45,749 nt of DNA from assembly GCA_002104905.1 (NCBI GenBank), contig MCFE01000685.1:1-45749 (forward strand). Direction: 5' to 3'. Under the pieces are notes generated by a model. The model saw only the letters and a list, made by a program, of their open reading frames with translations. It had not been told where the DNA came from and ran no database searches. Shown here piece after piece: positions 1-45,749 of the stretch (its first letter is position 1; each line of letters begins with the position of its first letter). Position numbers and translations under genes: made by a program. The DNA comes from Basidiobolus meristosporus CBS 931.73 (taxonomy: Eukaryota > Basidiobolomycota > Basidiobolomycetes > Basidiobolales > Basidiobolaceae).

Positions 1-534
1 TTTCCATATTCAGGCTTCTTTTGCCAATTATCTTTCATTTTGAGACACCAGTCCTAAGCTTCCTAGCTCAATTTCTAAGAGATTCCTTCTGGAACCTTCT
101 ACTACCTTCCAGAAAGTTCCTGACCCTTCCAAACCACTGTTACACAATGGAACATTCCATGGAAGCTTCCCATTGTATTTTTCATAGTCCAGTACTATAT
201 ATGGAAATACCAGGTCACATGACTTAGTCACATGATCAGGTGACCTAATCCACTTCCCCATCCTGTCTCAGTGCCGTGCCATCTATGTCATTTTCCCCAG
301 CACCATTGCTGTGCCTCACCCCACAACCCCATTAGTATTAGCCAATATCTCTTGGCATCAGTATAACCAAAAAGTATATATAGTCCTATCCCCCCTTAAG
401 TATTCCTCAGTCTGATAAACACAGGTCTTGAATAAACAGCCTTGCCTTGAATCCTGCCTTGCCTTGATGGTCCACACCTAAGTCCTTCCCTGCCATGCCT
501 AGCTTTTCCTCCTGCCTTGTGTCTATTCATAACA
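1..534 (+). mobile_element. Partial LTR of an unidentified retrotransposon (start outside or unclear)
   Basis: The stretch has LTR architecture in + orientation: a TATA-like TATATA at about 375, AATAAA at 431-436, and an end in ...TAACA (CA at 533-534). It stops abruptly where a copia-type gag fragment on the other strand begins, so it probably inserted into, or recombined with, that gag. I could not find a start or a target duplication; the left end may lie outside the window. There is no coding capacity. Confidence 0.4.
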
Positions 535-535
535 G

Positions 536-968
536 TTAGTATGCCCACAGATTCCATCTTATCTACTAGCAGGGTAATTCTGTTAATTAGATTTTTCATT
601 TCTTCTCCTGGCAGCATCTTTGTAGTATAAAGTTTTTGTCTCAGATACATTTTCTTAGCAGCTGAACATGACTGGTAGGTGTCTTCTAATGCCTTCCAGG
701 CTTTTTTTGCTGTCTTTGCTCTTGAGCATTGAATTAGCAATTTGTCTTTAACATTAAGGCAAATGTAGTTAAAGACACTTTGTTCTTTATTCTGGTACCT
801 CAAGGCTTCCCCTCCCATGTCTTTAGGAGGGCATTCTTCCCCCATGACAATATCCCAAAGGCCTCTTTCTTGTAGCAGGATCTTCAACTTCACATTCCAC
901 ACTTGGTAGTTAGATCCATCTAACTTTTCAGCAGAGGGAAAGATTCCAGTAATAGCAGTAGTAGACAT
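536..968 (-). pseudogene. Ty1/copia-type gag N-terminal fragment
   Basis: The reading frame runs from an ATG at 968 for about 144 residues before it enters the unrelated repeat at 1-534. It contains LDGSNYQVWNVKLK, LWDIVMG and KKAWKALEDTYQ, the pattern of the UBN2/DUF4219 gag of copia elements (order: LDG-NY-W, then W-L, then AK-W). It lies just downstream (minus strand) of a primer-binding site and an LTR, as the 5' end of such an element should. No zinc knuckle, protease, integrase or RT follows. An alternative ATG at 995 lies inside the primer-binding site and is unlikely. This is a broken copy with no expected function. Confidence 0.7.
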
Positions 969-987
969 TGCAGAGAGTGACAGCTTG

Positions 988-999
988 GGGCTCATAACC
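988..999 (-). other. copia-type primer-binding site
   Basis: The minus strand reads GGTTATGAGCCC three bases after the LTR end. It is complementary to GGGCTCATAACC, the anticodon stem-loop sequence of initiator tRNA-Met. Priming from the internal half of tRNAi-Met is the known Drosophila copia mode. Confidence 0.6.
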
Positions 1000-1002
1000 T
1001 TT

Positions 1003-1330
1003 TGTAAGAGTCTTGGAGATATTGGAAGTGATTGGGAAGACAAGTAGATTATGTGGTTTTCACTTAATGATTTATTGAATGTAAAAGTAGTATTTATACT
1101 TTTACCTGGTCTTGGCATAACAAACACGTAGAATAGGTCAAGGAAGGTCTCAAGAACATGTGTGCAAAGTTTGGGGCTGTTTGGACAACTTATCTAATTT
1201 TCATGTTTTGGGTAAATATTCTAAGTAAATCCCAACAAGGAATTTGGTCAGTATTCTCTAGGATATGAAGGTAATGATCTAAGTGACTAAGTTAGGTGAA
1301 TATTTAGGTGGAAATACAAATCTTTACAAT
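1003..1330 (-). mobile_element. 5' LTR of the copia-type fragment (LTR A)
   Basis: It is similar over its length to the solo LTR at 8435-8775 and, inverted, to 1332-1586. Shared blocks include AGTATTTATACTTTTACCTGG near 1089-1108 and the terminal CTTACA. It adjoins the primer-binding site, so it is the 5' LTR of the gag fragment. The outer boundary is uncertain by a few bases. Confidence 0.65.
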
Positions 1331-1331
1331 A

Positions 1332-1586
1332 GTTATTGTATACTTAAAACATTTTCACCAAAATATCAGGTACCCCAACCATGAAAACTCTCAAAGTTGT
1401 CCAAACAGCCCCAAACTTTGCACACATGCTCTTAGGACCCCTCTTAGCCTAGTTTGCATGTTAGTTATGCCAAGATCATGTAAAAGTATCAATACTACTT
1501 TTACATTCAATCAATCATCAAGTGGAAACCCCATGATCTACTTGTTCTTCTCATCACTTCCAGTATCTCCAGGATTCTTACAACAC
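1332..1586 (+). mobile_element. Partial solo LTR, inverted relative to LTR A (LTR B)
   Basis: It matches the other two LTR copies in reverse orientation and ends CTTACAACAC, as the copy at 8435-8775 does. About 100 bp near its 5' end is missing: GTTAT is followed almost at once by the block starting ACTTAAAACATTTTCACC. It lies head to head with LTR A. Confidence 0.6.
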
Positions 1587-1619
1587 CAACAAGGATGTTA
1601 CAGCCAAAGCAGTTAGCTC

Positions 1620-3780
1620 ATTTACTGCAATATAAATCACCATGTTAACAAAATGCACAAGTGTTGAATCAAGCAAATATTATCAATCAAGCCAACATAC
1701 ATTTACCAAGAAAATGGATATACCTAACTTATGACAAGCCAAATACCACTATCTCAATTCATCAACTCGGCATGCAACTGTCACCTGACTGCCTAAAAGA
1801 TGGAGAACGGTGTATATAGTTCACCCCAATTTCCGAAAATCAAACCACTCATTGGGATTACCAAGACCAAACAAAAAGAGCACAATGATGTATAGGCAAT
1901 AGGCCCAAAACCACAGATGTACGTATGACCATCAGCTGAGGGCTTTTTTTTGAACCCTAGGAAAAAGATGTGACGGAGATGGATGCCAATTTCTGCCACT
2001 GTTGGCCCATGTTTTTGTGGGAAGCCATCCATCAATCGCTCTTGGTAACTCCCCTGCGATATGTGAGTGGGTGCTTTGGAAATCATCGCACCTCTGAAAT
2101 CGAAATTGTTGAATGGAACAGTTTTGTCCAACGCTGGTATCCCGTGATCCAGCCCCATATGGGTCCGTAGTCCATTGTTAATACGAGCATGAGCATCATG
2201 CAATGTGACAATTTGTTGGCGGTGGTGTGCAGTGCCAGTATCAAATTGCTGAGTATGAATCGAAGTGGACCACCTGAAGTGACAATCAAGGCAATTCAAG
2301 CCGACTGGTTGCATAAGCTTGCATTTCGGCATGTGCGACAAAGCTCAGGGCTACCTGATAATATCGTCAGCAACCCACCATCCTTGACAGTGCACCAACA
2401 GGTGTGTCACGCTTCAGAAATTACGTGGAGCCGTACGATATCTCCCCAGAAATCCTGACCTTGCCTTCAAAAGCACCATTAGGTGCTCAACACTACCTTT
2501 GGGTCCGCGGCGCAATCTATCCAAATTCGCTGCGTACTCTCTGGCCTGGGAAGATGATTTCCATCTTGATGAATGATTCCGAAACCTCGACACTCACAGC
2601 ATTTCGCAACCATTGCACCGATCATACTTGTTTAGTATGCAGGCTAGTGCAGCCGAGTATACTCTTCACTCGTGGCTCTTTCTAGCTGCAGCGCCTCCAC
2701 AATGGGTAGGTTGTGCTCCGGTCACTAGAGTGATGCATGTTTCAAAGATTGAACGTGATTTCCCAGGTGGGATTGGTGTTACACCGTCCTCCCCTGTGAC
2801 ATATACGATAAGGAATGGCTCATCCTGTGATTCGACGGCCCAGGAGAACGAACCGACCACTGATCCACAGCGTGCCACCTATTTCGCACCAAGAGATGGA
2901 TGCAACAATCCAAGGAATAGCATTGTGCTCTGGACATTCTGCATAGATCAACCATTCCCCTAAAATTGATGTGACCCGGCCCTGGGGGCTCGATGTGACG
3001 ATCCAGATGCGGTAAGCCAGGCCTATTGTAGCGACCGAAGGGAAATTGCATTTTCGGATCGCAATTTCTCTCGAAACTCGACCCCCCAGCCAGGTTGCAA
3101 ACCCATCCAGCTGGATATTTTTATGGCATCCGCACCGAAAGAGGATTCTTGGTTCGTCAGGCGGATCTCCCACTTGCCAGCCAGCGGAAGACGACTCGCT
3201 GGGCAAATGCACAACCGGCGTATATAGCAGTGGTTCGAGAGAACGCGTATTCTTACGCTGCTCTACATAGGAATAGATGGCTGTTACTCCGAATCAGGAC
3301 CCCCACCTGATCGGTTTGGCTGATATGGGCCCTTGAGGGTTTGAGCGGACTTGGTCCTGGTCGATCCTCAATCCAGAGCGGGTTTTTCTTGGAAGTATTC
3401 AGGTGGGACATGCTGCATGTTAACAAGATTGCCTTCTGGGCGAGGCTGCCGTAGCGTTTGGAGCACCAGGGCCTTTGTGTCCTAATCGAAGAGCCTATCG
3501 CTGGAAGTGAGCAGTCCAGGTTACGTATCAGATCGGAGAACCAGAGACCTTGTGTGCGCCTTAATTGAACCCAAAATCCTGACAACTTTGCGAGAATGCG
3601 CTCCGAGTTACCCAGAATAATATAGGGGTTACTTTAAATGAATCGATTTCAATTGCCAATTTGGTCGATTCAATAATTCGTTCAACCCAATCATCCCCGC
3701 TGATAAGCCGGTTCAATATTAGGAGCCACCAACACAAATGAGCTCCACCCGACAATGGACGCATGGCATTGACCAGGCGG
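1620..3780. other. Region without an identified gene; possible decayed coding sequence
   Basis: No intact recognisable gene. On the + strand, protein-like reading frames occur at about 2404-2685, 2613-2963 and 3030-3310 in different frames (for example APLGAQHYLWVRGAIYPN, then GYFYGIRTERGFLVRQADLP). They look more like sequence that once encoded one protein than random ORFs. I do not recognise the family and could not build a spliced model. The minus-strand ORFs here are probably shadows. Confidence 0.25.
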
Positions 3781-3783
3781 GGA

Positions 3784-3790
3784 TATTTAA
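3784..3790 (+). promoter_or_regulatory. TATA box of the first PL14 gene
   Basis: TATTTAA lies about 115 bp upstream of the ATG at 3903, a spacing that leaves room for a leader of roughly 85 bp. Confidence 0.45.
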
Positions 3791-3902
3791 GCCTCGGTTG
3801 CGATCTACCATCTCCATCCAAGTTGACTTTCCGGCAAAGTCGAATCACCAAGCTTCCTCCTCACCTAACCTCTTACACATCTAACCTCGACTTCTGCCCA
3901 CC

Positions 3903-4799
3903 ATGAATGCAATCCATCTCAGTGTCAAACCTGCTGGTGGCTGGTCTACTCTCGTTGCATCACTGTTATTGCTAGGCAATATTCTCTGTGTTGCTGGGTT
4001 CAACACAAGTCACACTGTATATGAATCCCGTCTGGCACGTAGAGCCTCAAGCTCTTGGAGCAGTGGTGATTCCGCTTCTCTGAACGCCTGGGGGATAGAA
4101 AAAATCGCCTTCGGCAAAGATAACTACCAATTCGTGAAGGACCCGGCCGGCGGCTCCGATATGGTGTTAAGAGTATTCTATCCTCAGGGAAGCCGCACTC
4201 CCACCTCGCCCGGAAAGCAGGGTGGTGTCGGCTTCTACGCTGATCCGATTCAACTCCAGGATGAGGCCACACTCGAGTATCAGGTGTACTTCCCCGAGAA
4301 TTTCAATTTTGTTAAGGGCGGCAAACTCCCGGGCTTCTACGGTGGATCCGGAGACTGTACCCAGGATAGCCGCAACGGGAATCGATGCTTCTCTACCAGA
4401 TTCATGTGGCGCGATGGGGGTGATGGGGAGGTTTATTCCTATGCTCCCGACAAGCAGGCAAGCGAGTACTGCCATATCCCTCCGGAAACCGTGTGTAATC
4501 CTCAGTATGGGGACTCGCTCGCTCGAGGCTCCTTCAAGTTTACCCCTGGAAAATGGAGCGTCGTCCGCCAGTCGATTCGTCTCAACACAGTTGGCAAGCA
4601 AGATGGGCTGCTCAAGGTGTGGATGGATGGCCAGTTGGTGATTGACTACAACCAAATGGTCTTCCGTGTTCAGCCAGACGCCAAGTTATCTGGAATCCTG
4701 TTCCACACGTTTTTCGGTGGTGCTGACCCATCCTACAGGACTCCAGTCAATACATACACCTATTTCAAGGAGGTCACGCTATCTCCCTCGGCTGCCTAG
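3903..4799 (+). CDS. Secreted polysaccharide lyase family 14 (PL14) protein, copy 1
   Basis: 298-aa single-exon gene with the start in a good context (CCCACCATGA). An N-terminal hydrophobic stretch (about residues 13-31) is a likely signal peptide. The rest is one PL14-type domain: a strand giving MVLRVFYPQGSRTPTSPGKQ, then FYADP, GGKLPGFYGG (about residue 139), CFSTRFMWR, RGSFKFTPGKW and HTFFGG near residue 268. PL14 enzymes cleave uronate-containing polysaccharides by beta-elimination, so an extracellular role on alginate- or glucuronan-like polymers is likely. The substrate cannot be read from sequence. A clear paralogue lies convergently 400 bp downstream on the opposite strand. A cellulose-binding or other accessory domain is absent. 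Confidence 0.85.
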   Translation: MNAIHLSVKPAGGWSTLVASLLLLGNILCVAGFNTSHTVYESRLARRASSSWSSGDSASLNAWGIEKIAFGKDNYQFVKDPAGGSDMVLRVFYPQGSRTPTSPGKQGGVGFYADPIQLQDEATLEYQVYFPENFNFVKGGKLPGFYGGSGDCTQDSRNGNRCFSTRFMWRDGGDGEVYSYAPDKQASEYCHIPPETVCNPQYGDSLARGSFKFTPGKWSVVRQSIRLNTVGKQDGLLKVWMDGQLVIDYNQMVFRVQPDAKLSGILFHTFFGGADPSYRTPVNTYTYFKEVTLSPSAA

Positions 4800-4903
4800 T
4801 CTTGGGCCAGCCAATGTAACCTAAGAAACTTCTGTCGTTTTGGCATCACTAGCCGATGCCAAAGAGTATAGTTTGATGATCGTGTAAATGTTTATGCTCC
4901 AGG

Positions 4904-4909
4904 AATAAA
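4904..4909 (+). terminator. Polyadenylation signal, PL14 copy 1
   Basis: AATAAA (extended to AATAAATAAATAAAT) about 105 bp past the stop codon. Confidence 0.5.
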
Positions 4910-5114
4910 TAAATAAATCAAATCAGCTATGTACCTTACTGGAAATGGATCAATTTCATGCCAATGCCCTCTATCTGACTGTGGCCAATCTGCTTGGTTG
5001 ACGATGCTACCCATGGAATCTCACCCTCACCATGGGGTTCGACGGCCGTAGGCGGTGGAGTGATGTGAGACTACAAGAAAGCAACTGTTTGCCACCGGAA
5101 TGTTCGATTGAGTA

Positions 5115-5120
5115 TTTATT
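5115..5120 (-). terminator. Polyadenylation signal, PL14 copy 2
   Basis: AATAAA on the minus strand about 75 bp past the stop of the minus-strand lyase. Confidence 0.5.
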
Positions 5121-5195
5121 GTTCGCAGATATATAATAGAGGGATACATGTTCGTTTCTATATTCTAAGTCTATGGTCGTCGCGGCTTTCCCTGT

Positions 5196-6047
5196 TCATG
5201 GGATGTAGTTGTATATTTCGAAATCCTTGAAGTAGGAGTATTGGCTCTTGGGGGTTCGATAGGCTGGAGTTGAGCCACCGAAGAAAGTGTGGAATACAAG
5301 ACCAATGATGCGCTCATCATCACTTCTACGAAGAACCGCCTTATCGTAGTTGATGACCAGTTTTCCATTAAACCATACTTGGATTAATCCATTTTGTTTA
5401 CCGACATCGTTCATGCGAAGGGATTGACGAATCGTGTTCCATTTGCCGCGCGCAAACTGGAAGGAGCCTCTGCCTAGGGAGTCTCCATAACGGTGATTGC
5501 AGATTGAATGCGGTGGAATATGACAGTATTCTGGATTCTGGTCGTAGGGTAGATACGCGTAGACCTCACCATAGCCATGAGTTCTCCACATATATCTGGT
5601 TGTCATGCACTGGCGATTGTTCTTACCATTGGGGCATTCGCTGCCGCCCCCATAGAATCCCGGAAGCTTTCCTCCTTTGACAAAATCGAAGTCCTTCGGG
5701 AAATAGACTTTGTACTGAAGGGTGGCTTCTTGATTCAACGCAAGAGGCTCTGCGTAAAATCCAAACCCTCCTTGCTTGCCTGGAGATGTGGGCGTACGAC
5801 TTCCTTTAGGATAGAAGACACGCAGAACCTCACCATCATTACCATCAGGGTCATTCACAAAGCGATAGTTGTGACGCCCAAAAGTGACTTTGGATATATT
5901 GAACGAAGTCAAGTTGGTGGCTCCGTAATTGCTCCAAGATCTATGGTGTTGTGATGGCATTTCCTCTTGCCATGGGCTGAGGCACTCGACGGAGTAGAGG
6001 GCTTGAAGAAGTAGTGCCAAGCCGATGCATACTGTACGTAAAACCAT
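5196..6047 (-). CDS. Secreted polysaccharide lyase family 14 (PL14) protein, copy 2
   Basis: 283-aa single-exon paralogue of the gene at 3903-4799, on the opposite strand and convergent with it. Residues 1-22 (MVLRTVCIGLALLLQALYSV) form a signal peptide. The domain repeats the landmarks of copy 1 in order: EVLRVFYPKGSRTPTSPGKQ, FYAEP, GGKLPGFYGG (about 122), MTTRYMWR, RGSFQFARGKW and HTFFGG (about 251). The N-terminal segment after the signal peptide and the extreme C-terminus differ most. An uronate-polymer lyase role outside the cell is inferred from the family. A TATA box sits about 46 bp upstream, so this copy has its own promoter and is not a read-through product of copy 1. Confidence 0.85.
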   Translation of the reverse strand: MVLRTVCIGLALLLQALYSVECLSPWQEEMPSQHHRSWSNYGATNLTSFNISKVTFGRHNYRFVNDPDGNDGEVLRVFYPKGSRTPTSPGKQGGFGFYAEPLALNQEATLQYKVYFPKDFDFVKGGKLPGFYGGGSECPNGKNNRQCMTTRYMWRTHGYGEVYAYLPYDQNPEYCHIPPHSICNHRYGDSLGRGSFQFARGKWNTIRQSLRMNDVGKQNGLIQVWFNGKLVINYDKAVLRRSDDERIIGLVFHTFFGGSTPAYRTPKSQYSYFKDFEIYNYIP

Positions 6048-6092
6048 TGTGGATGATCAGCCTGTACGTAGTGGACTGACATGTTGGCAGCA

Positions 6093-6098
6093 TTTATA
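6093..6098 (-). promoter_or_regulatory. TATA box of PL14 copy 2
   Basis: TATAAA on the minus strand 46-51 bp before the ATG at 6047. Confidence 0.55.
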
Positions 6099-6269
6099 CC
6101 CCTTTGCAGACCTCGCCTGAAAGTATTCTTGGTAGGGAGCAGGGATATACTGTTTGGATGGCTTCCATTCTTGGTTCGTGAGCTGATTTTAGCCACGATT
6201 CGATATGGGCAAGTGTTGGAGTTTTCCCGTCATGCTAGTTCGATAGAAGCATCCTGCCGCCATATATAG

Positions 6270-8430
6270 TCGGCTTTGATCCGTGAAGGTGCATTTTCGT
6301 ATTCCTCACATCGGAACTGAGGAAGGATTTTATTTATAAATGCCGTCGCTATATGCAGAAGATACGGCCAAAACAACCATTGATTGCGCATCTGAATAGG
6401 TTAATATCTCATGAGAGTCCGAATGTAACTCCATATCACGCAAACGCTGCTGAACCATGCCTTGTCAACAAGCCCATTTGGCCAGCCATGACAACATCGT
6501 ATGGGTGCACGACTACCAACTGGGCAACTTGACCACAGTACGGTTGGCTAGTGAGCTATTTAACTTGTAGCTGGGCAGCCAGCCATCCGGCAAGCAAATT
6601 GAAAATACACAGCAATGCCCCACCCACGCATGAGCGCATTCAAGCAATGCCTATAAAAAATGGGGATGGGGCCGTATGTAGAATCTCCCGAAAACTGGGC
6701 CATCTTATTGTGGGCTAGTCTCATTCTGGACATGTCGCTGAAAACCTGGGAATCCATCAACGTTGGGTATGCCGGGAAAGACAGCCACGAGGGGAATTGA
6801 ATTGAGTGCTTATTTATGATCAGTATCGGAGGAGATTTAACATATGAATTGATCTCAGTCAAGGCTATCCACGATAGAATACCACCAGTCGCCACCATTT
6901 ACACCAGAGTGCTGGATCTGATCTATTCCTCAGGAATCCCGGTTCCACGACGAATTTGGCGCCTTACCAATCCACTGGCAGGAATTCATCGCGATTGTTA
7001 TTGAATTGATGCCACTAATGGATGTCTTCTAACCTTAATAAGCTTGACTGAAAATCAAAGTTTCAATCAGTAGCTGGATCCATCCAGAAACCAGCATGTA
7101 TCCAAATATCACCATCAAGAGCCCAAATGGTGGCCCAGTTAGTGCAGGGAAATTCTTGTAATCAATTAATCGAATCGGGTCAGCCCGATGACTCCCTTTT
7201 AAGTCCCTTCGTAAGAATAGATTCGATTACTCTTCAGTGGCATGTGAGCTATCATGATAGATAAAATCTCCAGGGGCCAATTGGTTTCTGCGAAGCGCCC
7301 AATTTGGCTGCAACCTCGTTGTATGATTGCGTGCGTAAGAATCACAAAGAAAGGATCCTGATGTTTACATCGTATCTTTGGTTGCTTCAGGATTCTCAAA
7401 CAAGATATATATGAATGTCATGAAGTTTCGGCGCTTCGGCTACTCATAGGCAGGAGAGCATATTGAGGTTCATTGGCCATAAATCCAACCTATTCGATGA
7501 ATTCCGGGAGATTAACCCCACTACATAGCAAATTTAGCGACATTCAGGTGGTGCAAAGCGAACCATCAGTGATGCCACCTGGAAGCATGGCTATATGGAC
7601 AGCAACGGGAAAAGCTGGCCACACTGCCGTAGGCTTCTTAGGGATTTCCATGAGAAAATTGGGTCACAACTAGGCGGGCATGCTGAATCAGCTTAAAGTT
7701 ACAGGTACATTCACCGTAGATCGAACATAGTTGAGGCCTGGAGGTAAATGGAGGATTTCTCAGGCATTGACTGAGCAATCATTTCTCAATATAGGCGTGA
7801 GTATGGATTGGCCATTTAGGGTACGCTACTCTAAGGTGGAAAGACTCGATTGGATGATCCATGGCTCCTGAAGGTCCAAAACAGGCATGGAAAACTCGCA
7901 AATAAATCGGACTTGTGAGAACATCTACGGTTCCCTGGTGATTCATGGGCAAATATGCACTTTTGTTTTTGGCAGAATTTTGTATCCGACTAAGATCTCG
8001 AACGGTTTTGGAAATATTTGCTAAAATTTGGGGATTTCGGACTACTGGCAACATTCCCATATTTCTGGGTAATCAACCTCGATACGATGGTATTAATTTC
8101 CAAATCCAAGCTCATTCTAAGCCTGTATGAAGTAGTGTTGGGAATTACGGGATGCAATATTAGTTGTTTATTCGCAACACCATCGCAATTAATTATCCAC
8201 ACTAATCACAACTCCATGATTTTGCATATGTGCCATGATATAATCCGACCATATTCACAGCTTGAGAGATGGTGGATTATACAGCATTACAATTTTGAAT
8301 ATCTGTGAACTTGTTACTGGAATGGAGCTTTGATCATGGAAGTCTTTGCACCTACCCGGCTTGGCTTAATTTCATAATTTTGGTGATTTTATCCCACCAA
8401 CTTTTGAAGTTAGAAGTCACGTTTGTACTA
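6270..8430. other. Gene-free region
   Basis: AT-rich, with only short unconvincing ORFs on both strands (the longest about 112 codons). No recognisable protein, RNA gene or repeat seen. Confidence 0.5.
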
Positions 8431-8434
8431 TTCT

Positions 8435-8775
8435 GTGTTGTAAGGGTTTTGGGGATATTGGAAGTGATTGGGAGAACAAGCAGATTATGTGGTTCTCACT
8501 TGAGCATTTATTGAATACAAAAGTGGTATTTATACCTTTACCTGGTTTTCGTGAGACAAGCACTTCGAATATGCTTTGACAGGCCCTAAATACATGTATA
8601 CAAAGTTTGGGGGGGGTCTTTGAGCAACTGATTAATTTTTCATGTCCTGGGTACCTAATATTTGGGTGAAATATTCTAAGTAAATCCCATAAGAAATTTG
8701 GCTCAAAGATTTGCAGACTATGATCCAAGTAACCAAGTCAAGTGAGTATTTAGGTGTAATTACAAAATTTATAAC
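8435..8775 (-). mobile_element. Solo copia-type LTR (LTR C)
   Basis: About 341 bp, similar to LTR A (1003-1330) and LTR B (1332-1586). It contains the shared core (minus strand) GGTATAAATACCACTTTTGT near 8519-8538 and ends CTTACAACAC. With these bounds the flanks carry a 5-bp direct repeat, ATTCT, at 8430-8434 and 8776-8780, a plausible target duplication. Bounds with conventional TG...CA ends give no duplication, so the edges are uncertain by a few bases. No internal element sequence remains. Confidence 0.65.
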
Positions 8776-8779
8776 ATTC

Positions 8780-9960
8780 TTCAACAATGGGAATGCAAAT
8801 GAAATGTGTTTAGGTTGATCTGTTTAGAGGAATGTATGCTCTTACTGCTGCAGGTAGACGTGGGAACATTCATATGGGATAGATGCGTGTTTGGAATAAG
8901 TGTCCATGCCATTTGTAGATATATGTCACGTTTTGATAGAAATGTTATGAGAACTACCCTAATATGTGGAAGGTAAAAGATGATGTCATATGAACAGGTT
9001 TGAAAGTACAGCCGAGATTTGTGGAGATACTTGTAGAATGCTGTATGATGATCAAAAAGGTTTCCACCTGGGTTGGTTTTAAAATCTCATAAGCTTAGTG
9101 ATAGGGACATATCAGAATATGATAGAGTACGTAGTATATGATACCTAACCATAGACTTTCTCAAATGCCATGACCAATACGACCTTTTTGGTAGCAAGTA
9201 AGGTGGAACACCATTATGCCACCTATGAGCATGGTAAACAATAAATCCAATGTTTGTATCTAGAATAGGGCATGATATAGATCTACATATTGAGACTACG
9301 AACTGCTGTGAGAGCTTTGGAGGTACTGAAAGTAAAGCTTATAAGCTAGAATCTAAGTGACTATACTGCTGTAAATATATAGGTGTTGGTACAATACTTA
9401 CAATATATACTAATCCAACCCTGGCTGTAAGGGAAGTATTGTACCAAATTTGAAACTACAGTACTAAAACACTGTGTTTGCTATGTAATGCTACAAAGCA
9501 TGCTTCACCTAGGCCCAGCAATATTCAACGCCACGGCCATTCTTAGAGGTATTTATTGGCTCTGGTGAACCATACACAAATAATACATATCTCGCTCTTT
9601 ATACAAACGGCTTGCTACAAAGGGTGCGCGTTGATCATCGTCAGTGGAAGACCCTATATCCGCCCTGCTGTATTCACAACGATTTCGCGACTGCTCATTT
9701 GGTACCTACTCAACGCTCTGGTGTAGCGAGCCATTATGCACCGCTGGAGATGCTGTATTTTGTTGTAATTCAATTGCATTAAGCCAGACGTGTTGGAGTT
9801 GACGATAGGCTTACTAAAATAGATAAAATCGACAACTGACCGATGGGGGTGGGCCAGGTGGCTCCAACAAGAGTGCTTGCATTGTATATGAAACTATCAT
9901 CCACAAGGATAACGAGTCAGCCACAATAGGTGTAGGAAGCAAAGCTCAAGCTCGAAATTT
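8780..9960. other. Gene-free region with a short inverted repeat
   Basis: No coding sequence recognised. It contains the inverted repeat at 9386-9447 listed separately. Confidence 0.5.
9386..9447. repeat. 14-bp perfect inverted repeat, 34-bp spacer
   Basis: TTGGTACAATACTT at 9386-9399 is exactly complementary to AAGTATTGTACCAA at 9434-9447. It could form a hairpin or be the remnant of a small inverted-repeat element. No target duplication was identified. Confidence 0.45.
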
Positions 9961-9966
9961 ACGTTA

Positions 9967-9972
9967 TTTATT
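9967..9972 (-). terminator. Polyadenylation signal of the PNPOx-like gene
   Basis: AATAAA on the minus strand 44 bp past the stop at 10016. Confidence 0.5.
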
Positions 9973-10015
9973 CCAAGTATATAACAGCTAAATGTTACAG
10001 CAGTAAAAACCGTAA

Positions 10016-10603
10016 TTACAAACGGGCACGTTGAAGCTCTTCGGGGGAGATTTCTCTCAAGGAGCCCAAATGGGGGGCCTCTCCGGTGACCAAACTCTTG
10101 ACTTGTTCGAAAGAGGAGGAGAGGATGTTTTGATCACTGACCATGTAGAGTACCGATTGGGCCTCGACCTGGAGTAATCCTACACGGGGATCTTCACAGT
10201 CGCCTTTGTGAACTCCATCCTTGAGATCAGGGAAATAAATTGTGTCCTGGGTTGCCCAGTACTTGCGAATTCTCTCCCGATCTTCGACGAGTTTGGCAGT
10301 GCCACTAATACTCATCCACTCCCCCTGCTTAACGATGGCGACATTGACTCGTGGGTCGCCCTCCAGCTCGCTGATTTTGTGACTTTCTTTGTTAGTTAAG
10401 AACCACAGATCAGCAGAGGTTGAGTGGTCCTTGATCCACATGGGTCGAGAGACTAGTTGACCATCACTGGTATGGCTGGTGAATACTGCAATGGCGTTCT
10501 TTTCAATGAATCTGTGAAGATCTTTGAGCTTATCCTCCAAAGGTACTTGAGCGTCGTGGTTTTTCTGGGAAATAGGGTCACGGGGTCCGTCTTGAGAAGC
10601 CAT
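10016..10603 (-). CDS. Pyridoxamine 5'-phosphate oxidase-like protein (general stress protein 26 type)
   Basis: 195-aa single-exon protein starting MASQDGPRDPIS. The frame stays open 33 bp further upstream but has only a GTG there. The TATA box at 10651-10658 would place transcription initiation near 10620-10625, downstream of that GTG, so the ATG at 10603 is the start. The split-barrel pattern is that of the FMN-binding GSP26 group: IAVFTSHTSDGQLVSRPMW, then LWFLTNKESHK, DPRVNVAIVKQGEWMSISGT and DREKIRKYW-like DRERIRKYW. Family members bind flavin and are linked to stress responses; few have a known reaction. Cytosolic, with no signal peptide. It is too divergent from true PNPOx to be called a vitamin B6 enzyme. 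Confidence 0.85.
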   Translation of the reverse strand: MASQDGPRDPISQKNHDAQVPLEDKLKDLHRFIEKNAIAVFTSHTSDGQLVSRPMWIKDHSTSADLWFLTNKESHKISELEGDPRVNVAIVKQGEWMSISGTAKLVEDRERIRKYWATQDTIYFPDLKDGVHKGDCEDPRVGLLQVEAQSVLYMVSDQNILSSSFEQVKSLVTGEAPHLGSLREISPEELQRARL

Positions 10604-10650
10604 GTTGTCTTGTAGTGAATTGTACTTAACAGCCACACCGCACCGCGCCC

Positions 10651-10658
10651 TTTATATA
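10651..10658 (-). promoter_or_regulatory. TATA box deciding the start of the PNPOx-like gene
   Basis: TATATAAA on the minus strand, about 48 bp before the ATG at 10603. Confidence 0.6.
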
Positions 10659-10899
10659 GTCAAGGATCAGTTCGTTGCATCATCGATGCTGATCACAAGT
10701 GACCTCGAAGTCACGTCACGATGTGAGACGGATGCTGTCGACGTAAAAATTAATCAATCGGCACGGATATATGGTAAGTATGTCATAATAACTGACTCTC
10801 AAGTGACGAGCAGCGTTTGATTGCCTGAGTCTCATCTGTTTGCCAGGCCGGAAGAGCAACAACTGCAAGAATCGAAGAGATTCATAGCAGACAGCCAAT

Positions 10900-11530
10900 C
10901 ATAACACGGTGACTGGAGATTCTTGGAGGGCAGTAGCTCATGGCTATGGTGACATCAGCAAACTCCAACAGCCCCCAATCACTGGAATCCATCACAAAAT
11001 CGCCTTCAAGTTGGTTTAGATGGCTGGTTAATGCTCAACTTTAATCACCATTAAAGCAAGACCTCTCAGACCAGATTAGTAATTTGATGGAATATTCGGA
11101 AGGAATCCCCATCCAAGCAGGAAGGTCGTGTGAGCAAATTAGTGTTGGGTACCAATAGTTTCACTTCCCATTGACCAAAATGCAGAACGCTCCGAAGAAC
11201 ACTTCTCGAGCTTCTCTGAAGGTTGCCAAGAGCACATAGGAGCGAGCACCACGGTAACCCTATACCCCCAGTAGCGATTATACTGCCATTCACCAGCCTT
11301 GTTGGCTGCCAGTCTGATATCAAATGTGGCGAAGCAACTTGTACCCATTTCCCTCTGATAGCCAAAAGTGGATTAATTGGCGATAGAGGCACGGGATGCA
11401 AATCAAATCGTCAGCAAATCCCAAGAAATCATTTAGGAGATTTCATCTCATTTGCTCCTTAGTGTTGATTGAAAAACCTTGTTTATCCATGGCTAAATGG
11501 CTGCAGTATTCAAGGATAAATCAGAATGTC
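10900..11530. other. Intergenic region
   Basis: No gene recognised. It separates the minus-strand PNPOx-like gene from the + strand IQ-motif gene, so it probably contains both promoters. Confidence 0.5.
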
Positions 11531-11538
11531 GGATCGCT

Positions 11539-11546
11539 TATAAAAG
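11539..11546 (+). promoter_or_regulatory. TATA box of the IQ-motif gene
   Basis: TATAAAAG 41 bp before the ATG at 11587. Confidence 0.6.
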
Positions 11547-11586
11547 AGACTTGGGTTCTTTCCTTCATCGCTTCTTTTTACTAAAC

Positions 11587-12297
11587 ATGCATCGATCACG
11601 CTCCCCCTCACCTTTACCAATTTCCGGTACACGATCTCGCTCTCCCTCACCAAACCCTTCCCGGTTTACTTCCTTCGGCTCCAGCCCGAACTCATTTTCC
11701 CCTGGGAGCTTCCAATTCACTCCTATGTATCAATTTGACGACTACAAGTCTCTGGGAACCCCTAAAATCTCCACTGACAACTTCGATGATTTCCTTTCGC
11801 CGAACAATTCCAGATACTCCCGACGAAGCGTGGACCTGTCCACCAGTACCCTGCAAGTCCCTGGTATCACAGCAAAGCCACGCCCACTCAGCGCTAACCT
11901 TGAGGATCTTTGGAAGCAGGAGTCGATAAGCAGTATGTTTGCGGAGGAGGATGAAAATGATAGGTTTTCCAAGTCCACGCATGGGCCTGGTAAATCTTCG
12001 AAAAACAATAGAAGAAGTGGGCAGCTCTCCAGCGCCATATCAAAGCTTGACTTTAGTCTAAGTAATCGTGACTTGAGCGAGGCACTACGACGACATCATG
12101 CAGCTATCATCATACAAAGAGCTTGGCACGACTACTGCCGTCGTACAGGACGTACACGAGGTAGAAGAAAGAGCCGTAGCAAGTCTCCACTTCCCCGATT
12201 CCTGCGTTATGTCAAGAATAAGCTCAAGCGAGACAGCAAAAAGGAGGTCGATTACGACGACCTGGGACTGCACAAAGTCAAAACAGTCGATTTCTAG
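11587..12297 (+). CDS. SP-rich protein with a single IQ (calmodulin-binding) motif, function unknown
   Basis: 236 aa from the ATG at 11587. The frame is open upstream to an ATG at 11497, but the TATA box at 11539-11546 lies between them, so the downstream ATG is preferred. The N-terminus is built of SRSPSP repeats (RSRSPSPLPISGTRSRSPSP), followed by a Ser/Phe/Pro-rich, probably disordered, segment. Near residues 170-190, HAAIIIQRAWHDYCRR fits an IQ motif. A very basic tail follows (GRTRGRRKSRSKSPLPRF and KNKLKRDSKK). A calmodulin- or myosin-light-chain-like partner and cytoskeletal or cortical location are inferences from the motif only. I do not recognise a named family. Confidence 0.7.
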   Translation: MHRSRSPSPLPISGTRSRSPSPNPSRFTSFGSSPNSFSPGSFQFTPMYQFDDYKSLGTPKISTDNFDDFLSPNNSRYSRRSVDLSTSTLQVPGITAKPRPLSANLEDLWKQESISSMFAEEDENDRFSKSTHGPGKSSKNNRRSGQLSSAISKLDFSLSNRDLSEALRRHHAAIIIQRAWHDYCRRTGRTRGRRKSRSKSPLPRFLRYVKNKLKRDSKKEVDYDDLGLHKVKTVDF

Positions 12298-12501
12298 CTT
12301 CACTCACCAATACACATTTCCATGATAACCTCTGCAGTTCATGCACATAAACCTCATCTACACTATCTCCCAATTCAAGCCTCACCTAGCTACATTGCCT
12401 TACCCTCATGCTCCCAAAACTAATACACCAAGCAACAATGCTCTCATCTCTTCCTAATATAACCATCCCTTACAACGCGGTATTGTTAACCTCATTCTTA
12501 C

Positions 12502-12507
12502 AATAAA
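12502..12507 (+). terminator. Candidate polyadenylation signal
   Basis: AATAAA 205 bp past the stop of the IQ-motif gene. Confidence 0.35.
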
Positions 12508-12519
12508 TCAAGAACGAAT

Positions 12520-13670
12520 CGGTTGCAACAACAAACTCACATGCTCGTTACACCACGACACGAACATAACTTTGTCTGAGCAAGAAAGGCGTTGGTGCAA
12601 CATAGAACACGATGTTTTCTTGATTATTGTCACTAGGAAAGCGGGATGTCTGCCACTGCGGTTCTAGAGCTACTTACCTTGGCAATGGAAAATGTTACTC
12701 AATTTTCAAATACTAAACTTAAATTGAATTTAAGTTTTCATGTGCCATCGAGATTGGAAAGCACTTGTTTTCTTCCCACAATCAGCTCATTGTAGTCAAT
12801 ACCCCATTGATGATCACACTGACCAATGGTTATTTATATAACCTGTTTGCCTCCCATCATTGGTCGGAGGTGCCCTGTTATCAATCCAATTATATTTCAA
12901 GCGATTTAAAGTCAGATAAGTTACGAGTTTATTTATATTAAATATATATATAGTTAGATGGAGTGCTTGCATGATATGGTTGATGGAAATTCGAATACAC
13001 ATCAGGTATTCAAAAGGATTCTATCTTCTGAAAGAGCAAGATCTTCAGCAGCTATCTACCGCTAGAATGGTTAGGTTGATCCAAAATTCTTTGACCATCG
13101 GTAGTGCTGATTCCTGCTATAGCTTACTGCCTTATTCGTCCTCCTCGACAAACGATGCTTATATTTGCTGGAGATTGTTTTGAGTGACGGTCATGAACTG
13201 ACTAGGGTTTTGCCTGTTTGGTTTAATGGGACAGCGGCCCTCATAAACCAGTCTCTCCAATATACCATTACACAAGTCATGGTTGTGCGCGGGCCGGCGG
13301 TGCGAAATATACTCCTAGTGCATGTCGGATAATCGAACGGAGCATACCAGAGGTGCTGACGTCCTACTCTCGAGGTGCGATGGAAGGGCTTCACCCGGGC
13401 CTGTTGATCCGACATTTCTCACTCGGGACAATTGTTGCTCACTTGACGTCACGAAGTCAAGACACTTGCTGGTTTAGTGTAATTGTTGGATCAATGGTAT
13501 TTTGTTTAATATGTGCGATGGTTTCCGAGTACAATCAATTGGTCACAGATGTGCATGATGACTTAATATCATACGAATAGCCTCGCATGACTCCCCTCCA
13601 TCACCCATCTCCCTGACCAAATTTCTCTTTACACTACTTCTCACTTGAATTTCCCTTTACAAATCTTGGC
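12520..13670. other. Gene-free region
   Basis: Only short ORFs with no recognisable motif on either strand. An AT-rich tract (about 12900-12960) includes ATATATATAT. Confidence 0.5.
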
Positions 13671-13678
13671 TAACGAAC

Positions 13679-15339
13679 ATGAGTTGGTTTGTCCTTCTTT
13701 GCATGTCCGTTGAGCGAATCACTCCTGGGTCTAACTGCTTCTATCCTACGACAGGAAAGGCTTTAAAAAAGCGGTTGAGCGCTTGCCATCACAGATGATG
13801 ACCAAGGTTGGTCGTATTGAAGGTAACCCCTCTGCCCGTGCAATTCATTCCCCAAACTCCCAATTCTCACCTCAACCTCCCTTCCAGAAACTGTGGATCC
13901 TGAGTTCAAGCGTCTCGAGGCCCACTTCACTCAAGTGGAATCCGCAGCAACCAAACTCAATGCTGACGCCATCAAATATCGAGATTCCATCATTTGTAAC
14001 GTCTGGCCCTTTTCACTCGTGCTTTCCCATCACTAACCGATTTCTTGTGTCCCAAGCTATGTTGAATACTCAAGCGACGTTCGGAAACTCCCTGCTAGAT
14101 ATTTACAACCCCATCAACGACAACACCGATCCAGAGGCGCTCCCATCAACTACTCGACAACCAAATACGCCTCAAGACAAAATCCAAACCGCCGAGACTT
14201 ACCGTGATTTCTCCGAAGAACTCAAAAGCATCATTCTTCCCGAAGTGGTGAGATACTTGAGACGCCCTTGCTCCCTATCCAAGCACAACCATTAACCTAC
14301 CTCTCCATAGGATATGATCGACCATAGAGTAGTGTCACCCACTGGCGAACTGATTGATATGAACAAGCACATCCGCAAGCTCCTGACCAAATGCGAACAT
14401 AAGAGAATGGACTACGATCGTCACCGGGATAGCGTCAAAAAGTTGCGAGCCAAGGCCAATAGAAGCTTGGATGACGAGAAGAAAATCTACAAATTAGAAG
14501 GAAACCTGCAACAAGCGAGTAACGATTATTTCGGGGTGATGGACCTAGTCAAAAGAGAGCTTCCAGTTTACCTCCAGCTCAACAGCGAGCTTATCAAGCC
14601 TTGCTTTCACGCATTCTATTTCCTTCAGAACTCCATCTTTAGCCTCCTTTATCGCCATCTTCATGATCTGGTGAATTCGGGAGCAGTCGATATGTCATCT
14701 GGGATTGTTGCAGGCTACGAGGCACGTAAAGGGCCGAGTGAAGCTTTATCCGAAGAGATGACCAACTTTATCAAGGCTAAGATCATGAGTGAGTATCCTT
14801 CCTCGTTCACAGTCCTCTGAAGTTTCTAACCGCTTTCCACGTTAGCCTCTTCAACAATCAGCAGCAGCATAAATACGCAGAACAAGTACGGAAGACCCCA
14901 TTCATCGCAACCGGTATCCCCATCATCTCCGCATTCAGCCGAATACCCACCGCCATATTCGCCCGTGTCAGGTTACAATAGACAATCAGTAGGTGGAGGC
15001 GAAAACTCTTATGGCGGCTCGCGAGACACCAATCCCTATGGCGGGGGTGCATCATCCAGTACTTCTCGTGCTCCTCCCCCGCAACCACCCGCAGCGCGCC
15101 ATGTAGAATATGTCATCGCCCTTTACGATTTTGATGGGCAAGCTGAAGGGGATCTGTCCTTCAAGAAAGATGATAAAATCGAAGTTTTGGAACGCACTGA
15201 CAGTCAAAATGACTGGTGGCAAGGGCGACTCCGAGGAGTGGTTGGTCTTTTCCCAGGTACAGTGCACTTTTCAACTCAGTATCTTAGCTTAGCTAATCCA
15301 TACCCCCCGTCTACAGGCAATTATGTGGCCGACCTATGA
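13679..15339 (+). CDS. RVS167: BAR/SH3 protein of the amphiphysin family (Rvs167/Hob1-like)
   Basis: My model has seven exons: 13679-13686, 13755-13822, 13888-13995, 14057-14247, 14311-14788, 14846-15256 and 15317-15339. All join in frame with GT-AG introns and give 428 aa. The spliced N-terminus reads MSWKGFKKAVERLPSQ, the amphipathic start typical of fungal amphiphysins; the first exon codes for barely three residues. A BAR domain follows (about residues 15-250; KLNADAIKYRDSI, YRDFSEELK, HRDSVKKLRAK). Then comes a Gly/Ser/Pro-rich linker (about 285-370) and a C-terminal SH3 (about 373-428; ALYDFDGQAEGDLSF, DDWWxG-like NDWWQGRL, LFPGNYV). It should bend membrane at endocytic sites and bind proline-rich actin regulators. 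In yeast the partner is an Rvs161-type BAR-only protein, not seen here. Confidence 0.93.
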
Positions 15340-15435
15340 TCGCTAGCTCCTTCCTATCCTATCTATGAACCACATTCAGGTCCTGAGATCCTCTTCCATC
15401 TTTTCCCTCCTTTCACTTCGTTTGGGAAAATTTGA

Positions 15436-15441
15436 AATAAA
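15436..15441 (+). terminator. Polyadenylation signal of the BAR/SH3 gene
   Basis: AATAAA 97 bp past the stop codon. Confidence 0.45.
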
Positions 15442-15692
15442 CCACATGGCAATGGGCAATCTGCTCTATTAACCGGATCCATTATGGTCGCTTTATATAG
15501 GAATGGGAATCACGAGCCGGCTGGGATATTACAGGCTACCGTGAATGAGAGTTAGTTAAGGACTGAGGATATCTGTGCGAGCCACTGCATATTTTCTAGA
15601 TAGGCTGTATGAGAAACAGCCAGTTGGAATTTGCGCTTTGTACGCAAAATGATGGAACTGTGTGTTCATACTCGCTCTATTTAGTTCATATG

Positions 15693-15698
15693 TTTATT
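15693..15698 (-). terminator. Polyadenylation signal of the thiolase gene
   Basis: AATAAA on the minus strand 54 bp past the stop at 15752. Confidence 0.45.
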
Positions 15699-15751
15699 AA
15701 GTTTGTGACCGTCCACCTCGCTAGATCATTGGCCGCCTATTTGGATGTGTG

Positions 15752-17140
15752 CTACAGTTTTGAGGGGCGATTTTGCTTGGAAATTACTTTCAGATATTCC
15801 TCCTGGGTAATGCCGCGACACTCAACTGCAGGATTATATCCGAGCCTTGTTTTCGGATCTTCTTTGGTACCAAAATCAGGCCTTTTGTAAAGCCCAACCA
15901 CAACAGCTCCTCCAAGCCCAATGTTGTGTTGGAGAGCATATCGCAACTTAGGTACTTGCCGTTTTTCACACCAACCCCGGAGTTGCCAGGTGAGTTCGCA
16001 GCATTGAGCAAGCCCAGTCGCTCCAAGCGGATGGCCCTTGGATATTAGACCACCTGAAGGATTGACCACATGTTTGCCTCCGTAAGTATTATCCTTACTA
16101 TCTACCAGCTCATGAGCCTTGCCTGGAGAAGATAATCCTAGAGCATCATAGGTAATCAACTCATTCGCGGAGAAACAGTCGTGCAACTCGACTACTTGGA
16201 TATCGGATGGTTTTATATTAGCTTGTCGATACACCCGTTGGGCGGCGGCTCTAGTCATGTCAAAGCCAACCAGTTCAATCGAGCTGGAATTAAATGCCTT
16301 GGGAGAATCGGTAACCAATTCCTGCGCAACCAGATGTATGGCTTGATTTTGAAGTTCATGTTTTTTAACAAACTCTTCGGAGGCCAAAACTACCGCCCCT
16401 GAGCCATCTGAAGTAGGGCAGCATTGAAGCATGGTTAATGGGCCGCTAACCTCTCTGCTTCTCCGAATGCTGTCTAGCGAGCAGGCCTCCTGGAATTGGG
16501 AATATGGATTCAGTACACTATGCCTTCTGTTTTTCTCCGCAATCTTGGCCATATGCTCGGGTTTAGCACCATACTTTTCACAATATTCAATACCAGCATT
16601 GCCAAATAATTGAGGCGCGACTGGGCTAGAGGTTACTCCACGAGTCTCGGCCATAACTTCCACGAACTGATCGAGCGGATTCGCTCTGTCACTATATACA
16701 CTTTTTAACGAACCACGGCTCATCTTCTCGAAACCAACCGCTAACACACACTCGGCAGAGCCAGTGGAGATCTGCTGCTTTGCGAGCCAAAGCGCGGTAC
16801 TTCCTGTACTACAGTTGTTGTTGACGTTTACGATGGGGATTTGAGTTAAGCCAAACTGATAGAGCGCCCTTTGGCCGCCTGTGGAATCACCGTAAACATA
16901 GCCCACGTAGGCGCTTTCAATACTGTCGTAGGTGATTCCCGCATCCACAAGCGCTTTTGTTACGGATTCTTTCACCATGTCTTGTCAGGTGCGCAGAATA
17001 GTGTTAAACAAGACCGCACTTGGTTGAACCTTCACAAGCATACTAAACCTACCTGGATAATCGAAGCTCTCCCTTCTCCCGGGCTTCTCGAACTTGGTCA
17101 TACCCACTCCGATAACATACACACTTTTGTTGGGAGCCAT
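15752..17140 (-). CDS. Peroxisomal SCP2-type thiolase (3-ketoacyl-CoA thiolase, SCPx-like)
   Basis: Two exons, 17053-17140 and 15752-16980, with a 72-bp GT-AG intron, giving 438 aa. The join restores [20 protein letters not shown], the usual start of this family. The nucleophilic cysteine is in [12 protein letters not shown] (about residue 85). The other active-site blocks are [12 protein letters not shown] (about 297) and [20 protein letters not shown] (about 340-355). The protein ends in SKL, a canonical PTS1, so it should act in peroxisomes, splitting 3-ketoacyl-CoA with CoA. The SCP2 family prefers branched or bulky acyl chains. No SCP2 sterol-carrier domain follows the thiolase domain, unlike animal SCPx. 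A minus-strand TATATATCC at 17213-17221 is a possible promoter element. Confidence 0.93.
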
Positions 17141-17239
17141 CGCAAGTACTGGTGATAGGGCAGGAGTGGAGGGGAGGGTAATATATCTGGTGGCTGGATT
17201 GACGCGACCAGAGGATATATACCAGGAGCACGCATACAC

Positions 17240-17800
17240 AATCTTTCTGGGTTCTCAGGGCATCGTCGGAATATCACATGTGCCAGTTAATTAAGCCAAC
17301 TAGGACTGCACAATAATTACGCTTAGTAATTTCACCCCTGGGTCTTTTCACAAACACCACCCATAACTCGCTCATGGTGTGTTGAATTGAAACAACATGA
17401 GTAAGTGGGAAACATGTGACCGTGCCCAACATGTCTATTTCCTGGCATTGTGGCCAGATGGGGGACCTATCCACCCACCCACCCCATCTGCGGGTCTATT
17501 GCGACCGCCCGGAATCCTCAACGGCGTCTTGTGCTTGGGTGGCCGAGCCGCTCATAAACGATGGGCAACTGGGACAAAGGTAGGTTGAATGGTGACATGC
17601 AGCGCGCGCCGTTTATACTTTATGATCTAAAATAACAACTATAGGAGACAAATTCTAGTACGTTTATGTAAGAGTATAGAGATGGAATGGGTGGAAGGGT
17701 GGGGGAATTAGAAAGCGGGAGAGATACTAAGATGAAATGAATAATGGTGAGATAAGAAAGAATGGTGGCGGTGGCCGACGTCTTCAGGACTGCTCCTCGA
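17240..17800. other. Intergenic region
   Basis: No gene seen. It lies between the promoter of the thiolase gene and the 3' end of the G-alpha gene. Confidence 0.5.
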
Positions 17801-17805
17801 GACAA

Positions 17806-19100
17806 TCATAGCAATCCGCAATCACGTAAACAATTCTGCAAGATGATGTCGCTCACGGCAGTCATCACGAATCTCATCTGATTAGTGTCCGTAGCACAGG
17901 TGAAGTGGGAGTAGACCTGCTTGGAATACGACCGGTTAAGGCTGGTGAATCTCTGCTGGATATAGTCGCATCCGGATTCATAATCACTGCCACCTAGAGT
18001 CGGGTCAGTACATGTGAGTGGCTAGACAGCGTGTGCGAGACTTACCGGTGTAGTCAGGGAAATAATCCTTCATGGGTGAAGCGACCAGCTTGACTCTGAA
18101 CAGATCGATCTTATTGAGGAATAAGATGATCGAGGTCTTAACGAACCACCGCGAGTTGCAGATCGAGTCGAACAAGGTAAGCGCCTCGTGCATTCTGTTC
18201 TGTATTGGGAGGGTCAGCCAATCAGACGGCAGAGAGTGCCAAGCGTCGTAAAACTTACCACTGACTCATCCTCGATCAGGACCTGATCATATTCGCTTAT
18301 GGCCACCAGAAATACGATCGCGGTGACATTCTCGAAGCAATGGATCCACTTCTTCCGCTCGGAGCGCTGACCACCTACATCCAGCATACGGTAGGTGAGT
18401 TCGCCAATGTGGAAGACCGTCTCGGTGATGCCTGTAGTCTTGATGCGCGAGCGGAGAACGTCGTGATCGGTGGGAATGTAATCAGAGCTGGCAATACGGT
18501 CTATGGCATCGAAATAGCTACTCGAAGGTTAGCTGCAGATTCACCAGCTTATATCTATTAAGCACACTCACTATTTGGCCGAGTCGTTCAGCTGGAACTC
18601 CCTTGACCGCTTGAAGCATTCGATCACCCCTTCATCCTGCCACAGGCTCTTCACCGCTTGGCCGATGTTCTCGGGCAAGACCTCTCCTTCGAATTGGTAG
18701 GGATGCTCATATATGGCATTGGCATGGTCGGAATTACTGGCATTCGCCAAGGAGATCCCCATCTCTTCCATGGCCTCCAAGATCACTCGCATGGACTGTA
18801 CGGTGTTGGAGAAGATGATTTCCCTGAATGACTCGCGCTCGTCTTTGCTGTAGCCATCTTGGTGGATCAGCTTCATCTGCTTTAATATGGTACTCTTTCC
18901 GGACTCACCAGCACCTGGTGAATGGACAAGGAGTTAGCGTCACAAGAAGCGGTGCCCGCCACAACGCATCAGAATCTCTTACCAAGCAGCAGCATCTTCA
19001 CCTCGTTTTTCTGCGACATTCTATCTTTGCGAAGCTGATTCTCGATCTCGTCGTTGTTGCGACGATCGTCGTGCTCTTCTTGGCTAACGCAGCAACCCAT
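17806..19100 (-). CDS. Heterotrimeric G protein alpha subunit, fungal group I (G-alpha-i-like)
   Basis: Five exons on the minus strand: 18983-19100, 18572-18914, 18259-18517, 18046-18199 and 17806-17993. All join in frame to 353 aa, the usual length of group I G-alpha. MGCCVSQEE gives the N-myristoyl glycine and adjacent palmitoyl cysteines. Guanine-nucleotide motifs are all present: GAGESGKST (P-loop), RVKTTG-like RIKTTGITE (switch I), [12 protein letters not shown] (switch II), FLNKIDLF and TCATDT. The C-terminus is CGLL, with the cysteine at -4 as in G-alpha-i types. It should couple 7TM receptors at the plasma membrane to cAMP or MAP-kinase output. A plausible 5'-leader intron lies at 19115-19198 (GTAAAC...TTTAG). 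Confidence 0.96.
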
Positions 19101-19209
19101 CTTTACAAAGTATTCTAAAGGCCAACAAGAGTGTCAGTAGAGCGATCGGGAAATCAGCCCGGCTGGCTGAGAGGGAAAGGGCGACGGGGTTGGTTTACCT
19201 ATTCAGTTA

Positions 19210-22200
19210 ACAAGTAAGGTCCGCTTCGAGCGAATATGGAATATCAATGGGATTAAAAAATTAAAGGTTATACTACAATGTGCGTGTGGAGCGAAGGAAC
19301 AGTGGAAATGATGTTAAAGGGAGGGACTGGGTGACGAGCCATTGTATATAAAACCCAAGGAACTAGCATGTACCTTGAGAAAAAACTTCACCGCATCCTT
19401 TTGGAAGGTAACACGACAGATCATAAAACCGGCTGGCCTCATGGGTTAAGAAACCCAGAGTACACTTGATGATGGTTTCCCAGCGGGATCAAGCATCCAC
19501 TGATGTACAGTTCGAATTAAATATTATCTGTGTATCCACTCTTCTGGCTCTTTTTATCGATCAATGAGTGTTCAACCAGATTTGCAGCGAGATGGGCGCC
19601 CGATGATTGGCTGCAGTGAGTCAGACATGCCATATACGCAGCGAGCTAATAGTCATGCCTAGATTTGGCAGGGCAATAATAGTCTATCATTGGAAAAGGC
19701 AACGCTCAAAGAGCTCCATGATCGCTAAGCATATCTGTATTCCAAACCCACAACACGCAATGGGGATGCGGCGATTGACCAAGCCTTAGATCTCATTGCC
19801 AGGCCAGCAGGCAGTAATCAAGCCAATTTCGCCCGCCACGCCAGTTGATTTGCTGGCGATTTATCCGCCGCCCCAAATAGGCAAACCCATTTATTGCTGT
19901 CGACTGCCTGGCGAATTTACGAGCTGTGATGCAATCGTTGAATCCGTACACACAGAAGTGGCCAAGGTAGTCGGCCGGTCACACAAATTAAATAGTGAAT
20001 GTCAGTTCATCCCATCTGGTTTAGGAGCAGCAGGGTGACCCGTTGGGCGACAGGCTGGGCTCGGCTATCTTTCATCACTGCAGAGGGTTTCTAATTCTTT
20101 GGATGCATATTGTGTAAAGATTGCCCGCTGGAATTAGACATCAGTGCACACATAGCGGTCCATAGTCGGTTGAAGTGTGGTACGAATATATTTGAAACAT
20201 CCCACTAAACATGGTATTCATATTTGTTGAGCTTCATCATATCCATTTGCAGCGATCAAGGAGCAAAAATGCTGCTTTTCGAAAGTCAAATGATTATTGC
20301 CGTACGACCATGATTTTCAGCAACTGGAAGTCTGCTGTCACATTATTCTGTGCGACAATGGCTGTGTTCACGCCCGGGCGAATCATGCGATGGTGAAGTT
20401 ATTGCCCTGTTCGCTAATGGTAAGCATCTACAGCAGCTCCCGAGATGTCGATAATTTATCATCAACCACAGAGGGACCAATACGCTTCACCCATTTCGAT
20501 TGAAGTTAATCTAGATTTTTGCACACGATCAGTAGAAGCCAATGCTGTACCACTGTTCTTAATACATGATCTTATGAGCACGCGGAAATCACCTCAGCAA
20601 ACATGCTTCCTTAAGGCAACTTCATCTCGACGCTCCGGGCACTAACAAACAGCCAAGGTTTAAGTTTGGGGTATAGAGTAATGCGGCCATAATATTACAC
20701 CATATATCCATCCAGGTACGTATTGAGATGCGGCTGACCACTCACCGACGGCTACGTTGGGTGGCTGCCTCGAGTGTGCGTCTCCAGCTCGCCGCAGTGG
20801 ATCATCAAACCTAAACCCAACTTCCTGGGCCGTTGCGACTGTTGGAGAACCCGGAGATTTCTGGTGAGGTAATCAAGGACGTGCCTGCTTTGCCCACTGG
20901 TCTTTTGCATGCTGCCAGTGTCTGCTCATGCAAAGCGGCCATTCTGATCACCACATGGCCTGGAAACCATGGGAAATCCAGATCTCATCTGTAATGCTAA
21001 TATCCAGTGTTCGTGGAGCCGCCCAATCAGGAGCAGACTCTAGGCGGAACGATTGGTCTACTCGCATCTCCTGAAATCACCATCAGGAAAAATTGGCAAG
21101 TGGAAGAGTTCGCCTGGTTTACCATGAGATTCCCTTGGCGAGTTATCCGTGAGGGCGTATGCAAGCGCCCTCACAAAAATTTCAGATGTTGCATTCTGGT
21201 GAGACATCAATGGCTACACACACGGGATGAGCCTACCATATATAGCGACATTGTATTTCGCGCCATCGCCTAGCAATTGTTTAATTAGTTCGAAAAAATT
21301 TCCTGCCTCAAGCGTAAATGCTCCTATGGATCTCGGACAATTTCTCTTGCATCTTTGCTTTGATTGTAGAAAGTGGTTAGCCATCCTATTAGCCCAGCCT
21401 ATGATGTATCCAATTAGCCAGGGAATTAGCTGCATATAAACAAATGCGCCCTTTCCAGGACTCCATGTTCCCATTCAAAGCCTCTGATGCGCCCAGGGCT
21501 CGGCGACGGAGTGACTGCGGTCCACACGGAGAAATATACGGCTCGACGGTGATACCTTGTTGAACACTTGGGTGGATGCTGTTTCCAATGCTGATTAGCC
21601 ATAAAAAGCTTAGGATAAACGACTTATGCTACGGTGGATTCCAATACTCGAGATTGGATCAGGTATCCAGTTCTCAGTGTAGAATTCACTCGACTACCAG
21701 GTTAGCGCATACACCGTGACATGAATGATTGGATCAGTGCTCGTAATCAGTGGGTGATTGGCTCTGAAAAATAAAAGTAAATGATGGAAATGCCCCGATA
21801 TTCGTATATCATGCTTGATACACGTTCATACTTACCGCATTCGTAAACGAGGTTTGGAATGAAATATCTTAACAATGTTGAATGTTAAGGGTGTGTAATT
21901 AGTGGTTATCTATTCTGTTGGATCCAAAACTTGTATATGGAACTGTGTGTAGCACGGGGCGGAATTGCTTTAGTGCTATCACATCCACATCCACATCCAC
22001 ACCCATCCACACATCTATTATCATTATCGGTCTCATCCTCGTCCACACACTTACACTCGCACCCACGTCCACACTCACATCCTACAAGGTTCACCGCCTA
22101 CGCAAATAATTCGCCTGTTCTCCCTTGCTGCTTCAAAATTGCCTTTTCACTACATTCGTGCAAGACATTCGTCGACATAGTTGAGCCCGATTCTGAATAG

Positions 22201-22355
22201 CACTTCGGCCTAGGTGGTGCGGTTGATGAAGTCTGTGCTGGTTCTCATAGTAGTATTATTTTGTTCGCTAGCTGTGCTTCCATACTGAGCATTCACGCGG
22301 CCCTGCTTTATCCGCTAGACAGTGATCCTTCTTCCACCTCAAAACACTGGAATCT
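19210..22355. other. Long gene-free region (about 3.1 kb)
   Basis: No protein family, tRNA or rRNA recognised on either strand; the ORFs are short and scattered. A TATATAAAA at about 19345 (+) has no gene after it that I can support. The only clear structure is the CCACAT-rich tract at 21979-22083. Confidence 0.5.
21979..22083. repeat. CCACAT-type microsatellite
   Basis: Imperfect tandem CACATC/CCACAT units at 21979-22013, followed by degenerate CCACAC/CACATC units to about 22083. Confidence 0.7.
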
Positions 22356-22361
22356 CACAAT

Positions 22362-25300
22362 ATGACAATTAATCTGAAGACCCAGGTTAACCAACCTTCT
22401 CTGAGGTACCAACGGAGGAATATACCCACTATAGACAGTAACCTACTACAACCATCGACCACTCCCAAAAAGAGTAATTTGACCAAAGCTTTTGGTACTG
22501 TTCATAAACCATTCCCATTTCCCTCCCAACAGTTCCTCAAGTGCTCTATTCACTATCGAAGCAAACAGTTGTGTTTCTATTAAACAACTCGCTTTCCGTA
22601 GAGCTCTCTACTCCTAAGCCACCGTACGATCCTCCATTTCTAACCTGGTATTTTTTGGTTCAATAGAAACATCCATCGTCAAAAAAATTGTCCAAGGGGA
22701 CAACGGAATCGCTGAACCACCGGAAAAGAGGTCACAGGTGTCATCGGTGAGTGCATTTTCCAGGTTTCTGTGGGGATGCGTTTTGTGTTTCTTTGCTGCG
22801 AAATTTAAACCTCTTTCGGACACCCATAGAATCACCACAAGCCACCCAGCGGAGAGTGCAAGACTCGCGACCCTGGTGTATCTTCTCTCCTCGGAAAATC
22901 ACCCTCCCAAAGCAGTTACAGACCTAAACAATGCCCGGAGAAATCTCATCACAAACTAGCCACCGCCTCAAAGTACAATATTCGGACAAGAGCCAATTCG
23001 ATGTTTACTCAGACGCACGGGCCGATTGGTGTTTTAGCCAGCCCATCCGAAACCAAAAGACTCTCCTCTGTTCCCCACACTTGCACAGTTCCAGAGCCAA
23101 CCATGAAACCTCCCTCCAAATTAGCACCTACCAAGAGTGTGTTTACCATACCGGTGACCTCACGACTCACTCGATCCACTAGATCTTTCGAACTGAAAAC
23201 AGCTGATCGTAGAAAGGTTAATAGGGGAATCCTGGATCAAGTGTTTCATCTATTAACCAATTTGGATTTTAGGAGGGTTCAGCATCATCAAGCAGGATAT
23301 CTACAGTATCCAATGATCTGCCCACCTCAAGTCAATGTAATTCGGTGTCGACTGATTCTGAAATAATACCTGGTTCAATCGGGGATGGCCATAGCTTGCA
23401 GCGCCGACAGAAGCAGTGGCCAGTCTCATTGAAGGCTGGGTGCGAAAGGATCATGCTGGGCTCCCATGGTAGCTGCTCATCCTCTAGCGACAGTGATGCA
23501 GATGCTCCCACATATCTATTCTCTGCATCGCCTTTGAACTCACGGACACCAATCAACGCCACAAGCGAGCCGACAGAAGAGTCTTCCGGGGGTGGTCCTG
23601 AGGAGGTGAGTTCTTCGCCCGTAGAGATCAAGAACCGAGTATTGTCATCCTCATTGCTGGCTGCGAAATTGAGCTCTTCGCGACTCTCACTTGTCAGTGC
23701 TCATAGCCGCTTGACATGCGCAATATCGGTCAGTGATGTGAGCAGCGAGAGGTGTCCAGCGGTCGGTAGCAAGCTTGATCTCCTTGACGATGTGATGGAG
23801 ACTAAAGAATCCGCCACTTCAAGCGTTTCTTCAACTCCTAATAGTAGGCAAGGGACACCTCAGTGCAGCCTTCTCGTTGACACCGAGACCGATAAGATCC
23901 AATTCCCTACCGCTGAACCTCAAACATTGGAGCCCTGCAGTAAGTAAATAGCGAGGCAATTCCAAAGCTAGATATTCATGAATGTTTGGTTCCAACTAGT
24001 CGTGCTTAAAACATACAGCCACAAGCTAAGTCTGTTCGAGAGGAACGAGATATTGGGTTATTCGCAAGTGTACTTTTTCGGGCAAAACATTCGTAAGAAG
24101 TTGGTCAAAGGAGAAGGAACCGCCAATTTCGGTATGGCTGCGTACTGTTGTCTACCTTTAGCTTGTTTCTAATCGGGCCATGTAGGGTATGATGATAATA
24201 AGGGTGATTATCATGTAATCGTACACGACCATTTAGCCTATCGATATGAAATCTTGGAGGTGTTGGGCAAGGGCTCGTTTGGAAAGGTGGTGCGTGCGAT
24301 GGACCATAAGACAGGCCAGCTAGTAGCAATCAAGGTGATTCGCAATAGTAAGCAATGCCACACTCAGGCCCTTGTGGAAGTAAAGATTCTGGAGTGCCTT
24401 CATCGATGGGTAAGTGAACTCGGAATTTATGAGACACAAGCACGACAACAAGCCTGAATATTTGCTCGTATACCAGGATCCTGATGATGCGCATAGCATG
24501 ATACGTATGCACGAAAGCTTCTACTTCCGCAACCATCTGTGCATCACATTTGAGCCACTCGACCTTAACCTTTATGACTACCTCAAAGTTAATTCGTTTA
24601 AAGGATGTGATATCAATTTCATTCGCGAGGTCACACTCCAGATCTTACAAGCACTGTGTCTTTTGAAAAGCCATCATGTGCTGCATTGCGACTTAAAGCC
24701 TGAGGTAAAAGCCATTCATATTTCTGGTGGTGAACATGATATTAACCTTCAGTTGGATACAGAACATTCTTTTAAAATCCGCCAAATCCAGTCAAATCAA
24801 AGTGATTGATGTAGGAAGCAGTTGCTTCGAGAGCGAGAGAAGTTGGTATATTCTTATAAGCTCAAACTTGGGTGCATTAGCTCTAACCCTTAGAAGTCTA
24901 TACATATATACAAAGCCGATTCTATCGAGCTCCGGAAGTCATCCTTGGTGTCCCATACACTATGGCGATCGATATGTGGAGCCTTGGATGCATTCTGGTA
25001 GAGTTGTATACTGCTCATCCCATATTTGCTGGCGAAAATGAGCGAGAGCAGCTATGCTGTATTATGGAGGTGCTGGGAGTTCCACCTAGACACTTGATAG
25101 ACAGGTGTGCTCGAAAGATCGTCTTCTTCGGTAAGTGGTATCCATATGATCGATGGTTGATTACCCGTTCATTGTTTCCGCTTAGATTCAAACAATTCTC
25201 CAAGACCGGCCATCAACTCTAAAGGAAAGCGGAGAAGGCCGGGCCATGTGCCCCTCTCACAGATACTTGCTGGAGGGGATAAAGGATTTATCGATTTTGT

Positions 25301-25673
25301 GTCTCGATGCCTCGAATGGGATCCACTGAAGCGTATCACTCCTGAGGAGGCACTCAACCATCATTGGTTTCAAGAGAGCAGTGGATGTACATTGGAGAGC
25401 CCATTGAGGGTGCCAAAAAACCCGTCAGTATTTTGATCAGCAATGTAAATATATGCACTCAAACGCTAACTTCCCATTAGTAAGGCCGATTGCAGTCAGT
25501 CACGTACACGGGGGCCGAGCCATATGCGCACATCAGGAGCGAAGCCTATTGCCATTCGAAACAACAAAGTGCACCCTAACCTTGGGACCAAATCAACGAG
25601 CATGCATAGTGCAAGCTACTTGAATGGCATCGACTTCCTTCGGCAACGGGCCCATCAAAGGCTCCAAACCTGA
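22362..25673 (+). CDS. DYRK-family protein kinase (Pom1/DYRK2 class)
   Basis: Eleven exons give 856 aa: 22362-22494, 22667-22746, 22842-23216, 23273-23943, 24019-24131, 24186-24409, 24477-24704, 24763-24841, 24894-25130, 25186-25423 and 25481-25673. Exons from 23273 on are well supported by the conserved protein; the first three are tentative. After a Ser/Thr-rich N-terminus comes the DYRK homology box ([17 protein letters not shown], then [11 protein letters not shown]). The kinase domain spans about 478-772: [29 protein letters not shown] (about 602), activation loop [17 protein letters not shown] with the DYRK tyrosine pair Y637/Y639, [11 protein letters not shown]. The DFG motif reads DVG (about 624-626), which is odd. 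The eighth intron uses a poor donor (A|GTTGGT), chosen because it restores [10 protein letters not shown]. DYRKs autophosphorylate the loop tyrosine and act on Ser/Thr; Pom1 controls polarity and size. Confidence 0.88.
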
Positions 25674-25689
25674 GCGATCAATTACAAGA

Positions 25690-27440
25690 CCTTGGCAACC
25701 AAGCCTCACTGTGCCCGTTGATAAGGGCCAATGCCTCCAACCGGGTGTCAAACTCCTCCTCACGTTCATATATATTTGTATATGGCCGAATCCACATTCG
25801 CCTTTCGTGCGAATGTTGATTGCCGTATTCCTACCACCTCCGTATGCACTAGATATCGATTTACCTACAGCTATCCCAATAACATCGATTATTATATTTC
25901 CAACGGATAAACCCCGAGGAGTTTTGACAATAGCGATGTGATCGCATTGTAATTGTTTAAATTAAGACACGTACTCATCTCACTCCCCTTCTAATATCCT
26001 TTAAGCTTGACTGGTTTTCAAAACCCCTCTGCTTGAATAAATAATCATTCGGTTGATCTGACATTGGATCCAATTAAGCATTCCACTTTTGATATTGCGA
26101 ACATCTTAATTTGTGCCCGCCTTTGGAAATTGGTCTAACGTTTGTCATCCTCCAATCATCATGCGGATGATACGGGTACTAATGAATCCAACGACACTTG
26201 CAGTTGGGTTCATCTGTTACGCAGCTTCATGACGGAACTAAGAGTAGGTTGCGAGTATTGCCTTGATTCAGTAGCCTGCTCATCGCCGCTCATTATGCCA
26301 GTTTGTTGGTAGAGGCGGCACCCGGCAAGAAATGGAGATACGCATGAAGCGAGGCAATCAAAAGCCCCCAATCCCAGCAACAGACCCATCGAACGGCGTA
26401 CTAACCGGCAGTCTTTCGCCGATGGCTCGGTGCTCTCGCCAGCGTGCCTCCCTCCCCTAGCACATGGAACGTTCATGACGAGCCAATGCTGTCATCGGCG
26501 GAGGCGTCAAGTAACTTCATTTACCCAATTTAGAAATAGAACCTTCCAAAACTCAGCGATCTATGAGTCCCATTGTGCCGTCCACTCATTTGGGCAATAA
26601 ATAACACACATCTGCATGATGGTGAATGAATAGATCCGATTTCATGTATCCCTCGTGTCACCGACCGGCCGATCAAGCCCATTTGAAAAGGTATCAATAC
26701 TCCAAAGGAAAAAAATGCACAGGGTATAGGTTACGCTGCCTCCGGGTAGTAGATTTTCCCGAGTTTAATCTCGAGGGAGTCACAAGGAATGCTGGTATAT
26801 CCAGCTCACCTCACTGGCATACCAATGGGATCAGACGCGGCGTCGTAGGATGATTTACAGGCTTCACTGGGTGGCATGTCTGCGGAGCGGAGGCTATTTA
26901 TATATTCTATATTTAGCGAGCTCACCCTGCAAGCACAACCTGACACTATTGCTTTTTTCGTTGCTGGCAATCTTCCTGAACCGCTCGTGAGCCTGACGAC
27001 GAGTAGGCTCCCTCCAGGCCTGATATCGCTAGTAAGGGGGGATTTCGAATCGGCGGGGTCGATTGCCATGGCTGATTCTCGAGCAAATACGAATGAACCT
27101 TAACGTCATATCTACATTAATGCGCCATGCCCAAAGTCCGATAAAGTTCGTATATTTTTAGAAAAACCAGGCTGACTTTCGCAGCGGCTTTGTTGATGTC
27201 ATCGGACTTGCTTGGGTCAAATGAGGAGGATCCATCGAAATTTCATTCTCTTGATTAAGGAGGATGCTACCAAGGGGATTATTTGCCATTTACATAACAC
27301 ACCTGTGCGACCTCGAACACGTCGGTCAAGGTAGATTCCAATTTCTAATGCGCTTTTTAGAGAAATGAGAAAATCATGGTTCCCATACGCTTGTGTGACG
27401 CCGAAGCCCTCAGGCTATTCTTACTTCCGCCTCTGGTCCA
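25690..27440. other. Gene-free region
   Basis: A possible AATAAA for the kinase gene is at 26036-26041, 363 bp past its stop. The ORFs at about 26210-26476 (-) and 26626-27103 (+) carry no motif I recognise. Confidence 0.5.
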
Positions 27441-27452
27441 AACGAAGAGTTT

Positions 27453-27458
27453 TATAAA
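27453..27458 (+). promoter_or_regulatory. TATA box of the chitin deacetylase gene
   Basis: TATAAA 121 bp before the ATG at 27579. Confidence 0.5.
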
Positions 27459-27578
27459 GGGCGCTTGATCTCTCTCCGTAGCTCATCCATCTTTTAGTTA
27501 TAGCCTCAGTCTTTGTAAGACTTCCCAAAGTTTCCTTACGTGCTTGCCTTAATCTCCGGCCTTCCCCATTGTCTTCTG

Positions 27579-28736
27579 ATGAAGTATCAAATCTCCGCCA
27601 TCGTAGCTATTGCTATTGCCACTCAAGTGATTGCCCAAGAGCCATTAGCCAAGGTCAATCCTGCATGGACCAAAGAGTATGACCTTAGCAAGGTCCCCAA
27701 GGTCTCACTCAAACAGCCTGGCGCCGGTACTTGTGAGAAAACAGATTGTGGACCTGGCGAGTGCGAGAAGTGTTGGGAAAGCTGTGGTAACTGCCCTAAA
27801 CCCGCAGACGTTTACGGATGTAAGGCTGGTCAGTGGGCCTTGTCATTCGACGATGGCCCATCCGAGCATACCTCGGAGCTTTTGGATATTCTCAAGGCTG
27901 CCAATGTAAAAGCCACCTTCCTAATGGTTGGATCAAATGTCGTCAAGTTCCCTGACGTAGTCAAGCGTGCCCATCAGGAGGGCCATCAGATTTCCCAACA
28001 CACCTGGTCTCATCCTCATTTGATGTCCATCTCGAACGAGCAAATCGTTGCTGAGGTACGCGCTACCGAAGATGCCATCTTCAATGCTACTGGGGTAAGA
28101 CCTGCCTTCATTCGTCCACCCTACGGGGAGGCCGACGATCGTGTAAAGGGTGTTCTTACTGCTATGGGATACCACAATCTTCTGTGGAACATGGATACCC
28201 TTGACTGGGACATCGTCGCTAAGAATGAAGACCCTCAACTCATCCTCAAATCGTTCCAAGATGCGCTCGCCAAGGGTACCGACTTGAATGCTCACGATGA
28301 TCCAGGATATATTTCCCTCCAGCACGACCTTTATCTCGAGACCGTCAAGAAAGTCCCTCAAATTGAGCAACTATTGGCCCAGCATGGCTTCCATTTTGTA
28401 TTGACTCATGAATGTATTGATGCTTCCCCCTATAAGAACAACGCCACCATTCCATCGGGCAATTCGACTGTTGTACCTACAAACACCTCATCCGTTAGCT
28501 CATCTCTCTCTGCAACTACTGTTGCTAGCACCACCAGCACTGCCTCGGTTTCCCAGAGCACCGGAACCTCGGCCAGCTCCAGTTCTTCCACTTCCACTAA
28601 AACTGCCCAGAACACGTCCACCGGTTCGGACGTCAAGGCGACAAGTAGCAGCAACTTGGAATCTGGTGGCAGTAAGTTCCAGGTTCATGGATCAATCCTC
28701 GGGCTGGCCGTCGCTGTCGTTGGCCTACTCTTCTAA
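27579..28736 (+). CDS. Chitin deacetylase (carbohydrate esterase family 4), probably GPI-anchored
   Basis: 385-aa single-exon gene. The frame is open 39 bp upstream, but only a GTG is there, so the ATG at 27579 is used. MKYQISAIVAIAIATQVIAQ is a signal peptide. A Cys-rich stretch follows (about 49-84). The NodB/CE4 domain has all its motifs: SFDDGP (about 89-94, catalytic and metal Asp), HTWSHPH (about 140-146, metal His pair), RPPYGEADDR (about 178), DTLDW and LTHECID (about 275). A Ser/Thr-rich stalk (about 290-360) and a hydrophobic tail ending AVAVVGLLF fit a GPI signal, placing the enzyme at the membrane or wall. It should convert nascent chitin to chitosan. CCCAT repeats follow the stop. 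Confidence 0.93.
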   Translation: MKYQISAIVAIAIATQVIAQEPLAKVNPAWTKEYDLSKVPKVSLKQPGAGTCEKTDCGPGECEKCWESCGNCPKPADVYGCKAGQWALSFDDGPSEHTSELLDILKAANVKATFLMVGSNVVKFPDVVKRAHQEGHQISQHTWSHPHLMSISNEQIVAEVRATEDAIFNATGVRPAFIRPPYGEADDRVKGVLTAMGYHNLLWNMDTLDWDIVAKNEDPQLILKSFQDALAKGTDLNAHDDPGYISLQHDLYLETVKKVPQIEQLLAQHGFHFVLTHECIDASPYKNNATIPSGNSTVVPTNTSSVSSSLSATTVASTTSTASVSQSTGTSASSSSSTSTKTAQNTSTGSDVKATSSSNLESGGSKFQVHGSILGLAVAVVGLLF

Positions 28737-28746
28737 GTATTGATAT

Positions 28747-28766
28747 CCCATCCCATCCCATCCCAT
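28747..28766 (+). repeat. (CCCAT)4 short tandem repeat
   Basis: Four perfect CCCAT units just past the chitin deacetylase stop, in its 3' region. Confidence 0.6.
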
Positions 28767-28779
28767 ATTAATAATATTT

Positions 28780-29345
28780 TATCAAGTTTACGAAATGTAT
28801 TCAGGATGCAATAGCGGCAACTTACAAGCCAAATCTAATCACCCATTAAAATCCAATTTTGTACCTGAGAGTTGCTCTGCATTGGGCAGTGGTTGGCCAC
28901 AGGATTCCCGATAAATCGGCCTGTTACCCTTAAATTTTAACAATGGCCTAGTGTGCGTCGGTGGATTGGCTGGAGGTTAAGAGATGCGTCATTATGCGAG
29001 TCTGAATCAGTATCCAGGGTAAGTGACTGTTTCAAGGATGCCAGCGTGAAGCTGCAGTGCATGTCTAATACCTACGACATATTTGTCTTCGTGATCGAAA
29101 TGCGCAGATTGTGGGTGCAGTGCTGATCATGTAGGTTTGTAACCATCTTCCGGTGTGGTGTGCTACGCTGAGGGGCGATCGTTGCACGATGGGGGAAGAT
29201 TGCCGTTTCAGAGTGCAGCTTTTCTCCAGCCAAAGGCATACCAGAAGACATTTCACACGATGCAATGATCGGATGCCTTCATTGGTTCTGTCGAAGCAGA
29301 TCGCTACAGGCAAAACATTGTGCTGAACCAGATCACTTGGTGGAT
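28780..29345. other. Intergenic region
   Basis: No gene recognised. It holds the 3' ends of the chitin deacetylase and F-box genes, which converge here. Confidence 0.5.
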
Positions 29346-29351
29346 AAGTAG

Positions 29352-29357
29352 TTTATT
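29352..29357 (-). terminator. Candidate polyadenylation signal of the F-box gene
   Basis: AATAAA on the minus strand, 260 bp past the stop at 29617. Confidence 0.3.
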
Positions 29358-29616
29358 TTTGACTGCTTTTAAGTCGGACTAGCCCTGGGCCGGATCCGGG
29401 TTTCGTTGACCATTATGGAGATCAAAAACGTGATCCGTGGGATCAGAAAAAGTTACGCAAGTTGCATTGTATTAAATACGTTTAGGGATGAGCCAAGTCG
29501 CAGAGAACCAGCAAGGATTAGCGGAGTTACAAGTCGCTTACAAGCTTTAGTTACATCAGCCGAGGAGTCCTGTTTGACCTGGAAGACGTATCAAATAAGG
29601 AGATCATGATAGATTG

Positions 29617-30567
29617 TTATAGTGCGTATCTTTCTCTCAACATCAATATTTCCAACGCTGTGGTCCTGGGGCTTTTGATGTCTGCAACGATGTTTAACTT
29701 CGGCAGAGCTGCTTTTAGCTTCAGCACATGGTCTTTCGATATCTTTCGGCATCCAGCTAGGTTCACATAGGTCAGGTTTGGTAACCTCTTCAGTGCCTCA
29801 AAGATCCTATCAGTCAATTTCTCGCAAAAGCTCAAGTCGAGCCATTCTATGTTCTTGGCATTCTCCAACAAAATTAGAATTGGCGCTTCGGTGATTAACC
29901 AGCAATGTGAGAGATTCACCCTCTTCAGGTTTCTCGTGCGCCAGAACAGCTCTGTCAAAGACATGTCTGTAATGGTCGAAATGCTCAAGTGCAGCACCTC
30001 CAACGAGTCGGCTACTTTTTTCAACCCCAGGATCGATAGGTCAGTGATGCGCGACGAGTTCGTTAGCTCCACATGTCGAAGCATCGACGAGGAGTCGATT
30101 AGTTTCAGCACCGAGAAATCGGTTATTTGGCCACATTGACGAAGCACCAGGGTGGTCAATTTAGAAGAGTTCTTTGAGAACTGTATTATCGACTTGTCGG
30201 ATAGACTCTTTGGAATGTCCAAGATCAGCATTGTGATGTTTGGGCAGAGGAACGCTAATTGCCCGATGAGTTCGTCGCTAACTACGTAATATAATTCCGA
30301 AAAATCCAGATAGTGTACGAGGTTTTGCAGGTTTGGCTGAAAAGTCGAGGTTTCTGAGAACGTAGAAAGATGTAAGGTTTGGACCAGTTTATGCCACGAA
30401 GAAACATATTGTGACCACGGGGCATGATAAAGACGCGGTGTTCCACAAAAATTCCAGCAGCGATTAATAAGTGTACAGTGGTAAAGGTCAAAGCTATTGA
30501 GAAATGTACAAGTATAACTTATCAACTCAGTTGGAAGACTGCAAAGGCCAAGGGCTTTTTCTGTCAT
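29617..30567 (-). CDS. F-box protein with leucine-rich repeats (AMN1/FBXL-like)
   Basis: 316 aa from the ATG at 30567; the frame is open three codons further, but no ATG is there. The F-box covers about residues 8-48 (LCSLPTELISYTCTFLNSFD, then CTLINRCWNF). It is followed by about seven Cys-containing leucine-rich repeats, for example LTTLVLRQCGQITDFSVLKL, LKRVNLSHCWLITEAP, IEWLDLSFCEKLTD and LTYVNLAGCRKISKD. Such proteins link Skp1-Cul1 ubiquitin ligase to a target held by the repeats; the target is unknown. A TATAAAA at 30775-30781 lies about 208 bp upstream and could be the promoter. Similar proteins are numerous in early-diverging fungi, so no orthologue is assigned. Confidence 0.88.
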   Translation of the reverse strand: MTEKALGLCSLPTELISYTCTFLNSFDLYHCTLINRCWNFCGTPRLYHAPWSQYVSSWHKLVQTLHLSTFSETSTFQPNLQNLVHYLDFSELYYVVSDELIGQLAFLCPNITMLILDIPKSLSDKSIIQFSKNSSKLTTLVLRQCGQITDFSVLKLIDSSSMLRHVELTNSSRITDLSILGLKKVADSLEVLHLSISTITDMSLTELFWRTRNLKRVNLSHCWLITEAPILILLENAKNIEWLDLSFCEKLTDRIFEALKRLPNLTYVNLAGCRKISKDHVLKLKAALPKLNIVADIKSPRTTALEILMLRERYAL

Positions 30568-30799
30568 CCTCAGCAACAGCCTCTCTTATTGACAAAGAGC
30601 ACTAGCAAAGTTGGGTTGGGCTCGTCTTCAGAGGTATTCGACTATGTATCGACCAGAACGCCGGAAAGGTTGCCGTGAGGTTGAATATGGGTCCCTAACT
30701 AGAGCCGAAGGATAATCGAAAGTTCAAAGCAAAAAGGCAGCCACCAAACACGGAGATGGACAGCAATGGGCGACTTTTATACCTCTAGAGATATAGGTT

Positions 30800-31660
30800 T
30801 TCTAGTGCAGGTTTAAGAAAAGGTTTGAAGAGCAAACCTATGTAGCCGAGGAAATATAAATGAAGGTAAAAAAACGGAATATTTCTTTTGCCCGGTGAAT
30901 GACGGTAAAAAGCGGTCACTTCATACTTGATAGTCACGTCCCAAAACACAGCAATCTCAGCCTCTGGTTGGCTGGTGTATCCTGAAAATCAGAGGGTGAC
31001 TCCATCGAAACTAGATTGGACTGAAAGCCTGCAACGGCAACTATTCGTGTTTCCAGTCTAAACTATTATCAAATACAGTTAACACTAATCAATGACATTA
31101 TTTAGTAATCGTTGTAAAAATTGTAGTCTCTGACACATGACAAGCTCGGCATGGCCCGGTATAAATTGCCTACATTGATTTGTGGAGATCTGTCCGATAA
31201 GTGGTGGATATCCTGCCAAATTCCTCGATGACGAATGGTATTATTCGTGTCAGAATTATACCATTTTGCTCACCACTCGACCAGTCCCCTTGCAACGCAC
31301 CACGGGAATACTAGCCATTCTGGAATGATCAGTTGACCCGCATCGCCTCATGTCTTGAATCCATTTTCGCACACTTGGGTCCAATCAAGCACCGATCGCC
31401 CTACCCAAAGGCAGTTTGAGGAACCAGTACTGGAAACACGACCTTCAGGAGGATTTTAGGCAAGCTCGAGCTGGGTGACCGTTCAAGTAATTCTAGGGCT
31501 GGCCAATCTCTCGACTGACAAAAGGCGGATCAGGAATGACACGAAGGGCCACAGGCAAGTGAGCTTCAGTAGAGGTCCATTTGTATTGTGCAGAATAACG
31601 TTATGTGGGCACAGTCACTGCAGTGGAGATGTATGGGGAAACAACTCTGGACAATCGTAT
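30800..31660. other. Intergenic region
   Basis: No gene recognised; an ORF at 31475-31666 (+) has no motif. Confidence 0.5.
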
Positions 31661-31666
31661 GCATAA

Positions 31667-31672
31667 TTTATT
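31667..31672 (-). terminator. Polyadenylation signal of the 7TM receptor gene
   Basis: AATAAA on the minus strand 43 bp past the stop at 31715. Confidence 0.5.
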
Positions 31673-31714
31673 ACTCAATTGATGCTGGGTGAGATAATGA
31701 CTATATTTACGAGA

Positions 31715-32713
31715 TTACAGCAATCTAATAACCTCTCTATCCTCGGAGCTGCTACAGGACTTGCTCTGTGGCTTAACATCAGTCGCGGGCTTAGACCTGA
31801 TGATGAATGTTGTTATTAGCCATCCTCTAAAGGACGGAGAGGGTGGCGAGGTCGAAGATGTTCTGCTTTCTAACTCGCATCGATCTGTCCAATCCTTCCT
31901 TATTGTCTGAAGGCATACATACAGCGTGGGATCAAATATAAATGGAAGCCCGTTGAATAAGCCCAACAATGCTTTTGTGTAATTGAAGATATCTGCCCAG
32001 TATTGCTCTTCCTCCAGGCTTTTGAAGATTCGGATCAACAAAAATGTGGATAATGGAATGCCAACCACGATCAACGAGACTGGGTAAAGAAGTATGCGTA
32101 TCACGGCTCGTTGAACGGTACTACTGTTTAAAGCGCCGGACACCGGAGTCGAGCTCTTGCTCTGCGAAACCTGCCTATTGACCTTCGTCAATTTCCAGCC
32201 CAAGATAGAAGATACAATGATCGAGTATAGGATGGTCAGTGGGCAGAATGCCACTATTCCGATAGTCAAAAAATCCAATGGGTAGTAGTCGACGTTGTTG
32301 ACATAGAAAGGTAGATAGGCCCATGCGAGTACCAGAAATACTATCGCGATAACTGGTGGGGTGATCATGTAGAACCATTTAAATCTAGATACTTGCCGTC
32401 TATTGTGTATCAGGACTATCTGTAGATTTAGAGTGATCATGAAGGTAAACAAAAAGCTCATCAAGAGAAACGACAGATTTAGACTGTTAGCAATCGCAAA
32501 CTGTCTCCGGCTTCTACTCACGTATGTGGTTATATCCGAAAGATGCGCTATCAAGTCGGCAAGAGCCACTAGCGCTGTCAACCGAAAGGACACTCGATCC
32601 GCTAAGCTGCGACGATAAATGAATACCCCAACGATGCATACAAGGACAGCAAGAGCAGAAAGAGTCGATATGGAGCAAAGTACGATGGCAATCTTGCTTG
32701 AAGTTTTAAGCAT
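31715..32713 (-). CDS. Seven-transmembrane receptor, fungal GPCR (cAMP-receptor-like or rhodopsin-like)
   Basis: 332-aa single-exon protein. Hydrophobic segments lie at about 7-31, 42-62, 76-101, 114-135, 147-170, 203-228 and 240-265, giving seven helices. A short loop after helix 1 (YRRSLADRVSFRL) leads into helix 2, where DLIAHLSDI carries polar residues. Helix 7 ends FIFDPTLYVCLQ, in the place of the NPxxY motif of GPCRs. The cytoplasmic tail is Ser/Pro-rich (SRTSSTSPPSPSF; KSCSSSEDRE), offering phosphorylation sites. The layout suits a plasma-membrane G-protein-coupled receptor; a group I G-alpha is encoded 12.6 kb away. The ligand is unknown. Dicty_CAR-like and rhodopsin-like families are both possible; telling them apart needs a profile search. 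Confidence 0.75.
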   Translation of the reverse strand: MLKTSSKIAIVLCSISTLSALAVLVCIVGVFIYRRSLADRVSFRLTALVALADLIAHLSDITTYVSRSRRQFAIANSLNLSFLLMSFLFTFMITLNLQIVLIHNRRQVSRFKWFYMITPPVIAIVFLVLAWAYLPFYVNNVDYYPLDFLTIGIVAFCPLTILYSIIVSSILGWKLTKVNRQVSQSKSSTPVSGALNSSTVQRAVIRILLYPVSLIVVGIPLSTFLLIRIFKSLEEEQYWADIFNYTKALLGLFNGLPFIFDPTLYVCLQTIRKDWTDRCELESRTSSTSPPSPSFRGWLITTFIIRSKPATDVKPQSKSCSSSEDREVIRLL

Positions 32714-32759
32714 TCGTGCTATTCAAGTGCTATGGACGGATTGTTAGTAGAACATACCA

Positions 32760-35700
32760 CAGGCAGAATCCGTTTCTTATACTCTTAGTAGCCAAAGCCC
32801 ACCTGAATTCCTCCGTGTTTTACATCGTTGGCGAACGAGAAAAAGCAAGTTCTTTACGGAACATGCTGTCTGTCTAGACGGATAGTAAATTGATGATGCT
32901 AGATGCTATTCATATGCATGATAAGCCGACCGAAAACTTGATGGTGGTTAGATGAGTGCTTTGGTGATTGGAGGGTTCCACCGAAGAAAATATACCCACC
33001 AAATCATATATTAATATGTACCTGATTTCACAATCATTAGGGTTCAGCCTACTGAGTCTAATAGCTCATGGGCGCCTGAAACATATGCCTTCTCATTGTT
33101 CATTAGTGCGGTAACAGTTGGATCTGATGGGTAGTTGTTAATATGGCGGGCAAACGGTCGGGATGCCTCAATCCTGAACTGTGCATAGCTAGGAATCCAT
33201 TCACCATAAGCTTAATTGGTTAAATAGTCTTCTCTTCACGTGGCGGAGAGGTTGATGGCTGCAGCCATGAGAACTGCGATGGAAATATCGTGCTAGGTCA
33301 AGGTATAACTCTCGTTAATATTGCTAGAAACAAACTACAAGAACAAATGTCTAATGCTGGTTCCGTGGCTCTAATCTGGTGTCTCGTACCTCCTGGTGCC
33401 AAAACGTAGGAAAATCATTCCGAGCTAAGCCAAGCCTAGCGGTTTCATAAGCCAAATTATCAATTCTCTGGTTGCATCAACTTAAAATGTGATGTGATTA
33501 TTGATGCTTCATTAGCATGCATGCCCCTCAAGGTGGCAGTTCTGGTTTACACACTGTACTACGCCCAACATAAAGGTCACATGCTTGTAGTCTGTAGTGT
33601 ATGTCATTTCCCAAACACTTAGTAGAACACTATCCCGGAGGCAGACCTGAAGCAATCATTGAAGCCACTCTATAGCCGAAAATGCACTAATCTTCTGTGG
33701 AGTACAATCAGCCGCTGAGTGCCCTAACATTCCCATCTGCGCTTCATGATTTTCTTTTAAGTGAGCCACACTGATATTTTAGGCTGAAGGTTGATGCTTA
33801 TAAGGGGATTAGAATGTAAATTTAAGTAACGGCATACACTTTCAAGTGCAACGAGTGTGATTTGCTGAGCGATCGATGCTAGGCAAGTGGTCACAATACT
33901 TCTTCGTGCCACTTGAGTGAGTAGTAAGCTCCAAATAAATCAATATGATACGGTATGGTAAAAGATGGAGTATACTGGAGCTCAATTGATTGGAGAAAAA
34001 GCAGAGGACACAGCACAGGGCTTTCCTGTGTACTTTGCCAGTTGGAAAACTCCGAAGCACATGTGCTGTCCAAATACTAGGCCCAGTTTGGTCACCGTTC
34101 CAGTTCGTCTAGTATATTCGTTTTGTCCGTTTCAATGCCATCCAACATTGGCTCTCACGAATCAAAGGTATCCTCAATCCCGACAAGGCTATTGATTAAC
34201 CTCATATTCATGCTACCACGGCCCACCAATGGATCTGCACCAGATACAGCCACCCACATCTGAGGTTTAGTCACACTGCCGACCTGTGCTCTGATAAGAG
34301 AACTCTTACGCGGTCGATGCTTGTGCCAGTAGCAATGGTGATCCTTAAATTCTGGAGACCCGATGTTCGAAAGTGGTTGCCACAGTCTATATCTAATTTG
34401 CGATGCGGTGTATAAATTTAGCAACACCTGAGACATCAAGCAGGTTTTGTATGACTCAGAAAGAGAGAGGTATATCCCATCTTGGTTCTTGGCTGGTAGA
34501 AGCCATTTGGTGTTTGCTCAGTTCCAACCTTGGCTGGAGATGGCAGGTGATTTCGGTGGTTCCATATTGTGCTGAGATTAAAAATATTACTAGACTTGAA
34601 TCATCAACACGATACCAGTAGCTAAATAGCAATATGGTGATACGGAAATATTGTAGTTTGGTGTTGGCTATCCTCTATCCGGATGCACACACATTACTGA
34701 CCTGATCTTCAGATGGATGTGTGATTTGTTATATTCCAGGGTGAGTCCTCCATTTATTAATCTAATTTGAGGCCTAGACTCTGAGTGAGGCCGTGTCTAT
34801 TTCCTGAGCAAATACTCGAGTGGTGTATGATTCAGCCCTGCTGTCCCGTGGCCGACGTGAATGCTTTTTCGCGATCAGCAATGGCCAAGAGATCAGTGAT
34901 GCAAACAACGATACACTCCAACAAATTTGCGTTTGTAGCGCAGAGGATATCTTCGCAAGCTTCTGATGGCAAATCTGTGTCCAGATTCCATAATTAGCAG
35001 CAAAGTTTTGCTGGGACGGAGTTGCTCACATATTTGGCTATGCAATCCTAAGCAATATATCGAAGCATTTTAAGGAAAGGTGAACCAAATGAAATGGATG
35101 ATATTAAGCTTTAATATCCTAGGGAGACCAGGGTACGCCTGATTGGTTGGGGCAGAGGATTGTGAGACCACCTCGCCATTCTCAACTATAATTATCACCT
35201 TATGAAACAAGTGCATAAAAGTTGATAGATTGTAATCTTGCGGATGACAGTATCTGTCTGAAGTAAAATACATAAAATTCAAAATTGCTTTGGCTTTGAC
35301 GGCGTAAAGATGAGCCATACACCACTACACACATCTGTGGATGATATAGAAAGGAGACTGGGCTAATGAGGGGCAGTAATAAGCATGTATACTATTTAAA
35401 GTGTCGAATAAAATCACCATTGATGACTTGCAATACTTGGCGGCTACAATTGGAATCATTGCGATAAGAATGTCAGCGCAGCTCGTGTGCTTATTCCCTC
35501 ATTTGGAAACCGCTGTAATTAAGGTGTTGATGATAAGCCACAGTCATCCACTCACAGGCCTCTTTCATATATCACCAAACTATTATGCTAATCTTCCATC
35601 TCACCCTCCTTTGCAGATCTCAGTAGTATATTGGATTCTATTTCCTGATAAACTCCGTTTCAAGTTGAGCTGAAGTGTGATACATCAAATATCATTGGGC

Positions 35701-36690
35701 ACCAATGAGTATGCATTCTTCAGTAAACTCGAATGAGCGGACCACGAACGCAACACTACAAACAAGTCGAAGCATTTTGAGATCAGTACGATTGGCCCAG
35801 CTGCACAACTGACCAAGCTCAAATGCGATTAGAAATAGTGACATATCAATAGCCGATGGTTACGTAAGCGAGCGCTCTCAGATCATTCGACCAGTTGCCT
35901 AAAGTATTTCTGAAGGGCTTGAGAGCATGATGCCCAATTGGTTTCCTTCACGAATTCAACAGACTCCAGGAGACATCAACCACAATGAACTACTCACCCA
36001 AGTGCGACTTCCATGCCACAAGCCGGAATCAACCAATCCATTCGTTGCTGCTTACTGCCGGGGAATTGATTGCTGCATTTTAGATGAGATGCCTCAATAG
36101 AATCTTGTCATCATGAAAAAATGGGATCATGACCAACTCAACAATTGAGATCCGTCAAAATGGTTGGTTCCATGCTCAGTGAAACCGATGCCGTTTACTG
36201 GCTGTGTAGCCAGTTGGAAATGTGATCAATGATTTCCTGCTGCATTGCGTGAAAGACAAAGCTGTACGTAGACACTCATCGACTCTACAACTGCCATTTA
36301 GAACGCTACCAGTGATGCTTATAAAATGAGCCGCCATACTAATCGCGCGTTGAACGCATGATGCTCTTAAACGGTGTTTATTTCTTCCTAAATCAAAACA
36401 AGCCAGACACAGTGCATTTCCCCTGACTATTGAGTTTTAGAGCCTCAACGAGAGATCCAAAAAGGAAACGGAAAAGGTAAACCTATCACAAACGAAGAAA
36501 TATGCCATCAACATAGACATCTAATCTTGGGGAATTATACCAAAGTTGGTAAGCCGAGTGCTATTTGAGAGGATCAAATTTGTCTAGCTGGAATCGGTTG
36601 GTGTAAGTGTTTAAGGGATTTAATCATCTCCAACAGCCAATCAAGCCCCATTCAATGTTATCAGGTGCCCAGGACTGTTTGGAAGTTGGT
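32760..36690. other. Long gene-free region (about 3.9 kb)
   Basis: AT-rich with only short ORFs; no protein family, tRNA, LTR or LINE copy recognised. Its right end should contain the promoter of the WOPR gene, including a TATA-like TTTATAAG near 36694. Confidence 0.5.
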
Positions 36691-36693
36691 TCG

Positions 36694-36701
36694 TTTATAA
36701 G
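36694..36701 (+). promoter_or_regulatory. Candidate TATA box of the WOPR gene
   Basis: TTTATAAG about 205 bp before the ATG at 36907; a second TTTTATAA at about 36791 is an alternative. Confidence 0.35.
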
Positions 36702-36906
36702 CAGTTGGCCAGCCGACGCTGACCATATTCTCCTTCACTAATCCTTACATCCAATTCTTATAGCCTGACATATTCTCACATTACGTACGTCCTTTTATAA
36801 CACCAGCTAGCCAGAGAAGAATCCATCCTTCGACGCACACCCTATCGACGTGTGCATCCTGAAACCATTTCGCAATCGTGATAGCGGCTAGTACTTTATT
36901 TACAAC

Positions 36907-37845
36907 ATGGAGACCTACTTTGGGATTATTGAAAGCATCCAGGATGCTCTATTAATCTTCGAGGCATGTAGATTAGGTCTTCTTCGACGTGTACAACGCC
37001 GACTAAGTGACAAAGAACGGCAGAGTTTACGTTCGGGCTCTGTGTATATTTGGGAGGAGGAGGAGGCAGGAATGAGACGCTGGACTGATGGACGTACATG
37101 GTCTCCATCTCGAGTGCATGGGTGCTTTCTGACATACAGCGAGCTGGAGGGGAAACGCAAGGCCGCGAGATTGACGGACTCACCTCCTACAGCAACGGCA
37201 TCCGGCATGTTTGCTGAATGTGAGGCAGATTTTGGCTGTCTGATCAAACAATCGCTCTCGTGCACAACCGCAGATCACAGAAAGCTACATCTTGTTGCGT
37301 ACTATCGAAAGAGTCAACTCTCTGCAGATAATCCGCCAACACCATCAAAGGACCCCTTCTTTGCTCAAATAGTAATCCCAAAAGGATTGTACCCTGACAT
37401 GACTGAGGAATGGCCAGTGAGCTTGGCAAACCCTACTGGAACCAAGTTCGAGAAAGAACTACAGCGAAGTTTAGCACTGCAGCGTAGACGTTCTTCCAGC
37501 TCCTCAATTGCTACTAGTAGCAGTCTAGGTGGGGTAAAGCATTTATCTAATTCTAGCACAAACTGTTCGTCTGTAGGATCTGCAATCAAGTTAGAGGAAA
37601 TACCAACTGAAGGCCACACATCTATTTCTGTGGTGACTCCTGAAAGTATGGCTAATTCTGGATGTCCAGCCTCAAGCGTACCAACCATACCTGCATTATT
37701 TCATCAAATAGACGAACCGAACTGTGTCTTAAATCATCGAACTTTACCCCCAATACAAATGCCCTACACTCATATTAGATCCGTCTTGCACAGTGAGGAC
37801 AAGCGGCAGCTCTCGGTCTTGGGACACGCATTCTCAAACTTCTGA
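36907..37845 (+). CDS. WOPR-domain transcription factor (Gti1/Pac2/Wor1/Ryp1 family)
   Basis: 312-aa single-exon gene. The N-terminus is WOPR box A (about 1-80): METYFGIIESIQDALLIFEA, RLSDKERQSLRSGSVYIWEE and RRWTDGRTWSPSRVHGCFLT, the most conserved signature of the family. Box B follows after a variable linker (about 115-160: DHRKLHLVAYYRKSQL, FFAQIVIPKGLYPDM). The rest is Ser-rich and low in complexity (RRRSSSSSIATSSSLGG), as usual for these regulators. Members bind DNA directly and act as master switches of morphology, sporulation or virulence-type programmes. No specific orthologue can be assigned. It is the last unique gene before the telomeric retrotransposon array, so it may be exposed to telomere position effects (inference). 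Confidence 0.93.
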   Translation: METYFGIIESIQDALLIFEACRLGLLRRVQRRLSDKERQSLRSGSVYIWEEEEAGMRRWTDGRTWSPSRVHGCFLTYSELEGKRKAARLTDSPPTATASGMFAECEADFGCLIKQSLSCTTADHRKLHLVAYYRKSQLSADNPPTPSKDPFFAQIVIPKGLYPDMTEEWPVSLANPTGTKFEKELQRSLALQRRRSSSSSIATSSSLGGVKHLSNSSTNCSSVGSAIKLEEIPTEGHTSISVVTPESMANSGCPASSVPTIPALFHQIDEPNCVLNHRTLPPIQMPYTHIRSVLHSEDKRQLSVLGHAFSNF

Positions 37846-37860
37846 GGTCAAATATCACAT

Positions 37861-38124
37861 ATGGAAGTACATACACTTCTTACAACCGTAAAGCAGGTAG
37901 CTGGTTTTAAAAACAATGGATGCCACCTGGTTTCTACCGCGTTGAAGTTTTTGCGATTGAAGGTTTTCTTCAACTACAAGAATTTTGGAACAGTGGATGT
38001 ACGCAAGCTAAAAATTTGTGAGGTCGTCTCCCTGAATGGTCCAAACCAAAAGTGTTACAATGTATACTATTGTAGATTAAATTCTTCCTGCAGCCTATAC
38101 CTTGGTTGTCACAAGGTACTCTAG
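37861..38124 (+). other. Small ORF after the WOPR gene, probably 3' region
   Basis: 87 codons starting 15 bp after the WOPR stop. There is no recognisable motif and it is probably 3' untranslated sequence; real coding is not supported. Confidence 0.2.
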
Positions 38125-38129
38125 GCATT

Positions 38130-39025
38130 GTTACTGCAACTGTATAAAACGATTAGCTCATGTTGGCATATATCTAGTTTTATTGTAGTAGCAAGCTATA
38201 TATATTAGATAATTAAAGCCATACAGGTGGTAACTATTTCAGAAGGGATTAAAGGCTATTATCCTTGTTCAATGATAGCTTTGTGTGCAGGACATAGGTC
38301 CAATGTGCTTCAAACGCACGTTTAATCAAGTATCTAAAAACTTGATCCTAAGATAACGGCGTCAATAATCTATCAGGTGTTCACGATTGGATTACCAGGG
38401 GTGAAGCTTTCAAGTCAAAAAGGTGAATACAGATCATTCAATCGCATAAGTCATCAATTGAGGTGTATCCTGTATCTGTGTCTTCATAGTTGAGATCGGA
38501 TCCTTAGGCTTATGATCTACGCCTGAACAAAGTGAAATATCAGCATCTGTAATTCTAAAGTATTTCTCTGCATGGGTTTAATCAGAGCGTGATCATGTAA
38601 GAACATTCAGTGATGGGTTGTGGCCACTCTAGCTCCAAAAATAACTTATTTCTTGAGACTTATACATCTTCCTAGGTCTTTTGAGTTGTAGCTGCACTAG
38701 TGGATAGCAGCAACCTATTACTATCTATTCTCGAGATTTTGCTTGTAAAGTGCTACTGTTGTGCATCAACATTTAAAACTTAGCCAATTTTACTCTGCTA
38801 GAAAATCTAGTACCCTAACTGATTTTTCCTAACCCAAATATAACTAATCCCAGTCATGGTTTATTTTATCCCATCTCAGAATCTATTTTTAGTTGTCACA
38901 CCTGATCAATTTTCATATGGTCATTATGTCATCAACTGATCTGCCACACCTTTTCAGGTTATTAGTCATCCAATATCTATCTAGCAACTCAGCAGTTGCC
39001 AAAACATTAGCTGACTGATGATGCA
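38130..39025. other. AT-rich gene-free spacer before the telomeric array
   Basis: No gene or repeat recognised. It ends at GATGATGCA, directly joined to the G-run of the first retrotransposon unit. Confidence 0.5.
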
Positions 39026-39628
39026 GGGGGGGGGAGACAGTCACCAACAGGTGAAATCTTTATTTCAGTTGAAACAAAGAAGCCAGCGCTACTGTTGTAG
39101 CTTTGATACAAGAGTGTGTAGCTGAGGGGAATTTGTAGGTAAGTTAATAAGAAGTGATGATAGTTCTTCAGTGCTCAAGACACTGTTCAGTGGGAAGGGG
39201 GGTAGCAAGAGAGGTAAGAATGACTTGTGAACAACATTAATGAGGGGAATGTGATAAGGATTGATATTCATCATAAAGGGAGTGTGCTGCTGCAGATATT
39301 GCTGCCAAAGGTCTGTCAAGTACTTCAGGTAGGCCAGCTTGGGTTTTTCTGACTGCAGAATATAGTGAGCAAACTTCTTGACTTCAGGATCTCCAAGTAT
39401 AGTTCTCCAGCAGGAGTCAGGTGTAGTGTGGTGTGTTCTCTTCCAGGCCTTAATCAGTGGGTTGTTGCAGTTGTGAAGTCTGAGGTATAATCTGGTTCTA
39501 AGGTAGAGAAGTCTGATCTTATAGGGCATAAACCCAAAAGCACCAAGAATAGCATGTCTGTAGGGGCATTCAGGCAAATGAGGCACCAAGGAGGTAATGC
39601 ACCATACTGCAAACTTGTCAAGCTTAGT
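39026..39628 (-). mobile_element. Telomeric LINE unit 1 (5'-truncated)
   Basis: A minus-strand non-LTR element fragment of about 600 bp. Its 3' end (left side) is a 9-base G run on the + strand, preceded in element sense by AATAAAGATTTCACC and the hairpin TCACC-TGTT-GGTGA. Its 5' side is cut inside an open reading frame and joined directly to telomeric repeats at 39629-39644. The 3' end is nearly the same as that of unit 3, so the two belong to one family. Confidence 0.75.
39089..39628 (-). pseudogene. C-terminal fragment of a LINE protein (probably ORF2)
   Basis: The frame is open from the telomeric junction (39628) to the stop at 39089, about 179 codons with no ATG near its start. It is therefore the 3' part of a longer ORF lost by 5' truncation. 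The protein (for example LDKFAVWCITSLVPHLPECP, then YKIRLLYLRTRLYLRLHNCN) has no catalytic motif. Its position just before the LINE 3' end suggests the region downstream of the reverse transcriptase. It is not obviously similar to the end of unit 2 ORF2, which fits a different family. No function expected. Confidence 0.55.
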
Positions 39629-39644
39629 GGGTTAGGGTTAGGGG
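39629..39644 (+). repeat. Interstitial telomeric repeats between units 1 and 2
   Basis: GGGTTAGGGTTAGGGG, same orientation as the chromosome end. It joins the broken 5' side of unit 1 to the 3' end of unit 2. Confidence 0.9.
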
Positions 39645-39870
39645 TCTAAATTCTTTTATTGAATCTGATCAAGTATAGTAATACTATTTCAACTTGATTC
39701 AAGTTGAAAAGTGCATATTGTATAAAGAAGATATATCTATAGTAATGTGAAGGTAAAATACTGCTCAAGTTGAGTTGAGTTCTGGAAAGAAATTTGTCAA
39801 CAAATCAGGCTAGAAAATGAAGTAAAGCTGGGAGTTATTTGAAAGCAAAGCACTAAGGGAAAGTGTAGAG

Positions 39871-42800
39871 CTACACTACCACTTCCTGAAAGGCAGGGAT
39901 CTCACAGGAAGGCAGAAGCTCAGGTCTAATTGCAGATATGATAGCAGAAAGTCTCTGGATGAGCTCCCTTTGTTTGTGAAATTGGAACAAAGATTGGGTA
40001 TCTTTGAACCCAAAGCAGCTCTCTACATGAGAGAAGTAAAAATACCTGCTACAGTAGGGGCACTTGGAACCCAAGCAAAGTGTGTTCATTCTCCACCTTA
40101 TGGCCTGGAAGGCAAAGAAGGAACTCCTGATGTAAAGGGATATGTCTGCTCCACTATGGGAATGTCTACTCTCATGAGAAATAAGTCCAACTCTGTCTTT
40201 TGAGCTAGTAACTCTGGAGATATTCTCCCGCTTCCTTTTATGCATTGCTACAGAGAGAGGAATATGCTCTCTAGGTGGCTTGGCACTGTTGGAGGCCAGA
40301 TAATCTCTATAACCATCAGGAAAGTGTATCTTCTTTCTCACCAATGACTTTGGGGTGGCTTGGACTAAGTTGTTGGTAATCTTATTGACTAAGATCTTCA
40401 AAGGATTATTGGGTGATGCTTTTGCATAGTGCTGCCCAAATCTGATACCTAAAGTCTCAAATCTGATTGGCACAGCCTCAATACCAGTCAGACTATGTAT
40501 AAGCCTCTGATATTGCCTAGAATGGTAGTCAGAAGCATTGACTACCCAGCCAATAGCTTCTTGCTGCAGAGCTTGTAGCTTGGTAATGAGGTCAGGATCA
40601 GCAACCAAACATATCATAGGAGTAGCATACTCCCAAGATGACCTCACAAAGGCCTTGAATAGCTGTAGCCTAATCAGAGGATGCCATCTGGCCCCTTTGA
40701 GCTGTAGGAATCTCAAAGTGGCAGAAGCCCTTTGAATACACTTTTCAGTGTAAGCTGCCCAAGAAATACCACTTTGACAAGTTGGGAGTCCAAGGTAGCT
40801 GTAAGAGGAAGGTTGAGGCAGAAGGGAGTTATTGAAGGAAATATTCCACTCTGGTGTGGGACCAATGTATGCTGATTTAGCAGTGTTTACCTCCATACCA
40901 TTGGCAGTACACCATTGGCTGACTTTACTCAGCAAACAATTAGCTTCTGAGAGACTCCTAGGCAGCAATTGGATGTCATCAGCAAATAACAGTGCAGAGG
41001 GCACAGCAGCTCCTGAGTCATTGAAGCAGAGACTTTGAGCCAGGTCATCAATATAGATATTGAACAGGATTGGTGAAAGCAAAGATCCCTGGAATAGCCC
41101 CCTGAGCCTGGGAAATGGAGATGATATCACACCATTAACACTAATGGTGGAATAGCAGGCTGAGAAGAGTGAGTGTACAATCCTAAGAAGCTGACTGGAT
41201 ACATTCTGGTTCTTTAGCTTCTTCAGGAGTATTGGGATCACTACCCTATCATATGCTTGCTTCAGGTCAATAAAGATTCTGTGTTTTCTTTCTTCATGAC
41301 CTGATAGGTAAAAAGCATCATGAGATACAACTGAATGTGTTGCAGTAGAGTAGCCACCCCTGAAGCCAGCTTGTGCAGGATGAAACTGGGCCAAGGGGGA
41401 GTCCTTCAAGTGGTTGAGGAGGCAGGCCTCAAATATTCTTCTAAGCATTGGTGTCAAGGCAATAGGCCTGAAGTTGTCAATGGTTGAGGAAGTGGACTTC
41501 TTTGGCAAAGGGTGAATGTGAGAGAGATTCCACTGTGAAGGGGTAAACCCTAGCCTGAGGCAATGATGAAAGAAAATCTTCAAATCATCTATGAAAGCTG
41601 GATTTCTAGCCAAAACCTTGAGAATGCATATATGAAGAGGGTCCAGACCAGCAGACTTGGAAGAGGGATACTTGCTGATTGCAAGAAGAAGAGACTTGGC
41701 AGTGAACCATTGACTATCAGAGAGGGTGTCTTGCATGAAAGTCCCAAATGCTGGAACCCAGCCATCTTTAAGGCAATGAGCAGGTGGGTATGCAAATACT
41801 TCTTGAAAGTAATTGTATGCATCATCCACAGCAGAGATACCAGGATCTCTGGAACTGATTATTACTTCTGCCTGAGTTACCCTTTGAGCTTGCTTGAATA
41901 TCACAGCAGCCTGCTGGGCAGCTGAGGCAGAGTGAAGTCTCCAAAGGGGGTCACTTCTCCTAGGACCAGATTTGGCAGCATGAACTGAGTAAGTTCCCAG
42001 GTACTCCTCACATATGACCAATACCAGGGAGTGGAATGCAGTATAGGCAGCATCAATAGCAGCAGAGATGGTTCCTATAGGAGAACAGGATGTAAGCTCT
42101 TCTAGATGTCTCCAGGCAGTTTGCAGTATAGGAGACTCCAAAGAGTAATGGCTGCTAATGAGTGACTGAACCATAGGCTTCTCTAGTGGCTGAAGATGCA
42201 GCTTGACTGAGTCAGAAGAAGAGAAATTCTGGGTGTTAGAGGAAGAGTAGGCCATTGACATCACAGCAGCCATAAATATATGGTCAGACTGGTCACACAT
42301 AACATCAGACTGGAAGTACCAATGAGCCATTGTGTTGTATCTGACAAAAGCATGATCAGGAGTGCTTCCCAGTGGGATGGGGGGGAGGTGCTCCATACCA
42401 AGTCTTAGAAGAAGACTCTCAAACAAGTCTATTCTACTCCTTGGTCCAACCTTCTTGGAGCCAAAGAGTCTACCAAAGTGAGTGTTGATATCACCAAAGA
42501 GCAGAGTGGGAGGCTGAGTGGGCAGGAATGAGGCAATATCCTGACAGGACATTGAGGGAGGGAAGTAGACAGTCATTAGGCTGACTGACATCAGAGTTAC
42601 ACATATTGTATATTCAGTGCAGGAGACCATGGATATCATTGGCCTCAGATGTGGTGATACTAGACAGATCAGTCCAGCCTTCTCATGACCTGTTATGATT
42701 GGGTTAGGGACAATCCTGTTAGGGCCAATCCTTTTGGAGGTGGCTAGGAAGTATGAGTGTGATGAGTGCAGAGCTTGATCAACAAACCAAGTTTCAGCCA

Positions 42801-42918
42801 GGAAAATTATGTCATATCTATTATTTTTGATTAGGTCAGTGACACCAGACCACTTGTGAAAGCTTAATCCTTGGCAATTCCAGTAGCCAATCTTCAGGGG
42901 CTGGGTAGATGTCATCAT
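39871..42918 (-). CDS. LINE ORF2: apurinic-type endonuclease + reverse transcriptase + CCHC
   Basis: 1015 aa, uninterrupted. An N-terminal APE-type endonuclease (about 8-215) has WNCQGL, LAETW, FGDINTHFG (about 140) and SDH (about 210), the catalytic and metal residues of this fold. The reverse transcriptase (about 470-730) has FRPIALTPMLRRIFE, AQAGFRGGYST, FIDLKQAYDRV (about 551) and the active-site LFADDIQLL (about 641-650). A C-terminal zinc knuckle CPYC...H...C (about 950-965) resembles that of other LINEs. The protein should nick or use target DNA ends and copy its own RNA by target-primed reverse transcription. The start ATG overlaps the stop of the preceding ORF as ATGA. With all key residues present it may be active, although its ORF1 is broken or frameshifted. 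Confidence 0.93.
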   Translation of the reverse strand: MMTSTQPLKIGYWNCQGLSFHKWSGVTDLIKNNRYDIIFLAETWFVDQALHSSHSYFLATSKRIGPNRIVPNPIITGHEKAGLICLVSPHLRPMISMVSCTEYTICVTLMSVSLMTVYFPPSMSCQDIASFLPTQPPTLLFGDINTHFGRLFGSKKVGPRSRIDLFESLLLRLGMEHLPPIPLGSTPDHAFVRYNTMAHWYFQSDVMCDQSDHIFMAAVMSMAYSSSNTQNFSSSDSVKLHLQPLEKPMVQSLISSHYSLESPILQTAWRHLEELTSCSPIGTISAAIDAAYTAFHSLVLVICEEYLGTYSVHAAKSGPRRSDPLWRLHSASAAQQAAVIFKQAQRVTQAEVIISSRDPGISAVDDAYNYFQEVFAYPPAHCLKDGWVPAFGTFMQDTLSDSQWFTAKSLLLAISKYPSSKSAGLDPLHICILKVLARNPAFIDDLKIFFHHCLRLGFTPSQWNLSHIHPLPKKSTSSTIDNFRPIALTPMLRRIFEACLLNHLKDSPLAQFHPAQAGFRGGYSTATHSVVSHDAFYLSGHEERKHRIFIDLKQAYDRVVIPILLKKLKNQNVSSQLLRIVHSLFSACYSTISVNGVISSPFPRLRGLFQGSLLSPILFNIYIDDLAQSLCFNDSGAAVPSALLFADDIQLLPRSLSEANCLLSKVSQWCTANGMEVNTAKSAYIGPTPEWNISFNNSLLPQPSSYSYLGLPTCQSGISWAAYTEKCIQRASATLRFLQLKGARWHPLIRLQLFKAFVRSSWEYATPMICLVADPDLITKLQALQQEAIGWVVNASDYHSRQYQRLIHSLTGIEAVPIRFETLGIRFGQHYAKASPNNPLKILVNKITNNLVQATPKSLVRKKIHFPDGYRDYLASNSAKPPREHIPLSVAMHKRKRENISRVTSSKDRVGLISHESRHSHSGADISLYIRSSFFAFQAIRWRMNTLCLGSKCPYCSRYFYFSHVESCFGFKDTQSLFQFHKQRELIQRLSAIISAIRPELLPSCEIPAFQEVVV

Positions 42919-43625
42919 TGATGAGTAGTGGGAGCTGACTGAGAATGATGCTGATCATCAGCTACTGAGACAGGGTCAGGTAAGGGATCAGGCTCATGTT
43001 CATGATCTAAACTAATCATGATCTCATCAGGATTTGCTGAGGTGGTAATGGTTGATTCATTGGTGATAATTGGGAAGCCAGTCTCCTTAGCCAAATCAGT
43101 CAGGTAAGACTTGTATGTGTCTCTGTTTGACATGTTGTAAGACTGCTGCAGTCTTCTTGCATATGCAGCCTTCACTTGCTCAGCCACAATGGGAGTGGCT
43201 TCAGGGTCCAAGGGCTTGGAAGGATCTACCTTGCCAAGTAGTTTGAGAAAGGGGTATTTCTTCACTTTAGCAATGAATGAGTAAGCATACTCAGTAGAGA
43301 GAGTGAACTCTAAAGTATTTCTTCCTATGAAGTTGATACTCCATATCTTGGATAGTTGAAATCTGAATTCAAAGAGGATAGATTTCACCTGCCTTATTGG
43401 TTGATGCCTAATACCTTGAAGGTACATCCTACAGACTTTGTGGTTGACCTCTGCCTTTGTGCTGGTAAAGGGAGGCTTTGCACCAACACAAAGTCTCATA
43501 GCAGCAGTCAGTCTGTTGATTTCTTCTTTGGAGCCAGTCTTGGCATTTTTCTTTGCTATTTCAGCAAAGGTAGGTCTTCTGTATGGCTGAGTTGCTGGTT
43601 GGGAAGTGACTCTGCTTGGTGTGGG
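42915..43625 (-). CDS. LINE unit 2 ORF1, C-terminal part (separate frame)
   Basis: The frame is open from 43625 to the stop at 42915 (236 codons) and overlaps the end of the upstream ORF1 frame by 70 bp. The first ATG is at 43499, but a PTFAEIAKKNAKTGSKEEIN stretch typical of LINE ORF1/Gag lies before it (about 43525-43580), so translation probably enters from upstream. After it comes a domain with KVCRMYLQGIRHQPIRQVK, FEFRFQLSKIWSINFIG and LEFTLSTEY, probably an RRM-like nucleic-acid-binding fold, then an acidic, Pro-rich tail. The stop and the ORF2 start share ATGA, a layout used for termination-reinitiation in other LINEs. Confidence 0.7.
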   Translation of the reverse strand, partial: PTPSRVTSQPATQPYRRPTFAEIAKKNAKTGSKEEINRLTAAMRLCVGAKPPFTSTKAEVNHKVCRMYLQGIRHQPIRQVKSILFEFRFQLSKIWSINFIGRNTLEFTLSTEYAYSFIAKVKKYPFLKLLGKVDPSKPLDPEATPIVAEQVKAAYARRLQQSYNMSNRDTYKSYLTDLAKETGFPIITNESTITTSANPDEIMISLDHEHEPDPLPDPVSVADDQHHSQSAPTTHQ

Positions 43626-44419
43626 TTACTCTGGGTGGTTTGGACTAGGTTTGTACTGGAGCCACTGTGAGGAGAAGCTATATTGGTCCCAGATTGCCTA
43701 GTCAAAGGAGACTCCATTGGTGCTACTGTAGGCTTTCCTGAATCATGAAGGATGGCACTAAGTTGGACTTGTTGATTTTTGACAATACTCTTGAGCTCTT
43801 GCACTTCTTTCTGTTGCTCAAGAAGATGCTCCATGATTGTTGTTAACTTGGTGAGTCTGGAGTCCAAGATGGAACAGGTCTCTCTCAGAAGACTTAAGCT
43901 TTGCTCCACTTGTGAGCTAGCTTCTTCAGAAGGAGATGGTTGAAGTTGAGTTGGAGAAGACATATGTTGCTGAGGAAGATTATCCAGAGAGGAAGTTGAT
44001 TGTAAGGAAGAAGAGTTTGACCTTCTCCTCTTTTGTACACTTGCAGTTGTATCAAGGGAACCTCCAGAAGGCTGTTCCAGTGCAAGCAAAGACTCATGAA
44101 AGACTGATAGCTGAGGGGTCTCCATGGGATCAGAATCAGAGTTATTCAGTGGTAGGGACTTGTCAGAAGAGAGTAAGGGAGCAGTGGGAAGCTGTGAAGC
44201 AAGCTGGCCAAGACATTGTGTCCAAAAGTGAGAAGCCTTGTATTTGGTAGAGCATTGCTTGCACTTGAAGCAACCATAGGTTCCTCTACCAGACCCATTT
44301 GAGTCTTTGGTAAATGCTGCACCTGGTCCAGCACCACACTTGGGGTAAGAAGCCAGAGTTTTATCAGAGTTGTATGTTTCCAATACAGTTTTGGCAGGCT
44401 CTTCTAGCCAATACCACCC
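43556..44419 (-). CDS. LINE unit 2 ORF1, N-terminal part
   Basis: The frame is open from the telomeric junction to TAG at 43556, about 287 codons, with no ATG near the beginning; the first in-frame ATGs are well inside. The telomeric CCCTAA itself supplies the in-frame stop just upstream. Near the start is a Cys-rich patch, YPKCGAGPG...YGCFKCKQC...FWTQC, resembling a zinc ribbon with one cysteine missing. A Ser/Thr-rich stretch follows, then a coiled coil (about 185-240: QVEQSLSLLRETCSILDSRL, MEHLLEQQKEVQELKSIVKN). It matches the oligomerising half of a LINE ORF1 protein. The nucleic-acid-binding half continues in the -1 frame. Either a programmed shift or a real lesion separates them. Confidence 0.65.
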   Translation of the reverse strand, partial: GWYWLEEPAKTVLETYNSDKTLASYPKCGAGPGAAFTKDSNGSGRGTYGCFKCKQCSTKYKASHFWTQCLGQLASQLPTAPLLSSDKSLPLNNSDSDPMETPQLSVFHESLLALEQPSGGSLDTTASVQKRRRSNSSSLQSTSSLDNLPQQHMSSPTQLQPSPSEEASSQVEQSLSLLRETCSILDSRLTKLTTIMEHLLEQQKEVQELKSIVKNQQVQLSAILHDSGKPTVAPMESPLTRQSGTNIASPHSGSSTNLVQTTQSNPHQAESLPNQQLSHTEDLPLLK

Positions 44420-44431
44420 TTAGGGTTAGGG
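44420..44431 (+). repeat. Interstitial telomeric repeats between units 2 and 3
   Basis: TTAGGGTTAGGG leads straight into the G run (44429-44435) that is the 3' terminus of unit 3. Confidence 0.9.
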
Positions 44432-44521
44432 GGGGATGATCATCACCAAAGGGTGAAATCTTTATTTAAATAATAAATAAAGAAGCCAAGTTTGAATATG
44501 AATATCTGAGATGCAGGAAGC

Positions 44522-45322
44522 CTACAAGATAAACTTGGACTTTGCTGTATCCCAAATATCCTCAATATCAAAGTCTAGAGGAGAGTGTAGCAAGACTGCT
44601 TGTTCACTGTAGTATTTCTTGAGGAAGTTTGTGACTTGAAGGGAAGGAGAGTTTTTCAACAAGCTGGTAAATCTTTTGAGGAGTTCTTTTTCCAGAGAGA
44701 ATGGCACAAAGAGTGGAATGTCCAAATGATGTCTGAATATATGCTCTGAGAGCTCCCAATCCAGCATATTTATGACTTCTTCTGTAAAATCTTCAACAAT
44801 ATCTTTGTCAAGAATAACTTCCAAGAGATCCCTGGCAATGTACTGAATGTTAATAATCTTGGGCATATGAATACCTAGGTCCTTGAGGTAGTTTCTTTGT
44901 TCTGATATTGGGAGATATCCTGCATTTCTGAAATAGCAAACAGCCCAGTTGGCAGTAGGAGGAGTATCAGGGCTGACAGGGAATCTTCTTCTAGCTTTAG
45001 AGTGCACTGGCTTAGGAGACTGTCTTGATGCAAGGGCAGCTGGTTTTGGATGAGCTTGAAGTGCTTGGGAGTAGGTCTGAGTACAAGTAGTAGAAGTTCC
45101 TGGTTGCTGAGAATTTTCAGATTGACTGGATGTAGAGCTAATTGAGGGGTTGCAAGGTAAGGAAGAAGCTGAAAGAGAAGTGGAGAGGGCTGGGTGAAGT
45201 TCAGAAAGAGTTTTGAAAAGAATTTGGATCTGAGATTTCAACATTGAGTTTTCAGCTTCAAGAAGAGAAACTCTTTGTTCAAGGTAAGAAGTCTGTAAAG
45301 AGTGAAAGTTGGGTAAAGACAT
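44522..45322 (-). CDS. LINE ORF1-like protein of unit 3
   Basis: 266 aa with a proper ATG start. An N-terminal coiled coil (about 10-42: LEQRVSLLEAENSMLKSQIQ) is followed by a Ser/Thr/Pro-rich linker and a basic patch (KPVHSKARRRFPVSP). The C-terminal domain of about 120 aa has NWAVCYFRNAGYLPI, YLKDLGIHMPKIINIQYIAR and LLEVILDKD. This pattern parallels the ORF1 C-terminal half of unit 2 (helix, ILxI strand, LE strand), suggesting an RRM-like RNA-binding fold. It probably forms an RNP with element RNA. No zinc knuckle is seen. It is the only ORF of the unit, so a reverse transcriptase would have to come from elsewhere. Confidence 0.7.
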   Translation of the reverse strand: MSLPNFHSLQTSYLEQRVSLLEAENSMLKSQIQILFKTLSELHPALSTSLSASSLPCNPSISSTSSQSENSQQPGTSTTCTQTYSQALQAHPKPAALASRQSPKPVHSKARRRFPVSPDTPPTANWAVCYFRNAGYLPISEQRNYLKDLGIHMPKIINIQYIARDLLEVILDKDIVEDFTEEVINMLDWELSEHIFRHHLDIPLFVPFSLEKELLKRFTSLLKNSPSLQVTNFLKKYYSEQAVLLHSPLDFDIEDIWDTAKSKFIL

Positions 45323-45366
45323 GGAAGTAGTAAATAAGAAGAAAGGAGTAGTTGGGGTGGGAGGGT

Positions 45367-45557
45367 GGGAAAATAGGTAAGAAGAAACAAGAGGAAAGAT
45401 CTGAAATTTAAAATCTCAGAATTTATAGATGGATGGACAAGGGTAGAGGATAGATTAATCCAGGGTTAGGGAAAAATAGGTAAGAAGAAACAAGAGGAAA
45501 GATCTGAAATTGAAAATCTCAGAATTTATAGATGGATGGACAAGGGTAGAGGATAGA
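45367..45557 (-). repeat. Tandem duplication of the unit 3 5' leader
   Basis: Two nearly identical copies of about 89 bp, at 45367-45455 and 45469-45557, differ at a few positions. They are separated by TTAATCCA and a single GGGTTAGGG block. Both end at the same element 5' terminus (GGATAGA on the + strand). Confidence 0.9.
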
Positions 45558-45749
45558 GGGTTAGGGTTAGGGTTAGGGTTAGGGTTAGGGTTAGGGTTAG
45601 GGTTAGGGTTAGGGTTAGGGTTAGGGTTAGGGTTAGGGTTAGGGTTAGGGTTAGGGTTAGGGTTAGGGTTAGGGTTAGGGTTAGGGTTAGGGTTAGGGTT
45701 AGGGTTAGGGTTAGGGTTAGGGTTAGGTTAGGGTTAGGGTTAGGGTTAG
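45558..45749 (+). repeat. Terminal telomere, (TTAGGG)n
   Basis: About 32 TTAGGG units running to the end of the window, G strand pointing outward, with one shortened unit (TTAGG) near 45723. This marks the chromosome end. Confidence 0.98.

Follow-up and report, generated by a model that had tools for sequence, protein, structure and literature searches.

Organisation of the terminal array

The window, a stretch of 45,749 bp from Basidiobolus meristosporus CBS 931.73, was closed by a plus-strand tract of 32 TTAGGG repeats (45557–45749) that reached the contig end. Three units of the same polarity, all on the minus strand with the 3′ end facing the centromere, lay proximal to the tract (39026–45557). 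The terminal telomere and common polarity described in the initial annotation were thus borne out. The units were not copies of one LINE and belonged to three different families, LINE B, LINE A, and U3, and many other contigs contained differing arrays built from the same families.

Unit 1 (39026–39629, minus strand) was the 5′-truncated 3′ end of LINE B. It contained the last part of LINE B ORF2 as an open frame of 180 residues (39089–39631, minus strand) and a two-hairpin 3′ tail (39041–39079, minus strand) composed of HP2 (39041–39054) and HP1 (39058–39079). A separate element of 604 bp was rejected, since its recurring limit was the end of the query and LINE B continued beyond it; a long copy of LINE B was present in contig C554. 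The centromere-side junction of unit 1 read GATGCA, nine G (39026–39034), and AGACAG, without TTAGGG between the unit and a dispersed repeat (38757–39025) broken off at GATGCA(G). The proximal DNA had been called unique, a description that failed, as positions 38757–39022 had at least 40 other matches of 83–88% identity (40 scored from 746 first-look candidates). Five of the six fetched copies continued past the breakpoint of unit 1, and the sixth was deleted there. The chromosome end under unit 1 looks broken and then covered by a LINE without intervening TTAGGG.

Unit 2 (39645–44419, minus strand) was a nearly complete LINE A, separated from unit 1 by GGTTAGGGTTAGGGG (39630–39644, plus strand). 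The ORF2 was a single open frame of 1027 residues (39871–42954, minus strand), which included the endonuclease domain PF03372 (about 42280–42885) and the reverse transcriptase (RT) domain PF00078 (about 40786–41505), both on the minus strand. The ORF1 region (42915–44419, minus strand) consisted of two overlapping frames (42915–43625 and 43556–44419), and the copy of LINE A in contig C836 read this overlap in one frame. The 5′ end of LINE A may be truncated, with the frame open up to the boundary.

Unit 3, U3 (44436–45556, minus strand), was an ORF1-only element without an RT and was separated from unit 2 by TTAGGGTTAGGG and GGGG (44420–44435, plus strand). Its two-hairpin 3′ tail (44443–44482, minus strand) was composed of HP2 (44443–44456) and HP1 (44460–44482). 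The ORF, counted from the first ATG (44522–45322, minus strand), encoded 266 residues with homology to LINE B ORF1 (C-terminal part). A 103-bp tandem repeat (45370–45557, minus strand; 1.8 copies) with one internal GGTTAGGG per repeat unit occupied the 5′ end of U3, and further U3 copies had more of these repeats than the window copy. The sequence TTAGGGTTAGGG was found at 39632, at 44420, and along the terminal tract, with 30 matches against 0 expected from 100 shuffles. TTAGGG had been reported at every unit border, which held for the separators at 39632 and 44420 and not for the centromere side of unit 1.

Element families and the common 3′ tail

In the Pfam scan, LINE A had RVT_1 and Exo_endo_phos domains over the cut-off. 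LINE C was present at telomeres elsewhere, besides A, B, and U3. LINEs B and C had an RT, with an endonuclease only via P0033, a near relative of C, in which PF14529 was just over the cut-off; U3 and a telomeric SINE had neither enzyme. No C-terminal restriction-enzyme-like (REL) endonuclease was found in the Pfam scans of A and C, and the N-terminal domain of A was APE-type. The RT of A was only 29% identical to those of B and C. On sequence comparison, the LINEs number at least three families (A, B, and C), and the three LINE units of one lineage in the initial annotation were not upheld.

The nearest named relatives of LINE A ORF2 were LINE-1-like elements of Smittium (Harpellales), with identities of 39% and 48%. 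Their name came from automatic annotation, and they were kin of A in sequence. LINE A and the Smittium elements formed one clade in an RT tree that was built without labelled R1, CRE, Tad, L1, MoTeR, SART, and TRAS rows. When compared with solved structures, in which clades other than L1 and R2 were not represented, A matched L1 with 68.1 bits and R2 with 53.1 bits, and C matched L1 with 44.6 bits and R2 with 23.9 bits.

The scan gave no Pfam domain over the cut-off for unit 3. Because an RT was absent as well, U3 does not qualify as a LINE by itself. Its protein matched LINE B ORF1 with an E value of 7e-18 and 30% identity over 155 columns. U3 copies were mostly 92–99% identical to one another. 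The frames were intact in 27 of 30 copies, and dN/dS was 0.19–0.29 among 28 gapless copies, whose pairs were not independent. These values indicate purifying selection on the U3 frame at the sequence level. A full-length relative with 61% identity was found in Basidiobolus ranarum. U3 could also have arisen passively, by deletion from LINE B or C, and encode a functionless protein, as it had the tail and the ORF1 domain in common with B. This origin is very unlikely in view of the low identity to B ORF1, the intact and constrained frames, and the relative in B. ranarum. By analogy, U3 can be described as a HeT-A-like element, with a selected ORF1/Gag-type protein and no RT.

The SINE that occurred at telomeres contained pol III-type boxes. 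The A box at position 12 had two mismatches to the consensus and the B box at position 55 had none; none of 1000 Markov sequences had equally good boxes. The B box was present in all 20 of the 5′-complete copies. No tRNA was recognised in the 5′ part, with no gene in the default ARAGORN search and no tRNA among Rfam matches at E ≤ 1; the two weak Rfam matches were far below the gathering score and were taken as chance. Three tRNAs drawn by the permissive intron mode of ARAGORN were implausible and were discarded. TTAGGG directly followed the 5′ end in 16 of 19 full copies, and tandem copies were spaced near 527 bp.

A two-hairpin 3′ tail was common to B, C1, C2, U3, and the SINE. The hairpin pairs of 61 of the 63 distinct tails were counted by script with anchored stems, because the MAFFT alignment of the tails split HP1. 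Of these 61 tails, 60 had C-G, A-T, or G-C as pair 9 of HP1, and pairs 6 and 7 were not formed in the SINE. The invariance of HP2 resulted from the search pattern, which required HP2. The shared 3′ tail points to a B/C enzyme as the one that most likely mobilises U3 and the SINE in trans. The ORF1-only and very short elements appear to be carried by a full-length relative by way of the common RNA tail. The sharing of a 3′ tail between a short element and an autonomous LINE is known in principle from other organisms. The tail sharing was the same as in such LINE–SINE pairs, with the difference that the SINE sat at telomeres; no description of a telomeric SINE was found in phrase searches of the literature.

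Position, polarity, and junctions at chromosome ends

The polarity of the elements relative to the telomere was scored near contig ends, and the tallies of A, SINE, and the Copia control included the query's own place (the window copy for A). All 60 scored SINE matches and all 26 of A (the 26 best of 46 matches) had telomere polarity, whereas Copia had it in 14 of 29. Copia was within 10 kb of a contig end in 21 of the same 29 places, with 11 of 40 rows left out because the contig extent was not at hand. Proximity to contig ends alone was dropped as evidence because the control was likewise enriched there, and this proximity is partly an assembly effect. Since repeats break contigs and thereby appear at contig ends, the whole confinement could be of this kind. 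Such an explanation is extremely improbable given the polarity of A and the SINE against Copia, the junctions described below, and the terminal TTAGGG tracts distal to the arrays.

The junctions were examined at 131 tails, at loci chosen by the elements themselves, mostly with A and U3 as queries, and the counts describe these loci rather than a genome-wide rate. TAGG(G) adjoined 119 of the 131 tails in one phase. Clearly non-telomeric sequence lay under six tails, window unit 1 among them. The rule for the junctions labelled 41 of them as B, of which one was a SINE. The separators contained 0, 1, 2, 3, 4, and 5 repeats in 12, 74, 32, 3, 8, and 2 cases, respectively; thus, 118 of 131 had at most two repeats and the maximum was five. 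Ten complete terminal tracts measured 118–236 bp, and no long proximal TTAGGG remnant was found among the 131 separators. Separators as leftovers of insertion at random points in a tract of about 30 repeats were ruled out by the junctions and the repeat counts. At the 3′ ends of LINE A, TTAGGG was within 40 nt in 12 of 12 cases and direct in nine (13 rows minus C193:4769, which was not a 3′ end).

The enrichment at ends was also observed when telomeres were picked by the tract alone, as one of these families lay beside the sampled tract at 16 of 20 ends. Other DNA adjoined the tract in C58, C81, and C114, and an uncharacterised unit in C45. The 20 ends were from the first 25 telomeric contigs, from which C23, C82, C180, and C183, already listed with U3, and C35, with its tract on the reverse strand, were left out. 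A Telomerase_RBD domain was over the cut-off on C880. The placement of LINE B was based on the 65 best places of 225 matches, with the contig extent known for 31. Copies of B in C558, C726, and C217 broke the chromosome-end rule, and that in C558 sat 97 kb inside a 218-kb contig. Apart from these copies, the elements are telomere-associated non-LTR retrotransposons in their end position, fixed polarity, and repeat junctions. A telomere-specialised LINE lineage, as proposed earlier together with a count of copies abutting TTAGGG, agreed with the junctions and with the polarity of A and the SINE, and not with these copies of B.

Proposed attachment to chromosome ends and known telomeric elements

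The window end is probably one case of a telomere-living retroelement community, in which LINE proteins, U3 and SINE passengers, end priming, and recapping by telomerase act together. The autonomous LINEs A, B, and C would supply the endonuclease and RT proteins, and U3 and the SINE would be passengers mobilised in trans. The element RNA, ending in a C-run, would pair with GGG in the 3′ overhang of the TTAGGG repeats or with G at a broken end. The DNA 3′ end would then prime reverse transcription of the paired RNA. Reverse transcription from the end would place the 3′ end toward the centromere and often leave the 5′ end truncated. Telomerase would add TTAGGG afterwards, and the new end would be open to the next element. 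The polarity, junctions, enrichment at ends, shared tail, U3 homology and selection, and telomerase domain are direct sequence results, and end priming, mobilisation in trans, and present activity are inferences. More tentatively, Basidiobolus may have a complete end-extension system beside telomerase. Its members, autonomous LINEs on two deep branches of the RT together with the Gag-only element under selection and the pol III-type SINE, would be added to bare or nearly bare 3′ ends through pairing of the C-ended hairpin tail with the G strand, healing breaks and lengthening chromosomes.

Insertion inside TTAGGG tracts after an endonuclease cut, as in SART/TRAS or MoTeR, would give the same TAGG(G) junctions in one phase; long interstitial tracts would then break or shrink, so that only short separators survive. 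The APE-type domain of A and the PF14529 match of P0033 agree with such a cut. The short separators could also be survivors of breakage, because breaks at interstitial tracts of at least three repeats and none at two are reported for MoTeR (PMC7367193), which fits the 118 separators of at most two repeats. This route is nevertheless unlikely, as six tails lay on non-telomeric sequence, including that of unit 1 on the broken repeat, and no long proximal remnant was left. The arrays could instead owe their spread mainly to recombining chromosome ends (break-induced replication or unequal exchange), with little retrotransposition now. The high identity of the U3 copies, the SINE tandems, and the D-loop amplification and recombination described for MoTeR arrays (PMC7367193) are consistent with this. 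Recombination is distinctly unlikely as the main process in view of the many distinct 5′ truncation points and neighbour combinations, the attachment to non-telomeric ends, and the selection on the U3 frame. Recombination may well add to retrotransposition.

Basidiobolus meristosporus is an early-diverging fungus. Telomeric LINE arrays are already known; no description of the Basidiobolus lineage with its passenger set, above all the telomeric SINE, was found in the papers searched. In Drosophila, retrotransposons replace telomerase, and MoTeR and SART are guests of telomerase telomeres. The same ends in Basidiobolus combine TTAGGG repeats with several autonomous LINEs, the Gag-only element under selection, and the SINE. 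If the end-extension reading is true, this would be the first telomere-specific SINE in the literature searched, and the ends would be a hybrid of telomerase telomeres and retrotransposon telomeres of the Drosophila type. If the end under unit 1 was indeed broken and then covered by a LINE, a fungus with many ends would make it possible to test how a telomere parasite turns into a means of telomere maintenance, and the hairpin tail common to these elements would be a concrete handle on how such LINEs choose their RNA and target.

SART and TRAS of the silkworm are LINEs with an APE-type endonuclease in telomerase-type repeats, with many copies in one polarity. LINE A resembled them in its endonuclease domain, telomeric repeats, and single polarity, whereas long remnants of the repeat tract were absent here on the inner side. 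In Drosophila, the Gag-only and RT-bearing elements HeT-A, TAHRE, and TART are arranged head to tail on chromosome ends with the 3′ end inward. In contrast to that system, Basidiobolus keeps TTAGGG and a telomerase domain, its elements join mostly at TAGG(G), and a SINE takes part; the terminal tracts and the Telomerase_RBD of C880 differ from a retrotransposon-only telomere without telomerase. Attachment at an end without telomere repeats, as suggested by unit 1, is possible for HeT-A/TAHRE/TART (PMC5537684).

MoTeR1 and MoTeR2 of Magnaporthe oryzae are non-LTR elements in TTAGGG telomeres with their 5′ ends nearest the chromosome end, and their arrays have short TTAGGG tracts between units and frequent 5′ truncation (PMC7367193). 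The Basidiobolus arrays shared the polarity, short separators, 5′ truncation, and a second element with terminal sequence in common with an RT-bearing one. MoTeR2 has both 5′ and 3′ sequence in common with MoTeR1, whereas U3 and B had in common the 3′ tail and an ORF1 domain that has diverged. The excerpt of PMC7367193 mentions no SINE, in contrast to the SINE found here, and describes MoTeR1 with a REL endonuclease. MoTeR1 groups with CRE/SLACS-type elements, FoTeR of Fusarium oxysporum, which contains a REL domain, falls with MoTeR1, CRE, and SLACS, and CNL1 of Cryptococcus neoformans is placed nearest MoTeR (PMC12857005, PMC12810828). The systems of the earlier comparison (MoTeR, SART/TRAS, and HeT-A/TART) differ in element type; MoTeR and FoTeR are described with REL domains, whereas LINE A had an APE-type domain. 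FoTeR and CNL1 are end-located LINEs with telomeric motifs at their junctions, and FoTeR 3′ ends adjoin 3–7 repeats, whereas Basidiobolus mostly had one or two (PMC12857005, PMC12810828). The tandem repeats upstream in FoTeR resemble the 103-bp repeats of U3 (PMC12857005, PMC12810828).

Organization of the array and its element families

The array of three units at 39026–45557 in the initial annotation was confirmed in outline, except that no TTAGGG was present on the inner side of unit 1. The flank on the centromere side, which had been taken for unique DNA, proved to be a dispersed repeat (38757–39025), and a run of nine G residues lay between this repeat and unit 1. Unit 1, a LINE 3′ fragment extending to 39629, was followed by a separator of two TTAGGG repeats, unit 2 (LINE A, 39645–44419), a second separator of two repeats, unit 3 (U3, 44436–45556), and the terminal TTAGGG tract, whose 32 repeats reached the contig end at 45749. 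The main frames of units 1–3 were all located on the minus strand, so that the 3′ end of every element was directed toward the centromere. The ORF2 of unit 2 (1027 residues) contained an endonuclease domain (PF03372) and a reverse transcriptase domain (RT, PF00078), both above the cut-off of the Pfam scan. Unit 3 had also been counted as a LINE, but it was not one in its own right, and its frame gave no match above the cut-off in the Pfam scan. In the window copy of LINE A, ORF1 was read in two frames overlapping at 43556–43625. A copy on another contig of the assembly, C836, read this overlap in one frame, which points to a probable frameshift in the window copy.

The surveyed genome comprised 89.0 Mb in 1311 contigs. 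Unit 1 was the end of LINE B, a 4.4-kb copy of which was located at C554:92399–96805. The 5′ end of that copy met TTAGGG, and its 3′ end met a 5′-truncated SINE piece, itself sitting on TTAGGG. Its ORF1 frame was 523 codons long, and its ORF2 region, including the RT, was split into two frames. A third LINE, LINE C, was found at the distal position in C836 (RVT_1, E value of 1.4e-20). The ORF2 identity was 48% between LINE B and LINE C, and 29% in the RT between LINE A and either of them. In a 128-row RT tree, which held no labelled reference clades, LINE A grouped with Smittium proteins and LINE B/C formed a separate clade, and these two groups were joined with an SH-aLRT value of 93%. A relative of LINE C from the same strain, P0038 (K493DRAFT_348252, B. 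meristosporus CBS 931.73), was mismatch-free on C1202 from residue 179 to about 441, judging the alignment by eye. In addition, a diverged LINE A-like subfamily, with 52–57% amino acid identity to the ORF2 of LINE A, was observed on C411, C490, C523, and C543, in telomere polarity and less than 7 kb from the left contig ends.

Polarity and junctions with telomeric repeats

The SINE (~520 bp) came to light through the resemblance of its 3′ end to those of units 1 and 3. All 60 matches of the SINE body (370 first-look candidates, 40 scored) were located no more than 6.8 kb from a contig end and had the 3′ end directed away from that end; matches at the two ends of C424 were in mirror image. The 26 kept matches of LINE A all shared this polarity, at distances of up to 24.7 kb from the end. 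A Copia fragment, used as the control, showed telomere polarity in 14 of 29 matches. The control was likewise enriched near contig ends (21/29 within 10 kb); closeness to an end by itself thus says little, and the informative feature is polarity. The B/C-type RT was on the minus strand in 59 of its 65 best places, and the nearest-end rule held in 28 of the 31 best places on contigs of known size. The C558 copy fitted only nominally, being 97 kb inside a 218-kb contig, the C726 and C217 copies ran against the rule, and the C323 copy departed from it only because its contig is short. The interior or inverted B copies at C558:96300–98500 and C726:57900–59500 had CCCTAA on the 3′ side and were joined to U3-like sequence and a full-length SINE 5′ end, respectively. 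They are possibly old chromosome fusions or misassemblies.

When 20 telomeric ends were picked by the TTAGGG tract alone, the adjoining sequence belonged to one of the present element families in 16 (B, 10; SINE, 3; C, 2; U3-like, 1). The tract sampled in C110 is an internal one, with ~760 bp between it and the contig end. The remaining four tracts adjoined an uncharacterised unit in C45 and other DNA in C58, C81, and C114. The C45 unit (~850 bp; positions 41–901 of C45:18150–19100) started at TTAGGGG with TTCTAGTGCTTTATTGGG, a start somewhat like the 3′ end of LINE A, and its distal end appears to have tandem repeats. It could be a passenger of LINE A. Genome-wide, TTAGGG tracts were nearly all on the plus strand, which places them at right contig ends: matches to four repeats numbered 7428 in the forward and 81 in the reverse orientation. 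The left contig ends may have been trimmed by the assembler.

A script searched the window and 232 kb of retrieved DNA for the tail hairpin and identified 131 3′ ends, distributed over 51 contigs. Of these, 127 were in plus-strand orientation; the other 4, in minus-strand orientation, were less than 2.2 kb from the left ends of their contigs. The pattern TAGG+ directly adjoined the tail in 119 of these 131 ends. Separators of 0, 1, 2, 3, 4, and 5 repeats occurred in 12, 74, 32, 3, 8, and 2 cases, respectively, whereas the complete terminal tracts (n = 10) spanned 118–236 bp. For LINE A, TTAGGG was within 40 nt of the 3′ end in 12/12 cases and in direct contact in 9/12. In 16 of 19 full-length SINE copies, TTAGGG came immediately after the terminal CTTGG, and a CTAA flank was present on the sense strand in 17 of 20 5′-complete copies. 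Clearly non-telomeric sequence lay under 6 of the 131 tails, including that of window unit 1. At the point of the dispersed repeat at which LINE B takes over in the window, five of six other copies ran on, and the sixth had a deletion there. The unit 1 junction has the appearance expected if a LINE had covered a broken end.

Common 3′ tail, SINE, and U3

The 3′ end common to B, C1, C2, U3, and the SINE consisted of GGCTTCTTT, a hairpin (HP1), ATT, a second hairpin (HP2, TCACC/GGTGA), and a pyrimidine-rich stretch terminating in C. The LINE A tail differed from this common tail. Both hairpins were drawn by RNAfold in one sequence from each of the five families. Among 61 of the 63 distinct tails, pair 9 of HP1 was C-G in 13, A-T in 33, G-C in 14, and A-C in 1, and pair 5 was A-T in 48 and G-T in 13. 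Pairs 6 and 7 did not form in the SINE. The pair counts of HP1 follow the families, so that the changes represent few events, and HP2 was invariant because it was required by the search pattern.

In the SINE, an A box at position 12 (two mismatches) and a B box at position 55 (no mismatches) were located by comparison with the consensus, and none of 1000 first-order Markov sequences equalled these boxes. No tRNA was called in the SINE by the ARAGORN default search or Rfam.

The U3 protein matched the C-terminal part of the LINE B ORF1 (30% over 155 columns, E value of 7e-18), and the three relatives recovered by a protein search were all Basidiobolus ranarum sequences, with 61% identity over 99% in the best case. 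The frame was kept in 27 of 30 full-length copies. Among 28 gapless copies, the pairs of which are not independent, the ratio of mean dN to mean dS was 0.29 in the 230 pairs below 3% divergence and 0.19 in the 146 pairs diverging by 3–15%. Since U3 has a selected protein without an RT, it would have to be moved by the RT of another element, and the common tail points to LINE B or C. The 5′ tandem repeats of U3 varied in copy number, with 1.8 copies in the window (45370–45557), about nine in C459, and C1003 as a further case. Each tandem unit in the window contained TTAGGG and a TATAAAT-like stretch on the sense strand; with this composition, the repeats may be tandem promoters.

Related systems, telomerase, and proposed mechanism

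Earlier work describes MoTeR, FoTeR, and CNL1 as telomeric LINEs of fungi, with restriction-like endonucleases in FoTeR and MoTeR and with CNL1 placed nearest MoTeR (PMC12857005, PMC12810828, PMC7367193, PMC8381367, PMC4700185). Among papers accessible without subscription, titles and abstract openings on Basidiobolus telomeres or retrotransposons and on Zoopagomycota telomeric LINEs described no such system, and a phrase search found no paper on a telomeric SINE. Telomeric LINE arrays are an already known kind of structure, of which the present array is a richer, new variant. The surprise lies in a telomeric SINE and a Gag-only partner, U3, coexisting with telomerase.

A Telomerase_RBD domain was detected on C880 (40.5 and 34.7 bits, cut-off of 25) and in none of 14 control genomes. 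Alongside the array order, polarity, tails, junctions, and end enrichment, which are direct observations, the most likely working consists of end priming, outward copying, and recapping by telomerase. The C-run of the element RNA would anneal to the G-rich 3′ end of the chromosome, the RT would then copy the element RNA outward from the DNA end, and the new end would be capped by telomerase. The rival explanation is a cut made within a TTAGGG tract, after which long interstitial repeats are lost, and the two routes may both occur; in MoTeR work, interstitial tracts of three or more repeats are reported to break (PMC7367193). At C81:17000–17950, Copia-like sequence passed directly into a terminal TTAGGG tract, resembling a broken end healed by telomerase.
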